From positions 1 to 64,000 of the forward strand of contig PAAG01000008.1 of assembly GCA_002698785.1 (NCBI GenBank): 64,000 nt of DNA, read 5' to 3'. The notes beneath the pieces were generated by a model. The model searched no databases and had not been told where the DNA came from. It was given only the letters and a program-made list of their open reading frames with translations. Shown piece by piece: positions 1 through 64,000 of this stretch (position 1 is its first letter; every line of letters starts with the position of its first letter). Position numbers and translations under genes: made by a program. This stretch comes from Verrucomicrobiales bacterium. GTDB taxonomy: Bacteria > Verrucomicrobiota > Verrucomicrobiia > Verrucomicrobiales > DEV007.

Positions 1-108
1 GCTAGCTACTACCCCTAAAAGAATACAGGTGGGAGCGTTCAAGGTTTTGGGATAGGTTCTAATACATCGAAAAAATTCACGTCCATCCTGATTTTCGAAC
101 ACACCCTA
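1..108. other. Non-coding left edge of the window
   Basis: No reading frame with recognisable protein character is visible here. It is the downstream flank of the minus-strand beta-propeller gene that ends at 131. A gene outside the window could continue towards this edge, but nothing in the sequence shows it. Confidence 0.5.
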
Positions 109-134
109 GTGAGATGCCCACCCGGGCGTCTCAC
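109..134 (-). terminator. Hairpin overlapping the stop codon of the beta-propeller gene
   Basis: The arms 109-119 and 124-134 pair over 11 bp (GTGAGATGCCC against GGGCGTCTCAC, one G-U pair) around a 4-nt ACCC loop. The inner arm includes the TGA stop of the minus-strand gene. No T-run follows on the minus strand, so it may be a weak or Rho-assisted terminator or a 3' mRNA-stabilising hairpin. Confidence 0.4.
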
Positions 135-1624
135 TTCCTCAAATCATAACAGATGAGCCTCGGCGGAGCGTCGCTCCACGGGTCTGCATCGTGTTGGGAA
201 ATGTAGAGTAGACCGCGATGGATCACCGGGAGTGACCAAGTCGCGTAGGCGTAGAAGAGTTCCGTTCGATCGACGAGCTCAACTCCCTCAGGGGTCAGCT
301 TCAGGATGGCGAAGGACCCCAGTTCACCGAGGGCATACGTCCGGTCATCTGCGTGAAGCAAGCTGCCTCGAAAGAACTTCATTCGGTAATCTCTTCCGGT
401 TGGCGTTTGGATGATCCACTCTGGATCCTCCATCCAGGCCTGCTCACCATTGTCAATATTGTAAGCAGCCAGGTAGGCATCGGGCTCGTTCCGCCCTCGG
501 AATCCGTAGAGATGGTTGCCGAGCAGCAGGGGAGTATTCCAGTGAAGTCCGAAATCCGGAGCACGCCACATCTCCTCCCATTTCATCTCCTCATTCATTT
601 TCAGCATGATTCCGCCAATTTGGTAGGCATCGGAGATAAAGACCTGGTTGTCTCCCACCGCGACGGGAGTCGACCCGTTTACGCTCTCGTATTTATTCGC
701 TCTCCACGGATAGGCGTCGTCTAAATCTCCGGTTTCTGGGTCAATGCTCAAGAGACCTCCCGTAGGAGGTTCGCTTTCACCGCCTGCAAAGACAATTATC
801 CGGTCTTTTCCCTGCAGCGTCGTCGCAATAGGAGAGGCATAGGCCGCATTCCATTCATGCTTGGTTCCCCAGACGAGTTCTCCGGTATTTTGATCGAACG
901 CACCGACGCTCATTCCTTCCTCCGTACCCATTGGGACGATCACTTTCCCCGAATGAACCAGTGGGCAGCAGCCATGTCCGAAAAAATAATCTGCGAGCGA
1001 AAACTCGTCCGCAAGGCTTCGTTGCCAGATCAGCGTTCCGGTCTCCAGGTCAAGACAGGTAAGGTGACTGGTCACTCCGAGAGTGTAGATTTTGCTGGAG
1101 TCGATCACCGCACTGGCGCGTGGGCCATTGCTGAATCCGTATCGATCTGAGTACTCGACCGCGTAGCTGAAAGACCAGTATTTCCTGCCTGTTTCAGGAT
1201 TATGGCAGGTAATCACCTCCTCGTCTCCCACTCGATCGAAGAAGACAAGTTTGTCGCCCACAATGACAGGAGAGGTGTATCCAGTGCCTTTTTCCATCTC
1301 CCAGACTTTCTTCAGCCCGCCCTTCGGAAATTCGTCCAGCAAATGTGATTCGGGAGTCTTTGCGTTGTCAGTCGGGCCCAGAAAGCGAGGCCAGTCGGCT
1401 GTTGTCGCTTCGGGAGAAAGTGCCTTCGGAGCGAGGTAATAGGTGAGTTCATCAAAATCCTTCGATTCCAGAGGGGATTTGAGAGCCTTTACTTCATGAA
1501 CCTTTGGGGGATTGGGATCCGAAAAAGAGTCGGCGTTTGAGGATCCTGTTGAAAACCCGAGGGCACCACCCACCACTAGAAAGGCGAAAACATTGATTTT
1601 TCTTCGCGAAGAATTGGTCATCAT
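131..1624 (-). CDS. Secreted PQQ-like beta-propeller repeat protein
   Basis: A 497-residue protein of the WD40-like/PQQ-binding-like beta-propeller family that is abundant in Planctomycetes and Verrucomicrobia. The N-terminus (MMTNSSRRKINVFAFL...) is a basic n-region and hydrophobic core typical of a Sec signal. After it come the usual 'DWPRFLGP' opening and repeated blades of the form 'TGxxxWxxxh' (for example ETGRKYWSF, ETGTLIWQR, NTGELVWGT). I chose the ATG at 1622-1624. An in-frame TTG at 1655-1657 would add 11 residues before a good signal peptide and has only a distant GAGAG upstream. These proteins are usually periplasmic; some are dehydrogenase-like but many have no known enzyme activity. 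No cofactor-binding residues can be assigned, so the substrate is unknown. A second relative lies at 17711-18949. Confidence 0.85.
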   Translation of the reverse strand: MMTNSSRRKINVFAFLVVGGALGFSTGSSNADSFSDPNPPKVHEVKALKSPLESKDFDELTYYLAPKALSPEATTADWPRFLGPTDNAKTPESHLLDEFPKGGLKKVWEMEKGTGYTSPVIVGDKLVFFDRVGDEEVITCHNPETGRKYWSFSYAVEYSDRYGFSNGPRASAVIDSSKIYTLGVTSHLTCLDLETGTLIWQRSLADEFSLADYFFGHGCCPLVHSGKVIVPMGTEEGMSVGAFDQNTGELVWGTKHEWNAAYASPIATTLQGKDRIIVFAGGESEPPTGGLLSIDPETGDLDDAYPWRANKYESVNGSTPVAVGDNQVFISDAYQIGGIMLKMNEEMKWEEMWRAPDFGLHWNTPLLLGNHLYGFRGRNEPDAYLAAYNIDNGEQAWMEDPEWIIQTPTGRDYRMKFFRGSLLHADDRTYALGELGSFAILKLTPEGVELVDRTELFYAYATWSLPVIHRGLLYISQHDADPWSDAPPRLICYDLRK

Positions 1625-1688
1625 GGAACGGTAGAACCGTAACCGGCTTGATGCCAACGGCGAAAAAGCGTCTCTCTGAAAAAGATGC

Positions 1689-1713
1689 AGGGCCCACCGA
1701 ACGGGTGGGCCCT
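1689..1713. repeat. Perfect 10-bp inverted repeat (hairpin) upstream of the beta-propeller gene
   Basis: AGGGCCCACC at 1689-1698 pairs perfectly with GGTGGGCCCT at 1704-1713 around the loop GAACG. It lies about 65 bp upstream of the chosen start of the minus-strand gene. On that strand it is followed by TGCATCTTTTT, so it could act as an attenuator in the 5' leader, or it could be a copy of a dispersed palindromic element. The sequence alone does not decide. Confidence 0.45.
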
Positions 1714-1840
1714 ACAAGGAACCGCTTGTTTTGTGACTGTAACAACCGCTTAGCTTATTAGGAGGAGCTCCTTTTTCGCATAACAGGAGTTACAGTATTC
1801 TTTGTTTCCCCATTCGAGAATTTGTTCGATGTTTTTGAAG

Positions 1841-1856
1841 AAAAAATGCATTTTTT
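1841..1856. other. 16-bp perfect A/T palindrome in the promoter region of the response regulator
   Basis: AAAAAATGCATTTTTT is perfectly self-complementary and lies about 50 bp upstream of the response-regulator ATG, between divergent genes. It may be an operator or only a chance A/T-rich palindrome. No clear -35/-10 pair could be assigned next to it. Confidence 0.2.
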
Positions 1857-1906
1857 TCCTGAGCGACTCCTGCGCGAATCTACTTTAGTCTCACAATCAA
1901 TTAGTT

Positions 1907-2308
1907 ATGGCGAGAATACTCCTGGTCGAAGATGACGAAGATAATATCAATCTCCTCTCCCGGTTGCTGGAACATCACGGGCACGAACTCGTCATCGCGA
2001 CAAACGCTGCCGAAGCAGTGCAGAACGCAACAGAGGTGCTGCCTGAATTGATCTTGATGGACCTGGAACTTCCTCCTGAAGAGGATGCCTCTCCTGATCC
2101 CAATGCAGGGTTGGATGCTACGCGTAAGTTGAAGTCGATAGAAGCCACATCGGCTATCCCTGTGATTGCCCTGACGGCGCATACAATGGCTCAGCATCAG
2201 GAAAAGATCTCTGCGGCTGGCTGTGATGCTCTTCAGGAGAAACCGATTTTCCCCTTTGAGAATCTTCTGAAGAAGATCGATCAATTTACGGGCAAGAATG
2301 CTGACTAA
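1907..2308 (+). CDS. Stand-alone response regulator (receiver domain only)
   Basis: A 133-residue CheY/DivK-like single REC domain. The acidic pair D9/D10 (VEDDED), the phosphoacceptor D52 (LILMDLELP), T90 (ALTAH) and K112 (EKP) are all present, so it should be phosphorylatable. There is no output domain, so it must act by protein-protein contact. An acidic insertion at about residues 57-68 follows the phosphorylation site. Its 3' end overlaps the start of the cardiolipin synthase gene by 11 bp, which suggests co-translation. No cognate kinase is adjacent; the nearest kinase genes are at 51.7-55.3 kb. Confidence 0.9.
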   Translation: MARILLVEDDEDNINLLSRLLEHHGHELVIATNAAEAVQNATEVLPELILMDLELPPEEDASPDPNAGLDATRKLKSIEATSAIPVIALTAHTMAQHQEKISAAGCDALQEKPIFPFENLLKKIDQFTGKNAD

Positions 2309-3761
2309 TTTCTCCCAGCACTTTGCGATTGGGACCTTCCTTCTACTTGTTGGAGAGGTCCTCGCCATAGCTACGATCATCAATGTTGTCATCAAAGCTC
2401 GCTCCGCTGCCGGGGCTTGGGGCTGGTCGATGGCTGTCATTGCACTGCCTTTCGTTGCGGTTCCGCTGTATTGGATTCTCGGCCGCAACCAGTTCAGGGG
2501 GTACATGGACCTTCTTCGAGATGCTCAGAAGTCTAACGAAGAAATATTTTCAGATCTGAACAAGGCCCTTTCTCCCTACCAGGCCGACCTGAATGAAGAA
2601 GAGACTCATTATGGGGGAGTGCTCGAAAGCCTGAGTGATCAGCGTTTCTCGAAAGACAACGAGATCTGCCTTCTCATCGACGGAGAGCAAACGTTCGATG
2701 CGATTTTCAGGCACGTGGAAGCTGCCGAGGAATATGTGCTCGTCCAGTTCTTCATCGTAAAAGACGACGATCTCGGAAACCGGTTTCGTGAGTTGCTTGA
2801 GCGAAAGTCTCGCGAAGGCGTTCGCGTCTATTTTGTCTACGACGAGATTGGCAGTCACAGTCTCCCGAAGCGGTATGTGCGATCACTGCGCGACGCGGGT
2901 GTTCACATATACGACTACCATTCCACCAAGGGAATGAGTAATCGTTTCCAGATCAATTTCCGAAATCATCGTAAGATTGTCATTGTTGATGGGAAGATCG
3001 GTCTTGTTGGTGGTCATAATGTTGGCGACGAATACCTCGGCAAATCCGAGCGATATGGAGAATGGCGGGACACCCACGTGCAGATCGTCGGGCCTGCCGT
3101 ACTAAGCCTCCAGATGGTGTTTCTCGCAGATTACTATTGGGCTGCGAGAGAGGTTCCCGAACTGAGTTGGAAAACGGTTGTTCCGAGAGATGGCTCTGGT
3201 TGTGGAGGCGGTCCTTCCACCATTCTCATCCTTCCGACCGGCCCGGTCGACAAGATCGAAGGATGCACGATTTTCTTCCTCAACGCGATCACGCGCGCAC
3301 GACGTCGCATCTGGATCGCGACTCCCTACTTTGTGACGGATGAGTCGATTCGTTCTTCCCTTCAAATGGCTGCCCTTCGCGGAGTCGATGTGCGTTTGAT
3401 GATCCCGGACAAGCCTGACAAATACACCCCCTGGTTGGCGACTTTTTGTTACCTCGGTGATATGGAATCCGCAGGAGTCAGGATTTTTCGCTACTCTCCC
3501 GGATTCATTCACCAGAAGGTGGTATTGGTTGATGATGAGTTTTCGGCAGTGGGAACTGCAAACTTGGACAACCGGTCCATGAGGTTGAACTTTGAGGTAA
3601 CAGCAGCAGTTCTCTGCGTTGACTTCGCCAAACAGGTTGAGAGTATGTTGGAAGTCGACTTCACTCGCTGTCGCGAAGTGGGCGGGGAAGATTACTCATC
3701 ACGAAACTGGTGGTTCCAGCTGGCTGCCAAACTGGCGAGATTGTTCAGCCCCATTCTCTAA
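2298..3761 (+). CDS. cls: Cardiolipin synthase, phospholipase D type
   Basis: A 487-residue ClsA-type enzyme that condenses two phosphatidylglycerols into cardiolipin and glycerol at the inner membrane. Two N-terminal membrane segments (about residues 9-31 and 42-62) are followed by two PLD domains with intact HKD motifs: H224/K226/D231 (NHRKIVIVDGKIGLVGGHN) and H405/K407/D412 (HQKVVLVDDEFSAVGTANLD). Length and layout are standard for the family. The ATG at 2298 lies inside the last codons of the response regulator. The cysteine desulfurase gene follows after 14 bp on the same strand, so the three may be one transcript. Confidence 0.93.
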   Translation: MLTNFSQHFAIGTFLLLVGEVLAIATIINVVIKARSAAGAWGWSMAVIALPFVAVPLYWILGRNQFRGYMDLLRDAQKSNEEIFSDLNKALSPYQADLNEEETHYGGVLESLSDQRFSKDNEICLLIDGEQTFDAIFRHVEAAEEYVLVQFFIVKDDDLGNRFRELLERKSREGVRVYFVYDEIGSHSLPKRYVRSLRDAGVHIYDYHSTKGMSNRFQINFRNHRKIVIVDGKIGLVGGHNVGDEYLGKSERYGEWRDTHVQIVGPAVLSLQMVFLADYYWAAREVPELSWKTVVPRDGSGCGGGPSTILILPTGPVDKIEGCTIFFLNAITRARRRIWIATPYFVTDESIRSSLQMAALRGVDVRLMIPDKPDKYTPWLATFCYLGDMESAGVRIFRYSPGFIHQKVVLVDDEFSAVGTANLDNRSMRLNFEVTAAVLCVDFAKQVESMLEVDFTRCREVGGEDYSSRNWWFQLAAKLARLFSPIL

Positions 3762-3775
3762 AATTATCCCCCCAT

Positions 3776-4939
3776 ATGTCGTCCGATTATTCGAAATACT
3801 TCGATTACAACGCCACTACGCCAATGAGAGAGACCGCCCTCCGTGTGTGGCAGGAAATGGCAGCAAAACACTGGCAGAATCCGTCGAGCCTCTACCGCGA
3901 AGCTGCGGAGACGAAACATCAGTTGGACTATTATCGGGAAGAACTTGCCGACGTTCTCGATATCGATGAACCGGATCGCATCGTGTTCACCTCAGGAGCC
4001 ACTGAGGCAAACAACGCGGTGATTCGCTTCTTGGCGGAAAATACAGAGGGGAAGATCGCCATTTCCGCGATCGAACATCCTTGCGTCACGGCTCCGTTCG
4101 ATGCCTTTGTTAGCCCGGAACGTCAGATAAGAACTCCCGTAGATGCGAATACGGGAGCTGTTTCGGTCGAGGATGTCAGTCGCCTACTTTCTGAAAACGA
4201 GGTGGCAGCCGTGTCTGTCATGGCAGCGAATAATGAAACAGGAGTGATTCAACCATGGGAAGAGCTGGCGGAACTCTGCACCTCCAATGGAGTGCTTCTC
4301 CATACCGATGCGGCTCAGTGGATTGGAAAATTGTCATCCGAAAACCTGGGGAAATGTGATTTCCTCACCGGGAGCGGCCATAAGTTCGGAGGAGGAAAAG
4401 GAGTCGGATTCCTCGTTCTTCCGGATTCTGAAATAGCGGACAAGTTCCACATGGCGATAGGAGGTCCTCAGGAAGAGGGCAAACGAGCCGGGACCGAGAA
4501 TCTTCCCGCCATTGCCGCTATGGTCGAGGCACTTGCGGAAGTGGAAGAGCACCTCACGGAGGAGTTCTGTTCCACTCACACGGCAAATCGCGACAATTTT
4601 GAAAGCCAGTGCGAAGAGTCACTGGGCATCGACGTCATCGGCAAAGAGGCGGATCGACTTTGGAACACCTCAATGATCGTCCTTCCTCACACCAAAAACC
4701 TGAAATGGCTCACTCGCCTGAGTCATCTCGGTTTCAGCGTATCTACAGGCTCCGCCTGCAGCGCCGGAAAAGGAAATCCCTCAGAGGTCATGCAAGCGAT
4801 GGGGCTCGATTTTGAGGAAATGGGGCGTGTGCTGCGAATCAGCGGGGGCTGGGATACTTCCGCAGGGGATTGGAAGGAACTGGCGAGAGCCCTGACAGCA
4901 GTAGAGGCAGACCTTGATGCTTCAGTATCGCGGGACTGA
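3776..4939 (+). CDS. Cysteine desulfurase (NifS/IscS family, class V aminotransferase)
   Basis: A 387-residue PLP enzyme that removes sulfur from cysteine to give alanine and an enzyme persulfide for Fe-S or thio-cofactor synthesis. It starts MSSDYSKYFDYNATTPM, the usual family opening. H101, D178 (HTDAAQ), the PLP lysine K203 (GSGHKFGG) and the catalytic C328 in a short loop (STGSACSAG) are all present. The ORF extends 22 codons further upstream, but that part overlaps cls and lacks family similarity, so the ATG at 3776 is preferred. No IscU or SufE gene is adjacent. A rhodanese gene converges on its 3' end and overlaps it by 18 bp. Confidence 0.92.
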   Translation: MSSDYSKYFDYNATTPMRETALRVWQEMAAKHWQNPSSLYREAAETKHQLDYYREELADVLDIDEPDRIVFTSGATEANNAVIRFLAENTEGKIAISAIEHPCVTAPFDAFVSPERQIRTPVDANTGAVSVEDVSRLLSENEVAAVSVMAANNETGVIQPWEELAELCTSNGVLLHTDAAQWIGKLSSENLGKCDFLTGSGHKFGGGKGVGFLVLPDSEIADKFHMAIGGPQEEGKRAGTENLPAIAAMVEALAEVEEHLTEEFCSTHTANRDNFESQCEESLGIDVIGKEADRLWNTSMIVLPHTKNLKWLTRLSHLGFSVSTGSACSAGKGNPSEVMQAMGLDFEEMGRVLRISGGWDTSAGDWKELARALTAVEADLDASVSRD

Positions 4940-5323
4940 CGGATCAATATCTTTGGACCAGAGTTCGATTCCCCCTGCGAGGCTCCATACATCGGTTCTG
5001 CCCTTGTTGCGGAGAAAAATCGTAGCACTCATCGACCGCATGCCGTGATGGCAATAGACTACGATAGGGCGCTCGTCATCGGCCGATACAAGACGCTTCG
5101 GGCCAAGCTCTCCGAATACGGATAAGGGAATTAGCTCGGCACCATCAATTCGACAGATCGCGAACTCTTCCTCCTCCCGGCAATCGACAAGTCGAATGTC
5201 AGGAGCCGAATCATCATCCAACAACGCCTTCAAAGCTGCGGGAGAGATCTCGTATTCATCAGGAGAGGGGAGCATAGCAGTAGCGTTAGGGGCTGGAGTG
5301 CTTTGCATTACCACTTCTCCCAT
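4922..5323 (-). CDS. Rhodanese-like domain protein
   Basis: A single-domain rhodanese of 133 residues with active-site loop C91-HHGMRS, a six-residue loop typical of sulfurtransferases rather than Cdc25-type phosphatases. No signal peptide is visible, so it should be cytoplasmic. It may carry persulfide sulfur, and its convergent overlap with a cysteine desulfurase gene suggests, but does not prove, a linked role. The ATG at 5321-5323 is the longest choice; a second ATG at 5306-5308 has a better-spaced GGGAG before it and would remove only five residues. The promoter must lie in the divergent spacer shared with the Septu-like operon. Confidence 0.9.
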   Translation of the reverse strand: MGEVVMQSTPAPNATAMLPSPDEYEISPAALKALLDDDSAPDIRLVDCREEEEFAICRIDGAELIPLSVFGELGPKRLVSADDERPIVVYCHHGMRSMSATIFLRNKGRTDVWSLAGGIELWSKDIDPSVPRY

Positions 5324-5327
5324 TTCC

Positions 5328-5346
5328 TTTCCATAAAAAATGGAAA
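5328..5346. promoter_or_regulatory. 7-bp inverted repeat in the rhodanese/ptuA divergent spacer
   Basis: TTTCCAT (5328-5334) and ATGGAAA (5340-5346) form a perfect inverted repeat around AAAAA, just upstream of the rhodanese start and about 145 bp before the ATPase start. The place and symmetry fit an operator, but no known regulator motif is recognised. Confidence 0.25.
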
Positions 5347-5488
5347 ACTATCCCTCGGCGTTCAGGTAAGCATTCTCCCTAATTCTCGAAGTGGTTTAAT
5401 GTTTCCTGTTTGGAAGTTAGAAAAGACAGTTCCGCTACGGGTGCTCAATATCGACATTCCACTTAAACCGAGGTATGGTTTCTGAGCT

Positions 5489-6805
5489 ATGCGCCTGGAT
5501 CAAATTGAGATAAAGAACTTCCGATGCTTCGAAGACGCCAAGTTCGATTTTGACGAGAATTTTACCGTCTTTATCGGAGAAAACGGATCCGGGAAGTCAG
5601 CGGTGATCGATGCAGTAACGATTGTGTTTGTTCAGTTTGGAATGGCAATGGAGGACCTTTGGTCGAAAGCCTACATGCGAGCAAATCATCAGAATCAGAT
5701 CAGGCTACTAACTTCCGAATTGCCCGATTCGGCACCCTTCGTCGAGTGTTGGCCTATGGCGATAATCGGGAAAGTTAGCGCCGCAGATTATGTTGAGGCC
5801 CCCTTTAATTTTGGTTTTTCAAGTTCACCTGATAAGGGAAACGCTTTCCACGGATCCCTTAACGTTTTCGCGTCTCGCCTGAGGGAAGGTGAGAGCAATT
5901 TGGAATCCCCACAGACGTGGCCGGTTCTTGTGTGCTTCCGAGCGGGACGGGTATCGCATGTCCAAAAGTCACTGGACTGGAATAGCGTGATGACCCAAAA
6001 ACCGTTGCGGCGGAATGGTTATAATGATTGGGGAAATGCGGAAGTAGCAGGCTCGGAGTTCTCAGCTTGGCTTGCCCGCAACGAGGCCATTTCGTTTCAG
6101 GAGGGTAAAGAATCACCACTCGTAACAGGAGTAAAAAAAGCCGTCGTAAACTGCATCCCCGATGCGATCGATATCCGTTTCATTACTCGCGTTAGCGAGC
6201 CCGTTATCACATGGAAAAACGGAGAAAAAATGCCCTTCTCCAAATTGTCGGACGGCCAGAGGGCCATGCTTGCGATGGTGGGGGATATCGCTCGCAGAGC
6301 CGCTCTTCTGAACCCGCACTTGGGCGAAAAAGCTCCGGCAGAGACGCCTGGGATCGTCATGATAGACGAGATCGATCTCCACCTGCATCCGCGTTGGCAG
6401 CGTCAAATTGTTGACGATCTGAAGCGGACATTCCCGAAAATGCAGTTTATCGCGACGACACATTCTCCTTTCATCATCCAATCGCTTGAGGAAGGGGAGC
6501 TCCGCAAACTCGGAGAGTCCGGTGAGTTGGAACAAATTCCGATCGAATATTCAGACAACGGTCTAGAAGAAATCGTCCGCTTTATCCAGGGGGTGGAACT
6601 CCCCGCTACAAGCGAGCGATACGCAGAGAAGAAGGAGGCTGCTAAAGATTTCTTTTCCAAGCTGCGCGCAGGCCTCAACGAAAAAGATCCGGATCTTGTG
6701 AGGGCAAAAGAAAGATTTCAACAGGCAAGGGGAAGTTCTGGCCTCGGGCCGGAAGTCGAAGCATTGATCGAAGTCAAGGGAGCAAAATCAGAGGCGACCG
6801 AATAG
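5489..6805 (+). CDS. ptuA: Septu-like defence ATPase (PtuA type, SMC/ABC-class AAA)
   Basis: A 438-residue ABC/SMC-type ATPase with no membrane segment. It has an N-terminal 'IEIKNFRCF' strand, Walker A G30-ENGSGKS, an ABC-signature-like S254-DGQ, Walker B 288-294 (IVMIDE) and an H-loop H325 (ATTHSPF). The C-terminal 80 residues (about 360-438) are charged and helical. It is followed after 4 bp by an HNH endonuclease gene, the gene order of Septu phage-defence systems and of the PtuAB effector pair of type I-A retrons. No reverse transcriptase or retron RNA gene is adjacent, so a stand-alone Septu-like system is the better reading. In characterised systems the ATPase assembles with and regulates the nuclease. 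Alternatives are other OLD/RecF-like two-gene ATPase-HNH modules. Confidence 0.8.
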   Translation: MRLDQIEIKNFRCFEDAKFDFDENFTVFIGENGSGKSAVIDAVTIVFVQFGMAMEDLWSKAYMRANHQNQIRLLTSELPDSAPFVECWPMAIIGKVSAADYVEAPFNFGFSSSPDKGNAFHGSLNVFASRLREGESNLESPQTWPVLVCFRAGRVSHVQKSLDWNSVMTQKPLRRNGYNDWGNAEVAGSEFSAWLARNEAISFQEGKESPLVTGVKKAVVNCIPDAIDIRFITRVSEPVITWKNGEKMPFSKLSDGQRAMLAMVGDIARRAALLNPHLGEKAPAETPGIVMIDEIDLHLHPRWQRQIVDDLKRTFPKMQFIATTHSPFIIQSLEEGELRKLGESGELEQIPIEYSDNGLEEIVRFIQGVELPATSERYAEKKEAAKDFFSKLRAGLNEKDPDLVRAKERFQQARGSSGLGPEVEALIEVKGAKSEATE

Positions 6806-6809
6806 TTCC

Positions 6810-7502
6810 ATGAGACCGGTGGAAAGGGGAGACGCCCCTGAAATGTATAGCGACTACGCCGATGCGCGCCCGGCCCTGATTGATCGAATCGGAATGTACT
6901 GCAGCTATTGCGAGCGCAGGATTTCCGCTAATTTGGCGGTCGAGCACGTCTTGCCCAAATCGCTGCATCCCGATTTAGAATTGGAGTGGTCGAACTTTCT
7001 CTTGGGTTGTGTGAACTGCAATTCCACAAAAGGAAACCGGGAAGTCGACCGGAACGAGATCCTGCTGCCCGATCAGGACAATTGTTTCGTGGCGTTCGAG
7101 TACGACGAGATGGGACGTATCGGGCCTGCCGGGAATCTCAGTGCCGGTCTAAACGACAAAGCGGAGCGACTACTCTGGCTCACCGGATTGGACAAGCTGC
7201 CAGATGAGTTCGATGACGATGCCCTTTTCGAGGCTGCGATGGAGCGATGGCGACAGCGAATTGATGTGTGGAATCTCGCTCAACTACAAAAAACGGATCT
7301 TGAGAGTGAAAATACCGAAGCGCTTCGAAGAGCGACTGAGCGTCTCGCCGTGCAGGCGGGTTTTTTCTCAATTTGGATGAAGGTATTTGAAGACGATCAT
7401 GACATGAGACTGCGATTTATCTCCGTCTTTTCGGGAACTTCCCTGGATTGTTTCGATCCATCCACTACCGAGCCGCTCGCCAGGCCCGGTGGTCATTGCT
7501 AA
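6810..7502 (+). CDS. ptuB: Septu-like HNH endonuclease (PtuB type)
   Basis: A 230-residue HNH nuclease, the probable effector of the module. A zinc knuckle C31-SYC34 and a second pair C67-VNC70 flank the HNH core: E45-H46 (AVEHVLPKS), N62 and N71 with K74/N76 (CNSTKGNR). The opening 'MRPVERGDAPEMYSDYADARP' and the YCSYCE motif are typical of the retron/Septu-associated HNH family, and the length matches. The C-terminal ~120 residues are helical and probably bind the ATPase. The start is 4 bp after the ptuA stop, so the two are co-transcribed. Substrate specificity cannot be read from the sequence. Confidence 0.82.
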   Translation: MRPVERGDAPEMYSDYADARPALIDRIGMYCSYCERRISANLAVEHVLPKSLHPDLELEWSNFLLGCVNCNSTKGNREVDRNEILLPDQDNCFVAFEYDEMGRIGPAGNLSAGLNDKAERLLWLTGLDKLPDEFDDDALFEAAMERWRQRIDVWNLAQLQKTDLESENTEALRRATERLAVQAGFFSIWMKVFEDDHDMRLRFISVFSGTSLDCFDPSTTEPLARPGGHC

Positions 7503-7526
7503 GTGTGAATTACATCATATTCACAC
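7503..7526 (+). terminator. Hairpin directly after ptuB
   Basis: GTGTGAAT (7503-7510) pairs perfectly with ATTCACAC (7519-7526) around an 8-nt loop, starting at the base after the ptuB stop codon. No T-run follows, so termination is uncertain; a 3' stabiliser or an operator is also possible. Confidence 0.35.
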
Positions 7527-7668
7527 ATACCTCGACATTATATGGTGTTTGTGTTAGTGTGTTTCATCGGTAGAAAAAGATCGACCGATTCCCTAAGTTC
7601 TTTCTCAATTCACTTTTCTCTGCCCTCAACCGCCCCTCGTCCCAAAATGCAGGAAATGGGAATTCCCT

Positions 7669-7685
7669 TCATTTCCCCTCATTTT
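7669..7685. repeat. Tandem-heptamer element, copy 1 (partial)
   Basis: TCATTTCCCC followed directly by TCATTTT gives two TCATTT units one helical turn (10 bp) apart. A preceding GAAATGGGAATTCCC (from 7653) is a degenerate form of the left arm seen in copy 2. Confidence 0.55.
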
Positions 7686-7744
7686 AGAAAAGAGGGGCTA
7701 GAAGGCGAAATCCGGAAAAACCATGTAAAATCTTAACATTTCGA

Positions 7745-7786
7745 GAAATGACGAAAAGTGAAGCCCCCATCATTTCCCCTCATTTC
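7745..7786. repeat. Tandem-heptamer element, copy 2 (full)
   Basis: GAAATGA (7745-7751) is inverted relative to TCATTTC at 7770-7776, which is repeated 10 bp later at 7780-7786. Over 41 nt from 7745 it matches 44054-44094 at 34 positions without gaps. It ends about 68 bp upstream of the FmdB start. The layout resembles a multi-site protein-binding element; a small mobile or palindromic repeat is the alternative. Confidence 0.6.
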
Positions 7787-7853
7787 GCGAAAAAATCGGA
7801 TTGAAGGAAGCCCCGCGTCCTTCATAGTGAGAAAAATGTATTTTTTACCCTAA

Positions 7854-8183
7854 ATGCCTACCTACGATTACAAATGCCAGAAGTGCGGACATCAGTTCGA
7901 GGTGTTTCAGTCAATGAAAGACGATCGTTTGACGGATTGTCCTCTCGAAGAGTGCGATGGAGAGGTCAAACGACTCCTCGGGACCGGTGCTGGTATCATT
8001 TTCAAAGGGTCTGGGTTCTACGAGACCGATTACCGCAGTGATTCCTACAAGAAGGCGGCCAGCGCGGACAAGAAATCTTCTGAGTCCTCTTCTTCGGAGA
8101 AATCCGACAAATCGTCATCAAAATCGAAAGGAAAGTCCGAATCTAAGAGCAGTTCGAGTTCGACGACCAAGTCGAGTTCATAG
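7854..8183 (+). CDS. FmdB-type zinc ribbon protein with Ser/Lys-rich tail
   Basis: A 109-residue protein beginning MPTYDYKCQKCGHQFE, the standard opening of the FmdB/CxxC_CxxC_SSSS putative regulatory family. Zinc ligands are C8, C11, C29 and C34; the second pair is spaced CPLEEC rather than the usual CPxC. The domain ends near residue 60 (IFKGSGFYETDYRS). The last ~40 residues are almost only Ser, Lys, Glu and Thr, a disordered low-complexity tail seen in many members. Its function is not established in any organism. A membrane-protein gene follows after 15 bp, so they are probably co-transcribed. Confidence 0.9.
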   Translation: MPTYDYKCQKCGHQFEVFQSMKDDRLTDCPLEECDGEVKRLLGTGAGIIFKGSGFYETDYRSDSYKKAASADKKSSESSSSEKSDKSSSKSKGKSESKSSSSSTTKSSS

Positions 8184-8198
8184 TAAGATCATTTTGTA

Positions 8199-9188
8199 AT
8201 GGAACCTCATCGCAGAAAAGACGTCCCACCACGCGGGGAATCAGGTCGAGAGCCTGTCCCGAATCCGGAAGATCCCGCCGCTCACGAGCAGCCTCCCGTG
8301 GATCCCGTGGAAGAGGTCTACGAGCAGGGTGGATATGATCCGGGCCAGGCCTTGATGGATGAGTCCCAGACTTACGAAAATCCTCCTGCCGAGCAGCAGC
8401 CGGATCCTTCTGCCTACGTTCCACCACCGCCACCGGTTACAGGCGCGGGTGTTTACGACACTGCTCCGCTGCAACCGGCTCCTCAGAATCCAGAGCCTGC
8501 GTCAGCTCCCGCACCACGAAAAAAGCCGGCTGTAAAACGTCGTCCTGCGGGAAAACGGCCAGCGACCAAAAAACGTCCATATGGGAGATCTCGCAGGCCG
8601 TCCTACGACGCTGGAGGCGGTATGATGGCTGTTTTTATGACAATTCTCGCCCTCGCTATGATCGCCGTGATGGTTTGGGCATTGCTCCCGAAGGATCTTT
8701 CGGGGGTGAAAGGGTACCCATTTGACCCGCTGGCGAAGACGGAAACAAAGAACTTCCTTGAACCTGCTCAGAAGGTGATGATCGATCGCAATTCTGAATT
8801 GGTTCTCTCGGAGGAGGACGTAAATCTTTATCTGAATCAGCGACTTCAGGGAGAACAAGCTGGTTTGATGGCTTCGTTCGTCAAATTCCGTGGTATCTAT
8901 GTCGACTTCGAACCTGAGATAGCCGAAGTCATCCTCGAACGGGAGATTTTCGGTCAACCTATCACCATGAGTTCGAAAATCGGCGTTCAGCACGTTCGCG
9001 GACTGGTGAAGTATCGTCCGGTAGGCTGGACGATCGGTAGATTCGAATTTACTACCCGCAACATCAAGCCTGTGGTCGATATGTTCGTGCGTCTTCGACA
9101 GGCCTGCGGAGATGAAATGGGCGTTCTTCAGCAGCTCGCTGATGTCCGGTTCGAAGCTGACCAGATTGTTCTGGACGGCAAACTGTAG
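8199..9188 (+). CDS. Proline-rich single-pass membrane protein of unknown function
   Basis: A 329-residue protein I do not recognise. Residues 1-105 are acidic and proline-rich ([14 protein letters not shown]..., VPPPPPV). Residues 106-134 are strongly basic ([20 protein letters not shown]). One membrane helix lies at about 142-163 ([22 protein letters not shown]). The remaining ~165 residues form a compact alpha/beta region ending [12 protein letters not shown], which looks like an extracytoplasmic lipid- or ligand-binding fold, but this is only an impression. The basic stretch before the helix predicts a cytoplasmic N-terminus and an outward C-terminal domain. It sits 15 bp after the FmdB gene. 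Confidence 0.8.
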
Positions 9189-9283
9189 CCGTCTGCTGCT
9201 TCGACACGGAAGGCACCGGATTCGGCACAATTTCAAAATATCGCGGGCTTGCTTCATTCGGCTCGTCAGATCAGAGTGAGGGG

Positions 9284-10765
9284 ATGAAACCCCTCGCTTT
9301 CTTTTTTCTGGCCATTTCGGCTCTGAGCCTGATCCCCGTGGCGTCTGCGGATGAGGCAAAGCCGAACGTCATTTTCATTCTGTCAGACGACCATCGTTGG
9401 GACCGTCTTGGTTGTGCAGGTCATCCAATCCTTCAGACACCGACGCTCGATGCGCTCGCGGCAGAAGGAACTCGCTTTTCCAACATGTTCGTGACCACTT
9501 CGATCTGTGCTGCCAGCCGCGCCACGATATTTACGGGGCTCTACGAGCGCACTCACGGATACACCTTCGGCACTCCTCCGATATCGAAAGAGCACACCAA
9601 TACCAGTTATCCGGCGCTCATGAAAAAGGCGGGCTACCGCACCGGTTTCGTCGGCAAATTCGGCGTAGGAATGGAGGGGCAGGGAAATAAGGAAATCTTC
9701 GACTGGTTTCACGAAGTTGGTCGCAATCCATATTTTCACAAAATGCCTGACGGATCGCTTCGACATGAGAGCGAAATCTGCGGAGACGAAGCGATTGGAT
9801 TTATCAAGGAAAGCGTGAAGGACGGTCCCTTCTGTCTGTCGATCAGTTTCAATGCTGCCCACGCGGAAGACAGCGACAGACGCCCCGGCATTGGACATTA
9901 TCCTTGGCCAAAAGCGGTGGAAGGTCTCTACGAAGACATTCCAATGCCAGAACCTCGCCTCTCGTCTCCTCAGATTTTTGAGGCCCATCCCCAGTTCCTG
10001 AAAGATTCCATGAATCGTGACCGCTACTACTGGCGCTGGGATACTCCGGAAAAGTTTCAGACCAATCTCCGGGCCTATTATCGAATGATCACTGGCCTCG
10101 ACAAGGTCATTGGGCGAGTGCGATCTGCCCTCGATGAACTGGGCGTTGCAGAAAACACGGTCATCGTTTTTGCCGGTGACAACGGCTACTACGAGGGCCA
10201 GAGGGGTTTCGCTGGAAAATGGTCTCACTACGAGGAGTCTCTTAGAGTCCCATTGATCATTTTCGATCCACGGGTAGAAGAGTCCAATCAGGGCCAGGTC
10301 TGCGATCTTATGGTGTTAAACGCCGACATTGCTCCTACCATCCTGGAATATGGTGGTGTGAGTATTCCCGAGGTTTACCAAGGCAGAGGACTGAAGCAAC
10401 TCGTCGAAGGCGCAGACCCGGCTGAGTGGAGAGAAGATACTTTCGTCGAGCACCTGATGGACCATCCTGACATCCCAAAATGGGAGGGCGTTCGCGATTC
10501 CCGTTATGTATATGCGAGATACTTCGAGCAGGATCCACCTTTCGAATTTCTCCACGACTTGGAAAAAGATCCTGATGAACTGACAAATCTAGTCACAGAC
10601 CCGGCCTCCGAAGAGATTCTGGAAAAGATGCGGTCCAGAACCAACCAACTTCGAGACTCCTACGGTGGCCCCTTCGACGTAACCCGGGTGAGAAAGTGGA
10701 AAGAGGAGCAGGCAGCGAAGAGAAAAGCACAAAAGGCGAAGCAGAAAGCGAAGAGCAAGCAATGA
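9284..10765 (+). CDS. Secreted sulfatase (formylglycine-dependent, S1 family)
   Basis: A 493-residue arylsulfatase-superfamily enzyme with a Sec signal peptide ([16 protein letters not shown]..., cleavage near ASADEA). Metal ligands D35/D36 (FILSDDH) and the C-terminal FAGDNGY motif are present. The formylglycine site is C75-AASR: the third position is Ala, an accepted variant of CxPxR, so maturation needs a formylglycine-generating enzyme encoded elsewhere. Likely role: removal of sulfate esters from polysaccharides in the periplasm. The C-terminus has a Lys/Ala/Gln-rich tail. GAGGGG lies just upstream of the ATG. Its TGA overlaps the ATG of the Nudix gene (ATGA). Confidence 0.92.
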
Positions 10766-11322
10766 CAGAATCAGGCGATACCGAGGTGCATAGAGGAAAG
10801 TTTCTCACATACAAAACAACGGAGCGAGGTTGGGAATACGTGACCCGTACCAATGCAAAGGCGTGCGTAGCCATTCTTGCAATCACAGACGACAAGCGGG
10901 TGATCCTGACCGAGCAATATCGACCACCAGTCAATTGCTCGGTCATCGAACTTCCTGCCGGTCTCGCCGGGGACATTCCTCTGCAGGAGGAAGAGCCTCT
11001 CGTCACTGCGGCACGGAGAGAATTAAAAGAAGAAACCGGATACGAGGCAAAAAACTGGACGACCTTGATGGAAGGGACTTCATCTGCCGGGCTGACCGAC
11101 GAGATGAACACCATTTTCTACGCGACCGGCCTGACGAAGATGACTGAGGGTGGGGGAGTTGGCGGAGAAAATATAAAAGTCCACTACGTCCATCAATCGG
11201 ACGTGGTGAAGTGGTGTCGAGATCGCCAAGCGGAAGGCAAGAAGGTCGATTTTAAGATCTTCGCTGCGCTTCACCTCGCAAAGTCCGCCTCAGGATCGAC
11301 CGAGTCTCGCCTCTGGTATTAA
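10762..11322 (+). CDS. Nudix hydrolase (ADP-ribose pyrophosphatase-like)
   Basis: A 186-residue Nudix protein. The catalytic helix reads R86-E-L-K-E90-E91-T-G93 with E78 seven residues before it; the leading Gly is two residues further out than in the strict box. The layout (EQYRPPV before the box, 'SSAGLTDE' after it) resembles NudF-type ADP-ribose pyrophosphatases, which hydrolyse ADP-ribose to AMP and ribose-5-phosphate. The longer frame from 10696 is rejected because its first 22 codons lie inside the sulfatase gene. The ATG overlaps the sulfatase stop, so the two are translationally coupled although their functions look unrelated. Confidence 0.85.
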
Positions 11323-12341
11323 TTGGAACTGAACCAGCCAGCGGGGAACTCTGTGGCAGGGAAAACACTCTTCGTCGCTGATAGCATCTCGAACCATTCT
11401 GCTTTGGAGTAACGTCGGGACAGGTGATGCAGGCACAGGCGCTCGACCTTTGCTTCCTTCGCGAGCTGCCCTACCAGGTCGGCGTTCATGTGCCCGTTGT
11501 TTCGGGCCAATTGCTCATCTGCTGAAAGATACTGGCATTCACAGATCAGGTACTTCGTTCCAGACAACCAACTGACGAGCTTCTCCCATTCCTGGGATCC
11601 CGGCTCTACTCGAAAGTCAGTCAGGTAAGCGATCGACTCACCGGGGGAAACTATCAATAACTGGGACCGAAGATCTCCAAGAGAGTGGCTGGTTCCATCA
11701 ATCTCAAATGTTTCGCCGTCACTCCGAGAGGCATCCGAAATCGCCTGCAGCCATGGGCCTGCTGAGAGTCCGCTCTCAAGGAGACTGTCAGGATTGATAT
11801 TGCGGCGCTCCTGCTCCACCACCTTGTAGGCCACCGAAGGTATCGTGCCGTGCGGCAACAGCATGGACTCAACGTGATATTGGGAATTCGAAAAAAGTTT
11901 CGCATCACGAGCTGTCTCCTCAGGGAACCGATGCGCCGTGGAGAAAGCTTCCGAGGTCACATAACGTGCCCGCTGGACAGTTGATTCTCCGATCTCTCTG
12001 ACAAGCCACTCTCCGGGCTGGCGTGCATGGAGGTTCCAACTGAATCCATTGAACCGATGGCCCATGATGTCGATCGACCCCGGAGGCCCCCATACGTTGA
12101 CCGGAACGCCGGGCCGATTGTAGTTGTGGCGGAAGAATGTGTCGAACCCTGCCACGTGATCCATGTGGTAATGTGAGAAAAGCAGGTGTTCGATAGACTG
12201 GATCGCTGATACCTTCAGCGAATTCAGGACTCCTTCGCCGCAATCAAAAAGCAACGTCTCGCGTGACTGGCCAGAGTCGACAGTCACGAGAAGAGCATTG
12301 TCGGAGCCGGGTTTTCCCAGAACTTGCCAATCGATGGACAT
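11319..12341 (-). CDS. MBL-fold metallohydrolase (RNase Z-like)
   Basis: A 340-residue metallo-beta-lactamase-fold protein with metal motif HYHMDH at residues 57-62, 'FDCGEG' before it and a late 'LCLHHLSRRY' histidine motif, an arrangement close to the RNase Z/ElaC group. True RNase Z processes tRNA 3' ends; the sequence does not show clearly the exosite arm of that enzyme, so a general phosphodiesterase is equally possible. The ATG at 12339-12341 (MSIDWQVLGKPGSDN) is chosen over a TTG three codons upstream. It converges with the Nudix gene with a 4-bp overlap. Confidence 0.82.
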   Translation of the reverse strand: MSIDWQVLGKPGSDNALLVTVDSGQSRETLLFDCGEGVLNSLKVSAIQSIEHLLFSHYHMDHVAGFDTFFRHNYNRPGVPVNVWGPPGSIDIMGHRFNGFSWNLHARQPGEWLVREIGESTVQRARYVTSEAFSTAHRFPEETARDAKLFSNSQYHVESMLLPHGTIPSVAYKVVEQERRNINPDSLLESGLSAGPWLQAISDASRSDGETFEIDGTSHSLGDLRSQLLIVSPGESIAYLTDFRVEPGSQEWEKLVSWLSGTKYLICECQYLSADEQLARNNGHMNADLVGQLAKEAKVERLCLHHLSRRYSKAEWFEMLSATKSVFPATEFPAGWFSSN

Positions 12342-12373
12342 GGGCCGCAAAGTAGCTCACCCCTGGCCATCCG

Positions 12374-12925
12374 TCATTCAGTCTTCTCTGCCGTAGCTTC
12401 TTTTTTCTCGGACTCGACGAAAAGAGAGGCATATTCGCTAAGTCCCTCTTCGGCCAGTTTGTCTGCAGGAACGAATCGAAGGGAAGCGGAATTGATGCAG
12501 TAGCGAAGTCCGGTTGGCTCAGGACCATCGGAAAAAACATGCCCTAAGTGAGTGTCTCCCGTTTTGGAACGGATTTCCGTCCTCACCCAGCCAAATTTGC
12601 GGTCTACTTTTTCGAGAATCTCACTTTCGTTCAGTGGACGCCAGAAACTTGGCCAGCCAGTCCCTGAGGCGAACTTGTGGGTCGAGGCAAAAAGAGGCTC
12701 CCCTGAGATGATATCGACATAAATACCGGGCTCTTTATTGTCCCAGTATTCATTTCGGAAAGCTGGCTCGGTTCCGTCCTCAACAGCTACCTTATACTGC
12801 ATCTTCGACAGCTTCTTTTTCAGCTCTTCGGCATCCGAACGTTCTTCTGCGGTTCCGGTTTGGAGAGCGAACACGATACCAGCGATCGCGATTGCTCCGA
12901 TGATGAGAAAAAGGGACGTCTTCAT
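12374..12925 (-). CDS. msrB: Membrane-anchored peptide-methionine (R)-S-oxide reductase
   Basis: A 183-residue MsrB that reduces methionine-R-sulfoxide in proteins. The N-terminal hydrophobic stretch (about 4-21) acts as a signal anchor or signal peptide, so the enzyme should work outside the cytoplasm. The catalytic C143 in [11 protein letters not shown] is intact. All four cysteines that hold structural zinc in E. coli MsrB are replaced (VDIISG for CLIC, RSKTGD for RCGNC), and the usual resolving cysteine (SGCGW) is T89 (SGTGW). Regeneration must therefore use another cysteine or direct reduction. The last ~15 residues are Glu/Lys-rich. Confidence 0.92.
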
Positions 12926-12989
12926 AATGTCTCGGTCGTAGTAATGACCATAGACATTACGAAGGAGTTCAATTTTTGAGATCCGGATA

Positions 12990-14528
12990 TCAGTGCAGGA
13001 AGTGTCGATGTCCTGTAAATACCATCGCCGCGTCGTGCTCGTTTGCAGCTTTGATCACTTCCTCGTCGCGAATGGAGCCACCGGGTTGAATTGCGGCAGT
13101 CGCTCCGGCTTCGAGAGCATTTACGAGTCCGTCGGGGAATGGGAACATCGCGTCAGAAGCAACTACGGACCCTTTCAAGCTCAAGCCTGCTTGCTCTGCT
13201 TTCCACGTCGCAAGACGACAGGAATCCACGCGAGACATCTGACCAGCTCCAATGCCCAGTGTGCGGTCGCTGCTGGTGAAGACGATTGCGTTCGACTTTA
13301 CGTGTTTCACGATGCGCCAGCCGAACCGCATGGCCTCGATTTCTTCCGCGGTTGGAGGCCGCTTGGTCATGACTTTCTTTTCGATGTTGTCTAGACCAAG
13401 AGCTTTGTTGTCGTGGTCCATGACAAGCAGACCGCCGGGAGCGGATTGAATGATGGGATCGGAAAGCGTCTCCTGAAATTCTTCGTGCATTTGGATCAGG
13501 CGCAAATTCTTCTTCTTCTGGAGAAGCGCCCGGGCATCGGTTTCGAATTCAGGGGCAATGATTACATCCGTGAAAATCTCAGAGATCACTCGGGCCAGCC
13601 CGATACCGAGCGGGCGGTTGCAGACGATAACCCCGCCGAAAGGAGCTTGTCGGTCTGTTTCAAAGGCTTTTTCCCAGGCGAGACGAAGGTCTTCGGAGTC
13701 AGCCCCAACACCGCATGGGTTGGTGTGCTTCAGGATAGCTACGGCTGGACGTCGGAATTCAAGAATCAGTTCCGCAGCAGCGCCAATGTCGATGACGTTC
13801 GTGTAGCTGAGGCCCTTGCCCTGCAACTGCTTGAAGTAGTCGTTGAAGTTTCCGTAGAGAGAAGCTTCCTGGTGAGGGTTTTCTCCGTAGCGCAGCTCCT
13901 GGCAGAGGGGAAGACTGATGGAGAAAGAACTCTCTGTTTCCTGAACCGCGTTCAGGTGGGCGGCGATTGCCGTGTCGTATGCAGCCGTCCGCTGGAAAAC
14001 TTTGATGGCAAGACGCTCCCGTGTCTTAAGGGTTGTATTTCCGTCGTGTTCTTTCAATTCAGCGAGAACGCAGGAATAGTCAGCGGGATCCACGATCACA
14101 GTAACTGCATCGTGATTTTTTGCGGCGGAGCGAAGCATGCTCGGGCCTCCGATGTCGATTTGCTCAATAGCTTCGTCCCGAGTCACTCCCTCTTTTGCTA
14201 CAGTTTCTTCGAATGGGTAAAGGTTCACGACCACGAGATCGATTGGGAGAATCTTGTTTTCCTTCGCCTGTTCTACATGTTCATCGATATCACGGCGGTG
14301 GAGAAGTCCCCCGTGAATCTTCGGATGAAGGGTTTTGACCCGGCCATCGAATAACTCCGGGAAACCAGTGAAATCCGAAACTTCAGTGACAGGAATTTCG
14401 AGGTTTGCGATAAATTTGGCTGTGCCACCGGTCGAAAGAATCTCGACGCCCTGCTCGTGCAGGCCGGTAACCAGTTCTTCGAGTCCAGACTTGTCCGAGA
14501 CGGAAATCAGTGCGCGGGAAATACTCAT
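12990..14528 (-). CDS. purH: Bifunctional AICAR transformylase / IMP cyclohydrolase
   Basis: A 512-residue PurH that catalyses the last two steps of IMP synthesis. The N-terminal MGS-like cyclohydrolase domain starts [17 protein letters not shown] and has the STGGT loop. The C-terminal transformylase domain has RYGENPHQ, the KHTNPCG motif and the terminal sequence FTGHRHFLH. The ATG at 14526-14528 is chosen because the protein family begins here; a longer frame to 14624 adds 32 residues without similarity. It stands alone, with msrB downstream after 64 bp. Confidence 0.96.
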
Positions 14529-14674
14529 ACAGATCGTTGCCGCAGCATTATCACCTACGTCCATCGAAGCAAGATGAAAAGGAAGATTCCGGATGAATGG
14601 CTTTGTTTTGTTAAGAAAAAACAAGGAAAACAGCCGTAAAATCTAAAAAAATCAGAAATATTTTTTAAAATTGC

Positions 14675-14702
14675 TTGCCATTTAGTTAAGGAATCTTAAT
14701 AT
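14675..14702 (+). promoter_or_regulatory. Probable sigma70-type promoter of the LysM gene
   Basis: TTGCCA (14675-14680) and TAATAT (14697-14702) are 16 bp apart within a strongly A/T-rich stretch between divergent purH and the LysM gene, giving a leader of about 30 nt before the ATG at 14739. Confidence 0.4.
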
Positions 14703-14738
14703 TTTAGCGTAATTAGTAATCCGCCACCCAATTTGGAC

Positions 14739-15227
14739 ATGAAATATTTTTATCTGATTTCCTTCCTCGGAGTTGCTCTAGCCGGGACCTCCTGTAAGAG
14801 CACGAAAGTTGCGACGAACAGCAATCCGTATCAGAACAACCCTTACTACGGACCAAGTTCCTACGGTAGTTCCACGACTGACTACTCGAGCACTGCTTCA
14901 TCCACCACGTATCCCAGCTACAGCGAGAGCACTTACACTCCGCCGTCCACTTCTAAGCCTGCTGCAACCGTTCCGAGTGTGCCTTCGGTTCCCAGCTACG
15001 ACGCTCCTACACCGACTTACAGCTCAAGCACTGCCAGCACGACCACACCATCTTATACCGGTCCTGCAGCATCGACGAGCAGCGGGGGATCTTCTCACAC
15101 CGTGGCAAGCGGAGAGAACCTCTACCGTATCAGTTTGCAGCACGGCACCTCAGTCGCAGCGATCAAAAGCGCGAATGGGATGAGCAGCGATACGATTCAT
15201 CCGGGGCAGGTTCTTCGAATCCCCTGA
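14739..15227 (+). CDS. LysM-domain lipoprotein
   Basis: A 162-residue secreted protein. The N-terminus (MKYFYLISFLGVALAGTSC) is a signal with a lipobox-like C19, although the -3 position is Gly rather than Leu, so lipidation is likely but not certain. Residues 20-117 are a Ser/Thr/Tyr/Pro-rich linker. Residues 119-162 are one LysM domain (HTVASGENLYRISLQHG... PGQVLRIP), which binds peptidoglycan. Together they suggest an envelope protein bridging outer membrane and cell wall. The ATG at 14739 is preferred to an in-frame TTG two codons upstream. A strong terminator follows. Confidence 0.88.
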   Translation: MKYFYLISFLGVALAGTSCKSTKVATNSNPYQNNPYYGPSSYGSSTTDYSSTASSTTYPSYSESTYTPPSTSKPAATVPSVPSVPSYDAPTPTYSSSTASTTTPSYTGPAASTSSGGSSHTVASGENLYRISLQHGTSVAAIKSANGMSSDTIHPGQVLRIP

Positions 15228-15266
15228 ACGTAGAAAAACTTTCAGTTTCTGTTGTATGAAAAGAGG

Positions 15267-15292
15267 GCCCGCTGGAAACAGCGGGCTTTTTT
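15267..15292 (+). terminator. Rho-independent terminator of the LysM gene
   Basis: GCCCGCTG (15267-15274), loop GAAA and CAGCGGGC (15279-15286) form a perfect 8-bp GC-rich stem followed by six T residues. Confidence 0.9.
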
Positions 15293-15308
15293 CGTTAACG
15301 CCTCGTGA

Positions 15309-16490
15309 TCAGGAGAGGCGCGAAGAAGTGGTCTGACTCTGGTGCCGTGCCTTTAGTTCACAGAGAGCTTTCAGGATGGCGCTTTCGTCCATTTCATGAA
15401 CCTCCAGTTTCGAACCAATTTCAGCTACGAGGGTAATGGTAAGCTTTCCACCGAGGTGTTCACGAAACTCCTCCAAGCCCGCGAGGACAACCGGTCGACC
15501 TCTTTCCTCCTGATCGAGATGATCCGACCATAGGGCGAAACCGACCGTCTCAATCAAATTGAGAATTTCCTCTGCAGTTTTCCTGTCCAGGAGACCGATA
15601 TTTACAGAGTAGAGGAGATCTACAGCCATACCGATAGCGACCGCTTCGCCGTGACTAACGGCAAACTGGGACAGTTGTTCCAGTTTGTGCGCAACCCAGT
15701 GGCCGAAATCGAGCGGGCGAGCCGAGCCGTATTCAAACGGATCGCCACTGGTGGCAATGTGATCAACGTGGTTCTCGGCGCTTCGACGGATCGTTGTTTC
15801 GAGTGGTCGAGTCTCCAGTCTTCCCAACTGCTCGGCGTGCTCTCGAAGAAACTCGTAGAAAACTCGGTCTCGAATCAGAGATACTTTGATCGCTTCGATG
15901 ATTCCATCGCGGCAGGCCCGCTCGGGGAGGGAACCAAGAAACTCGAGATCATTCACGATCGCGAATGGAACGGAAAACGTTCCTACCCAGTTCTTCTTTC
16001 CGAAAAAGTTCACGCCATTTTTCACTCCGACGCCACCGTCGCCTTGGCTCAGGGTCGTGGTGGGCATGCGAATCAAGCGAATACCACGGTGAGCGGTTGC
16101 TGCCCCGAACCCAGCGAGGTCGAGAAAGGCTCCTCCGCCAATGGCAATTACGTAAGAATGACGGCAAATCTTGTGAAACTCAATGGCTTGCCAGATTTTT
16201 TCGACAAGCGACCATTCGTTCTTACAGGACTCACCCCCTCGAAGAATCATGGGGGGCGACACTAAGCGGATGGTGTCATTGTGATGATCGAAGTATCGAT
16301 CGATGTTCTGAAGGAGTGTTGGATTTGAATCAGCAACTCCTGAGTCTACCAACACCAATACTTTGGAAGCTTGCCCCAACTCGCCTTCGTAGGCTACGAG
16401 ATCGCACAACGTCTCGTTGTTAACGTCGAAAGCGCCGTGGGTAAATGCCACGCGGTGCTGAAAAGTGATCGGTATGGGGCGCTGAATCAT
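15309..16490 (-). CDS. EboD-like sugar phosphate cyclase (3-dehydroquinate synthase superfamily)
   Basis: A 393-residue member of the AroB/2-epi-5-epi-valiolone synthase superfamily. Motifs: RGGESCKN, the nucleotide-binding SYVIAIGGGAFLDLAGF, HRGIRLIRMPTTTLSQGDGG, VGVKNGVN, the metal-ligand region GIIEAIKVSLIRD, and DFGHWVAHKLEQLS...HGEAVAIG. 'CRHSYVIAIGGG', 'VKNGVNFFGKKN' and 'LEEFREHLGG' are characteristic of the EboD branch of the ebo clusters, whose products move or make prenylated metabolites. None of the usual ebo partners (UbiA-like EboC, EboE, EboF) is in this window, so the gene is isolated here. Alternative: a genuine dehydroquinate synthase, but the C-terminal half is unlike AroB. 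Confidence 0.8.
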   Translation of the reverse strand: MIQRPIPITFQHRVAFTHGAFDVNNETLCDLVAYEGELGQASKVLVLVDSGVADSNPTLLQNIDRYFDHHNDTIRLVSPPMILRGGESCKNEWSLVEKIWQAIEFHKICRHSYVIAIGGGAFLDLAGFGAATAHRGIRLIRMPTTTLSQGDGGVGVKNGVNFFGKKNWVGTFSVPFAIVNDLEFLGSLPERACRDGIIEAIKVSLIRDRVFYEFLREHAEQLGRLETRPLETTIRRSAENHVDHIATSGDPFEYGSARPLDFGHWVAHKLEQLSQFAVSHGEAVAIGMAVDLLYSVNIGLLDRKTAEEILNLIETVGFALWSDHLDQEERGRPVVLAGLEEFREHLGGKLTITLVAEIGSKLEVHEMDESAILKALCELKARHQSQTTSSRLS

Positions 16491-16585
16491 CCGAAGAGAT
16501 GGACAATATACGTTGGGATCCGTTCGAGATCAAAGAGACGCGAACACGGCAGGATCCTTACGTTGGATTGTCGTGGGAAAGGAAA

Positions 16586-17698
16586 TCATTCCCAACTAAA
16601 TCGGAATTCCGTGGCGTGCTGAAATGTTTCCCCCGGTCTCAGCAGGCTGGTTGGAAACTGGGGCTTGTTCGGTGTGTCAGGATAAAACTGGGTTTCGAAA
16701 CAAATGCCACCCCATTGGGGATAGGGCTCACCTTTGAAATGATTGGCCGTGTATATCTGAACTCCAGGCAGTGTCGTGGCAATTTCTAAAGTCCGGCCTG
16801 ATTCTGGATCGGAGAGAGTTGCGAAAGCTCTCAAACTTCCCTCAGGTCTATAGCCCGGGACAACAAAGCAGTGATCGTAGCCTCCATCAGGTATTCTCTC
16901 GATGTCTTGCCCAATCTGCTTGGTCGTGGTGAAATCAAGCGGGGTTCCATTCACGGGAACGAAATTTCCGGTCGGGATTTTCCTTTTGTCGATTTCCAAG
17001 TATTTCTCGGCTTCGAGTTTGAGAGAGTGTTCGAGAACATTTCCTGATCCGGCAAGATTGAAGTAAACGTGATTTGTCAGGTTTAAGTGTGTTGGGGCAT
17101 TCGTTTCCCCCATGTAGTCGAGTCGGAGAATATTGTTCTCCGTCAGGGTGTATCGCACCGAAACATCGACTTCACCCGGGTATCCTTCGTGACCATCTGG
17201 ACTTTTCAGTGAAAATCTTACGGATTCATTTTGTGCGTTTACTTCGTTGATATCGACGTCCCAGAGCTGCCGGTGAAACCCTGTTTTTCCCCCATGGATG
17301 TGAACGTTTGTTTTTTTGTTCACTGTTTCGAGTTCGAATTTTTTCCCATCGATCGAAAATCCACCACCGTCGATGCGATTCGCAAAACGGCCAATCACAG
17401 ACCCGTTTACACCTCCTGCCAGTGCTTCTTCAAGGCTCTGGTAAGAAAGCGTCACGTCCGTAAGATTGCCTTCTTCGTCAGGGATCTCCACGGATACAAG
17501 AAGCGCGCCATAGTTGGAAAGGGTGGCGATTACACCGTTGCTGTTGCTGATGCGGAACAGATTCACCTCGCGCCCGTCGGGTAATTTTCCCCATTTGGAG
17601 ACCATTGGAAGCCTGTTCAAGCTTGAGTTCTGGTCGTCACATGGTGCAAAGGTGCAACAGGAAAGAAAGAAGAGAGTTGCCAAGGCGTAGTTCTGCAT
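16586..17698 (-). CDS. galM: Secreted aldose 1-epimerase (mutarotase)
   Basis: A 370-residue galactose mutarotase-like protein that interconverts alpha and beta anomers of aldoses. The catalytic pair is visible: H210 (LTNHVYFNL) and E335 (ICFETQFYPD), together with NVHIHGG near residue 132 and GGYDHCF near 272. An N-terminal hydrophobic stretch with several cysteines (MQNYALATLFFLSCCTF) indicates export, possibly as a lipoprotein. This suggests a periplasmic role in sugar uptake. It is divergent from the beta-propeller gene with only 12 bp between the starts, so the promoters must overlap the coding ends. Confidence 0.92.
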   Translation of the reverse strand: MQNYALATLFFLSCCTFAPCDDQNSSLNRLPMVSKWGKLPDGREVNLFRISNSNGVIATLSNYGALLVSVEIPDEEGNLTDVTLSYQSLEEALAGGVNGSVIGRFANRIDGGGFSIDGKKFELETVNKKTNVHIHGGKTGFHRQLWDVDINEVNAQNESVRFSLKSPDGHEGYPGEVDVSVRYTLTENNILRLDYMGETNAPTHLNLTNHVYFNLAGSGNVLEHSLKLEAEKYLEIDKRKIPTGNFVPVNGTPLDFTTTKQIGQDIERIPDGGYDHCFVVPGYRPEGSLRAFATLSDPESGRTLEIATTLPGVQIYTANHFKGEPYPQWGGICFETQFYPDTPNKPQFPTSLLRPGETFQHATEFRFSWE

Positions 17699-17710
17699 GA
17701 CGTTGTCGAT

Positions 17711-18949
17711 ATGAGGATGTTGCCGTTTTCGAGTTCTGGCGTCAATGGAGCACTACTCTCCCTCCTGGTATTCGTTCCCTCCGAGAGAGCTGTTGGCACT
17801 GACTGGTCGCACTATCGTGGCCCTAATCGAGATGGGATTTCCGAGGAATCCGGGCTTTCGACTTCTGGAGAGGCGAATGTTCTCTGGGAGAAGAGTCTCG
17901 GTCTTGGGTATTCCTCTCCCGTGATAGGGGATGGGAAGGTCGTCATTTCCGGGCACGATGGAGAGAGCACCGACACGCTCTATTGTTTGGATGAAGCGAC
18001 GGGGGAGCAAAAGTGGAAGTATTCTTACGAACAACCCATCGGGGATTTGTATTTTCAGGGTGGAACAACAGGAACGGCCACCATCGAAGGGGGAAGAGTG
18101 TATCAGCTCGCCAGGGAAGGGGAACTGTTCTGTCTTTCTCTGGATTCGGGAGAAGTCATCTGGCAGAAGCACCTCCAGAATGATTTTGGCTACTCAAAAC
18201 CCACCTGGGGATTTACCGGCTCTCCCACTGTCCTCGGAGATCGTGTTTTTGTGAATGCGGGAGAAAGCGGGTTGGCTCTCGATAAAGCCAGCGGCAGCGT
18301 GATTTGGAAATCGGACAACGAAGAGGCCGGCTATTCCACTCCGTTTCCCATGGTCAAAAATGGAAACCGGTTGATGATCTTCTCTTCGAAGCGGGCTTAC
18401 ACCTGTGTCAATGCAGATACAGGAGAAGAGATTTGGAACCAGCGGTGGATGACTCGATATGGAGTCAATGCAGCGGACCCTGTTGTTTCTGGCGATCTGA
18501 TTTTTATTTCCAGCGGATATGGGAAGGGTTCAATTCTGCTCAAGTGGACTGGCGAGGAAAAGCCTGAAAAAGTCTGGCAGAGCCGTGACATGAGGACACA
18601 GATGAATGCTTGCGTGTTGATTGATGGGCATCTGTATGGGGTCGACGGGAATGAAGGGGTCGATGGCACCGGGTTGAAGTGCATTGAACTCATGTCAGGC
18701 GAGGTCAAATGGACTGCTCCGTCAGTGGGGCATGGTGCCATCTCGGCAGTGCAGGGTAATCTCGTCGTACTAACCGAGGCTGGTGATCTCGAAATTGCTC
18801 CCGCTACTTCTTCCGGATATAAGCCGTCATTTTCACAGAGTGTTCTCAAACCGAAAATCTGGACCGTTCCTGTTTTTGCGAATGGACGCATGTATTGCAG
18901 AAATGCTTCCGGGAACCTCGTGGTGCTCGAGATGGGAAGTAAGTCCTAA
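17711..18949 (+). CDS. Secreted PQQ-like beta-propeller repeat protein
   Basis: A 412-residue relative of the protein at 131-1624. An N-terminal hydrophobic segment (GALLSLLVFV) fits a signal peptide, followed by 'DWSHYRGPNRDGISEE', a family hallmark. Blades with TGEQKWKY, SGEVIWQK, SGSVIWKS and TGEEIWNQ repeat about every 40-50 residues. The start could also be the ATG two codons later (17717). The cofactor and activity are unknown; close relatives in this phylum often sit beside sugar-metabolism genes, as here next to galM. Confidence 0.85.
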   Translation: MRMLPFSSSGVNGALLSLLVFVPSERAVGTDWSHYRGPNRDGISEESGLSTSGEANVLWEKSLGLGYSSPVIGDGKVVISGHDGESTDTLYCLDEATGEQKWKYSYEQPIGDLYFQGGTTGTATIEGGRVYQLAREGELFCLSLDSGEVIWQKHLQNDFGYSKPTWGFTGSPTVLGDRVFVNAGESGLALDKASGSVIWKSDNEEAGYSTPFPMVKNGNRLMIFSSKRAYTCVNADTGEEIWNQRWMTRYGVNAADPVVSGDLIFISSGYGKGSILLKWTGEEKPEKVWQSRDMRTQMNACVLIDGHLYGVDGNEGVDGTGLKCIELMSGEVKWTAPSVGHGAISAVQGNLVVLTEAGDLEIAPATSSGYKPSFSQSVLKPKIWTVPVFANGRMYCRNASGNLVVLEMGSKS

Positions 18950-18978
18950 CGATTACGGCGAGTCAGTCGTCTCAGAGT

Positions 18979-20013
18979 GTGATGAAGCCCATTCTTTTGT
19001 TTCTTTCTATCCTAGGGTTTTCCGCGCCAATTTTCGGACAGGACGACGCTCCACCGAAGGCCGCTGTTGAAGAGTATATTCGGTATGTCTCTGATGGTGA
19101 CGGTGACCGCCTGCAGACTGCGGTGCAGAGATTCCAGAGAGGCGATCAGCACGTCGATCTCGTGGCGGTAGTCCATCTCGGTGATAAGAGGTATTTTGAG
19201 GCCCTGAATCGATATCTTCAGTCCTATGATGTAGTTCTTTATGAATTGGTCGGAGGTCGATTTCCCTCTGAATCGGTAAATTCAGGCGCGGATGATTCCC
19301 CAGAAGAAATGGGGAGTATTAGGAGTCTGCAGCAGATGGCGAAGTCGATTCTTGGACTGGAGTTTCAGCTAGATGAAATTGACTACGGGGCACCGAATTT
19401 TGTGCATGCAGATGTCGATTGGGATCAGTATCAGGAACTGATGGTCGCAAAGAATCAGACTTTCGCGACACTCATGACCAGGGCAATGAGTCTCGCGCAG
19501 TCAGGAGATGCAGAGTCCTTTGGGATGGACGAGGAGGCACTTGGGAAAATGATGACCCAAATGTTCACTGCGATCACCACCGGAGATTCCACAGAGTTGA
19601 AGCGTGGACTCGCGCCGTTGCTCGCAGAAGCTGAAGGGTTCATCAATCAGCTCGAGGGGGAAGATGGCACAGTGATAGTTACTGAACGGAATAAGCTGGT
19701 CATGCAGAAATTGAACGAGACGATGTCGAACCGTTCTCGAGGAAAGTATGCGATCTTCTACGGTGCGGGGCACATGCCTGACTTGGAGAGAAGGCTTCTC
19801 GCCAACGGATTCCAGAAGGGCAATGTGGTTTGGGCCGATGCCTGGACCTTGGGACAGTCCTCTCCTTCCGGCGGAGGTATTGCCGTTCCAGAAAGCTTTT
19901 CGGGAGCGACTACGGACATGTTGCTGAAGCTGATTGAGGATAATCCTGAGATTGTCGGTGCGATTCAGGAACTGGGAGAAACTCTTGAGAAACTTTCTGT
20001 CGAGTCTGAATAG
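18979..20013 (+). CDS. Secreted TraB/Tiki-like (EreA/ChaN superfamily) protein
   Basis: A 344-residue protein with a Sec signal (MMKPILLFLSILGFSAPIFGQ). The motifs 'VAVVHLGDKRYFEALNRYL', 'YDVVLYELVGG', a late 'VTERNKLVMQKL' and 'AIFYGAGHMPDLERRL' match the order of conserved motifs in the TraB/GumN/Tiki family, where the His and Glu residues form a metal-binding protease-like site. A periplasmic metalloprotease-like role is therefore possible but untested. The middle third (about 150-220) is Met/Gln-rich and less conserved. It follows the beta-propeller gene by 29 bp on the same strand. Confidence 0.65.
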   Translation: MMKPILLFLSILGFSAPIFGQDDAPPKAAVEEYIRYVSDGDGDRLQTAVQRFQRGDQHVDLVAVVHLGDKRYFEALNRYLQSYDVVLYELVGGRFPSESVNSGADDSPEEMGSIRSLQQMAKSILGLEFQLDEIDYGAPNFVHADVDWDQYQELMVAKNQTFATLMTRAMSLAQSGDAESFGMDEEALGKMMTQMFTAITTGDSTELKRGLAPLLAEAEGFINQLEGEDGTVIVTERNKLVMQKLNETMSNRSRGKYAIFYGAGHMPDLERRLLANGFQKGNVVWADAWTLGQSSPSGGGIAVPESFSGATTDMLLKLIEDNPEIVGAIQELGETLEKLSVESE

Positions 20014-20096
20014 CAGGGAGAAACCTTGTCATTACCGATTGTAAGTCATCCAATGAAGCACCGTCTTCGTAGGAGACTTTCCAGCCAAACGGAAAC

Positions 20097-21629
20097 ATGA
20101 CTAAGGACCGAATCGCTCCGCTCGAACCATATGACGAGCACAATCAAAAGCTCGAATCGAACGTCCATCCTCGTGACTGGAAAAATCCCGTCCCGAATGG
20201 GAAGTACAATCTGGTAGTGATAGGTGCGGGAACGGCCGGGTTGGTTGCCGCTTCCGGGGCGGCAGGAATGGGTGCCAAAGTGGCCCTTATTGAAAGAGAA
20301 TTGCTCGGTGGCGATTGTTTGAATGTGGGATGTGTGCCGTCAAAAGCTATCATCGCTTCCGCGCATGTGATGGCTTCCGCGCACGACGCGAAACGATTCG
20401 GCGTATCGATTCCCGAAGGAACGACCGTCGACTTTCCTGCCGTCATGGAACGGATGAGAAAGTTGCGTGCTGATATTTCGCCACACGATTCGGCGCAGCG
20501 ATTTACGGATCTCGGAATCGATGTTTTCATAGGTTCTGCCAGGTTTTCAGATCCGGAAACAATTGAAGTCGAGGGAGCAAGATTGGAGTTTGCGAAAGCG
20601 GTGATCGCAACTGGAGGAAGGGCTTCGGCTCCTCCAATCGAGGGGCTCGACACTGTCGAATACCTCACTAACGAAACGATTTTCTCCCTGACAGAGCTGC
20701 CAGCTCGACTCGGTGTGGTGGGTGCTGGCCCAATTGGCTGCGAGATGGCACAAACGTTCGCTCGGTTCGGTTCGAAGGTATCGATGTTTACCGGGCAATC
20801 CGGGATCTTACCGAAAGAAGCACCGGACGCCGGATCTCTCATTGGGAAGCAACTCCTCCACGATGGAGTGCAGATTTTTGACTACGGTTCGACTCTCGCT
20901 ATTTCGAGGAATGACGATGGCTCGATTACCCTGCGGAATGAGGCCGATGAATCGGCCGAGGCAATTGTCGTGGATAAGTTACTGATAGCAGTGGGGCGCG
21001 CTCCGAATGTGAAAGGCCTCGGCTTGGAAGCGGCTTGCGTCGATTACGACGAGAAGTCTGGCGTCCACGTGAATGATAAACTCCAGACGACCAACAAGCG
21101 CGTCTACGCGGCGGGCGATGTCTGCTCGAAGTTCCAGTTCACGCATGCGGCGGACTTCATGGCTCGAAACGTCATTCGGAATGCGCTTTTCGGAGGCCGG
21201 GCAAAAGTCTCCGATCTCGTTATTCCGTGGACCACCTACACTTCACCCGAAGTGGCGCACGTCGGTCCCACGTGGCGAGAACTCGACAAGTTGTCGCATG
21301 AAATCGATGAGTTTTCTCTCGATATGAGTAAGGTCGATCGCGCAATTCTCGAGGGAGAAACTGACGGTTTTGTTCGTATTTTTGTCAGGAAAGGTAGCGA
21401 CAAGATCGTGGCCGCCACCATCGTGGCAAAAAACGCGGGCGATATGATCAGCCAAGTCAGTCAGGCCATGACAGCCGGGGTAGGGCTGGGGAAAATCGCA
21501 AGCACAATCAGTCCCTATCCCACACAGGGCGAGGCCATTCGAAAAGTAGGGGATCTCTACAACAGAACAAAGCTCACGCCGACCGTGGCGAAGCTGTTTA
21601 AAAAGTGGCTCGAATGGAGCCGTCGGTGA
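20097..21629 (+). CDS. Mercuric reductase-like FAD/NAD(P)-dependent disulfide oxidoreductase
   Basis: A 510-residue class I pyridine nucleotide-disulfide reductase. FAD site GAGTAG (43-48), redox-active C74-LNVGC79 (GGDCLNVGCVPSK), second nucleotide site VGAGPIGCEMAQTF, and YAAGDVCSKFQFTH near the FAD-binding end. The C-terminal motif reads SPYPTQGEA: the Glu is present but the usual His of the His-Glu pair is Tyr, as in MerA-like proteins. The N-terminal metal-binding domain and the C-terminal vicinal cysteines of true MerA are absent, and no mer genes are nearby. It is therefore better called a MerA-like reductase of unknown substrate. Confidence 0.85.
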   Translation: MTKDRIAPLEPYDEHNQKLESNVHPRDWKNPVPNGKYNLVVIGAGTAGLVAASGAAGMGAKVALIERELLGGDCLNVGCVPSKAIIASAHVMASAHDAKRFGVSIPEGTTVDFPAVMERMRKLRADISPHDSAQRFTDLGIDVFIGSARFSDPETIEVEGARLEFAKAVIATGGRASAPPIEGLDTVEYLTNETIFSLTELPARLGVVGAGPIGCEMAQTFARFGSKVSMFTGQSGILPKEAPDAGSLIGKQLLHDGVQIFDYGSTLAISRNDDGSITLRNEADESAEAIVVDKLLIAVGRAPNVKGLGLEAACVDYDEKSGVHVNDKLQTTNKRVYAAGDVCSKFQFTHAADFMARNVIRNALFGGRAKVSDLVIPWTTYTSPEVAHVGPTWRELDKLSHEIDEFSLDMSKVDRAILEGETDGFVRIFVRKGSDKIVAATIVAKNAGDMISQVSQAMTAGVGLGKIASTISPYPTQGEAIRKVGDLYNRTKLTPTVAKLFKKWLEWSRR

Positions 21630-21634
21630 ACCTG

Positions 21635-22513
21635 TTACTCCTCACCAAAAACCTCTTCCAAACCGCGTCGCATCACCGTCGGATCGGGTGACTTACCGGT
21701 CCAAAATTCAATGCCGATTACTCCCTGGGCCACGAGCATGCCGAGGCCGTCGATCACCTGGCATCCTTTCTCCCGTGCTTCGCGAACGAGCCTCGTCGTG
21801 GGTGGGTTAGGGATCACATCGGCCACCACTGTCTCTGAGGAAAGCGAGTCAATATCGAGTGGAATGCGCGCATCAACATCGGGGAAAAGACCAATCGAGG
21901 TGGCGTTAACGAGAATGTCGGTCCCCTCGGGTATGGTGTAGTCGCCATCCCACGGGACGAATTTCACCTCCAAGCCGCCACCGACGGCATCGTTCAGCTT
22001 GCCGGAAAACAACTCCTCCAATTCTTTGCCTCGTTCGGTGCTACGGTTCACCAGTGTGATCTTCTTCACCCCGGCAAGCGCCATTTCGACTCCGATCGCG
22101 CGGGATGCTCCGCCAGCGCCCAGGAGCACTAGTGATTTACCCGCCGGATCGGCCAGTTCCTTGAAGCTCGAGACAAAGCCTTTCCCGTCGGTATTCTCTC
22201 CGATCAATTTCCCGTCACGTCGAACGACGCAGTTCACTGCCCCCATGAGCTCGGCTGATTCGCCGAGTCCATCGAGGTATTGGATGACGGCTACCTTGTG
22301 AGGAATCGTGCAATTGAATCCCTGAAATCCGAAAGCCCTCGCTCCTGCGACTGCTGCTTCCAGATCTTCCGGTTTTACTTCGAGCGTCAGGTAGCGCCAG
22401 TCGAGTCCCATGTCGCGAAAGGCGGGCTCGATCATGGCCTGTGTCGGATTTTCTGCTACAGGAAATCCATAGCACCCGACCAGCTCCTGCTTGAAGTTCA
22501 GTTCTTTTGCCAT
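21635..22513 (-). CDS. Shikimate dehydrogenase-like protein (AroE paralogue)
   Basis: A 292-residue AroE-fold oxidoreductase. The catalytic K73 (CTIPHK) and the Asp of NTDGKGF are kept, as are the NADP-binding GAGGASRAIG and NRSTER motifs and the C-terminal 'QGVIGIEFW'. The substrate-carboxylate SxS pair of AroE is replaced by N22-P-T24 (GFPVAENPTQAM instead of GxPxxHSxSP). This points to an altered substrate, such as quinate or another shikimate-like acid. A canonical AroE is encoded 4.5 kb away. The 3' end lies 5 bp from the convergent MerA-like gene. Confidence 0.85.
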   Translation of the reverse strand: MAKELNFKQELVGCYGFPVAENPTQAMIEPAFRDMGLDWRYLTLEVKPEDLEAAVAGARAFGFQGFNCTIPHKVAVIQYLDGLGESAELMGAVNCVVRRDGKLIGENTDGKGFVSSFKELADPAGKSLVLLGAGGASRAIGVEMALAGVKKITLVNRSTERGKELEELFSGKLNDAVGGGLEVKFVPWDGDYTIPEGTDILVNATSIGLFPDVDARIPLDIDSLSSETVVADVIPNPPTTRLVREAREKGCQVIDGLGMLVAQGVIGIEFWTGKSPDPTVMRRGLEEVFGEE

Positions 22514-22602
22514 GGCGCGGATTGTAGAGATGGAAGGGCAGGGGGCAAGCTTTCGGAAAGGATTTTTCTTTTCACCACCGCGTGACGGGCCAAAGATCCA
22601 GC

Positions 22603-23835
22603 ATGCACATCCCCTCGATTATCGAGAAAAAGCGAGACGACAAAGAACTCTCAGAAGAAGAGATTTCGTTCTTCATTTCGTCGTTTGGCAGGGGAGAGCT
22701 GGCCGAGTATCAAATGTCCGCCCTGGCAATGGCGATTTTCTTTCGTGGGATGTCACTGCGGGAAACGGTAGCCCTGACAAAGGCGATGATGCACTCGGGC
22801 GATGTATTCGAGTATCCTGCAGATGCTCTTCGAATCGTCGACAAACACTCCACCGGTGGGGTTGGTGACAAGGTATCCATCGTTCTCGCGCCCCTATTGG
22901 CCTGCGATGATGTGTGGGTTCCCATGGTTTCCGGTCGTGGGCTCGGGATCACCGGTGGCACGCTCGACAAGCTGGAATCCATTCCCGGATTCAATGTGAA
23001 TATGGAGATCGATCAGGCGATCGCACAGTTGCGAAATATCAGCGTCGTCATGATGGGGCAGACTGATTCCTTTTGTCCCGCAGACCGAAAGCTCTACGCG
23101 CTCCGCGATGTGACGGCGACAGTCGAAAGTCAGCCATTGTTGGTATCCTCGATCCTTTCGAAAAAGTTGGCCGAGTCCCTCGATTCCCTCGTCCTCGATG
23201 TGAAATTCGGTAGCGGTGCTTTCATGAAAAAGAGGGAAGACGCCGAGACTCTCGGTGCAACGATGCAGCAGGTCGCCTCTGAAATGGGCGTCGAGACGCA
23301 TGTCATCTACCACCCTATGGATGAGCCCCTTGGCCATGCCGTCGGAAACGCACTTGAGATTTGCGAATGCATTGAGGTGCTGAAGGGCCGGGGACCAAAA
23401 GAACTCAGAGACATGGTCATCGAATTGGGAGAAAAAGTGAGCATCGTAGACGCTACACAGTTGGGTGATTGGCTTGACGACGGGACTGCATGGGAGAAAT
23501 TCCAAAAGCTTGTCGATGCCCACGGTGGGAATGTGAACGTCTTGGACGATTTCTCGAATGTCCATCCAGCACCCGTGATTCGTGACATCACGTCTGATTG
23601 TTCGGGCGTCGTCACGGGAGTAGACGCCGAGACAGTTGGTCGCGCTAGCATCGCCCTCGGGGCAGGACGCGGGCGGGTAGAGGATACCATCGACCCTGCT
23701 GTCGGATTCGATCAGTTGGCAAAAGTCGGTTCAGAGGTGAATCCCGGGACTATCTTAGGAAGAGTCCACGCGCGAACGGAAGACGATGCCGAGGATGCAA
23801 TTCGTGCCTTCCTGGCAGGATTCTCCTGCGAGTGA
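22603..23835 (+). CDS. deoA: Thymidine/pyrimidine-nucleoside phosphorylase
   Basis: A 410-residue phosphorylase that converts (deoxy)thymidine plus phosphate to thymine and a pentose 1-phosphate. The phosphate-binding motif KHSTGGVGDK lies at 81-90, followed by MVSGRGLGITGGTLDKLESIPG and a KKLAESLDSLVLDVKFGSGAFM segment, all diagnostic of the family. The ATG at 22603 is chosen over an in-frame GTG seven codons upstream, since the family begins 'IPSIIEKKRDDKELS'. No other nucleoside salvage gene is adjacent. It converges with the C39-like gene, 3 bp between stops. Confidence 0.93.
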   Translation: MHIPSIIEKKRDDKELSEEEISFFISSFGRGELAEYQMSALAMAIFFRGMSLRETVALTKAMMHSGDVFEYPADALRIVDKHSTGGVGDKVSIVLAPLLACDDVWVPMVSGRGLGITGGTLDKLESIPGFNVNMEIDQAIAQLRNISVVMMGQTDSFCPADRKLYALRDVTATVESQPLLVSSILSKKLAESLDSLVLDVKFGSGAFMKKREDAETLGATMQQVASEMGVETHVIYHPMDEPLGHAVGNALEICECIEVLKGRGPKELRDMVIELGEKVSIVDATQLGDWLDDGTAWEKFQKLVDAHGGNVNVLDDFSNVHPAPVIRDITSDCSGVVTGVDAETVGRASIALGAGRGRVEDTIDPAVGFDQLAKVGSEVNPGTILGRVHARTEDDAEDAIRAFLAGFSCE

Positions 23836-23838
23836 GGC

Positions 23839-25110
23839 TTACCGCACTATCGGCTTCATGCTGAAGAGGCCATGAGTTGCTTCGTAGGCATCTTCGAAAT
23901 CCATAGTTTTGAACTCGTGGCCGGCACCCCATGAGTCAGAGAAAATGATCCGATTTTCCTGCTTGTTGTAACCTATGATCATTCTCATATGTCCGCCGCT
24001 GGTTTGAATCTTCAGTGGCGGATCTTCCTCGAACCGGCCCACTTCCAGCGCCCATAGCAGAGGAATCCCATCGTCGATAGAGTCTTCGATTTCTTCATAG
24101 AAATCATCCTCAGGAACTGCATCTCCCACATACTTGTCATCGATCAACTCAACCAATCCCTGCCCATTTCGCACAGCTATACACTCAAACCGTGTTTTGA
24201 ATAAATGGTCGATCCTGCCCAGTTGCTTATTCGTTTCGAGAGAGCTCGTGCCCTGCTCTGGATCAGACCCCGCGATTTGGGCGAGCTGGTGCATGTCACA
24301 GGGGATCCCATAGTATTCGAAAAGGCGCTGAGCTGATGCGACCACGCAATATCCCTTCGCACCCTGGTCGACCATTGGGATTCCCGAGATGAAAACGTTG
24401 CCTTTGCCCATCTTATTCCGCATCACATTTCGCGGCAGTTCGGACAGCGTCACAGTGGCACCAGCCCTCGCCTGGGTGGCTGCTTCGTAGGCTCCGCCCG
24501 CTTTTCGGGTGGAAAGCCGCATGCGTAAAAACTCCACATTTCCGTTATCCGCCTCTTCGTTGTGCTCCAGCACTGCCTTTCCACGAGCAGAAATCCAGAT
24601 CCACCCTTTTGTCAGGAGACCTTGTGTCGGGTTGGGCTCTTTTCGAAAGGGGCGGCACGCCAGCTGCGCTCCCAGGTGTGCACCGACACTCTTGAATCTT
24701 CGATCGAAATCCTCGGCCGATATAGAACCTCCGTCCCCTCGATTGAAAATCGAAGCTGTCACACCGAGATACTTCCCGTTTTTGAAGTCCACCACCATCT
24801 CTTCGATTGGAACAGAACCATCCAGCAGCGTGAGATCGACCTTCAAATTATCAAAGTCCTTCCGTTGAAAAATGGCTCGCGACCGGTCGCGAGTGAGCCA
24901 CTTGAAATAGGGATTCTGGTTCCAGTTTCCTTTGTCGAAGAGCTTCTCCAGGTCGTCTGGAGTCAACTGGTATGCCTGAGGCAAGGTGATGAGCGTATCG
25001 AGATTAGCGGTGAGGTCGGGTGAAGTCCCTTCTTCTCCATGGGCGAGGGATGAGAAGAACGCGATGCAGGCAGAAAAAAGAGGGAAAAACGTGCGATTTC
25101 GAAGCACCAT
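23839..25110 (-). CDS. Secreted C39-like cysteine peptidase family protein
   Basis: A 423-residue exported protein. The signal is MVLRNRTFFPLFSACIAFFSSLAHG. The C-terminal ~180 residues form a papain-like C39 domain: C255 in QGAKGYCVVASAQR, H374 in SGGHMRMIIGYN and D392 in IIFSDSWG make a complete triad. The N-terminal half (about 45-230) has no recognised domain and may be substrate binding or inhibitory. The ATG at 25108-25110 is used because the longer frame (to 25254) runs across the start of dhaK and places the signal sequence internally. It is probably a free-standing protease, as no ABC transporter is fused or adjacent. Confidence 0.82.
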   Translation of the reverse strand: MVLRNRTFFPLFSACIAFFSSLAHGEEGTSPDLTANLDTLITLPQAYQLTPDDLEKLFDKGNWNQNPYFKWLTRDRSRAIFQRKDFDNLKVDLTLLDGSVPIEEMVVDFKNGKYLGVTASIFNRGDGGSISAEDFDRRFKSVGAHLGAQLACRPFRKEPNPTQGLLTKGWIWISARGKAVLEHNEEADNGNVEFLRMRLSTRKAGGAYEAATQARAGATVTLSELPRNVMRNKMGKGNVFISGIPMVDQGAKGYCVVASAQRLFEYYGIPCDMHQLAQIAGSDPEQGTSSLETNKQLGRIDHLFKTRFECIAVRNGQGLVELIDDKYVGDAVPEDDFYEEIEDSIDDGIPLLWALEVGRFEEDPPLKIQTSGGHMRMIIGYNKQENRIIFSDSWGAGHEFKTMDFEDAYEATHGLFSMKPIVR

Positions 25111-25237
25111 CAAGGCACTGTATCGAATTCCGCTAAATGTGTCTCGCAAAATCGCCGGATTGCCATTTTCCGTTTGTAATCGCCCGGTTTCTCTGAGACA
25201 ACAGGCCCTACAATAATCCCCATTGCCCCCGAAATAG

Positions 25238-26269
25238 ATGAAAAAACTCATCAATGATCCTTTGAAAGTGGCCGACGAACTCGTGGAAGGTCTCGTCGAT
25301 GCCTACAATGGAGAATGCAAATTTGTTGGCTCTCGTTCCATCGTTAAGAACGACATTCCTGATAACAAGGTGGCCCTCCTCGTTGGAGGCGGTAGCGGTC
25401 ATGAGCCGATTTATCACGGCCTCGTAGGTCGCAACCTCGCTGATGGTGCCGCTTGTGGCGATATCTTTGCGGCTCCTCCTCCGAACATCGTGTTTGAAGC
25501 AACCGAGGCTGTCGACAAGGGCAACGGAGTTCTTTACCTCTACGGCAACTACGCAGGCGATGTGATGAACTTCGACTTGGGCGCTGAATTGTCTGAGGAT
25601 GAAGATATCGATGTTCGCACCGTTCTTATCTGGGACGACGTCTGCTCTGCTCCTCCAACGGAAAAGGACAAGCGTCGCGGTATCGCTGGTCTGGTTCCTA
25701 TAGTGAAGCTCGCAGGAGCTGCATCCCAGACTGCTTCTACTCTCGACGAATTGGAGGCTGCCGCAAAGAAAGCGGTTCTGTGCACCCGTTCTGTTGGCGT
25801 TTCCATGTCACCTGGATCGATTCCAGCGACTGGCAAACCCACCTTTGATATCGACGAAGACAAGATCGGTCTTGGTATGGGGATTCACGGTGAACCCGGC
25901 GTGGCAGAGATCCCGATGACCACTGCTGACGAACTTACAGTTCAGATGCTGGATCTGATCGTTGCAGATTTCGAGAAAGACGAAGAAGTCGAAACCCTCA
26001 AGGAGGGAGACGAAATTCTTCTTTTCGTGAACTCCCTCGGAGCCACCACGATGATGGAGCTTTTGATAGCTCTTCGGAAAGCGAAAGCCTATTGGACCGA
26101 AAAAGGCATCAAGATTTACGATGTCATGGTAGGACCACTTGTGACCTGTCAGGAAATGTCCGGCATTTCGTTCTCCGTCACTCGCATGGATGACGAATTG
26201 AAAGGCTACTGGGAAATGCCCTGTCAGTCGGTTTGTTTCAGCAAAATGGAAGGTCGCTACGGCGGGTAA
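25238..26269 (+). CDS. dhaK: Dihydroxyacetone kinase subunit DhaK
   Basis: A 343-residue substrate-binding subunit of dihydroxyacetone kinase. GGGSGHEP (50-57, with H55) and H217 (GMGIHGEPG) are the residues that bind dihydroxyacetone covalently in E. coli DhaK. Length and motifs are standard. dhaL follows after 19 bp. In PTS-dependent kinases a third subunit, DhaM, passes phosphate from HPr; none is present in this window. The substrate could also be another short-chain ketose, since many DhaKL pairs act on other sugars. Confidence 0.94.
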   Translation: MKKLINDPLKVADELVEGLVDAYNGECKFVGSRSIVKNDIPDNKVALLVGGGSGHEPIYHGLVGRNLADGAACGDIFAAPPPNIVFEATEAVDKGNGVLYLYGNYAGDVMNFDLGAELSEDEDIDVRTVLIWDDVCSAPPTEKDKRRGIAGLVPIVKLAGAASQTASTLDELEAAAKKAVLCTRSVGVSMSPGSIPATGKPTFDIDEDKIGLGMGIHGEPGVAEIPMTTADELTVQMLDLIVADFEKDEEVETLKEGDEILLFVNSLGATTMMELLIALRKAKAYWTEKGIKIYDVMVGPLVTCQEMSGISFSVTRMDDELKGYWEMPCQSVCFSKMEGRYGG

Positions 26270-26288
26270 CAAGGTAAAGATTACGGTT

Positions 26289-26921
26289 ATGGGAAAAGAG
26301 ACACTCTCAATCAACGAGACCCGCGACATGATGCTCGCGGTGGCGGACAAGATTATCGAATCTGAGCCAATTCTAACCGACGCAGATCGTGCCTTGGGCG
26401 ACGGTGATCACGGCGTCGGCATGGAACGCGGGATGAATGCGGTAAAGGAAGCACTCGCGAACCAGGAATTTCCCTCCGTGGGAAAAGTATTCATGGGTGT
26501 GGGAATGGCCATGATGTCCAGCATGGGCGGTGCCTCGGGTGCGATCTTTGGAACTCTCTTCCGCTCTGGTGGAAAAGCTCTTGGTGACGCTGAGACTTTC
26601 GATGGTGCTGGAGTAGCGACTTTCTTCAAAGAAGGTGTCGAAGGCGTAATGAAACGCGGCGGTGCCAAGCCAGGGGATAAGACTATGGTCGACGCCCTTG
26701 CCCCTGCGGCTGACAAGGCTGGAGAAGTTGCAGATTTGCCTGTTTGCGAAGCTCTTTCTGCTGTTGCAGACGCTGCGGAAGCTGGAAAAGAGGCCAGCAA
26801 AGACATGATTGCGACCATGGGCCGCGCGAAGACTCTCGGGGAGAATTCCCGAGGAAAAGCCGACGCCGGTGCATGCAGTGTTGCCATCATCGTTGCGGCA
26901 ATGCGTGACTTTGCGGCGTAA
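26289..26921 (+). CDS. dhaL: Dihydroxyacetone kinase subunit DhaL
   Basis: A 210-residue all-helical nucleotide-binding subunit. GDGDHG (38-43) provides Mg-ADP ligands, and MMSSMGGASGAIFGTLF and GDKTMVDAL are the other conserved blocks. It transfers phosphate to the ketose held by DhaK. In PTS-type systems the bound ADP is a cofactor recharged by DhaM, which is missing here; ATP exchange or a distant dhaM are the alternatives. The ATG at 26289 is 19 bp after dhaK. Confidence 0.94.
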   Translation: MGKETLSINETRDMMLAVADKIIESEPILTDADRALGDGDHGVGMERGMNAVKEALANQEFPSVGKVFMGVGMAMMSSMGGASGAIFGTLFRSGGKALGDAETFDGAGVATFFKEGVEGVMKRGGAKPGDKTMVDALAPAADKAGEVADLPVCEALSAVADAAEAGKEASKDMIATMGRAKTLGENSRGKADAGACSVAIIVAAMRDFAA

Positions 26922-26987
26922 TCGCTGAGCTTTCAGTGACTTTGGCAGATTGCGGATTCGGTCCGGCATGCTTTACTGACGGGCAGA

Positions 26988-27926
26988 ATGGCCGAGCCGA
27001 AAGACGTCTACACAATTGAAGACCTCCGTAACTGGAAAGAGGTCACTGCGGACTTAGATATTCCGCCCCGTCTCTCCGTGTTCGGAGATCCCGTCCAGCA
27101 TTCCAAATCGCCCCAGCTTCACAACCCCGGGTTGGAAGCGGCCGGGCTCGGATGCCAGTATGTTCGAATCCATGTTCTCGAAGGTGAATTGGAAGAAGCT
27201 CTTTCTCTGCTGAAAGAAAACGACTTTGTCGGGACGAACGTTACGATTCCGCATAAGCAGGCGATTTTCGAAGCTGTTGATGACATCACGGATGTAGCAC
27301 GTCGAGTGGGCGCGGTGAATACCGTGGCGATCGATGGGGATCAATTCATCGGGCACAACACCGATGCTCCCGGGCTGAAAAAAGCGATACGAGAAGAGTT
27401 CAGCATCGATCTTAGTGATTTGCGGGTGATGGTTGTCGGAGCAGGCGGGGGAGCTGGAAAGGCTGCTTCCGTTCAGTGTGCGATGGATCACTGCGAACGA
27501 CTCGTGCTCGTGAATCGTACGGTAGAAAAAGCGGAAGCTCTCGCTGGAGAGTTAAAGGATCTGATGATTGATCCTGATAAGTTGGAAGGTCCCGCTGGCC
27601 GACTTCTCGCCATTCCGTGGGAAGAAAAAGCCATTGAGAGGGAACTGGAGAATATCGACCTCATCATCAATGCGACCTCCGTGGGCATGAAGCGAACCGA
27701 TCCAGAGGTCATACCCAGCCAGCTGATCGAGCCACATCATTTGATCTACGACATGATTTATTCACCGGCTCGTACTCGGCTGATGGCCGATGCAGAAGAA
27801 GCGGGGGCTAAAGCTGCCAATGGTCTCAGCATGCTTCTTTGGCAGGGTGTTCTCGCGTTTGAGTTCTGGTTCAATCGATCTGCCCCTGTCGAAGCAATGC
27901 GCAAAGGGTTGATTTCATCTTTCTGA
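26988..27926 (+). CDS. aroE: Shikimate dehydrogenase
   Basis: A 312-residue NADP-dependent enzyme that reduces 3-dehydroshikimate to shikimate. All substrate residues are intact: S39 and S41 (GDPVQHSKSP), K90 (NVTIPHK) and D126 (GHNTDAPG), plus nucleotide-binding GAGGGAGKA and NRTVEKA. The N-terminal 25 residues are a short extension compared with E. coli AroE. This is the likely biosynthetic enzyme, in contrast to the variant at 21635-22513. It lies downstream of dhaL by 66 bp with no functional link apparent. Confidence 0.93.
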   Translation: MAEPKDVYTIEDLRNWKEVTADLDIPPRLSVFGDPVQHSKSPQLHNPGLEAAGLGCQYVRIHVLEGELEEALSLLKENDFVGTNVTIPHKQAIFEAVDDITDVARRVGAVNTVAIDGDQFIGHNTDAPGLKKAIREEFSIDLSDLRVMVVGAGGGAGKAASVQCAMDHCERLVLVNRTVEKAEALAGELKDLMIDPDKLEGPAGRLLAIPWEEKAIERELENIDLIINATSVGMKRTDPEVIPSQLIEPHHLIYDMIYSPARTRLMADAEEAGAKAANGLSMLLWQGVLAFEFWFNRSAPVEAMRKGLISSF

Positions 27927-28061
27927 AAATCAGAGGGTTACGGTTGTTGGTTTTCTGCCTCGGATGAAATACGTGGTAGAAAATGTGCATGAGGTGTGAT
28001 GGTTGCGCGTCTATTTCGCAACCAAGCAATACAACAACTCACTTCACCATACCACCGACCT

Positions 28062-28373
28062 ATGAAATCACTTTTTACCGCATTCGCCCTCGCCGCTGCA
28101 GCTCTCTTTTTCGCAGTAGATACTGCTGAGGCAAAGCTTCCATTCAGCCACGGATACCACACTCGCCACGCAAACAAGGGAGTTGGTTACGGCCACAACA
28201 ACAACTTTTGCAAGCCTCGCCTCGTGAGCACCTGCGAAGTAAATCGCCGCCGCGAGTGCCGCACAGGATACGATCACTGCGGAAAGCCTTATACCTATCA
28301 CGTAACAGTAGTCACCTACAGGGCTCACTATTCCAACGGCTCAACCCGCACTTACACGAAGGTGTATTCCTGA
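28062..28373 (+). CDS. Small secreted four-cysteine protein, copy A
   Basis: A 103-residue precursor with a clear signal peptide (MKSLFTAFALAAAALFFAVDTAEA). The mature part has a His/Asn/Gly-rich start, then four cysteines spaced C-x7-C-x7-C-x6-C and a beta-rich end YHVTVVTYRAHYSNGSTRTY. It is a paralogue of 28756-29103, with the last ~50 residues nearly identical in pattern. The upstream frame to 27996 is rejected because it buries the signal. I do not recognise the family. The even cysteine number and export suggest a disulfide-bonded periplasmic or extracellular domain. Confidence 0.8.
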   Translation: MKSLFTAFALAAAALFFAVDTAEAKLPFSHGYHTRHANKGVGYGHNNNFCKPRLVSTCEVNRRRECRTGYDHCGKPYTYHVTVVTYRAHYSNGSTRTYTKVYS

Positions 28374-28755
28374 TCTCAGATTTTACAAATATCCCACAGC
28401 AACAACAATAAGCGGGGCGGCCATTTGGTCGCCCCGTTTCTTTGTACAGCATGATGTAGAGTGTGTTTCTCGCTCGGCCTGGAGTGCTCCCGCCGAGCAT
28501 TACCGAATCGAGAGAACAAGTGTGTTGGGTCGTTTCGTGTGTTCTTCAGGGTGACTTTGAATCATGAGCAACCGCGGTATCGATCCCTTTTCATAGGCTG
28601 CCCGTCTGTGTTGCAAGGCGGTTGAAGTTGGGGCGGGTGACTCACGGGTAATTTTTTTGAATAAGTAGAGCAAATAGTTTGCATCAAAAGATCGCCCGAT
28701 TCGTCAATCTGATACAAGGCAACAGCCTGAAACAATCAACACCCCAAACCAATTA
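28374..28755. other. Spacer between the two small secreted protein genes
   Basis: It contains the terminator of copy A (28413-28444) and a second hairpin at 28472-28498 (GCTCGGC...GCCGAGC with inner GGAG/CTCC). The remainder, about 28500-28755, must hold the promoter of copy B; no hexamer pair was assigned with confidence. No further gene is visible. Confidence 0.6.
28413..28444 (+). terminator. Rho-independent terminator of copy A
   Basis: CGGGGCG (28413-28419) pairs with CGCCCCG (28430-28436), with a partly paired interior, and is followed by TTTCTTTG. It resembles the terminator after copy B, including the preceding AGCAACAACA. Confidence 0.75.
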
Positions 28756-29103
28756 ATGAAAACTATCATCACCACAATCGCAATCGCAGCAGCTGCGTTG
28801 TTCGTATCAGTAAACACTGCCGAAGCAGGTCCACGTTACGGAAATAACTACGGTAACAGCTACGGAAATGGCCTCGGCCACGGCGGCTACGCTCACAACC
28901 AAAAGTCATACGGCCACTCCTACGGACACGGTCACCACTGCCAGCCATACAAGGTGAGCACCTGCGAAGTGAATCGCTATCGTCAGTGCCGCACCAAATA
29001 CGATCGCTGCGGTCATCCTATTACCTATCACGTAACTGTCGTGACCTACCGTGACCACTACTCTGACGGTTCAACTCGCACTTACACCAAAGTGTATTCC
29101 TGA
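28756..29103 (+). CDS. Small secreted four-cysteine protein, copy B
   Basis: A 115-residue precursor with signal MKTIITTIAIAAAALFVSVNTAEA. The mature N-terminus is rich in Gly, Tyr, Asn and His with short YGNxYGN and YGHxYGHG repeats (about 28-61). The C-terminal half carries the same C-x7-C-x7-C-x6-C spacing and the same ending RTYTKVYS as copy A. The two differ mainly in the Gly/His-rich segment, which is much longer here. No known family is recognised; histidine runs could bind metal. Confidence 0.82.
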   Translation: MKTIITTIAIAAAALFVSVNTAEAGPRYGNNYGNSYGNGLGHGGYAHNQKSYGHSYGHGHHCQPYKVSTCEVNRYRQCRTKYDRCGHPITYHVTVVTYRDHYSDGSTRTYTKVYS

Positions 29104-29135
29104 TTTCAAATCTCATATCTCATAGCAACAACAGT

Positions 29136-29167
29136 GCGGGGCAGCCGGGTGGCTGCCCCGCTTTTTT
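29136..29167 (+). terminator. Rho-independent terminator of copy B
   Basis: GCGGGGCAGCC (29136-29146), loop GGGT and GGCTGCCCCGC (29151-29161) make a perfect 11-bp stem followed by six T residues. Confidence 0.93.
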
Positions 29168-29237
29168 GTGATGTAGCTTGCGCAATTTTTGAAAACGGAG
29201 GGTTGCTAGGAAGAGGCAACTTCGGATAAAAATCGGC

Positions 29238-30797
29238 ATGCGCAGATTGCTTCCGTTTCTTTTGCTGGGATTGTCCTGCAACCTCAGTCCATTCCTGATC
29301 GGCGAGGATTCCCGTCCAAACATTCTCTTTATCTACACCGACGACCACTCTTACCGAACTGTCTCCTGCTATCCCGAGGCTTACGACTGGGTGAAGACGC
29401 CGAATATGGATGCCCTTGCAGAAAGTGGCGTGCGTTTTCACCATGCGACGGTGGGAACTTGGTGCATGCCATCTCGGGCAATGCTGCTGACAGGAAAGCA
29501 CGGGTACGGAATTGAATCCATGAGAATGGAAGGGACCTATCCGGGGAGTGAATACGATCCCTCACAATGTCCTTTCTGGCCGGCTGTCTTTCGAGAAAAT
29601 GGTTATCAAACAGCACACATCGGGAAATGGCACACAGGAACCGACACCGGGTATGGCCGTGATTGGGATTATCAGATTGTCTGGAACCGACCTCGTTACC
29701 CTGGAAACTCTGGCCACTACTATTACGACCAGCTGATTGAGAAAAACGGCGGAGAGGCTGTCATGACAGGGGGATATTCCACCGACAATTACACGGAATG
29801 GGCATTGGACTATATTCACGGAAGGGAAGGTCGGTCCGCCGACAAACCGTGGTATCTGTGGCTCTGTTATGGAGGTGTGCACGGTCCTTTTACTCCAGCT
29901 GACCGACACAAGGAAGATTATGAGGACGCGCTGGTCCCGGACCCGGCGGATATTTATCCTCCACGAGAAGGGAAGCCTACTTATTCCCGGTATGTAGAGC
30001 AGTGGGTGGAAGGTCCAGCTGGGGAACCTGTCCTGAAGCGTGGAAAAGAGAAAGGCGGGATTAAATCGAAAAACAGCAAGACCCTTACGGATTGGGTTCG
30101 TCAGGTGAACCAGGCCGTGAAGTCCTTGGATGAAGGAGTCGGTCAGCTTGTTGAAGCACTGAAGGAATCGGGCCAGTACGAGGACACCCTCATCGTCTTT
30201 ACCTCTGATCAAGGCTTCGCATGGGGGCAGCATGGCTTTCAAGTGAAAAAGGCGCCCTACGATGCCAATATTCGATCTCCTTTCATGATCAGTTTTCCGG
30301 GAAAAGTTGCGGCAGGTAAGGTTTGCAAGAGTCCTGTCAGCGGAACGGATCTTATACCGACGTTCTTTTCATATGCCGGTATCGAGCGCCCCTGGGAAAT
30401 GCATGGGCATGACCTTCGTCCGCTTTTGGAAAATCCTGATGCCGATTGGGGTCATCCTGTGCTGACGACTTTTACTGGGGACAGCTACGGATCGGACACC
30501 AATGAGATACCGGTGGGGGACAGTCCGGAAGCGAAGCGAAAACTCTACATGCGCGGTGGTGTTCCATGGTGGATTTCACTTGTGGAAGGGAATCACAAAT
30601 ACATACGCACATTGGTTCCGGGGGAACCCGAAGAACTATATGACCTCCAAAACGATCCCGATGAGTTGGTAAACCTGGCTCGTAACCCGGAATACCAACA
30701 AGAAGTCGTCCGCTTGCGTGAGGCCACTATTGCAGAGTTGGAGCGAACCAACGCGGGATTTATAGATAATCTTCCTGCAGTTGCTGACCTTCCGTAG
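29238..30797 (+). CDS. Secreted sulfatase (formylglycine-dependent, S1 family)
   Basis: A 519-residue sulfatase with signal peptide MRRLLPFLLLGLSC... (a lipoprotein signal is possible). Metal ligands D35/D36 (IYTDDHS), the canonical formylglycine site C76-MPSR and the late FTSDQGFAWGQHG motif are present. The C-terminal 'EELYDLQNDPDELVNLA' is typical of S1 enzymes. The presumed substrate is a sulfated polysaccharide or glycan. The cytochrome-SHD1 gene lies 97 bp downstream. Confidence 0.93.
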   Translation: MRRLLPFLLLGLSCNLSPFLIGEDSRPNILFIYTDDHSYRTVSCYPEAYDWVKTPNMDALAESGVRFHHATVGTWCMPSRAMLLTGKHGYGIESMRMEGTYPGSEYDPSQCPFWPAVFRENGYQTAHIGKWHTGTDTGYGRDWDYQIVWNRPRYPGNSGHYYYDQLIEKNGGEAVMTGGYSTDNYTEWALDYIHGREGRSADKPWYLWLCYGGVHGPFTPADRHKEDYEDALVPDPADIYPPREGKPTYSRYVEQWVEGPAGEPVLKRGKEKGGIKSKNSKTLTDWVRQVNQAVKSLDEGVGQLVEALKESGQYEDTLIVFTSDQGFAWGQHGFQVKKAPYDANIRSPFMISFPGKVAAGKVCKSPVSGTDLIPTFFSYAGIERPWEMHGHDLRPLLENPDADWGHPVLTTFTGDSYGSDTNEIPVGDSPEAKRKLYMRGGVPWWISLVEGNHKYIRTLVPGEPEELYDLQNDPDELVNLARNPEYQQEVVRLREATIAELERTNAGFIDNLPAVADLP

Positions 30798-30894
30798 GCC
30801 ACAAACACGTTAGAACGCCCCTCGCGATTTCCTTGACGGATTCTCAACAATAGAGGAATTTCGAAGCGGTGCTGAGTTCGAGCACTACACCGAA

Positions 30895-31497
30895 ATGAAA
30901 AATATCCTATTGTTGGTAGCTGTCGCTGCCATGATGCTTCCTGAGCTGGAGGCTGTCGAATTTGAATCGGAGGTACTCCCGATTTTTCAAGCCAAGTGCG
31001 CCAAGTGCCACATGGAGGGTAGTTCCAAGGGCGGCGTGGCGCTCGATTTGGATGAAATTGGAAAAGAGATTGGCTCAAGCAAAGCCATTGTTCCTGGCGA
31101 TCCTGAGAAAAGTGAGCTGATCGAGGTCGTCACTTTACCAGAAGACGATGGTGACCACATGCCGCCCCCCGGGAAGGGAAGACCCCTAACCGAGAAAGAG
31201 ATAGGAACGATCAAAGAGTGGATACAGGCAGGGGCCGCCATTGGTGGGGAAACACCCGCAATGGAGAAGCCGGAGCCGGACCAGGGGCTATCGAAGCGAC
31301 CGGATCCAATCGACGGAAACTGGACAAACAAGGAGGGTAAAGCCATCAAGGCAACTCTTGTGAGAGTGGATGGTGAAAACGCAATTCTACGAATGAATGG
31401 GAAAGATTACCCATACCCGATTGGAAATCTGTCTTCCGAAAGCCAGGCGATTGTTCGTAAGTTTGCAGAAGAAACGGCGAAAGCATCTGGGTCGTAA
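30895..31497 (+). CDS. Secreted cytochrome c with C-terminal SHD1-like domain
   Basis: A 200-residue protein with a signal (MKNILLLVAVAAMMLPELEA). One haem c site C35-AKC-H39 lies in a 'planctomycete cytochrome c' context (VLPIFQAKCAKCHMEG... GGVALDL... GDHMPPPG), with the Met of HMPPPG as likely axial ligand. Residues ~140-195 (NWTNKEGKAIKATLVRVDG) resemble the small SHD1 beta-domain found in PVC secreted proteins. Usually this cytochrome domain is fused to DUF1549/DUF1553; here it stands alone. An electron-transfer or redox-sensing role in the periplasm is possible. Confidence 0.82.
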   Translation: MKNILLLVAVAAMMLPELEAVEFESEVLPIFQAKCAKCHMEGSSKGGVALDLDEIGKEIGSSKAIVPGDPEKSELIEVVTLPEDDGDHMPPPGKGRPLTEKEIGTIKEWIQAGAAIGGETPAMEKPEPDQGLSKRPDPIDGNWTNKEGKAIKATLVRVDGENAILRMNGKDYPYPIGNLSSESQAIVRKFAEETAKASGS

Positions 31498-31556
31498 AAG
31501 CTTTCTCCGGTAGCCACCACATGGTAGGGTAGGGAGAACTCAACCCCTCCTATTCC

Positions 31557-32021
31557 ATGAAAGCCTCACAAACTTGTGCGCTAGCTCTTGCTGGCGCAGC
31601 CCTGCTTGCGGCAGCATCTCCGAGTGATTCTACAGCCTCGGATCGCGACCTTCGAATCGAACTTTCCGGTCGATACGATGGTCGAGGTCGTCTCTCCCTT
31701 GGTGGAGAAAGTATCTATGGCGACGCCTATATCATCATGCCCAGACGCGTCGGGGCAATTACTGGTCGCATCGATCCGGGTGGGATTGGGCAGTCGATTA
31801 AAGGACGAGTGAATCGAATTCGGTGTCGACGAAATGTGATCGTCTATTTCGGCAAGCTCCGTATTCAGAAAGGTCCGATTTCAGTCACGGGTAAATTTCG
31901 GGCCAAAGCTCGGCGGAGAGCGGGAGCAAATACACTTTCCCTGCCGATTTACCTCAAGCGTGACGTGTTAATCGACACAATCCACGTCACGGGACGATTC
32001 AAAGGTAAGCAGCTTCAATAG
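31557..32021 (+). CDS. Secreted basic beta-rich protein of unknown function
   Basis: A 154-residue protein with a signal peptide (MKASQTCALALAGAALLAAAS). The mature part is strongly basic (many Arg/Lys), with alternating hydrophobic positions and Gly turns suggesting beta strands: YDGRGRLSLGGES, GAITGRIDPGG, GPISVTGKFRAKARRR. No family is recognised. Its end overlaps the convergent SDR gene by 7 bp. Confidence 0.7.
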   Translation: MKASQTCALALAGAALLAAASPSDSTASDRDLRIELSGRYDGRGRLSLGGESIYGDAYIIMPRRVGAITGRIDPGGIGQSIKGRVNRIRCRRNVIVYFGKLRIQKGPISVTGKFRAKARRRAGANTLSLPIYLKRDVLIDTIHVTGRFKGKQLQ

Positions 32022-32776
32022 ACTGCGCGGCCTCCTGATAGATCAAAAGCAAAACCGGTGCAGAAAGACGCTTCGGGCGAGACGATCCAGCAGCTCAATG
32101 CTGCCACCTCGTCCAGCGTGCCGCACCTTTTTTTCGGTATCCTGTCGGTCATGTATTTCACTTGATCAGGATTCATCCCTTCCACCATTGCTGTCTGGAT
32201 AACCGCAGGAGCGATGGCATTGATCGTAATCCCTGTTTCCGCGAATTCCTTACCCGCTGACTTCACCAGTCCGATCACACCTGCTTTGGTCGAGGAGTAG
32301 GGACTCATTCCTGCATTGCCTTCCTTACCGGCAATGGAAGCAAAATTCAGGACGCGTCCGTAGTTTGCTGACTGCATGGCGAGTAGAGAATACTTCGTCA
32401 TGAGAAAAGTGCCTCTCAGATTGATGGCCATTTCGAGGTCAAACTCTTCGGTAGTGACTTCCGTGATTGGAGTCGAGTTCGGCCCCACAATTGCCGCGCA
32501 ATTGACCATAATGTCGAGCTTCCCGTCGCTCCGCGCCAGAACAGCATCGATGCCCGCTTTCACGGATGACTCTTCGGAGATGTCGACGATTTCGCATTCG
32601 ATCCGGAGCCCTCTCTCCGCAAACTCACCCACGGTGGCCTCCGAGTTGGCTACGCTGATATCAAAAATAGTAACGTTTGCGCCTTCTTCCGCGAGGCGTT
32701 GGGCGATTGCCTTGCCAATTCCGTCAGCGCCTCCGGTAACAATTGCCGTTTGGGATTCAAATCGTGAAACTTCCAT
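32015..32776 (-). CDS. SDR-family NAD(P)-dependent oxidoreductase
   Basis: A 253-residue classical short-chain dehydrogenase. Nucleotide site GGADGIG (15-21), the NAG-like motif is NCA (NCAAIVG), and catalytic S147, Y160 and K164 (SPYSSTKAG) are intact. The ATG at 32774-32776 is used because the 33-residue extension in the longer frame lies across the divergent promoter and start of the neighbouring gene. The substrate is not predictable; FabG-like and sugar-alcohol dehydrogenases share this layout. Divergence from an oxidoreductase of the Gfo/Idh/MocA type suggests carbohydrate metabolism. Confidence 0.9.
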   Translation of the reverse strand: MEVSRFESQTAIVTGGADGIGKAIAQRLAEEGANVTIFDISVANSEATVGEFAERGLRIECEIVDISEESSVKAGIDAVLARSDGKLDIMVNCAAIVGPNSTPITEVTTEEFDLEMAINLRGTFLMTKYSLLAMQSANYGRVLNFASIAGKEGNAGMSPYSSTKAGVIGLVKSAGKEFAETGITINAIAPAVIQTAMVEGMNPDQVKYMTDRIPKKRCGTLDEVAALSCWIVSPEASFCTGFAFDLSGGRAVY

Positions 32777-32878
32777 GTTTCGCTCATTGTTAGCGATTTC
32801 CTGAAGAAGGGAATAGCAAAAAGATGGCGCATTTTGGGGCTCGTCATATCGACAAGATTCCGCTTTGGTGAACAAGAT

Positions 32879-33949
32879 ATGATTTCTCGAAGGTCTCTTC
32901 TAGCTGCCGCTGCTGCTGCCCCAGCCGTTTCACTGTATGCACAGCCTGCCAAACCAAAGCTCAAGTATCTCCAGATCGGAATAGGACACGCTCACGCGAA
33001 CAAGTTTTCCGTCTACAATGAAAGTAATGACTGGGACGTCGTAGGGATCGTGGAGGAAGACCCCGAGCTTCTTGCTCAGGCAAAAGAAGATCCAACATAT
33101 CGTGATTCGAAGTTCCTTTCTTTGGAAGAGGGATTGAATACGGAGGGCCTGAGTGCCGTAGGGATTGAGACCCATGTCCGGGATCTACTCTCCTACGCGG
33201 AGAAAGCGATTGATGCCGGATACCACATCCACCTCGATAAACCGGCCGGTGACTCATTCGAACGCTACAAAGCTCTCATGAAAAAAGCGGATGAAAACGA
33301 TCTCGTCGTCCAGATGGGCTACATGTATCGATTCAATCCTGCTGTGCAGCTCCTTCACAAAATGCTGGATGCAGGATGGCTTGGCGAAGTCTTCGAGACT
33401 CACGCTGTCATGTCAAAAGTGATGCCGCCGAGCTCCCGCCGTGAGATCGATGAATTTGCGGGCGGGACGATGTTCGAACTGGGTTGCCACATCATCGATC
33501 TTACTGTCGGTGTTCTTGGCCGACCCGATAAAGTCACGCTCTACGCACGGCGTGTTGTCGAGGATCCCGAGGACACTCTTCTTGATAATATGCTGGCTGT
33601 CTTTGAATACCCAAAGGCCACCGCTACCGTCCGTTCTACTGCCGTCGAAGTGGAAGGCTTTTCCCGCCGTCACTTTGCCGTCTGTGGCACGAAAGGAACA
33701 TTTCACATCCAGCCGCTCGACCGACCGTCTGTCAGGCTTTCTCTCTCGGAAGAACGAAAGTTTGACGGAGATGACAAAGTCTACAAGAAGGGCAATTCAG
33801 AGATTCTCTTTCAGCCTCCATACAAACGCTATGTAGGCGACGCTGCAGATTTGGCAGCCGTCATCCGAGGGGAAAAGGCAAACTCTTATCCGAGCTCTCA
33901 CGATTTGGCGGTGCAAGAGGCAGTCTTGAAGGCATCTGGCATGATGTGA
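32879..33949 (+). CDS. Tat-exported Gfo/Idh/MocA-family oxidoreductase
   Basis: A 356-residue NAD(P)-binding protein with a twin-arginine-like signal (MISRRSLLAAAAAAPAVSLYA) at the chosen ATG. The Rossmann domain (LKYLQIGIGHAHANK) is followed by the family's Lys-Pro motif (HIHLDKPAGDS) and a C-terminal beta-sheet domain with 'GGTMFELGCHIIDL'. The bound cofactor would be folded in the cytoplasm before export, as in glucose-fructose oxidoreductase. The ORF extends 15 codons upstream without similarity and before the Tat motif. The substrate is probably a sugar or inositol derivative. Confidence 0.9.
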   Translation: MISRRSLLAAAAAAPAVSLYAQPAKPKLKYLQIGIGHAHANKFSVYNESNDWDVVGIVEEDPELLAQAKEDPTYRDSKFLSLEEGLNTEGLSAVGIETHVRDLLSYAEKAIDAGYHIHLDKPAGDSFERYKALMKKADENDLVVQMGYMYRFNPAVQLLHKMLDAGWLGEVFETHAVMSKVMPPSSRREIDEFAGGTMFELGCHIIDLTVGVLGRPDKVTLYARRVVEDPEDTLLDNMLAVFEYPKATATVRSTAVEVEGFSRRHFAVCGTKGTFHIQPLDRPSVRLSLSEERKFDGDDKVYKKGNSEILFQPPYKRYVGDAADLAAVIRGEKANSYPSSHDLAVQEAVLKASGMM

Positions 33950-34000
33950 GGGCTACAAAAGAGTTTCTTGCGGAGAAAAAAATCAAAACCATTTTCTCCT

Positions 34001-34924
34001 ATGCCGAAGTTCTCTGTATCAAAATCTATCGTAATCGATTCCTCTCTGGAGCAGGTGTTCGACTACGTCAGGGATTTCAAAAATTGGAGCGACTGGTCTC
34101 CATGGGGAGTCGCCGAACCGGATTGTTCTCTTACCTACGATTCCGACGGAAAAGGATACCAGTGGAATGGAAAGATCATTGGCAGTGGTAGTATGAAGAT
34201 CATCGGGGAGACGCGCCCGAGTCAGATTGATTATGATCTTCAGTTTTTGAAGCCGTGGAAATCTCAGGCCGATGTGAGTTTTTTCTTCAAATCCGTGGAT
34301 GGGGGAGTAGAGGCAACTTGGACCCTCGACAGTAGCCTGCCGTTTTTCATGTTCTTCATGAAGAACATGATGACCGTGATGGTTGGCATGGATTACGAGA
34401 GGGGGCTGCTAATGCTGAAGGATCGAATGGAGAAAGGCTACGTTCCTTCAAAGCTTTCCTTTGGTTCGGAGAAAGTCGAACCAATCCACTACCTCGGAGT
34501 GACCTCTACCTGCTCCACTGACCAGATAGGACAGTCCATGGAGTCTGATTTCGGAAAAATGCGCGAAATGATAAACAAGACGGGGATCGAGCCCTTGGGA
34601 CCTCCTCTGGCCATTTATCACAAATTTGATCTGGTAAAGAAGACCACTCTGTACACTCTCGGTTTTCCTGTTGGTGCCTCGACCGAAGCTCCTACAGGAT
34701 TCGTGCTAGGGGATATCCCGTCAACCAAGGCGTATACCGTCACTCATACCGGTCCGTATCATCATCTTCACAATGCCTGGGCTGCGGGAATGATGCGAAG
34801 CCGGGCAAAAGTGTTCAAATCGCGACGAGATGTTCGTCCTTTTGAAATCTACACGAACGACCCTGAGAATGTTCCTGAAGACGAGATCGAAACGGTTGTG
34901 TATTTCCCAGAAAAGGAATCCTAG
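34001..34924 (+). CDS. SRPBCC domain fused to GyrI-like effector-binding domain
   Basis: A 307-residue cytoplasmic protein. Residues ~1-145 form a polyketide-cyclase/SRPBCC fold (VSKSIVIDSSLEQVFDYVRDFKNWSDWSPW). Residues ~155-305 resemble the GyrI/AraC-effector-binding small-molecule fold (AYTVTHTGPYHHLHNAWAAG, PFEIYTNDPENVPEDE). There is no DNA-binding domain, so it may sequester or sense a ligand. The ATG at 34001 is chosen over an upstream TTG at 33968. This two-domain architecture is widespread but uncharacterised. Confidence 0.8.
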   Translation: MPKFSVSKSIVIDSSLEQVFDYVRDFKNWSDWSPWGVAEPDCSLTYDSDGKGYQWNGKIIGSGSMKIIGETRPSQIDYDLQFLKPWKSQADVSFFFKSVDGGVEATWTLDSSLPFFMFFMKNMMTVMVGMDYERGLLMLKDRMEKGYVPSKLSFGSEKVEPIHYLGVTSTCSTDQIGQSMESDFGKMREMINKTGIEPLGPPLAIYHKFDLVKKTTLYTLGFPVGASTEAPTGFVLGDIPSTKAYTVTHTGPYHHLHNAWAAGMMRSRAKVFKSRRDVRPFEIYTNDPENVPEDEIETVVYFPEKES

Positions 34925-34930
34925 CGAAGG

Positions 34931-37825
34931 TTACTCCTGCGATTCCTTTTCGTCATTCGGGGTGGCCGTGGTCTGCGCGATGGGGAGGCGGTCGACCCGA
35001 AGCGCTTCGAAAAGTGCATCAGAATCAAAAGAAAAGTCTTTTACCGCAAAACCATCGAAGTCATCCATCAAACCGATGAGGACTGCGCGGGCTCTTCGCT
35101 GCTTTCCTGTCAGGTAAGCCAACGCGACATCGAGTGACTTATAGTAGTTTTTCAATTCGCTGGAGTCAGAGGCATCCACATACCCCTGGATCATGTATTC
35201 CAGATCGGCGATTTCCTCATCCGAACGGTTTCTCCAGTAGTCTGTCTCATCCGCCCAGTCCTTCGAGCGTAGCTCGTGAGTTTTGATCAGCTTTGCAGGT
35301 ACGCAGGTGGAAAAGTTCCCGGTTTCCAGGCAGGCAATTCCGAAAGCAGCCAGTTCGGCATCACTGCCACCTCTCTCGGGAAGTAGGGTCTGCATGTATC
35401 GATCGTAGCTCTCCGAGTGATCGCCTTGTGCATCGATGGCGCGCTCAAACCATACTTTCGGATCTTCGCGGGGGACATGTAGATCCATGGCGACTTCAAT
35501 CATCAGGCTCGCCGCATAAGGTTCTCCTGGTTCAAGTTCCCAACTCTCTCTCAGGGCAAGGCGTGCCTGCATCAACTCTTCTGGATAACTCCACCACTCA
35601 GGGGAAAGAACTTTCTTGATGCCTTTGTTGCTCAACGCTTTCTGCGCATTTGTCAGGTGATACTGCCCTCGAACGAGGTTTTTCAGCCAGGGATCAAGTG
35701 CCGATGCTCCTTCAACCGCATCAACAAACTCTGCTCCGTTTTCTTCATACAGCGCCGTTGCGGGACGCTTGCAGAGAGTGGCGACTCTAGCGCTTACCGG
35801 GAGTTCTTTGAGGCCGTCCGCTTCGTAAAGCATCTCAGCGGCCGCGTCGATGGCTTCCTTCACATGATCGGGTTTCCGGGTCAGTTCTGCCCGCACTGCT
35901 TTTGCGTGGAAGACGAGGACTGGATCTCCAATTTTTTCGACCTCCGGAATCAGCGATTCTGCCGCCTTCAGGCGTATCCTCTTATCAAAAATATCGTAAA
36001 GAAGAGCCGAAGCCACACGAGGGTGTTTGTCGACCTCTTTCCAGACCGTCTTCACCGCACTGACGTGTGGATCAAAGCTGAACCCGGGTACTTCTTTGCT
36101 GTATCGCTCTGCAAGTTTCAAACCCAGTTTCTGGATCGCAGGCTCGGCGAAGGTATCTACTCCATGCCGAGTCAGGAAATAGTCCATGGTCCGCTTTTTC
36201 TCGGTGGTTGCCCAGAGAGGCGATGCAGAAATGATGGGAAGCGAGTAAGCCGGAAGTTCGGACTGAGGAACCTCCGTTGTTCGCTCTTCCATCCCCATAT
36301 TGGTCTTCACGACGTCGACGGTATTGAGAATGAAATTTCCAGTGTAAAGGCGTGTTTGATAGAGGACAAAAGCGAACGCTATCAAAGCCGCCGCCGCGAT
36401 AATTCTGCTTACGAGCTTCTTTACCTTCGGATTGCTTCCGGAACGTCGTGGTTTTAGCTCGGGAACATTTTGCTCGAATGGTGTAGAGGAGGGAGGCGTA
36501 GCCGCGTATCCTATCGACTCAGCGGATAGCGGAGCCGTTCCGGCTGGAACAGGCACGGTGCCTGTCTGCGAAGGGTATCCGGGCAGGGGAGCTGTTTGGA
36601 CAGGTTGACCGGGTAGAGGTCCCGTTGGTATTGGCTGGCCAGGCAAAGGAGCCGTTGGTGCCGGCTGCGTGGGAATTTGTCCAGTTTGCACTGGTCCCTG
36701 CTCGGCGTAAGGAGGAGCCGTCTCCGGTGGCGGTGCCAGAGGCTGTTGCCCCTCTTTCAGCCAGGGGAATTTCTCTTCAGCTTCCGCGTTAGTCTGGTTC
36801 TGTTGATGTGAGACCAGGTGCGTTTGCGCAGGCGATTCGTGCACCACCCCTTGTGACGGAGGCGGAACTGATGCCCCTACCGGTTGGATAGGGATCGTCA
36901 TGGAAGGAAGGGAGTCATCCTCCAGGTCCATGGGTTTGATCGGGATAGTGGCAGAAGGTAGGCTACCTGCGTCGCTATCGTCGTCGACTCCGTTGTTCTG
37001 GGGTTGCGCCAGTGTTCTGGACAGATTTGCAATTACCGGAACAGTTGCCGGAGCTTCCGCTGCTGCAGGAGGATCGCTTTGGATCGGGCCGGAAATATCT
37101 TCTGCTTCTGCGTGATTGAGGGGCTGAGTCTGTGGGCGTGACTGAGCGAAAGAATCTTCACCCGATGACGCGCGAATCTGAAATCCCGAATCGGTCGCCG
37201 GTTCAGGTTCAGATACCTGCGGGTTTTCTTCTTCCCTGGGAGCTTCTGAAACTGGCCTTGGTTGGATTCGCTCTGGCGCGGCAAGGTCAGGCAAATCAAG
37301 ATCTGGCTGGTCACTGAAACCGGAGGACGTAGAATCCTGCGCTACAGGTTCGGCTGGCTCTTCCAGTGGGGGCAAATTAACAGAAGGACTCCCACCACCG
37401 TCCGAATCCATCTCCAGCGGTGGCAGATCGAATTCAAAATCGTCGTCTGAACCCGTCTCTTGAGAGCCGATCAGGTTCAATTCCTGTCCATCGATCAGAG
37501 AGACACCATGCTCACCAGCCGCGGCGTGAATAGAGAGGGAGAAAGTAGTAGGGGAATACAGCTGTGTCTGGGTGATATCTTCAGAAAAAGCTTCATCGGC
37601 GAGTGAAGTGATGTCTTCAGCTGTAACCGACTCTCCTTCAATTGCATAGGCAACCGCCTTCCTGATTTCAGGAGTGGGGATGTAATGGACTAGAAATTCA
37701 AAGCTCGGTAACTCGGGAGGAGCGGGATGAATTTCGAATCCATAATTCCTCAGGCGCTCACGTACAGCTTCATCGAAGCGAGCGAGGTAATCCGGAGAAT
37801 GTGAATCGGGGTCTACGGAAAGCAT
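34931..37825 (-). CDS. Large membrane protein: degenerate Mrr-like domain, Pro-rich linker, TM, DUF4034-like region
   Basis: A 964-residue protein. Residues ~12-118 resemble a restriction-endonuclease-like (Mrr) fold by its late motif TTFSLSIHAAAGEHGVSLIDGQEL, but no catalytic D...QxK is visible. Residues 120-460 are acidic and Pro/Gln-rich, with repeats such as TAPLPGQPIPTGPLPGQP (391-408) and two SLPSxTIPIxP units (288-316). A membrane helix lies at ~473-490 after a basic stretch, so the N-part is cytoplasmic. Residues ~540-950 are helical TPR-like, with LLPERGGSDAELAAFG and WRNRSDEEIADL resembling DUF4034. It is a paralogue of the 38009-39922 protein and carries the same upstream element. 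The function is unknown. Confidence 0.8.
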   Translation of the reverse strand: MLSVDPDSHSPDYLARFDEAVRERLRNYGFEIHPAPPELPSFEFLVHYIPTPEIRKAVAYAIEGESVTAEDITSLADEAFSEDITQTQLYSPTTFSLSIHAAAGEHGVSLIDGQELNLIGSQETGSDDDFEFDLPPLEMDSDGGGSPSVNLPPLEEPAEPVAQDSTSSGFSDQPDLDLPDLAAPERIQPRPVSEAPREEENPQVSEPEPATDSGFQIRASSGEDSFAQSRPQTQPLNHAEAEDISGPIQSDPPAAAEAPATVPVIANLSRTLAQPQNNGVDDDSDAGSLPSATIPIKPMDLEDDSLPSMTIPIQPVGASVPPPSQGVVHESPAQTHLVSHQQNQTNAEAEEKFPWLKEGQQPLAPPPETAPPYAEQGPVQTGQIPTQPAPTAPLPGQPIPTGPLPGQPVQTAPLPGYPSQTGTVPVPAGTAPLSAESIGYAATPPSSTPFEQNVPELKPRRSGSNPKVKKLVSRIIAAAALIAFAFVLYQTRLYTGNFILNTVDVVKTNMGMEERTTEVPQSELPAYSLPIISASPLWATTEKKRTMDYFLTRHGVDTFAEPAIQKLGLKLAERYSKEVPGFSFDPHVSAVKTVWKEVDKHPRVASALLYDIFDKRIRLKAAESLIPEVEKIGDPVLVFHAKAVRAELTRKPDHVKEAIDAAAEMLYEADGLKELPVSARVATLCKRPATALYEENGAEFVDAVEGASALDPWLKNLVRGQYHLTNAQKALSNKGIKKVLSPEWWSYPEELMQARLALRESWELEPGEPYAASLMIEVAMDLHVPREDPKVWFERAIDAQGDHSESYDRYMQTLLPERGGSDAELAAFGIACLETGNFSTCVPAKLIKTHELRSKDWADETDYWRNRSDEEIADLEYMIQGYVDASDSSELKNYYKSLDVALAYLTGKQRRARAVLIGLMDDFDGFAVKDFSFDSDALFEALRVDRLPIAQTTATPNDEKESQE

Positions 37826-37830
37826 TGCAA

Positions 37831-37844
37831 TTATGGAATTTATA
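37831..37844 (-). promoter_or_regulatory. TATAAATTCCATAA element upstream of the 964-aa protein
   Basis: Read on the minus strand this is TATAAATTCCATAA, one base different from the copies at 39931-39944 and 51318-51331. It ends 5 bp before the ATG, so if TATAAA is the -10 box the transcript would be nearly leaderless. Confidence 0.45.
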
Positions 37845-38008
37845 AGAATAAATCAATTCTTCGACCTTTGCAATGATCAACGCTCCAAAACTATTAATTT
37901 TCTTGCGCTGTCCTGCGGAACCTCCGCCAGAACAAGGGCGCGAGGCAGGTCCAGGCGCGGAAACTTTGCTCGAAAACTTATTTCAGCAGGCAGAAATAGC
38001 TGCATTTC

Positions 38009-39922
38009 CTACTCCTCGACATCCGGAGGCAGGGAATTCGCATCTGCCAAAGGGAGACCTAGAGTCGAAACAATCGTTTCATACTGAAAAGGAAACGTTT
38101 CTACCGCCGGCTTGTTGCATTCCGTCCCCAACGCAGAAAGAAGATCTCTGGCTTCGTCTCGATCGACCGAGGTGAACACAAACGCAACTTCAACGGAGCG
38201 ATAATAATTGCGAAGGTCCGGGTTTTCCGCTGAGTCCGCGTATGCAGCAAACATGTTTCGCAGGTCTCGAATCTCCTCATCGGATCTCGCCTGCCAGTAT
38301 TCCCATTCGCTTTCCCATTCCATCGCCCGCCTGTGATGAGATTCTAGCAGGATCGCCGGGATGCACGTGTCATAGCGATTCGAATTCACGCACGCGATTC
38401 CGAATGACGCGAGCTGTGCGTCACTACCACCCCATCTAGGGAGAATACTCCAAAGATAATTCCGATAGGCCGGGAGGTAATCCTCCTGAGCTTCGATTGC
38501 TCTGAGAAACCACGTTCTTGTTTCCTTGTCAGGAAGAGATGCTCCCATGCAGACCTTGATCATCGAAGCGGGGGCATAGGGATACTCCGGGTTCGCTTCC
38601 CAGCTCTTGTGTAGGGCGGCGCCAGCCAATTGCAGCTCACGGTAGAATCCCTCCCACCCTTCCTGTGTAACGGAGTAGGCCCATCCGCTGCCCCTGGCTT
38701 TCCAGGCCGCGTCAATATGATATCGTCCCTCCGCATAGCGAATCAGCCATTCTGGAATTGCTGTATTTGCAGAGAGCAATTCAAGGAAATCTTTGCCGCC
38801 TTCGTCCGAAACGTAGTCCATTGGTCCAGCATAGAGTGCTACGATCTGCACGCTGGGGTCATGCTGCTGCAGTCCGTAAGTCTTTTCTAACAAGCTACCT
38901 ACGGCTTCGATTGCCACCTCCAGGTGATCTGCATCTTTGGAAAGCTCGGCTCGGGTCGCTTTTGCTTTCAGAAGTAGAAAAGGGTCCCCATGAGTTTCCA
39001 GGATAGGCAGGAGAGCTTCTACCGTCCGCAGCTGAAGGTCGGCTTCTCCTAGGTCTCGAATCAATGCTGTTGCCAATCCGGGATATCTTGATGGGCTCTT
39101 CCAGACCTCGGCTACACTATCTCGATGGAGAGTCAGATCGAGATACGGAAGCTCGCCCGTAGATCGCAATACCAGTGCAGAAGCAAGGCGCTTTAAGGCT
39201 CCGTCAGGAATTTGATCTACTCCATAGATTCGGGAAAAATGCTCCCTCAGGATTGCTTTAGGAGTCTCTGCTACTGCAGAAGGTGCCGGAGAGACACCTA
39301 GCGGGAACTCGGGCAACTCCGCTTGAGGAGTCTGGTGACGACCTCTCACCTCCGCCTCAGACTCGCTGCTGGAGAGTTGGCCGCTGGCAACTTTCAGGGC
39401 AAATTTGGCAGTAAAGAGGAGCAGAAAAACTGCTGCAGTACCGGCAATGACCGTTCCAATCAGACCGAGAGCAGATTTCCCCGGCTTGCTCCTAGGCTCT
39501 ACAGCCGCTGCTGGAGAAAGAACGCGAGGCAAGGGCGGAGGAGAATTCCTGGGAAGTGGTGGAGGTGTCTTCGACGCAGATGCTGCGGAGACACTGTTCC
39601 CGTCATTCAATGAAATACAAAGACCGAGAGCCTCCATTGCAATCTGCGATGAAAACGAAGTCGGTGTGAAGATCTGCACCCGATCGACACCAAAGCGAGA
39701 TGCCTGCTCGGAAAAGGATTGTAGCTGTTCCACACTCAATTCGTTTCCGTCTTCAATCAATACGACGACTGATTCCACGGATCCAGATTCGGGATTCCGC
39801 GTTGCGTATTGGAAATCCACCCCATCTTTCGATACAGGAAGCACCTCTGCTCCGGCTGCCTGAAGTGAATCGCAGACGAGTTTCTCGAACTCCGAGAAAG
39901 AACTGAAAGAGGGATGAGTCAT
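38009..39922 (-). CDS. Membrane protein: degenerate Mrr-like domain, TM, DUF4034-like region
   Basis: A 637-residue protein. Residues ~8-115 have a restriction-endonuclease-like pattern (FEKLVCDSLQAAGAEVLPVSKDG, then IFTPTSFSSQIAMEALGLCISLNDG), but the QxK position of active Mrr nucleases reads VLI (VVVLIEDG). A PPPLPR linker (118-135) precedes one membrane helix at ~150-175. The C-terminal ~410 residues share order and sequence with the neighbouring 964-residue protein: AxRAELSKDADHL, the ILPRWGGSDAQLASFG motif typical of DUF4034, and WQARSDEEIRDL. The shared promoter-like element suggests joint regulation. A sensor or scaffold role is conceivable, but nothing is known. Confidence 0.82.
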   Translation of the reverse strand: MTHPSFSSFSEFEKLVCDSLQAAGAEVLPVSKDGVDFQYATRNPESGSVESVVVLIEDGNELSVEQLQSFSEQASRFGVDRVQIFTPTSFSSQIAMEALGLCISLNDGNSVSAASASKTPPPLPRNSPPPLPRVLSPAAAVEPRSKPGKSALGLIGTVIAGTAAVFLLLFTAKFALKVASGQLSSSESEAEVRGRHQTPQAELPEFPLGVSPAPSAVAETPKAILREHFSRIYGVDQIPDGALKRLASALVLRSTGELPYLDLTLHRDSVAEVWKSPSRYPGLATALIRDLGEADLQLRTVEALLPILETHGDPFLLLKAKATRAELSKDADHLEVAIEAVGSLLEKTYGLQQHDPSVQIVALYAGPMDYVSDEGGKDFLELLSANTAIPEWLIRYAEGRYHIDAAWKARGSGWAYSVTQEGWEGFYRELQLAGAALHKSWEANPEYPYAPASMIKVCMGASLPDKETRTWFLRAIEAQEDYLPAYRNYLWSILPRWGGSDAQLASFGIACVNSNRYDTCIPAILLESHHRRAMEWESEWEYWQARSDEEIRDLRNMFAAYADSAENPDLRNYYRSVEVAFVFTSVDRDEARDLLSALGTECNKPAVETFPFQYETIVSTLGLPLADANSLPPDVEE

Positions 39923-39930
39923 CTGTGCTG

Positions 39931-39944
39931 TTATGGAAATTATA
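39931..39944 (-). promoter_or_regulatory. TATAATTTCCATAA element upstream of the 637-aa protein
   Basis: Read on the minus strand: TATAATTTCCATAA, ending 8 bp before the ATG. It contains a consensus -10 box followed by a conserved TTCCATAA. No good -35 is seen at 17 bp. It is identical to 51318-51331. Confidence 0.5.
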
Positions 39945-39996
39945 GCACAATGAAGTATAGGGAAAGTGAAAATATATATTTACTCCAGAGTAACTT

Positions 39997-40725
39997 TTAC
40001 TCTTTCGTAATAAGGATCGCAAAAACGATTCCAGCGGCTGCCGAGTAGGTTGGTCCTACGAACCAACCGATCACCGGGATCAAAGTGATCAAAAGACCGA
40101 CAATTCCCAGCATGGCGATGCTGAAGAAATTCTTTCTCATCAGGCGAAACGATGCCCCTGCTGAAAGCCCCGAGCGATCGAGATAGGGATCCACGAAGCC
40201 TATTGCACTGAGAAACATCTGCGTTGGAAAAAGACAAACCGCAGAGATCACAGCGCCCACCAGCGGGATCAGTCCAAAAAGGAAACCCACTATGAGCGCC
40301 AGTAGGCTGAAGCTGATCGTCACAAATGCCATCAGCAGTGGCCTCTTGATCATCTCCGGAATGCTCCTCGGAACCTCGTGCGAGTCACCCTTTACCACCT
40401 TTTCTGCTTCGATCGAGAGCTGCTCAAGAAATGGGCCATAGCAAACAATTACCAATGCTCGGAACGCCACATAGCAAGTCCCGAGTCCCAGCGCGAAAAA
40501 GAGAACCAGCCAGATATACTCCAGCCATTCAGGGAGATCATACCAATTCGAGATCAATCCCTGGATCCAGTCGCTGACCAGAGAAGAAAGACCGAAGCAG
40601 GCTCCTACCAGAACAACAAATAGAACCACCGACAACCCGATCGGAGCCAGCATGAACTTCCAGTGTCCGTGCTTCCACAGGATCTCGTGCGCCTTGCTGT
40701 AGGAGTAAACTGTTCTTCCGATCAT
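39997..40725 (-). CDS. EI24/CysZ-like multi-pass membrane protein
   Basis: A 242-residue inner-membrane protein with about five hydrophobic segments, of which the first (LAPIGLSVVLFVVLVGACFGL) and the last (IAMLGIVGLLITLIPVIGWFV) are clear. The motif YGPFLEQLSIEAEKVVKG and the C-terminal 'FVGPTYSAAAGIVFA' match the EI24/CysZ family, in which CysZ imports sulfate. A sulfate role would suit an organism with many sulfatases, but the family is broad. It lies 7 bp after GH16 on the same strand. Confidence 0.8.
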   Translation of the reverse strand: MIGRTVYSYSKAHEILWKHGHWKFMLAPIGLSVVLFVVLVGACFGLSSLVSDWIQGLISNWYDLPEWLEYIWLVLFFALGLGTCYVAFRALVIVCYGPFLEQLSIEAEKVVKGDSHEVPRSIPEMIKRPLLMAFVTISFSLLALIVGFLFGLIPLVGAVISAVCLFPTQMFLSAIGFVDPYLDRSGLSAGASFRLMRKNFFSIAMLGIVGLLITLIPVIGWFVGPTYSAAAGIVFAILITKE

Positions 40726-40732
40726 TGATTTT

Positions 40733-42583
40733 TCATTGGCCCGCCAGATCTTTTCTCTGCCAGCACCGAACGTAATCGATCACGAAAACATCAGGAAGCA
40801 ACGTATCATCTAGCGGGCTGTTGTCCCATCCGCCACTCACGTGGGTAAAGAGCAGGTGAGAGGGGACATTCGAAACGCGAGGGGATTTCCATTCTCCCAC
40901 ACAGACTCCATTGCAGAAAAGCTTCGCCTCACCGGGGAGCCAGAGAAGTCCGGTCGTGATGTAGCCTTCTTTATCGACTGCGGTGTATATGTTAGATGTC
41001 CCGAAGTGTTTGTGCCCCTTGTTATATCCATCCCAGTGAAACGCAATGTTGTAGCGATGCGGCCCCCAGCGTGACAGATATTCCATGATGTCGAACTCCA
41101 TCCCTCCATCTCCGGTCGACGATCTCCGCCACGGATTGCCCCCATCTTCGCCGCGGTCGGGCATCATCCAGAAAGCAGGCCACAGCCCAGGAGCGCTGGG
41201 TAGCTTCATCCTTGCCTCGAAGTATCCGTATTTCTGCGTCCATTTTCCGAATGTTCCCAGATAGCCCGTTTGATAGTCTGTCTCTTCGCCGTCGGGTTCG
41301 TCATTGTGTTTGCCGGTCTTCCGCTCGAACCGTAGAGATGCCGTGCCGTCTTTTACGACGACGTTGTCTTTGCTGAAGTGGCTTTTCTTGTCCCAGTAGT
41401 TGGCCGTGTAGATATTCCACTTTGTATCATCGACAGAAGAACCGTTGAACTCTTCGCGAAATGTTTCGACCCAGTCACCATCGACTGGCGGACGCGTTCC
41501 CAGCCAGTCCGGCAAGTCGGCCGGGATCGATTCCGCGACAATCGAGAGAATACGAACCCGCTGCACCCCACTTTCCGTATCGGGAAGAATCGAAACTCCT
41601 GTGACCCGATCACTTGCGAGATCATTCTCCGTGCCCGGCCTGACAAGCATCTCACCCGTGGACGCATCTCCATCCATAGTCCACGGAACAGGCGGGCCGA
41701 ACGGAACGGAAATCTCCGCTGTAGCTCCAGGCTCGACTCCCTCGGTGCTTGTGTGGATCTGATTACTTCCGGCACGGCTTCGAATCTGAAATCGCGGCTG
41801 GATCGTCGTCGCCCCTTTGTTCTCAAGCGTAAATCGAATCTGGTGAAACTGTCTCAAATCCCAAGTGCCCTGGGGTGGACCAAAACTCGCCGATTGATCG
41901 GTGTCGGCGAATATGATTGATAGTGCCTCTCCTTCGGGCGAAACAGAAGCACCGCCAAAGCCGTCCAATTGCGAGCTTGTTTCCATTGGAACAGTCGGAC
42001 CAAAGAGAACACCATTCTCAGGAACGATACTGGTGCCGCCCTCGTTTGGGCTGTCTCCCGGCATTCCTCCCGGAACAATCGATTCAATAAGAAACCCTCT
42101 CGGTTGCTCAGCCTTTTCCGAGAACAGAAGGAACGAAACTACCGCCGAAGGATCCAGCGTGAAAGCTTCCTGAAAGCCGAAACTATATCCAAAGAACACC
42201 CTTACCGTGCCCGAGTCACCCGGACCCAGTCGGATCGATTCTGCATTCCACGGATTGTCCCTCCAGTTTCCCGCGTTGTCGACACGCAGAGAAACGGGAA
42301 GCTCCACCTCTCCCGTATTCCGAATACGAGCCTCTACGAACGCATACTCTGAGAGATCCCAGGGCGAGCCTGAACTTGGCAAAACTTTCACTCCCGGATA
42401 GCTTCCCGAATCCACCGGGATCGCCACCCCAATTCCGCCCTCCGAATCCTGCGACACTACTACACCCTTGGTCGCAGGGGCAGACACAGCATCATCCAAG
42501 AGGTTCTCCTCTCCAAAAGCAGAAGAACAAACGAACAGAACAGCGGCACAGAACAGGAAATTGAGACGGAAGAGGGAAATCAT
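40733..42583 (-). CDS. Secreted GH16-family polysaccharidase with two N-terminal carbohydrate-binding-like domains
   Basis: A 616-residue glycoside hydrolase with a signal peptide (MISLFRLNFLFCAAVLFVCSSAFG). Two consecutive beta-sandwich domains (about 20-150 and 165-345; 'WDLSEYAFVEARIRNTG' and 'WDLRQFHQIRFTLENKG') resemble those of agarase-type enzymes. The catalytic GH16 domain (about 360-610) carries E496-F-D498-I-M-E501 (nucleophile, assisting Asp, acid/base) and the LWLPGEAKLFCNG strand. The ATG at 42581-42583 puts the signal at the N-terminus; a longer frame adds 11 residues. A marine galactan or beta-glucan is the likely substrate; agarase, porphyranase, carrageenase and laminarinase cannot be told apart here. 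Confidence 0.9.
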   Translation of the reverse strand: MISLFRLNFLFCAAVLFVCSSAFGEENLLDDAVSAPATKGVVVSQDSEGGIGVAIPVDSGSYPGVKVLPSSGSPWDLSEYAFVEARIRNTGEVELPVSLRVDNAGNWRDNPWNAESIRLGPGDSGTVRVFFGYSFGFQEAFTLDPSAVVSFLLFSEKAEQPRGFLIESIVPGGMPGDSPNEGGTSIVPENGVLFGPTVPMETSSQLDGFGGASVSPEGEALSIIFADTDQSASFGPPQGTWDLRQFHQIRFTLENKGATTIQPRFQIRSRAGSNQIHTSTEGVEPGATAEISVPFGPPVPWTMDGDASTGEMLVRPGTENDLASDRVTGVSILPDTESGVQRVRILSIVAESIPADLPDWLGTRPPVDGDWVETFREEFNGSSVDDTKWNIYTANYWDKKSHFSKDNVVVKDGTASLRFERKTGKHNDEPDGEETDYQTGYLGTFGKWTQKYGYFEARMKLPSAPGLWPAFWMMPDRGEDGGNPWRRSSTGDGGMEFDIMEYLSRWGPHRYNIAFHWDGYNKGHKHFGTSNIYTAVDKEGYITTGLLWLPGEAKLFCNGVCVGEWKSPRVSNVPSHLLFTHVSGGWDNSPLDDTLLPDVFVIDYVRCWQRKDLAGQ

Positions 42584-42676
42584 GACAATAAGAGGGCGTC
42601 GGGACCATAATCGCAAACCCGGCGCGATACCAGCGTAGCGAGCACCTCAATGTGAGTTTACGCTAGCATCTGGGCT

Positions 42677-43009
42677 TCATTCGCCTTTTTGCACTGACAA
42701 CTTCTTTGTAAGAACTCGAATCCCTCTCCCGAGAAAGTAGCCAATTAGAGGTAGCACCCAGCCCGCAAGCAAAGCACCCGCAAGGCCGGGCTGTTCTGGC
42801 AATATTTCCGTTGCTTCTTTTTTACCATGAAAGAGGTAAACAAGTAGCCCAGAAATGACATCCTGAAAAAGGAATGCCAACACAAATAGCACCCAACCGA
42901 AAAGTATGGCGAAGAACAATCCTTTCTCTCGGAATCCTATCAAAACTGCCAATACAAAAGCTAGAATGAGAAGCGAGGGGCAAATAGCTTTTATTAAGGA
43001 TATTGGCAT
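42677..43009 (-). CDS. Small three-helix membrane protein, unknown
   Basis: A 110-residue hydrophobic protein with three probable membrane helices (about 9-26, 31-60 with a break, 76-95) and a short charged loop (HGKKEATEILPEQP). The C-terminus is basic (LTKKLSVQKGE). No family is recognised and no ribosome site is obvious, but membrane-protein character over the entire frame supports a real gene. Confidence 0.55.
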   Translation of the reverse strand: MPISLIKAICPSLLILAFVLAVLIGFREKGLFFAILFGWVLFVLAFLFQDVISGLLVYLFHGKKEATEILPEQPGLAGALLAGWVLPLIGYFLGRGIRVLTKKLSVQKGE

Positions 43010-43079
43010 TGAGGAAGACTCGATTGATAGGAGTTGCAGCCGACCATAGTCTACCCATTTTTCGCTAGCATTTCATCTC

Positions 43080-43706
43080 TCATTCTATTCCGACACTTTT
43101 CCTCGTGGTTGAAAGCTTGGGCAGATACACTTCTTCTTTTGGCGTCACCAGCCTCTTCAGGTCTCCTGCACTATGAGGTCTCTGTTCCGCCACAAAGTCA
43201 GAGATATCCTCGATCTGAACCACTTGATCCTTGGCGAACCTTCGAAGCATCTCTCCTCGTAGGCCGAGTTGTATGGCTCTTCGCTCTTGAGGCTCGCCAT
43301 TCGGCGCATGATCGGGGTCCCATTGGAGTCGGACTTGAGATGTAGCGATGGCGTTCTTCCACGAATCATGGTCGGGATATAGCGCAGGGGTGTAGGAAGA
43401 GGGGACAGCTTCGTCGAGAATTTCGTCGAACAGGCTGCGAGGGATCGTGACGGCAAGAATCACCTCTTGCCCTTCTTTTGTTCCCCATCCTGACCGATAC
43501 ATCATCCACAGAAAATTTGGTTTGATCCAGCTCATTCGAGAATAGCTGAACTCACCTCCAAACTCTTGATGCTTTGCCGCGTATCGCCCAATCGAGGGCC
43601 GGTAGGCTTGATACACGATGATGTTCTCGTCGTCGTATTGAGCAAGAATGTGTCGGCCCGCTTTGGGCCATCGACCTGCTTGGTCGAGATAGTTTTCGAG
43701 TTTCAT
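43080..43706 (-). CDS. DUF4291 family protein
   Basis: A 208-residue cytoplasmic protein. 'YDDENIIVYQAYRPSIGRYAAKHQEFGGEFSYSRMSWIKPNFLWMMYRSGWG' (here split: YDDENIIVYQAYRPSIG, then RMSWIKPNFLWMMYRSGWG) and VQLRWDPDH-like 'VRLQWDPDHAPNGEPQERRAIQLGLRG' segments are the hallmark of DUF4291, found patchily in bacteria and fungi with no known function. It starts close to a 431-bp spacer that carries copy 3 of the tandem-heptamer element. Patchy distribution suggests an accessory gene. Confidence 0.88.
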   Translation of the reverse strand: MKLENYLDQAGRWPKAGRHILAQYDDENIIVYQAYRPSIGRYAAKHQEFGGEFSYSRMSWIKPNFLWMMYRSGWGTKEGQEVILAVTIPRSLFDEILDEAVPSSYTPALYPDHDSWKNAIATSQVRLQWDPDHAPNGEPQERRAIQLGLRGEMLRRFAKDQVVQIEDISDFVAEQRPHSAGDLKRLVTPKEEVYLPKLSTTRKSVGIE

Positions 43707-44137
43707 ACATTAATTGGAATATCTGCCGATACGCGGGAATCCCGATGTCAATTACACCTGTTTTTTAGAGTTGCCTTCGATATTTCGAGGGAGATGCTAT
43801 CTCACCCTCCACTCACGGGTGATAGGCAAGTTGGCTTAAATATCGACAAAGAAATAGGGTTATGTTAGTATTAGGTTGTCGTAGTTAGAACCTTCGTCGA
43901 CCGTGGAAGGAGGGGGGCTTAGGTTGGAAAGACGGGTATTCGGGCAAATGCACCAAATTGATGGAAAATGCATGTAGAATGACAGGGGCTGGAATCGCCT
44001 TACCTCATTGTAATAGAGGTGTTTGGAAATATTTCGGTTTCGAATTTTGGCCCGAAATGACCGAAAACGAAAACCCCATCATTTCCCATCATTTTGGAAT
44101 GGGAGGTGTCAAAACCAGGTGGTGTGTTAGGCAAACC
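43707..44137. other. Long spacer between the DUF4291 gene and metG
   Basis: There is no credible gene here. Near the DUF4291 start, the minus strand has TTGACA (43752-43747) followed after one base by the palindrome CGGGATTCCCG (43744-43734), which might be a -35 box with an operator, though no good -10 is in place. Copy 3 of the tandem-heptamer element lies at 44054-44094, 43 bp before the metG stop. The rest is unremarkable. Confidence 0.55.
44054..44094. repeat. Tandem-heptamer element, copy 3 (full)
   Basis: GAAATGA (44054-44060), then TCATTTC (44079-44085) and TCATTT 10 bp further. It agrees with copy 2 (from 7745) at 34 of 41 aligned positions without gaps, including the block CCCCATCATTTCCC. 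Confidence 0.6.
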
Positions 44138-46168
44138 TTATCCCACGCGCTGGCCTGGCTCTGCGCCTTCGTCAGGCGAAAGAAGGAAAATATCCTTCCC
44201 GCCGGGGCCACTCGCGATGATCATGCCTTCGCTGACACCGAACTTCATTTTCCGGGGGGCAAGGTTTGCAACCATCACCACCAATCGTCCCACCAGATCT
44301 TCCGGCTCGTAAGCCGACTTGATCCCTGCGAAAACATTCCGGCGTTCATCGCCTCCAAGGCTCAGCGTAAGCTGGACCAGCTTGCGAGCTTCGGGGACTT
44401 CCTTGGCTTCTACGATGCGAGCCACGCGGAGGTCCGTTTTGAAGAAGTCATCAATCGTGATCTCCTCTGCGATCGGGTCCTTCTCCAGGTGGGCTCCTGT
44501 ATCGTCCCAGCTTCCGGCTGGAGCTTCGGGAGTTTCTTCCTCTTCCTTGGATTCTTCGATCATCGCACCAATGCGCTTCGGATCGACCCTCTGCATCATG
44601 TGCTGGAACTTAGCGATCTTCACGCCAGTAAGCGGCTTCTGCGCCTGATCCCACGAGGTGAGTTCTTCGCCGAAAAGCTCACCCGCTTTTCTTGCAATGT
44701 CAGGCAACACGGGGGCGAGGTAGATCACAAGGGTGCGGAAAAGATTCAGAGCAACTGTGCAGACATCCTGCAATTGCTGGGCTTTGTCTGCATCCTTGCG
44801 CAGTTCCCAGGGGGCGTTCGATTCCACAAATGGATTGGCCTGGTCGGCCAACTCCATAATGGTTCTCATCGCTTTGCTGTAGTCACCGGCTTCGTAATGT
44901 TCAGCGATAGCTTCTCCGCGCGCTGCGAAGGTTTCGAAGAGGCCGCCGTCATCGGGATAGGTTTCGGACAAGCCGACATCCTGGATGAACTTCGCTGTTC
45001 GGCTCGCGAGGTTTACGACCTTTCCAACCAGATCGCTATTGATTTTGGTGACGAATTCCTCCGGGTTCAAATCGAGATCTTCGACCTTCGACGAAAGTCT
45101 CGTCGCGTAGTAGTAGCGAAGATAGGAAGGATTCAGGTGTTCCAGGTATTTTGCCGCCTGAATGAAGGTTCCTCGCGACTTGCTCATCTTCTCACCGCCT
45201 ACGTTCAGGAAACCGTGGATGTGAACTTTTGTCGGCAAATTGAAACCCGCCGTTTTCAACATCGCCGGCCAGAACAGCGTATGGAAATACTGGATGTCTT
45301 TTCCGATGAAGTGGTGGATCTCCGTTTTGTCGCTTTTCCACCAGTCATCAAGCTCTTCGCCGTTGGCGGCGCACCACTGCGCTGTCGATCCGATGTAGCC
45401 AATCGGTGCGTCATACCAGACATACCAGTAGTTCCCGGGAGAATCTGGAATCTCGAAACCAAAGTAGGGGCCGGGACGAGAAATATCCCAGTCGCGGAGT
45501 GGTTCGTTCAGGAAGAAGTTCTTCAGGTAGTTCGCACTCTCCGGAGGGAGGGTGCCGGACTGAGTCCAGTCAGCAAGGAAGTCGTGGAGCTTTTCGATCT
45601 GAACAAAAAGGTGCTTTGCACTTCGAATCTCAGGAGTCGTTCCAGAAAGGGTGCTGATCGGGTCGATCAAATCTACAGGAGTGTATGTTTCCCCGCAACT
45701 TCCGCAGTTGTCTCCCGGCTGGTCTTTCGATTCACACTTGGGACAAGTTCCGCGGACGAAACGATCGGCGAGAAAGACACCTTTCTCGATATCGAAAAGC
45801 TGCTCGATTTCCTGCTCAGTGACCATGTCAGCTTTTCGGAGCGCAGCCCAGATTTCGTGACAAACCTCGCGGCTCTCCTCGCTGTTCGTGCTACCGAAAT
45901 TGTCGAACTCGATACCGAAACCAGCGAAATCACGCTGGTGCGCTTCGCTCATTTCAGCGATCAGTTCCTCCTCAGAGATGCCCTGCTTCTGTGCGCTGAT
46001 AGAAATAGCCGTGCCATGGGTGTCGTCAGCACAGATGTAGATACAGCGATTGCCCATCATCTTCTGAAACCGAACCCAGATATCGGTTTGCAAATACTCC
46101 ACCAGATGGCCGAGGTGAATGTGGCCATTCGCATAGGGGAGGGCAGATGTGACGAGGATTTGTCGCAT
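44138..46168 (-). CDS. metG: Methionyl-tRNA synthetase
   Basis: A 676-residue class I synthetase charging tRNA-Met. The HIGH-type motif HLGH lies near residue 17 ([15 protein letters not shown]), with KMSKS in [11 protein letters not shown] zinc-knuckle insertion (CPKCES... CGSCGE) and a C-terminal tRNA-binding OB domain (about 575-676; [19 protein letters not shown]) complete the long MetG1-type layout. It is the last gene of a minus-strand run starting with the YdbH-like gene. The long plus-strand frame across it is an antisense artefact. Confidence 0.97.
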
Positions 46169-46273
46169 AGAGCTGTTTCAACAGGGATTTCAATACGCCA
46201 ACAGGCGGTGACTGTAGAAGTAAGTCAAAAATGGCCGATTTCCAGCCTCGAAACCGAAAATCAGACCGTGAAA

Positions 46274-46795
46274 TCAGCCTCCGGCGGCCTCTTTCTGCTC
46301 CCACTTGTATCCGTTGTCAGCTTCGACCTCAATCCACTCACCGGGGAACGACTTTCTCTGCCAGTGCCGCCATTGCTCTTCACGGACGGTATCTACGGAT
46401 ACATTCTTCTCCACGGCATCATGCTGGATCAGGAATTCGCGGTCTTTGTTTTCCGCTTCGACCGTCTGAACGACATAATCACCATACTCACCGGCAGGTT
46501 TATTCCGAATGGAGAGCTTGCCTTCGTGGTTCTCACCGATCAGGCGATTGTTTTTCAATTCCTGGATCTCGGCCATTCGGTCGCGGCGAGCGTCCATGGC
46601 TTCACGGTAGGAAGCCTGGGCTTCGGCAGATTTCTTGTCAGTATTCCCATGCTGGTAGACGTGAACATCCATGCTCAAATCGACCTTGATCGGCTCCGGT
46701 GTCTCCACGTTGACATCGAAAGTAGGCAGGCACGAACTAAGCGTCAGCGCGCCCATAGCCGCTGTCAGAACCATTGCCCTGAAGATGCCTGACAT
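46274..46795 (-). CDS. Lipoprotein with YnbE-like and YdbL-like parts (fusion)
   Basis: A 173-residue lipoprotein: signal MSGIFRAMVLTAAMGALTLSS with C22 as lipidation site. Residues 23-50 (TFDVNVETPEPIKVDLSMDV) correspond to E. coli YnbE, a short outer-membrane lipoprotein. Residues ~65-170 correspond to YdbL (DUF1318): 'GKLSIRNKPAGEYGDYV', 'VEKNVSVDTV' and the ending 'FPGEWIEVEADNGYKWEQK' match the order of conserved blocks there. It lies 11 bp after the YdbH/AsmA-like gene. In E. coli ydbH-ynbE-ydbL form an operon whose YdbH-YnbE bridge moves phospholipids to the outer membrane; here the two small proteins appear as one. Confidence 0.75.
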   Translation of the reverse strand: MSGIFRAMVLTAAMGALTLSSCLPTFDVNVETPEPIKVDLSMDVHVYQHGNTDKKSAEAQASYREAMDARRDRMAEIQELKNNRLIGENHEGKLSIRNKPAGEYGDYVVQTVEAENKDREFLIQHDAVEKNVSVDTVREEQWRHWQRKSFPGEWIEVEADNGYKWEQKEAAGG

Positions 46796-46806
46796 GATGT
46801 TTCGTG

Positions 46807-49800
46807 TTACTGACGGTCTGTCAGCGAAGTCTGGTTTCGTTGATCGTGTAGGAAGAGGTTCAGCTCGCGAACCCCATAGGGGCCATCGAACCGTAGCTGG
46901 AGGTCACCCTCCCGCCCTTGAAGGTAGAGGCTACCGGCTCCTTTGTCATAATCAAATCGTTTCAGCGCGATCAATCCGAGTTCTGTCAGGGCTTTCTGGA
47001 GGTTGGTCCATTCCTCAGGCAAGTTCTCGAGGATTGCGTCCAGTTTGGTCACGTCGAACCATCCGGGAGATGTGGAATGGAATTCTCCCGTGGTTTCCCC
47101 CAACGACTTTCCGCGGCCCTCCGAGACAATTTTTAAGGAGACATCACCCTCCATCTTGAAGTTCTCAGGAGCCACAACGTCCGTGATTCCTCCGGTGTCC
47201 ATATCGGTTCCCGCAATCCACGCATCCCATTTGCCCTTGTCGTTCAGATAGAAATTAAACTGACCTTCCGCATACCCATCATAAGCATCCCCACCAAACT
47301 GGCCGTAGATCCCATCTGCATCGAAAGTTACAGAAAGGTAAAGGTCTTCAGCCTCGTATTCTTTCCATACGGCTTTGTCGAGAGAGAAGGTCTGGACAAG
47401 GTTGTTACTCACTTGCTCGACGGGCACGTTGAATTGGATATCACCGGTCAGGCCGTAGAGATTCACTTTGTATTCCGGAAATTTGTAAACGTAGTCTTCG
47501 TCTGGGATATTCAGTTTCAGCTCAATACCTCCGTCCTTCATGTTAGTGGTCGCATTGAAAGGGAAGGGGACCATGCCGATGGGAACTCCCGTAGGCGCGA
47601 TTACGATCTTACCGGCATTCGCATTGATCGTTTTGATGATCCAGTCAGGAGAGTTGTTTGTTTCACTTTCGGAATCGAGACCAACACTCGCGCCTTCATT
47701 CTGTTCTCGGAATTTGCGTTGGTAATCCACCCACCAGAAAAGCCCCTGACCGACATACAACGAAGGGCTGATCAGGTCGATCTTTTCCACTTCCTGTTTC
47801 GCCAGTCCTGCCAACGAGAATTCCACAAAGATGGTCGGCAAAAACGCAACAGTGATGAAAGAGTTGTATGGGTCCTTAATTTCGATCCCCGCCAGTTCGA
47901 CTTTCTGGAGTTTATCCTGGGCAAGAAGGCCATCGGGCGAGAGAGGAAGGTTTTCAAGGGTGGTTTCAATTCCGAATTCCAGCCCCTCAACTTGGGGGAT
48001 CAGTGCCTCAAATCGCACCTGGCTCTGGGTCACCTGCAGCTTGTCGATGGTCCATGTCGGGAGTTCAGGTTCGGGGGCGTCCGTTTGATTGTCAGGTTCT
48101 TCCTCCTCTGCCGGCGCGGTATCCACCATGGACTTCAGTCCTTCCCCAACTCTAAGCACTGCCCCGGACAGTTTGACTCTTCCAATTCTCTGGTTTCGTT
48201 GAATCTCTTCAGCGGTAGTTTCTACTTCAACCTCGCGAATGGTTACGACTTCGGACTCTGCTATAGGATTATTGTCAGGAGTGTCCTGTTCAGGAAAGAG
48301 AGTGGGATCCTGAGGGGCTTCCGGGTTCTCTATCGATACCGCATGATTCTTCAAGACGAGATCCTTCAGGGTAATCAAGTAGGAAAAAGGAGAGTCCGAG
48401 TCCTCCTGAGTGGCTATCGTGAAATCCGCGATAATCTTGGGGACAAGACCTTCCGAGAATTTGGTGTCTGCAATCAGCGAACCATCCGTGACCACGAGGT
48501 CCCGGGCCTTGTACACAGGACGGTTAAGGGGGCGAGGAGTGTCTTCCTCTGGCTCGGTGGGGTGAAGCCAGGAACCGAGGGAATCGTCGGTAAAGTTGAT
48601 CTCGGGAGAACGAATCGAAAGGCGGTCTATCGTATTGTCGAAACTGAAATCGGACCAGTTCAGGGTCAATTCTGCTTCGTCGAATTTGAGAAGAGGAGTC
48701 GCTCCTGCCGCCTCGGGTGCCCAGAACCTAAATTGGCGAAGAAGTACCGCTTGATCTCCTGCGGAGTCAAAAGCACTCTCTCCACCAAGACGAAGATCCT
48801 CCAGGGTTCCACTTACTGCTGCCTGCACTCTCGGGGCAGCGCTTCCATCAATGGAATAGTCCTGCATCAGAAAGCGGCCATCAGAAATAGAACCTTTCTT
48901 GATGACCAGGGGTATGCCATCAGAAGTATCGTCTTCCTCTTCTGCATTTTCAGTACCCTCAAAAGTCTGCATTGTGGCATCTGACAGAATGACCTCGGGT
49001 GTCGCGATGGAAACCTCTTCCAGTTCCATGTTATGCACTAACTGCGACAGGGATGTTAGATTTACAGTGACGCTGTCTGCAGAAAGGAATTGGCTAGTGC
49101 CTGTCCCAATTGCTATTTCGCGTGCAGTCCAGGTTAAGGGAGCTTCGCTGTCCCATCGTCCCTTTTCGAGCGAAAGGTTCTCCCAGGAAAGATCGGTAAG
49201 AAATCCCAGATCAGGTATTGATGGGGTGTCAGGATCAGTGGCGAAAGATTCCAGCGAGAGGTCGGCGTCGATCACTTCCACCACATCGAAAAAGATATCG
49301 GGCATCGTGTTTGTTGAGGAATCTTCATCTTTTGAATCCTTTGTCGGGGGACCTTGCTGTCCCAGCCACTCCGGAGTGACTGTGAGTGTGGGCCGATCGA
49401 TGGTAACCTGCGGAACCTCAAAACGGGTGAGATTTCGATTAGCAGACACCGTCATCTCGGCCCGCTTGACAGTATTGCCCGAGTCTTCCTTCCCTATTCG
49501 AATATCCTCGATAACGGCTTCAAATGGCTTTTCCAGCATGCCGTCTTCCGCGAAAGAAAGATCGCTCGATTGGAATTCCCATTTTCCTACTATTTCAGGG
49601 AATCGTTCAAGAGTGACTCGAAAGGTCCCGTCTTCGACCACTACTGCATCGGTAAAGTAAGCGAGGGAAGAGAGGTCGAATTTTTCATCCGAGTCCTTGG
49701 TTTTTGCTGCCTCCGGGAAGAGTCGTTCGTCGACGACGATACTGGGTTCTCGAAGTGTCAGGGCTTTCAACTGCCGCGTCTTTCGTAGCGTGCCGAAATC

Positions 49801-50142
49801 ATAAGTGATTTCCGCTTCCGGAACTCGAATTGTGGGTTCTTCCGAAGTCGAGTGTTTCGGCGATAAAGTAAGACCTTCAAGGCGGGCCACTCCCAACTCG
49901 CGAATGTGAATTTCATCAACGGTGACTTGATAAGGTGCAGCGAGGAGTGCCAGCGCCTCATTCACGATTCGAACGCGATTTATGTAGGCGATTACCGCGA
50001 TAATTCCCACCAGTACGACCGATGCTGCTACGGTGACGAAAGACCACCAGAGAAAGCGGCCCAGCCATCGAAGTATCCTGCGAGGGGAGCGGCGCACACG
50101 GCCGTCCTTCGCAATCTGTTTGCGTTTCGGCACTCCCGGCAA
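46807..50142 (-). CDS. ydbH: YdbH/AsmA-like intermembrane bridge protein
   Basis: A 1111-residue protein with a basic N-terminus, a single membrane helix (about 31-54) and a very long periplasmic region of repeated short beta-strand units (for example LKALTLREPSIVVDERL, LENLSLEKGRWDSEAPL, MELEEVSIATPEVILSD). This is the layout of AsmA-like proteins, which fold as a long lipid-conducting groove. The YdbL/YnbE-like fusion gene directly downstream and the length near that of YdbH (about 880 in E. coli, longer here) favour YdbH over TamB or YhdP. No catalytic motifs are expected. It is likely the first gene of an operon with the fusion lipoprotein and perhaps metG. Confidence 0.75.
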   Translation of the reverse strand: MPGVPKRKQIAKDGRVRRSPRRILRWLGRFLWWSFVTVAASVVLVGIIAVIAYINRVRIVNEALALLAAPYQVTVDEIHIRELGVARLEGLTLSPKHSTSEEPTIRVPEAEITYDFGTLRKTRQLKALTLREPSIVVDERLFPEAAKTKDSDEKFDLSSLAYFTDAVVVEDGTFRVTLERFPEIVGKWEFQSSDLSFAEDGMLEKPFEAVIEDIRIGKEDSGNTVKRAEMTVSANRNLTRFEVPQVTIDRPTLTVTPEWLGQQGPPTKDSKDEDSSTNTMPDIFFDVVEVIDADLSLESFATDPDTPSIPDLGFLTDLSWENLSLEKGRWDSEAPLTWTAREIAIGTGTSQFLSADSVTVNLTSLSQLVHNMELEEVSIATPEVILSDATMQTFEGTENAEEEDDTSDGIPLVIKKGSISDGRFLMQDYSIDGSAAPRVQAAVSGTLEDLRLGGESAFDSAGDQAVLLRQFRFWAPEAAGATPLLKFDEAELTLNWSDFSFDNTIDRLSIRSPEINFTDDSLGSWLHPTEPEEDTPRPLNRPVYKARDLVVTDGSLIADTKFSEGLVPKIIADFTIATQEDSDSPFSYLITLKDLVLKNHAVSIENPEAPQDPTLFPEQDTPDNNPIAESEVVTIREVEVETTAEEIQRNQRIGRVKLSGAVLRVGEGLKSMVDTAPAEEEEPDNQTDAPEPELPTWTIDKLQVTQSQVRFEALIPQVEGLEFGIETTLENLPLSPDGLLAQDKLQKVELAGIEIKDPYNSFITVAFLPTIFVEFSLAGLAKQEVEKIDLISPSLYVGQGLFWWVDYQRKFREQNEGASVGLDSESETNNSPDWIIKTINANAGKIVIAPTGVPIGMVPFPFNATTNMKDGGIELKLNIPDEDYVYKFPEYKVNLYGLTGDIQFNVPVEQVSNNLVQTFSLDKAVWKEYEAEDLYLSVTFDADGIYGQFGGDAYDGYAEGQFNFYLNDKGKWDAWIAGTDMDTGGITDVVAPENFKMEGDVSLKIVSEGRGKSLGETTGEFHSTSPGWFDVTKLDAILENLPEEWTNLQKALTELGLIALKRFDYDKGAGSLYLQGREGDLQLRFDGPYGVRELNLFLHDQRNQTSLTDRQ

Positions 50143-50174
50143 CTATAGCCCATCTTGCGGGAATGCGAATGGCT

Positions 50175-51221
50175 TCAGGAATTCCTTGCCGCCTCGAAGC
50201 TCGCGATCAGGTTCAGGTTGGCGATCTCAACAGGGCTGAGGGACTGCTGAACTGCGGCGATTGAAGGGGTCACCGGGCGATAGGCACTTCCAAATTGAGA
50301 GGCAAAATGTTGTCCCTGAGCGGTGGAAAAGACAAAACCATGCCTCAAATAGATTTCGTTCCTGGCTCTCCACAAGCTTTCGGAGGAGAGGTTTTGCAGT
50401 TCAACAGGGCGAAGCGCTCTCTGGTGTGAATTGGGAAAGACCCAGGGACCTCGGCGATTATCTGTGACAGGCGGCGGGACGGGGGCTGGAAGTGGATTTC
50501 TCTGCTGTGGCCGCGGAGCGGGGGCCTGGATAGAAGTAGATTTTTGTACTCCTTCTACCAGAGCGATTGAGTTGAGAGCTCTCTCGATCTGGCGGCTTGG
50601 ATTTCTGGTTCCCGTTCCGAAACGCGGGGTGGAGATTGAAGCCGTTTTTAGAAGGGGAAAGATCAGGTCTGTTTTGATCGCGAAGTTGACCGATTGTGGC
50701 AAATAACCGCCTTGCGCCATTCGATCCATGGAATTCAGACCTGCGGCTACAATTCCCACGACATGGCCGGTTGCCGAGATCAGTGGGCCGCCTGAGTTGC
50801 CTGGCTGGACTGGAGCCGACATCTGGAGATAGCGGGGATCGTCCAACACTCCACTAAGGGCATTAATACTTCCTTTCGAGACTTTTGGATTGCGTCCTAA
50901 TATAGAGGGATCGGGAAATCCCGCAGCCATGACGGAGGATCCGTGCGTGACATCTCCTGACATCCCGAGGCCAAGGAACCGTCCTCTCCAACCGTCAACT
51001 TTCAGGATAGCGATATCATTGTGAGGATCGAGTGCAACGATCTGCGCGGGAAGAATACCTTCCTGGGTATGAACATGGATTCGTTCAGCGTTGCGAATCA
51101 CATGATGGCAGGTGACAAGATAGCCCTTCGGATTAATGGCGAAGCCCGTACCGAACTGGCCGGCTGCCAGGTGCCCCACAAGGAGAACACCCATCGCAAA
51201 GATGGCTGCTAAGAGCTTCAT
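50175..51221 (-). CDS. Secreted trypsin-like serine protease with C-terminal YARHG domain
   Basis: A 348-residue protein. The signal is MKLLAAIFAMGVLLVGHLAAG. The trypsin-fold domain (about 22-200) has the triad H40 (TCHHVI), D69 (HNDIAIL) and S143 (QPGNSGGPL) of HtrA-type proteases, but no PDZ domain follows. A Pro/Gln-rich linker (about 225-265) leads to a YARHG domain (about 275-345; ARNEIYLRHGFVF), a small domain thought to act outside the membrane, often near the cell wall. The fusion suggests a protease localised by YARHG. The upstream TATAATTTCCATAA element is shared with the two DUF4034-like genes. Confidence 0.85.
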   Translation of the reverse strand: MKLLAAIFAMGVLLVGHLAAGQFGTGFAINPKGYLVTCHHVIRNAERIHVHTQEGILPAQIVALDPHNDIAILKVDGWRGRFLGLGMSGDVTHGSSVMAAGFPDPSILGRNPKVSKGSINALSGVLDDPRYLQMSAPVQPGNSGGPLISATGHVVGIVAAGLNSMDRMAQGGYLPQSVNFAIKTDLIFPLLKTASISTPRFGTGTRNPSRQIERALNSIALVEGVQKSTSIQAPAPRPQQRNPLPAPVPPPVTDNRRGPWVFPNSHQRALRPVELQNLSSESLWRARNEIYLRHGFVFSTAQGQHFASQFGSAYRPVTPSIAAVQQSLSPVEIANLNLIASFEAARNS

Positions 51222-51317
51222 AAGGTTTCTTTCTCGGAGCCATATCTGCCGTTAACAGATATGGAATTGGCTGCTACTGCAGCGGGTGGGTGTGTTTCAG
51301 GCACCCAAGTGTTTGTG

Positions 51318-51331
51318 TTATGGAAATTATA
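51318..51331 (-). promoter_or_regulatory. TATAATTTCCATAA element upstream of the YARHG protease
   Basis: Read on the minus strand: TATAATTTCCATAA, identical to 39931-39944. It lies 96 bp before the protease ATG, further out than the other two copies. Confidence 0.5.
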
Positions 51332-51615
51332 ACTCGAACGAGAAGGTTCTGCAAGATTTAATTTATAATTACAATAATAATCGTAATTGAGGTAGGATGA
51401 CCATGCGCACTCCCGCTTTGGTGAATGAGATGGTAATGGGCATGCAGTGGCCGATGGGGCAGATCTGCTGTTGGCACACTTGTATACCGGAAGCTTCTGA
51501 ACATCCGAGAGATATCGATGATCTCTGGTAGTCTGATTTTGTTAGCCGTTAATGTCTCAACAAAAAGAAAACTACCAACCGTGGCGAGGAAGCGCAGCAA
51601 CCTTTCCACCCGCTA

Positions 51616-51637
51616 ATTCTTCCCGATCGGGAAGAAT
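51616..51637. repeat. 22-bp perfect palindrome
   Basis: The 11-base arm ATTCTTCCCGA is directly followed by its exact reverse complement TCGGGAAGAAT. It sits downstream of the hybrid kinase and 395 bp upstream of the protease start. A regulator binding site or a loop-less (cruciform-type) terminator are both possible. Confidence 0.5.
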
Positions 51638-51663
51638 CTGTTCTCTTAAGCAAGTAATTTTAA

Positions 51664-51679
51664 GGGGACCATTGTCCCC
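51664..51679 (-). terminator. Terminator-like hairpin after the hybrid kinase gene
   Basis: GGGGAC and GTCCCC pair around CATT, starting 13 bp beyond the stop codon. On the minus strand it is followed by TTAAAATT, a weak T/A tract. Confidence 0.45.
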
Positions 51680-51691
51680 GTCAGCCGAGAA

Positions 51692-53314
51692 TCAAGAAGG
51701 CAAATAAGCACCAGTATCGACCAAGGCTTTCCGGAGAGCGTCTCGAGTAATGGGCTTAGGAAGCACAAGATCCACACCTGATGGAATCTCGCAGTTTGCG
51801 ATCATCAGATCGCCGACTCCTGTAGCCATGACGATTTTTTCGTCACCTTTCATATCCCGGATTCTTCGAACTAACTCGTCCCCTTTAAGCTCAGGCATGG
51901 CTCGGTCGGCGATGACGACGTCGAACTGCTCTTCGCGAAGGCGTTCCAGTGCCTTAAACCCGTTCTCGAAGGCTTCCACTTTGTGGCTATCTGCCTCCAA
52001 GGTCATCCGGATGTAATCAGAAATCATGGATTCATCTTCTACGACCATAATCTTCAGAGGCCTGTGATTCCCTCGAACTTCAGTAATGTCCTGAATTTCT
52101 CCAGAATCGGATTCCACAATGGGGAAGCGCAACTGAACAGAGGTGCCGATTCCGTGCTGGGAACGAATGCGCATTACTCCGCCGTATCTTTGCATCATGC
52201 CATCGACCCATGCCAAGCCAAAGCCACTGCCGTCTTCTCCCTTCGTTGTGAAGAAAGGGAGTGTGCAACTTCGTAGGGTTTCGTCGCACATTCCGACACC
52301 GTTGTCTGCGATTTCTACTACGACCGCTCGTGTATTTCTGAGGGAAGAAATCCTTACTTCTCCTCCTTCGGGCATCGCATCACATGCGTTGAAGATGATG
52401 TTTGTGATGGCCTCGACAATATCTGTGTAGTCCGCAATCACTGGTGGAAGTGTGCCCAGATTACTCGTCACCTTGATGGGAGGGTGAACGGAACAGTCAC
52501 CGGCACCCCAGCGTGGTTGTGTGAGGTCGATGCAGTGTTGAAGGACCTCGTTGATGTCGAGAGGGCTTCCTTTGGAGAGCTTTGGTTTGTCAGCGTGGAA
52601 GTGCTGAAGGCGTTTTACCAGATCAGCCGCTTCCAAGGTATGGCTTCGAAGTTGAGTGGCGAGTTCGTCGACACTGGAGTTCCTGAGGGCGCCCAATATC
52701 TCTACGATACCGAGTATTTTGGTAAGGGTATTGTTGAAATTCAGGGTAAGGCCGGACACCATTTGGCCGAGAACCTTGAGACGGTCGGCACGGATGAGCT
52801 CTTCTTCAGTCCGTGTTAGTGACTTTATGGTTGCTTCAAGCTCCTGGTTTTTTCTGTGCAGTTCTTCGTCAGCTGCTCGTTTCGATTGGCGGACTGAAGC
52901 TTCCCTTACTTCGCGGTGGATCGCCGGGCACAGTCTCTCCAGTTTGTCTTTGGGAACATAGTCGGTGGCGCCGCTACGCATCAACTCAACGGCGGCTTCT
53001 TCGCCACCTATCGCTCCCGTCACAATAATGAACGGAACATCCAGTTCCATCATGCTCAGGATGGCCAGTGCATCGAGGTCCGAGAACGCTGGTAGATCAT
53101 GGTCGCAGAGGACCACGTCGAAACAGTGTTGCTGCAGGGCATTTTCCATCTCTTCACCCGTTAGGACACGTGTTAGATGGAGCTCGTTTGTTTCGTTTCC
53201 TAATATTCGAGCGATGAACTGAGCATCTTCATCAGAGTCTTCGATGTGAAGGACTCGAAGCCGGTCGAAATATTTTCGATTCGTGGTAACAGGCGTTTGA
53301 ATATCCGTGTTCAT
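51692..53314 (-). CDS. Hybrid REC - histidine-kinase-like - REC protein without phosphoacceptor histidine
   Basis: A 540-residue protein. REC1 (about 19-140) has phosphoacceptor D71 (VVLCDHDLP). A coiled-coil follows (about 145-180), then a DHp-like helix and a HATPase domain with N-box N309 (FNACDAMP), G1 DNGVGM (337-342) and G2 GSGFGLAWV. REC2 (about 420-540) has D470 (VVIADRAMP) and the K of LPKP. The H-box is odd: the usual AHDFNNxL reads TLNFNNTL, so His is L191 (codon CTG). ATP binding looks intact but autophosphorylation at the normal site is impossible. It is downstream of the CHASE kinase gene and likely its partner. An upstream in-frame TTG at 53332 is not used. Confidence 0.88.
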   Translation of the reverse strand: MNTDIQTPVTTNRKYFDRLRVLHIEDSDEDAQFIARILGNETNELHLTRVLTGEEMENALQQHCFDVVLCDHDLPAFSDLDALAILSMMELDVPFIIVTGAIGGEEAAVELMRSGATDYVPKDKLERLCPAIHREVREASVRQSKRAADEELHRKNQELEATIKSLTRTEEELIRADRLKVLGQMVSGLTLNFNNTLTKILGIVEILGALRNSSVDELATQLRSHTLEAADLVKRLQHFHADKPKLSKGSPLDINEVLQHCIDLTQPRWGAGDCSVHPPIKVTSNLGTLPPVIADYTDIVEAITNIIFNACDAMPEGGEVRISSLRNTRAVVVEIADNGVGMCDETLRSCTLPFFTTKGEDGSGFGLAWVDGMMQRYGGVMRIRSQHGIGTSVQLRFPIVESDSGEIQDITEVRGNHRPLKIMVVEDESMISDYIRMTLEADSHKVEAFENGFKALERLREEQFDVVIADRAMPELKGDELVRRIRDMKGDEKIVMATGVGDLMIANCEIPSGVDLVLPKPITRDALRKALVDTGAYLPS

Positions 53315-53366
53315 ATCCTTGATGCGTTGCAACTGAGAGTTCTGTGTTGGTAATTTTATCCGTTAT

Positions 53367-55328
53367 TCATGGGGAGATCGCCTGTGTGGTCGATGCTGCC
53401 GTATTGGTGCAGGGTTGTGACGATCTGCCTGGTTTGTGATGAGGGGAAATGCTGTCCAGATCAGTCTCCTGACTTCTATCAGACTTTCCGAAGGAAAAGT
53501 AGAAGGTGGTTCCCTTGTCTTTCTCGGATTCGACTCGGATCCACCCCCGATGCCTGGAAATGAGCTTTCTGACCGTAGCCATTCCGACCCCGGTTCCTGA
53601 ATACTCGGGTTCTGTGTGGAGGCGTTTGAACAGAGTGAAGACTTTCTCGGAATACTTCATGTCAAATCCCACCCCGTTGTCCTTCACGTAGAATTCGAAT
53701 CCGAATGGGTGAGGGGTGGTTCCAATTTCGATGAGAGTCTCCTGGCTTGTCGCCGAAAATTTTACGGCATTTTCGATCAAGTTCTGAAATGTCGTGCGAA
53801 CAACTGTGGAGTCCGCATTGGCTTTCATTCCTGGTTCGATTTGAAATTTGATGGATCGGTCCTGGGAAGCGTTCTCGATGGTGGAAGATATTTCTGTTGC
53901 GACAGCAGTGATATCGATTTCGTCCCTTCGAAACTTGGCATCGGCGCAGGTAGCCAGAGTTAAGATATCGTCGATCAACTGATTCATGTGAGCTGCTGCC
54001 CTTTTGATTCGGTTGAGGTAATCCGACGCGTTCTCGCTGAGTTCGTCCCCGTGATCTTCGACAAGAAATTCGGTCAGGGTGTTGATGTGGCGAACGGGAG
54101 TTTTGAGGTCGTGAGAGACGGTGTAGGAAAAGGATTTGAGTTCCGCATTAGCTTCTTCAAGACGGGCGGTGCGAAGAGCGACTTCTTTTTCGAGGTCTTT
54201 ATTAAGACGTGTTACATCTGCTTCTCTTTCTCGGAGTGTCTCCGTCATTGCTTCCGCGATGCGAGTAGCTTTTTCCTGGGTTGATTTAGAATCGGCGAGA
54301 ATGATCATCCCGAGAAGAGTCAGAGCGGCACCAGCCAAAGCGATTGCAAGAGCTGAGAGTCGGGGTAGCAGATTCTCAAAGTCAGGTAAGCTGAAGACGT
54401 TCACTGTCCATGTGTGACCTGCGACGCGAATGTCCATGGTCGTATTGAAGGCAGGAGCGGCGTCGGTCGATTCAGCGTGCATTGCGGTAGTGCCGCGAGT
54501 TGAATCGGCGTCATAGATTTTCACTCCGAGTTCATTAGTCAGGTCACCAAACAACCCGTCCATGAAGTCGTTCATTCGGAATGCGCTGTAGACATAGCCG
54601 ACAATCGCTTCTCTTCTTTTTTCGATGCTGGTCGGACGTTTTCCGCCTTCGTAGACAGGAAGAAAAAGAAGAAATCCTGGCCTGAGTTCGGTTTCCAGTT
54701 CCTGTTTGAGGATAACGGATCCAGATAGCGCTGGCTCGCCTGAGTCACGTGCTCTGCCCATAGCAATCGCGCGTGTTGCATCAGCCATCATATCGTAGCC
54801 AAGAGATCGTCGGTTTCGATTATTCAGTGGTTCGATGAATTCAACTGAGGTGAGTGTGGACCGGTCCTGGATTGGCCAAACGCTGAAGTCATCGATTCCC
54901 TCACGACGATTCTTCTTCTCGAAATCGACTTTCTCGCTCGGATCTATCACCCTGATAAAGCCCATTCCCTGCATACCTGGATAAACATTATCGAGGTTGA
55001 GACTCGTAACGAATGTGTTCCATTCGTTTCTTGTCACCTCGTCCGACGATGAGATGAATGCGACCCCGCTTCGCAAAACCTGGCTGTAGGCCTGCATGCG
55101 ATCTGAGATGGCTTCTTGAACCTTAGCGATGTTGGCTTCAAACCTGAAGCCGAGGGTCTGCTTCTCCGAATGATACAGGGTAGACGCCGCGAAAGTAGTT
55201 ATCAAAAGCCCAACGAGGGCAAATGATAACGATGCAGGGTGAAGAATAGATGTCAGTTTTCTGCTCCCGAAAATCGTTTCTTTTGGGGAACGTCTATCTA
55301 CTGACTGCTGCGGGCATTCGTCGCGCAT
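53367..55328 (-). CDS. CHASE-domain sensor histidine kinase
   Basis: A 653-residue membrane sensor. TM1 is at about 33-50, then a periplasmic CHASE domain (about 60-300; 'YPGMQGMGFIRVIDPSEK'), TM2 at about 325-344, and a coiled-coil (about 350-400). HisKA has H406 (SYTVSHDLKTPVRH) and HATPase has N-box FQNLIENAVKF, KDNGVGFD and GTGVGMATVRKL. It therefore has a complete catalytic core. The last ~30 residues are a Ser/Thr/Pro-rich tail. The gene is directly upstream of the REC-HATPase-REC hybrid (52 bp gap) and is likely co-transcribed. The CHASE ligand is unknown. Confidence 0.93.
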   Translation of the reverse strand: MRDECPQQSVDRRSPKETIFGSRKLTSILHPASLSFALVGLLITTFAASTLYHSEKQTLGFRFEANIAKVQEAISDRMQAYSQVLRSGVAFISSSDEVTRNEWNTFVTSLNLDNVYPGMQGMGFIRVIDPSEKVDFEKKNRREGIDDFSVWPIQDRSTLTSVEFIEPLNNRNRRSLGYDMMADATRAIAMGRARDSGEPALSGSVILKQELETELRPGFLLFLPVYEGGKRPTSIEKRREAIVGYVYSAFRMNDFMDGLFGDLTNELGVKIYDADSTRGTTAMHAESTDAAPAFNTTMDIRVAGHTWTVNVFSLPDFENLLPRLSALAIALAGAALTLLGMIILADSKSTQEKATRIAEAMTETLREREADVTRLNKDLEKEVALRTARLEEANAELKSFSYTVSHDLKTPVRHINTLTEFLVEDHGDELSENASDYLNRIKRAAAHMNQLIDDILTLATCADAKFRRDEIDITAVATEISSTIENASQDRSIKFQIEPGMKANADSTVVRTTFQNLIENAVKFSATSQETLIEIGTTPHPFGFEFYVKDNGVGFDMKYSEKVFTLFKRLHTEPEYSGTGVGMATVRKLISRHRGWIRVESEKDKGTTFYFSFGKSDRSQETDLDSISPHHKPGRSSQPCTNTAASTTQAISP

Positions 55329-55545
55329 TTGTTTAGGGTTGCTGGCATTACGGGACCTTGTAATTGAGATTTTAAGAGGGGATCAAGTCGGTTCTCCTCG
55401 GTGGCATGGATCCGCTGAGGATTCTAAATACCATATAATATATAATTATTATAATTAAGCAACCAAAACTTTTTCGTTTAGGGAACGTGCAAATTGCCCT
55501 GTAGAAGAAAATAAGGCGCTGGCGGGGAGTTGCGTTCGAACTTGA

Positions 55546-56967
55546 TTACTCTGGGTGAATAGGATCACCCGTCGTTTTTCTCCATGTTGCCAGGCGCTGT
55601 TTTAGGGGTGCGAACTGGCCTTGAATCTCTGATTCTTCCAACGTAGCAAGATTGTTTAACTCATTTGGATCTTTGTTTAAGTCAAAGAACTGCCAATGGC
55701 CAATTTGGGGATAGTGAATCACTTTTAGACCTGCTGCACTGCGGATCATTCTCTGAGTATCCGTGTAATACCCGTAGATGTACGCGTGGCTTTCGGATTC
55801 GTCTCCTGTGAGAACCGGGGCGAAACTTGGCGAAGAAACAGATTTCGGTATTTCAACCCCGACAAGCTCACACGTAGTCGGGAATAGTTCACGCAGATAA
55901 ATCTGTGCTTCCGTGACAGAACCTTGCTCGATACCCGGTCCAGTGAAGACAAATGGCACGTTGATTGTGTGCTCATACATGTTCTGCTTTCCTCGCAGAC
56001 CGTGTGAGCCGCAGGACATTCCATGATCGCTGGAAAAGATGATGTAGGTGTTTTCGAGTTCACTGGTTTTCTCCAGTGCTTCGAGGATACGACCTATTTG
56101 AGTGTCCATGTCTTCGATGACGGAGTAGTAGACGTGAAGAAGGTCTTTCACGGCCTCTTTCGTTCGGGGCCAAGAGAGAAGGGCCTCGTCACGGCCATCG
56201 AAATTGCCGTGATCAAAGGGATGGACGGGCATGTAGTTTTCTGGTAGCTCCATGTCGCCGGGACTGTATCTACCCTCCATGCCCGGTGGAATGAAAAGAG
56301 GATCGTGGGGAGCGGTAAAGTTTACATGGCAGAACCACGGCTCATCAGGGTTTTGCTCAATAAGGGAAATGGCGGCATCGGCGAATTTCTCGCTGATGTC
56401 TGGAGTGACACCGACGCCCATTTCGGGAAATTTCGTCTTTCCGTCGTCCGTCTGGAAAATCCAGCCTCGATAACCGGTGATGGGGAAGCCTTTCCAGTCG
56501 GTCTGCCCTTCTTTCCAATATTTCCCGCCACCGCTGCCGAAAAGACCGGCGACATCAGTGTAACCGCGCGTGGAGGGGCGACCGGAGACGTGCCATTTCC
56601 CGACGTGCCAGGTGCGGTAGCCGGAGTCGCGAAGGGCTTCGGCCCAATCCGTAAGTTTCTCGTTGGGCTTATTTCCGCGGAAACCCATCACGCCGTTTTC
56701 CCAGCCGTGGCATCCTGTAAGCATCTCGGCACGGCTGACGACGCAGATGGGATAAGAGCAGGTTGCTCGGGTGAAGGTCATCCCACGGGCGACGAGCTCA
56801 TCGAGGTGCGGGGTTCGAATGCTGGGATTCCCGAGAGCAGAGATGCAATCGGGCCGCATATCATCAGCAAGGAGAAAGAGAATGTTGGGGCGCTTGGTAT
56901 CCTGTCCCTCGAGCTGAAAGGTTTGCGCAACAACCAGGATCAGAAGAGTAGCGAACCAGCGGATCAT
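55546..56967 (-). CDS. Secreted sulfatase (S1 family) with unusual CVVSR active-site motif
   Basis: A 473-residue sulfatase-fold protein with a signal (MIRWFATLLILVVAQTF). Metal ligands D35/D36 (LLADDMRPD) and the FSSDHGMSCGSHG motif are intact. The formylglycine position is C75-VVSR, so the third residue is Val in place of the Pro/Ala of CxPxR; downstream AEMLTG is normal. Maturation by the usual enzyme is therefore less certain, although the Cys and Arg are kept. Together with the neighbouring DUF4838 and isomerase genes it may belong to a glycan-use locus. The start is divergent from the hydroxyacid dehydrogenase gene, 89 bp between starts. Confidence 0.9.
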   Translation of the reverse strand: MIRWFATLLILVVAQTFQLEGQDTKRPNILFLLADDMRPDCISALGNPSIRTPHLDELVARGMTFTRATCSYPICVVSRAEMLTGCHGWENGVMGFRGNKPNEKLTDWAEALRDSGYRTWHVGKWHVSGRPSTRGYTDVAGLFGSGGGKYWKEGQTDWKGFPITGYRGWIFQTDDGKTKFPEMGVGVTPDISEKFADAAISLIEQNPDEPWFCHVNFTAPHDPLFIPPGMEGRYSPGDMELPENYMPVHPFDHGNFDGRDEALLSWPRTKEAVKDLLHVYYSVIEDMDTQIGRILEALEKTSELENTYIIFSSDHGMSCGSHGLRGKQNMYEHTINVPFVFTGPGIEQGSVTEAQIYLRELFPTTCELVGVEIPKSVSSPSFAPVLTGDESESHAYIYGYYTDTQRMIRSAAGLKVIHYPQIGHWQFFDLNKDPNELNNLATLEESEIQGQFAPLKQRLATWRKTTGDPIHPE

Positions 56968-57056
56968 GGACCAACGCTATCAGAACGATGTGATTCCAGA
57001 CAGAATTCTTCTCTGGCGTGTTGACGTTGGGGGGAGTGGCAGTGGAGACTCAGGAC

Positions 57057-57974
57057 ATGACAATTTCTGAAATTTCCCCTGGTAAAACTCGACTTGGTTG
57101 GATTGGGACTGGCGTGATGGGGCGCAGCATGTGCGGTCACTTGATGGACGCAGGTTTCTCTATGACGATTTTTTCCCGAACCAAAGAGAAGGCAAACGCG
57201 TTGTTGGAGAAAGGTGCAACCTGGGCGGAGACTCCCCGCGAGGTGGCAGAGAAGTCGGACGTGATTTTCTCGATTGTTGGTTTCCCATCCGATGTTCGTG
57301 AGGTTTTGTTAGGCGAAGACGGGGTGCTGTCAGGAGCGGCAACAGGGAGTGTGATTGTCGACATGACGACGAGTGAGCCTTCGCTCGCAGTGGAAGTTTC
57401 TGAAGAAGCTCTGGAAGCGGGAGTGCATGCTGTCGATGCCCCCGTTTCTGGAGGTGATGTAGGTGCAAAGAATGGAACACTCTCCATCATGATTGGTGGA
57501 CAGAAAGAGATTGTTGATGCGCTGCGACCGTGTTGGGAGGCGATGGGGAAGACGATTGTCTACCAAGGAGAGGCTGGATCGGGGCAGCACACCAAAATGG
57601 TAAACCAAACGTTGATCGCAACGGGTATGATCGGAGTTTGTGAGGCTTTGCTCTATGGTTATAAGGCAGGGCTCGATCTGCCGACCGTGTTGGAGTCCGT
57701 CGGATCAGGAGCAGCGGGTAGTTGGTCGCTATCGAATCTGGGACCGCGGATCATGGATAACAATTTCGATCCCGGCTTCTTCGTTGAGCATTTCATCAAG
57801 GATATGGGGATTGCACTTGAGGAGTCGAAGCGGATGGGATTGTCGATGCCCGGACTGGCGTTGGCGCACCAGCTGTATCTCGCGCTACAGGCGCAGGGCC
57901 ATGGGCGCGACGGGACTCACGCGCTCGAGCTTGCGCTTGCCTCGATGAGTGGGGTGGATTGGGTGAAACGCTAG
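57057..57974 (+). CDS. NAD(P)-dependent beta-hydroxyacid dehydrogenase
   Basis: A 305-residue member of the 3-hydroxyisobutyrate / tartronate semialdehyde dehydrogenase family. Cofactor site [12 protein letters not shown], substrate motif [14 protein letters not shown] and the catalytic Lys of GQHTKMVNQ are present. The ATG at 57057 has GGAG nine bases upstream (57044-57047) and is preferred to a GTG at 57018. The substrate is not fixed by the sequence; GLYR-type enzymes reducing succinic or glyoxylate semialdehydes are also possible. The stop overlaps the convergent ceramidase-like gene by 4 bp. Confidence 0.92.
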
Positions 57975-59404
57975 AGTGCTCTCAACTCCTCCAGCATTTC
58001 AAGCAGGTGTTTCGTGAGTATGACAGAAGAATCTTCTGCGAAGCGGGCGGTGCCAAGCCAGGTTTCGTAGCCGCCAAGTTTGTGCTGGTTCGGTGGGGGA
58101 AGGTAGCCGTAGCCGCCGTTGGCCAGTTCAATGATGAAGGTGTGGGGGAATGGGCTCTTTTCTTTGATCTCAAGGCCGATTTCTACGAGCACTTCAAATG
58201 GCATCGAGACCACTGCTTGATCGCCGATACGAAATGCCTGAATGAGGACGCTTTCTGACTCTGGCATTTCAGGAGACGCATACTTGATGGTATTGGTCGC
58301 CATTCCCGTCGTGCGGCTGTTGATTTCATTTCGCTGTTTGGCGGTGAGTTTCATGAGTTCCATCGCCTTTTCAAGTTGGGCGTGGGATGGTTCGCGATAG
58401 TTCAGGGCGACCTCACGTTGGCGGGTAGCGACGAGCGGCTTCTGGTCGAAATTCTCGATTTTCCTGGTAGCGCGCCATGCAGCATCTGCTGCTTTGGTCG
58501 CGACTTGCTGAACTTGCTCCCAAGGGGCACGGGGAGCACGCGTAATATTGAAAGTGAGGTTGTTGATGTCGCCGCTGGTGCCGTTGGTCATCATTGCGAC
58601 GAAGTTCTCCGGGGGATTCGAACCGCCAACTCGGAAAGGCATGAGCCTGGCAAATTCACCAAAGTAATCTGCTGATGCCATACCGACGACCCGGCCGTCG
58701 TCTTCGACAACTTTCGGAATGTTCCCAACATAGTGCAGTGCGTAGTTGGCGATTAGTCCGAGAGGTTTCCGCTTTCTGGTCTGTGCATAGATTACACAGA
58801 CTTCCGGATCGGTGGGACCGGCAGGACCTATCTTGTCGGCGACGCCGCCGTTCGTTTTCACTTTGTCTTTTAGACCGAGGGGATTAATTGCCTCTTTTCC
58901 TTCTTCCGTGATCCAGCGGCGATTGCGGACCTCTGTCGGTTCTTCATCGGACGCGAACCCGACCTGAGCAGGCTCAAGAGATTCGATTGCTTGAATTAGA
59001 GCTTCGGTGAGGCCTTCGGTGCGAAGTTTTTCGTAGGCGATTCGACCGGGTGAAGTATCGCCGCCTTTAGGCGCTGTGTGAGTGTGGGTGCCCGAGATCA
59101 TCATTTCCTCCATCTTCCAACCGGTTTTTTCGGCGGCGATGGCTTTCGCTTCGTCAGTCCATTCGCGTCCGACTCCGATGGCATCGACAAGAGCGATCAC
59201 GGCTCGGCCCTCTTCATTTTGAAACGCGACAGCTCGAACGTGAAGTGGATCGTGAACGTAGTCTGATTTGCCGGACCGAAGTTGAATGGGGAATACAGTC
59301 GGGGAAATGTCGACTTCAGCGGTGCCGACCTGGAGTCCATCTTGGGCAAAGAGGTGAGAGACGCACAGGCTGGCTATGGTGAGGGTAAGGACGGTTTTTC
59401 TCAT
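57971..59404 (-). CDS. Secreted neutral/alkaline ceramidase-like hydrolase
   Basis: A 477-residue protein with signal [20 protein letters not shown]. 'GTAEVDISP' and the metal motif GTHTHTAP (about residue 107) define the neutral ceramidase N-terminal domain family. Bacterial relatives in this phylum often occur in carbohydrate loci, so true ceramide hydrolysis is not assured; the C-terminal Ig-like domain of real ceramidases is short or missing. The ATG at 59402-59404 is chosen because the longer frame runs into the upstream gene. It lies 7 bp after the DUF4838 gene, an apparent operon. Confidence 0.87.
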
Positions 59405-59411
59405 GGCGAAA

Positions 59412-61439
59412 TCAGTTTTGATCAAGGTCGTTTGGGTCGCTTTTCTTTGGTTTGACCTTCCATTTTGGGTTGGGGTGGTCGGGGTGTAGGCCGAGCATTC
59501 GAGGGGTGATAGGGCGGACTGGACCAAAATTGATAGCGTATGGGTGACTGCTGATGGTCTTCTCGATTGCATTCCAATTGGACCTCACTTTCTCGGCAAC
59601 AGTGTCATCAGGCTGGCTCCAGTATCCTGACATAAGACTGATATTCTCAATGACAAGTTTTGTGTAGTTGCAGCCAACTCGGACGAACTCGACTCTTTCC
59701 GCAAATTTTGAGTCGGCTCCCGATGTCAGTTTCTCTGCTGCGTCGAGGTGTGCTTCTGCTCGTGCGAGGAGGTCTTCATTATAGAGTGCGGGAAAGTCTT
59801 CAATGCCAGATCCATGGATACGGTCTTTCGCGAACTCCATTCGTGCGTTCTCAATAGTCTCGTAGTAGGCACGGACTTCGTCGGCGGCAGGGCCGAAGCC
59901 GCGATCATAGTAATCAGTCAGGATCTGATCGGCGGTAAGCGAGGGGTTCCAGGCGAGTTGAGCCATGGCGTAATAATGCGGGCCATGAGTAGCCCAGTGT
60001 TCAAAGACTGAATCAATGTAAAGGCCGAGGCAGTTGCGTTCGGCAATGAAATGGAAGTCTTCAACCGTTTGATGAACGGAAAGGTCTGGGAGGCCCTGTT
60101 GCCACCCAGCCGGGCTACCGGTATTGGGACGCCACATGATGTGCGGTGCGACTTTTCCCCACTGGTCGAATTGATCTCGGTAGGTCGTGCCCCAAGTGGA
60201 ACCACGGTCGACGAGGTGAGTGCGTCCGAAGAAGTTTGCGACAACCACCATGATTACGTTGTCGGCGGGACGAGCCTCAACTGGGCCTGGACGGGAATGT
60301 CCGTAGGAAAGCATGGCGACGTAGTAGTCCTTGTCAGGGTAAGGTTGCTTGAGTTTTTCTGCGAGCTTGTTGGCAAAGGTAACGTGGCGGTCAGATAGGG
60401 CGGGGCGCTCTTCTCGGTAGTGATGCCAGTGCATGAGGCGTGGTTCTCCGTCGGGGTGATCCCAGGCGCGACAGTCATCACAGACGCAGTGGCCGCTGGA
60501 CCAGCCGTCATTAGGGGAGCCGTTGAAGATGAACTGTGTGGGGTCCTCTTCGAGTTGGTGTTTCACATCCTCCAGCCAGAGGTCCCAGACTTCTGGATTG
60601 GATTGGCAGAGTTTGGCGTTGCGAGGAGATGGGTGACCGCTACGAGTTCCGTCGGGTTGCAGGGCGAAAATGTCAGGGTGGGTTTCGTGATAGCGTTCCC
60701 ACCAGTCGCCGAAACCGTGTCCTCCTCCGATTTCGAGGGAGCATAGCTGTAAACGTTGAAGACGTGTCCAGTCCTGTGATTTTCCGTAGCCGCGATTGCT
60801 GAGTTGGGAGTAGTTGAACATGCCGCCACGTCCCCGGATTTGTGGAGCATAGCGAAATTCGAAGGGTTCGAAGGAGATCGTCTCTTTCTTGATTATGTCT
60901 TCACCAAGATCGCCAGGCCAGATCCAGCGGACCCCGAGGTATTCTTGGATGAAATGGTATACGGCGTTGGCGGTCCCGTATTCGTTCTGCTTGCCCTCGA
61001 TGGCTTCGTCAATTCCCTGGACGGTAAGATGGTCAGGATCCCAGCGGTCACGTCCTGCTATGACGAGGTGATTTAGGTTGGCAGAAATGAGGATCTCCTC
61101 CGGCTTCTGAAAGTCGAAATCGGTATCGGGGAAAAGCTTGTCGAGGGCTGGTTGGTAGCCGATCCAGATGGCGTTGTCCGGGAGTGGTGACGGGACGCCC
61201 TCTACAATCTCGGGTTTGACACCTGTGACTTTTTCAAAATACTCGGCAAGTTCATCGGCAGTTACTCGAGTCTTGGGGGGCGCATCTTTGAAAATGACGA
61301 TGGGTGCATTTGCGACTCCATTCTCGACGAGTGTGAGAGCGTCAGCCGATTGAAGCGAAAACGCCAAAGCAATGCCATATAGGCAAATGAGGAAGCGGGG
61401 GACTTTCACAGTAAAAGAATTCTGTATTGGTGAGAGCAT
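59412..61439 (-). CDS. Secreted DUF4838 glycoside-hydrolase-like protein
   Basis: A 675-residue protein with signal (VPRFLICLYGIALAFSLQSADA). Residues ~35-165 form a GH67-type N-terminal domain (PIVIFKDAPPKTRVTADELAEYFEKVTG), and residues ~190-500 are the DUF4838 TIM-barrel-like region (FVNGSP-like 'IFNGSPNDGWSSGHC', 'CVCDDCRAW'). The CxxC pair is conserved in this family. Activity is unproven; a glycosidase related to alpha-glucuronidases is assumed. Directly upstream (75 bp) is a XylR-type regulator on the same strand, and directly downstream the ceramidase-like gene. Confidence 0.88.
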   Translation of the reverse strand: MLSPIQNSFTVKVPRFLICLYGIALAFSLQSADALTLVENGVANAPIVIFKDAPPKTRVTADELAEYFEKVTGVKPEIVEGVPSPLPDNAIWIGYQPALDKLFPDTDFDFQKPEEILISANLNHLVIAGRDRWDPDHLTVQGIDEAIEGKQNEYGTANAVYHFIQEYLGVRWIWPGDLGEDIIKKETISFEPFEFRYAPQIRGRGGMFNYSQLSNRGYGKSQDWTRLQRLQLCSLEIGGGHGFGDWWERYHETHPDIFALQPDGTRSGHPSPRNAKLCQSNPEVWDLWLEDVKHQLEEDPTQFIFNGSPNDGWSSGHCVCDDCRAWDHPDGEPRLMHWHHYREERPALSDRHVTFANKLAEKLKQPYPDKDYYVAMLSYGHSRPGPVEARPADNVIMVVVANFFGRTHLVDRGSTWGTTYRDQFDQWGKVAPHIMWRPNTGSPAGWQQGLPDLSVHQTVEDFHFIAERNCLGLYIDSVFEHWATHGPHYYAMAQLAWNPSLTADQILTDYYDRGFGPAADEVRAYYETIENARMEFAKDRIHGSGIEDFPALYNEDLLARAEAHLDAAEKLTSGADSKFAERVEFVRVGCNYTKLVIENISLMSGYWSQPDDTVAEKVRSNWNAIEKTISSHPYAINFGPVRPITPRMLGLHPDHPNPKWKVKPKKSDPNDLDQN

Positions 61440-61514
61440 ATTGCCAGACCCGTGATCCAGTCTCCCGCGTGATTACGTTCGGGTTTTTGTAACGAAATCA
61501 TTGAGAGACTCCGA

Positions 61515-62687
61515 TTAAAATCGAGTGCGATTCTTTTTCCGATATTCTCCTGGGGTGATGCCGTAACGCTCGCGAAAAGCTGTTTGCAGATAGTGTGCGT
61601 GGCTGAAGCCGGCGCTTTCGCCGATGGCTTCAATCGTGAGATCAGTGTTGCGTAGGAGTCGGTTGACTTCCCGAAAGCGAACACGCAGTAATTCCTCCTT
61701 TGTTCCCCGGGACAGGGATTGTTTCATGCGCCGTTCGAGAGTGCTGCGAGAGATACCGAGGCGTTCACAAATTTCTCCTACGGTTATGCCTGAAAATGCT
61801 TCGGCACGAATGAGCTTAACGGCGCGGAGAACGATGGGGTCTTCGAGAACGAATTCGTCGGAGGAACCACGTGCTTCGATTCCCTTTGGAGGAATGAGTG
61901 TCTCGGTAGCTCCGATATCCTCACCATTCATCATTTGGTCGAGGAGTTCAGCCGCTCTGTAACCGACCGCTTCCCCGTCAAACTGAACACTTGTGAGAGT
62001 CGGCGAAGCAAATTCGCAAAGCGTCTTTTCATTTTCGCAGCCGACCACTGCGACCTCTTCAGGAACGACAATCCCGGCACGTCGACAGGCGTCTAGAAGG
62101 TGAACTGCGAGTTGATCGTTTGCCGCAAAAATACCGATTGGTTTTGGCAGTCCTTCCAGCCATTGGATGAGGCGAGCCTGCTGTTTTTCCCAGTCCGATG
62201 GACTTGACTCTCCGTGTGCGGGGAGAAGGGCGCAAGAGGCTCCCGCTGATTCAACGCTGGTGACGAAATTTCTTACGCGTTCGCGGAAAAAGGCCTCATT
62301 ATCGAGAGTGTATGCGGCGAATCTCCGATATCCTCTGCTTAGAAAATGCTCTGCAACGGTTTCCCCAATCAGTGCATTGTCCATTCCGACAAAAGGCCAT
62401 CCTTGATTGTAGTTGGTTGACCGCACCTCGATGGTAGGGACGTCAGCTGCAGCAATCGCTTTGGCCATTCGGGCGCTGTATGTTCGTGATATAATGCCGT
62501 CTCCATCCCAGTTCTCCAACCATGGGGGGATAGACGACTCAAATGCGCGGAGTTCTAGAAAGGTCGACCAGGGACCATGTGTTTCGATGTACCTGCTAAT
62601 CCCTGCGAGCATATCGCGCGTGTAGGTCCGGGTCGTTTCGACAAGGATTGCGACCCGGCGGACAGAGGAATGAGAACCGATTTTCAA
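61515..62687 (-). CDS. XylR-type AraC-family transcriptional regulator
   Basis: A 390-residue regulator. Residues ~10-270 are a periplasmic-binding-like sugar-sensing domain (RVAILVETTRTYTRDMLAGISRYI, IGIFAANDQLAVHLLDACR, VAVVGCENE), and residues ~285-385 form a double HTH AraC domain (VGEICERLGISRSTLERRMKQSL and IGESAGFSHAHYLQTAFRERYG). This is the XylR architecture common in Verrucomicrobia carbohydrate loci. It probably controls the DUF4838-ceramidase genes downstream, the divergent DJ-1 and isomerase genes, or both. The effector sugar is unknown. Confidence 0.93.
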   Translation of the reverse strand: MKIGSHSSVRRVAILVETTRTYTRDMLAGISRYIETHGPWSTFLELRAFESSIPPWLENWDGDGIISRTYSARMAKAIAAADVPTIEVRSTNYNQGWPFVGMDNALIGETVAEHFLSRGYRRFAAYTLDNEAFFRERVRNFVTSVESAGASCALLPAHGESSPSDWEKQQARLIQWLEGLPKPIGIFAANDQLAVHLLDACRRAGIVVPEEVAVVGCENEKTLCEFASPTLTSVQFDGEAVGYRAAELLDQMMNGEDIGATETLIPPKGIEARGSSDEFVLEDPIVLRAVKLIRAEAFSGITVGEICERLGISRSTLERRMKQSLSRGTKEELLRVRFREVNRLLRNTDLTIEAIGESAGFSHAHYLQTAFRERYGITPGEYRKKNRTRF

Positions 62688-62733
62688 AGTGACGAAAAAC
62701 CTGATGTTTTCTGAAGAATAGCGGTACAGACAG

Positions 62734-62760
62734 TGACGTCAATCGCGATACTATAGCGGC
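62734..62760 (+). promoter_or_regulatory. Palindrome and possible -10 box upstream of the DJ-1/PfpI gene
   Basis: TGACGTCA (62734-62741) is a perfect 8-bp palindrome in the 73-bp divergent spacer. TACTAT (62749-62754) is a plausible -10 box; transcription would then start close to the ATG at 62761. No strong -35 is seen. The palindrome is a candidate binding site for the divergent XylR-type regulator. Confidence 0.25.
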
Positions 62761-63336
62761 ATGTCAGAAACCATTGGGAAAGCCCTCATTGTTGTTGGCG
62801 ACGCCACCGAGACGGTGGATACGCTCTATCCTTTTTACCGTCTCCAGGAGGCGAAGATCCAGCCAGTCGTGATTGCTCCTGAGAAGCGTCTCTATCAGAT
62901 GGTAATGCACGAGATTCGTCCGGGATGGACCATCACGAAGGAGTGGGAGGGGTATCAGATTCAGGCGGACCTTGCGTTTTCCGAAGTGAACCCGGAGGAA
63001 TATCTCGGCATACTTTTCTCAGGCGGACGGGCTCCAGAGTACATCCGTGACGATGCAGATCTCATCAAGATGACGCAGTGGTTTTTTGATAACAACAAAC
63101 CTATTGCGAGCGTTTGTCACGGTGTGGAAGTGCCAGCTCGTGCAGACCGGGTGAAGGGGCGCCGTATGGCGACGGTGGCAAAGTGCCAGTTTGATCTCGA
63201 AATCTGTGGTGGCATTTATGTGAACGAACCCTGTGTGATCGATGGAAATCTGGTATCCGGACGGACCTTTCATGATAACGGGCATTACGTGGGTCCGTGG
63301 ATTAAGATGCTGGAAGAAGAGGCGGCGTCTCGCTAA
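62761..63336 (+). CDS. DJ-1/PfpI-family protein
   Basis: A 191-residue protein of the class I glutamine amidotransferase-like superfamily. C119-H120 in ASVCHGVEV is the nucleophile elbow with the following His, and 'GILFSGGRAPEYIRDDADL' is the preceding conserved block with an Arg/Glu pair. Family members include proteases, deglycases and chaperones; none can be preferred. There is no signal peptide. It starts divergently from the XylR-type gene and is followed 21 bp later by a sugar isomerase-like gene, so it is probably part of the same locus. Confidence 0.9.
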   Translation: MSETIGKALIVVGDATETVDTLYPFYRLQEAKIQPVVIAPEKRLYQMVMHEIRPGWTITKEWEGYQIQADLAFSEVNPEEYLGILFSGGRAPEYIRDDADLIKMTQWFFDNNKPIASVCHGVEVPARADRVKGRRMATVAKCQFDLEICGGIYVNEPCVIDGNLVSGRTFHDNGHYVGPWIKMLEEEAASR

Positions 63337-63357
63337 GTTCTAACAAACTCCCGTGTT

Positions 63358-64000
63358 ATGAATCGCCGTAAAGCTTGTCAGCTACTCGGAGCGACTGCGC
63401 TCGTCCCTGGCCTATCCCGTGCTGCTGAGGGTTCCGCTCATCCTCGATATGTCCTTTCATCAGCGATGTATGGCGACATGCCGCTGGAGACTGTACTTGG
63501 AGAGGTGAAGAAAGCTGGCTGCGAGTCTGTCGATATCTGGCGCAAGGTCCATGCAACCCATCGCGAGCAGATCGAAGAAATGGGGGATGAAGCATTTCAG
63601 GCCTTGTTGGATGAATACGAGACGAAGATGTCGATTTCGACCTGCTATCCGCTGGGACCTTTCCGGCAGGATGATGAAATGCGCTGGGTGAAGAAGAACG
63701 GTGGCTATATGACTGTCTGCGGCTCGGGAAGCATGGGAGAGAAGGATCCCGAGGGCGAGGAGGCGAAGAAGCAAGTGAAGGCGTTTTTCGAAAAGTTGAA
63801 ACCGCACTATGAGTTGGCGGAAGAGTTGGGAGTAGCAATGGCCATCGAGAACCATGCGAACTCGATGCTCTACAGCCCAGACTCGATGCGATACTTCGCG
63901 GAACTGAATCCCTCGAAGAATGTGGGGATCGCTTTCGCCCCGCACCATCTCCATCTTTTCGTCGATCAGATTCCAGCGCTGATTCGGGAACTCGGAAAGG
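63358..64000 (+). CDS. Tat-exported sugar isomerase/epimerase-like TIM-barrel protein (truncated by the window)
   Basis: The frame runs from the ATG at 63358 to the window end, 214 codons, without a stop. The N-terminus MNRRKACQLLGATALVPGLS is a twin-arginine-like signal. The following sequence (MPLETVLGEVKKAGCESVDIW, 'AIENHANSMLYSPDSMRYF', 'VGIAFAPHHLH') fits the xylose-isomerase-like TIM barrel (AP endonuclease 2 family), with E and H metal-ligand candidates in AIENH and APHHLH. The 3' part lies outside the window. The gene is likely co-transcribed with the DJ-1/PfpI gene and regulated with the XylR locus. Confidence 0.85.
   Translation, partial: MNRRKACQLLGATALVPGLSRAAEGSAHPRYVLSSAMYGDMPLETVLGEVKKAGCESVDIWRKVHATHREQIEEMGDEAFQALLDEYETKMSISTCYPLGPFRQDDEMRWVKKNGGYMTVCGSGSMGEKDPEGEEAKKQVKAFFEKLKPHYELAEELGVAMAIENHANSMLYSPDSMRYFAELNPSKNVGIAFAPHHLHLFVDQIPALIRELGK

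Follow-up and report, generated by a model that had tools for sequence, protein, structure and literature searches.

Two adjacent genes in a 64,000-nt stretch of Verrucomicrobiales DNA (here called the window) encode proteins, designated A and B, that are probably single-pass inner-membrane adaptors, in which a catalytically dead Mrr fold would serve as a binding module in the cytoplasm and a TPR-like part would lie outside. The dead Mrr domain looks like a nuclease turned connector or sensor, since the relatives of A and B reuse it with quite different outer parts. Relatives of the same general construction, with a membrane helix placed after a dead Mrr domain, were found in further genomes of the same bacterial family, and the catalytic lysine of the Mrr nucleases was present in none of them.

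Layout of proteins A and B

The two ORFs of 964 and 637 aa reported in the earlier note are present on the reverse strand with ATG starts (Table 1). The layout that the note had described for both (N-domain, linker, one membrane helix and helical C-region) was borne out, the ORFs being homologous over the C-region and, at 22% identity and E 1.4e-4, over the N-domain alone, and the short motifs quoted for both proteins were located in the A and B sequences. Each protein has one hydrophobic segment, in line with the single membrane helix claimed for it; membrane helices throughout this work are hydropathy calls (Kyte-Doolittle, threshold 1.6). A scan of A and B with NCBIfam gave no match above any cut-off.

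Table 1 Features of proteins A and B and of their immediate surroundings, in positions of the window
Feature	Position	Strand	Basis
EI24/CysZ-family membrane protein, next to B; local context only	39997..40725	-	Pfam EI24, E 3e-20
Promoter-like element TATAATTTCCATAA, ends 8 nt before B start codon	39931..39944	-	
Protein B, 637 aa: dead Mrr domain, proline-rich linker, one membrane helix, TPR-like region	38009..39922	-	
B N-domain, residues 1-116, predicted PD-(D/E)XK (Mrr-like) fold	39575..39922	-	AF2 and VIA-align
B V54-L55-I56 at the catalytic Q-x-K, Gln and Lys lost	39755..39763	-	Alignment with intact Mrr proteins
B proline-rich linker, residues 117-151	39470..39574	-	Low pLDDT; PRIMA1 match below cut-off
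B membrane helix, residues 152-170	39413..39469	-	Kyte-Doolittle 2.36
B helical C-region, residues 221-621, TPR-like, with marginal DUF4034-like stretch	38060..39262	-	AF2 all helix; TPR matches
Promoter-like element TATAAATTCCATAA, ends 5 nt before A start codon	37831..37844	-	
Protein A, 964 aa, layout as B but with long low-complexity linker	34931..37825	-	
A N-domain, residues 10-124, predicted Mrr-like fold, active site lost (AYA at QxK)	37454..37798	-	AF2
A linker, residues 125-470, low complexity	36416..37453	-	Sequence
A membrane helix, residues 471-489	36359..36415	-	Kyte-Doolittle 2.27
A helical C-region, homologous to that of B (approximate limits)	34991..36223	-	33% identity, E 9e-91; tree

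Fold of the N-terminal domain

The N-domain had been likened to the Mrr nuclease fold from its late motif, and structure prediction of both N-domains with comparison to Mrr gave a PD-(D/E)XK fold in each, a different fold being found in neither. In the AF2 models, for which the input alignments of A and B held 4 rows, the elements of the B N-domain follow the order a-b-b-b-a-b-a-b-a with block pLDDT of 73-90 over residues 11-110, and the element order of the A N-domain is the same (mean pLDDT 82.3, pTM 0.73). Comparison by VIA-align with 1y88 (AF1548) gave Z 12.7 and an rmsd of 2.7 over 108 residues for B, and Z 12.7 and an rmsd of 2.3 over 107 residues for A. Further rows for the A N-domain include Can2 (Z 10.1), VC1899 (9.5), EndoMS (9.2), RPB5 (8.7) and MspJI (7.9), all of which presumably have the PD-(D/E)XK core in common; absence of a family from the VIA-align lists does not exclude it. 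The best Foldseek match of the A N-domain was EcoT38I (E 1.6e-3). On these models the N-domains of A and B seem to keep the PD-(D/E)XK fold, with AF1548 (1y88) as the nearest structure.

The Pfam family Mrr_cat matched B at 16.3 bits, against a cut-off of 21, and did not match A, and relatives of like layout scored above the cut-off (L036 at 23.9, L092 at 30.2, L094 at 25.5 and L095 at 53.1 bits). When 17 strong Mrr members, of which 16 have the catalytic Lys, were combined into a profile, B was listed at E 0.0035 and A was not listed at a domain E below 1, so that the case for Mrr homology of A is drawn from its relatives and its fold. Among the sequences of solved structures the N-domain profile had no significant match (best E 0.1, no nuclease). 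When 74 genomes of the family were searched with an alignment of six N-domains, 9 of them gave matches (E up to 0.01); the match in one of these, G001, was rejected as chance-like, lying inside a tRNA-synthetase-like ORF (named by eye). The likeness of the N-domains goes beyond chance, since relatives occur in other genomes, some of them over the Mrr_cat cut-off, and the same fold is predicted in both proteins. The Pfam matches of the relatives, the predicted fold and the lost catalytic residues agree in identifying the N-domain as Mrr-like.

Loss of the active site

The reading of VLI in place of QxK, from which cleavage had been judged unlikely, holds for B, and A reads A-Y-A at this position. 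Gln and Lys are gone in both proteins, and on this sequence evidence both N-domains are probably catalytically dead. The motif Asp is kept in B (D36), and its counterpart in A is a gap or a Glu depending on the alignment (Glu in one of two).

The catalytic Lys was scored in 51 Mrr-domain proteins from the regions examined, with several weak Mrr rows left out and domains of fewer than 70 residues dropped. It was present in none of the 9 proteins in which the domain precedes a membrane helix, as against 30 of the 42 others (Fisher p 9.7e-5, a value that overstates the number of independent loss events because the Mrr-domain rows are related). L031, whose helix is just below the threshold, L053 and L175 also lack the Lys, which brings the count to 0 of 12, and the first position of QxK is neither Gln nor Glu in any of these 12 dead-Mrr proteins. 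An exception is the distant L195 (G442), in which QCK is intact and a weak helix stands after the Mrr domain; the further phylum loci examined were the best matches, about a dozen weaker ones having been left out. Helices before the Mrr domain occur both with QCK intact (e.g. L138, L114, L086, L184) and with QCK not kept (L085, L186, L188).

Membrane topology and C-terminal region

The C-region of B was predicted by AF2 as all helix; its block pLDDT is 80-97 over residues 221-410, falls to 50 over 411-420, and is 79-96 over 421-490 and 64-84 over 491-620. The best Foldseek E value was 0.012, with many TPR proteins among the matches, and VIA-align gave Pins/LGN (Z 14.7, rmsd 10.7 over 296), TTC0263 (Z 12.1, rmsd 5.1 over 187) and AlgK (Z 10.7, rmsd 6.6 over 294). 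Z values in this range are common for helical repeats, and the region is therefore called TPR-like only; the Pfam TPR motif matched neither A nor B at E up to 5. The likeness to DUF4034 suggested in the earlier note proved marginal, with B at 15.3 bits against a cut-off of 21.3 and no match in A, and 2 of the 20 C-region relatives scanned passing (L054 at 21.7 and L052 at 23.2 bits).

Matches to B at E up to 0.001 were found in 26 of 141 genomes, most of them covering the C-region alone and those in two genomes (G053, G004) covering only the linker. The best match from another genome showed 28% identity along the protein. A hydrophobic segment lies within the first 90 residues of 13 of the 19 C-region-only relatives (two contig-cut proteins and five weak matches excluded), and domains of outer type exceeded their cut-offs in single relatives, namely a 3-keto-disaccharide hydrolase in L042 (32.9 bits), a C-type lectin in L057 (37.4 bits) and the FGE-sulfatase of L036. 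Counted over 20 residues on either side of the helix, Lys and Arg number 4 before it versus 2 after it in B and 6 versus 2 in A; of 8 proteins for which this count was made, 7 have more before the helix (L033, with 2 before and 3 after, is the exception). The Lys/Arg bias, the hydrophobic starts of the C-only relatives and the outer-type domains together favour an N-domain inside the cytoplasm and a C-region that most likely lies outside it. The exported TPR-like region of the earlier note is to this extent supported, by the predicted fold and by these topology signs. An alignment of 22 C-region proteins was too varied for a scan of the genome collection.

Related proteins in other genomes

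In all, 12 proteins from 8 of the 74 same-family genomes have a dead Mrr domain with a membrane helix behind it: A and B (G000), L031 (G015), L033 (G056), L036 (G005), L053 (G024), L089 (G041), L091, L094 and L175 (G029), and L092 and L095 (G039). The helix of L031 has a hydropathy of 1.53, below the threshold of 1.6. The outer part is homologous to the A/B C-region in L031, L033 and L053; in L036 a C-region of the A/B type is combined with an FGE-sulfatase (E 1.8e-29), in L089 the outer part is a transglutaminase (E 1.2e-9), and in L091 and L094 it contains two or three hydrophobic segments. No Pfam family over its cut-off was found after the helix in L092, L095 and L175. The gene directly downstream of that of L053 in G024 encodes a protein that matches the N-domain very weakly (E 0.0012) and also has a helix and an FGE-sulfatase domain (E 4.3e-30), so that the C-region and the FGE-sulfatase are fused in G005 and encoded by adjoining genes in G024.

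In the N-domain tree, which omits seven duplicate rows, L202, L208 and rows of fewer than 80 residues, ten dead N-domains and one contig-cut fragment formed a clade (97/93), with L095 next to this clade and L092 separate from it. That all 12 dead-Mrr proteins form a single clade was rejected (AU p 0.005, on few columns and with long branches); as judged from the tree, a shared origin is indicated for most of the dead N-domains (ten). A and B are sisters in this tree (99/77) and also in the C-region tree (82/92), which omits rows of fewer than 150 residues and contained duplicates, and the pair is therefore best read as a tandem duplication. Recurrence of the pair, which the earlier note had considered, was seen in a looser form, as a tandem of two such proteins in G024, and the exact pair of A and B was found in this genome only.

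Genomic neighbourhood and promoter-like element

Upstream of B lie the EI24/CysZ-family gene and then a gene for a GH16-type enzyme. The EI24 gene had been considered as a recurring neighbour and was rejected as a constant partner, as no homologue was present in the 48 regions searched.

A promoter-like element stands before each of A and B (Table 1), which suggests that the two genes may be transcribed separately. The exact pattern TATAAWTTCCATAA, found before both genes, has 9 copies in the 7.0 Mb of this genome and 147 copies in the genus, in 30 of 33 genomes, the reversed pattern having 0 copies in either case. At 51 of the 69 sites read, a mechanically called ORF of 70 codons or more begins within 200 nt (60 of the 138 sites outside this genome were read), and the 43 proteins encoded downstream include transglutaminase-like (6), trypsin-like (4), YARHG (4), NERD (4), FHA (2) and secretin (2) proteins. 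Since TATAAWTTCCATAA stands before many unrelated genes across the genus, it is read here as a putative promoter element of wide use, and its interpretation as the mark of a small regulon was rejected. Near copies (at most 2 mismatches, within 120 nt) occur at 5 of 14 starts of dead-Mrr genes. Leaving aside A and B, which defined the pattern, the count is 3 of 12 such starts versus 0 of 69 other long ORFs (p 0.003), an enrichment that is suggestive only, the cut-off of 2 mismatches having been set after the data were seen and some start codons having been chosen by eye.

Proposed function

The function proposed for A and B builds on their layout, the catalytic loss, the recurrence of the construction and the shared origin of most dead N-domains, all read from sequence, and on folds and an N-in topology that are supported by prediction. 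The dead Mrr-type PD-(D/E)XK domain would act as a binding module in the cytoplasm, a flexible proline-rich linker would lead from it to the one membrane helix, and the TPR-like helical region on the far side would bind an envelope protein. The dead domain would thus form a fixed inner plug, with outer tools exchangeable among the relatives. A tandem duplication would have given rise to A and B, each under a promoter of its own, and the two may form a heteromer through their Mrr-fold domains; the role of the pair could be one of signalling or of tethering. A broader and more tentative version is that a verrucomicrobial family made a dead restriction-enzyme fold into a cytoplasmic receptor or plug of general use at the inner membrane, and that an ancestral dead Mrr domain was joined repeatedly to different outer modules, giving adaptors that pass a cytoplasmic cue to the envelope or the reverse, and this we regard as possible rather than probable. 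The outer modules would here be TPR-like, FGE-sulfatase, transglutaminase and multi-helix parts, and the cue a nucleic acid or a partner protein.

The main rival explanation places A and B in a defence pathway, where the dead Mrr domain would sense nucleic acid or an inhibitor and the membrane part would carry the signal or the killing step. It takes two forms, in that the N-domain would either keep its DNA binding or act as a decoy for phage inhibitors. Nucleic-acid sensing in itself would be compatible with A and B being adaptors. For BREX-related helicases it has been proposed that REase domains without activity sense nucleotides or serve as decoys (PMC12839542), and for conflict systems that enzyme domains without activity serve as decoys (PMC7159879); a sensor or decoy role of inactive REase or enzyme domains is proposed in these two papers and in PMC1189080. 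The FGS (FGE-sulfatase-type) domains seen in two of the present relatives also occur in such systems (PMC7159879, PMC8195603). Against a defence role, PADLOC gave 0 matches at E up to 1 for six proteins (A, B, EI24 and three relatives), a Pfam scan of five genes neighbouring A and B found no NTPase, vWA or toxin domain, and the outer domains of the relatives look envelope-type, whereas the cited systems are described as intracellular. We consider a defence sensor unlikely.

The N-domain could also be a decaying relic that lost its activity and persists, with no function of its own, as a passenger of the anchor and the TPR-like part, and the very long branches in the N-domain tree and the identity of only 20-29% between the other N-domains and that of B would fit such decay. 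This is quite improbable in our view, because the fold is predicted in both paralogues, the dead domain occurs across 8 genomes in combination with several outer parts that are unrelated to one another, and specific non-catalytic positions are conserved: in a 12-row alignment of the N-domain (11 of the 12 dead-Mrr proteins and one contig-cut protein) F90, A98 and L105 (B numbering) are kept in 11, 11 and 12 rows, respectively. The retention of these residues while the catalytic residues are lost points to a constraint on the N-domain for something other than cutting. That the N-domain continues to act as a nuclease through an active site that has migrated, a kind of change known in the PD-(D/E)XK superfamily and one for which the D36 of B and the Glu of A in one of two alignments might be cited, is very improbable, as the Lys is found in 0 of 12 proteins, Gln or Glu at the first QxK position in none, and no acidic or lysine column of the alignment is invariant or nearly so.

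If A and B are membrane-spanning adaptors, a nuclease fold has been recruited for this purpose in a poorly studied phylum, and the N-domain is a defined object, with positions, relatives and models, whose ligand is directly testable. Dead PD-(D/E)XK domains have been proposed before as sensors or decoys, and we did not find their use as the cytoplasmic half of envelope-facing membrane proteins described: a literature search conducted without most subscription journals yielded no paper on dead Mrr domains joined across the membrane to envelope domains, and no paper naming DUF4034.

Comparison with known families

The outer part of A and B was compared with two kinds of helical family. The model of the B C-region is an all-helical repeat that matches the TPR superhelices of Pins/LGN, OGT, TTC0263 and the periplasmic AlgK at scores often reached by helical repeats (VIA Z 10.7-14.7). 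A and B differ from these in having no Pfam TPR match, and the Foldseek E of the B model is not below 0.012. The likeness to DUF4034 (PF13226) is weak, being confined to the C-region of B and of some relatives, below the cut-off in B and absent from A.

For the inner part, NA-iREase1 (PF22722, NACHT-associated) is by its name an inactive REase-fold module, as is proposed for A and B; neither protein matched it at E up to 5, and L095 scored 24.9 against a cut-off of 27. The membrane-linked Mrr proteins of the same phylum (L138, L114, L086, L184) combine an Mrr domain with hydrophobic segments as A and B do, but have these segments before the domain and retain an intact QCK. From the Mrr_cat (PF04471) endonucleases themselves A and B differ in the loss of QxK and in having the domain before and not after the membrane helix, and by Pfam B falls below the cut-off and A is unmatched. 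They are nevertheless like Mrr_cat and AF1548 (1y88) in predicted fold, in the order of the elements and in the late motif (F..A..L and DG), and relatives of A and B, including L036 with the same layout (23.9 bits), exceed the Pfam cut-off of that family.

Promoter-like element

In the organism's 7.0 Mb genome, the promoter-like element TATAAWTTCCATAA, which lies close upstream of gene starts in the window, matches exactly at 9 sites, and the reversed pattern at 0. Genus-wide, 147 copies are spread over 30 of the 33 genomes, and in three of them (G006, G019 and G031) the site listing shows two copies that face opposite ways with a spacing of 45-46 nt. Relatives of the trypsin-like/YARHG peptidase of the window in other genomes (loci L240, L281 and L293) likewise have the element before their start. 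In the organism's own genome it is also carried by both small membrane proteins of locus L221, the N-terminus of which resembles a cold-shock domain by eye.

Features and their coordinates
Feature	Location	Strand	Remarks
Element TATAAWTTCCATAA	window 39931-39944, 37831-37844, 51318-51331	-	Near upstream of gene starts
Trypsin-like peptidase with YARHG domain	window 50175-51221	-	Element upstream of start
Two paralogous small membrane proteins	L221:6126-6764 and 8720-9349	-	Own genome
N-domain fragment	L090:7598-7981		G024, at contig end
Repeat linker, helix and C-region	L041:10454-12367		G024, at end of another contig
Degenerate Mrr domain, then bactofilin domain	L096:3098-4045		Likewise L097, L098
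Protein with degenerate Mrr domain	L099:7752-9266	-	G227

Other proteins with degenerate Mrr domains

The two contig-end fragments of G024, a relative genome, are possibly parts of a single gene and were treated as separate entries. In the L099 protein, RCQ replaces QxK, and the Mrr domain is preceded by a membrane helix and a region read by eye as thioredoxin-like. Three sister-family genomes share the Mrr-bactofilin layout; their proteins of this kind have no hydrophobic segment (Mrr domain match of the L096 protein, 23.7 bits), and the layout is a further case in which a dead Mrr fold is reused.
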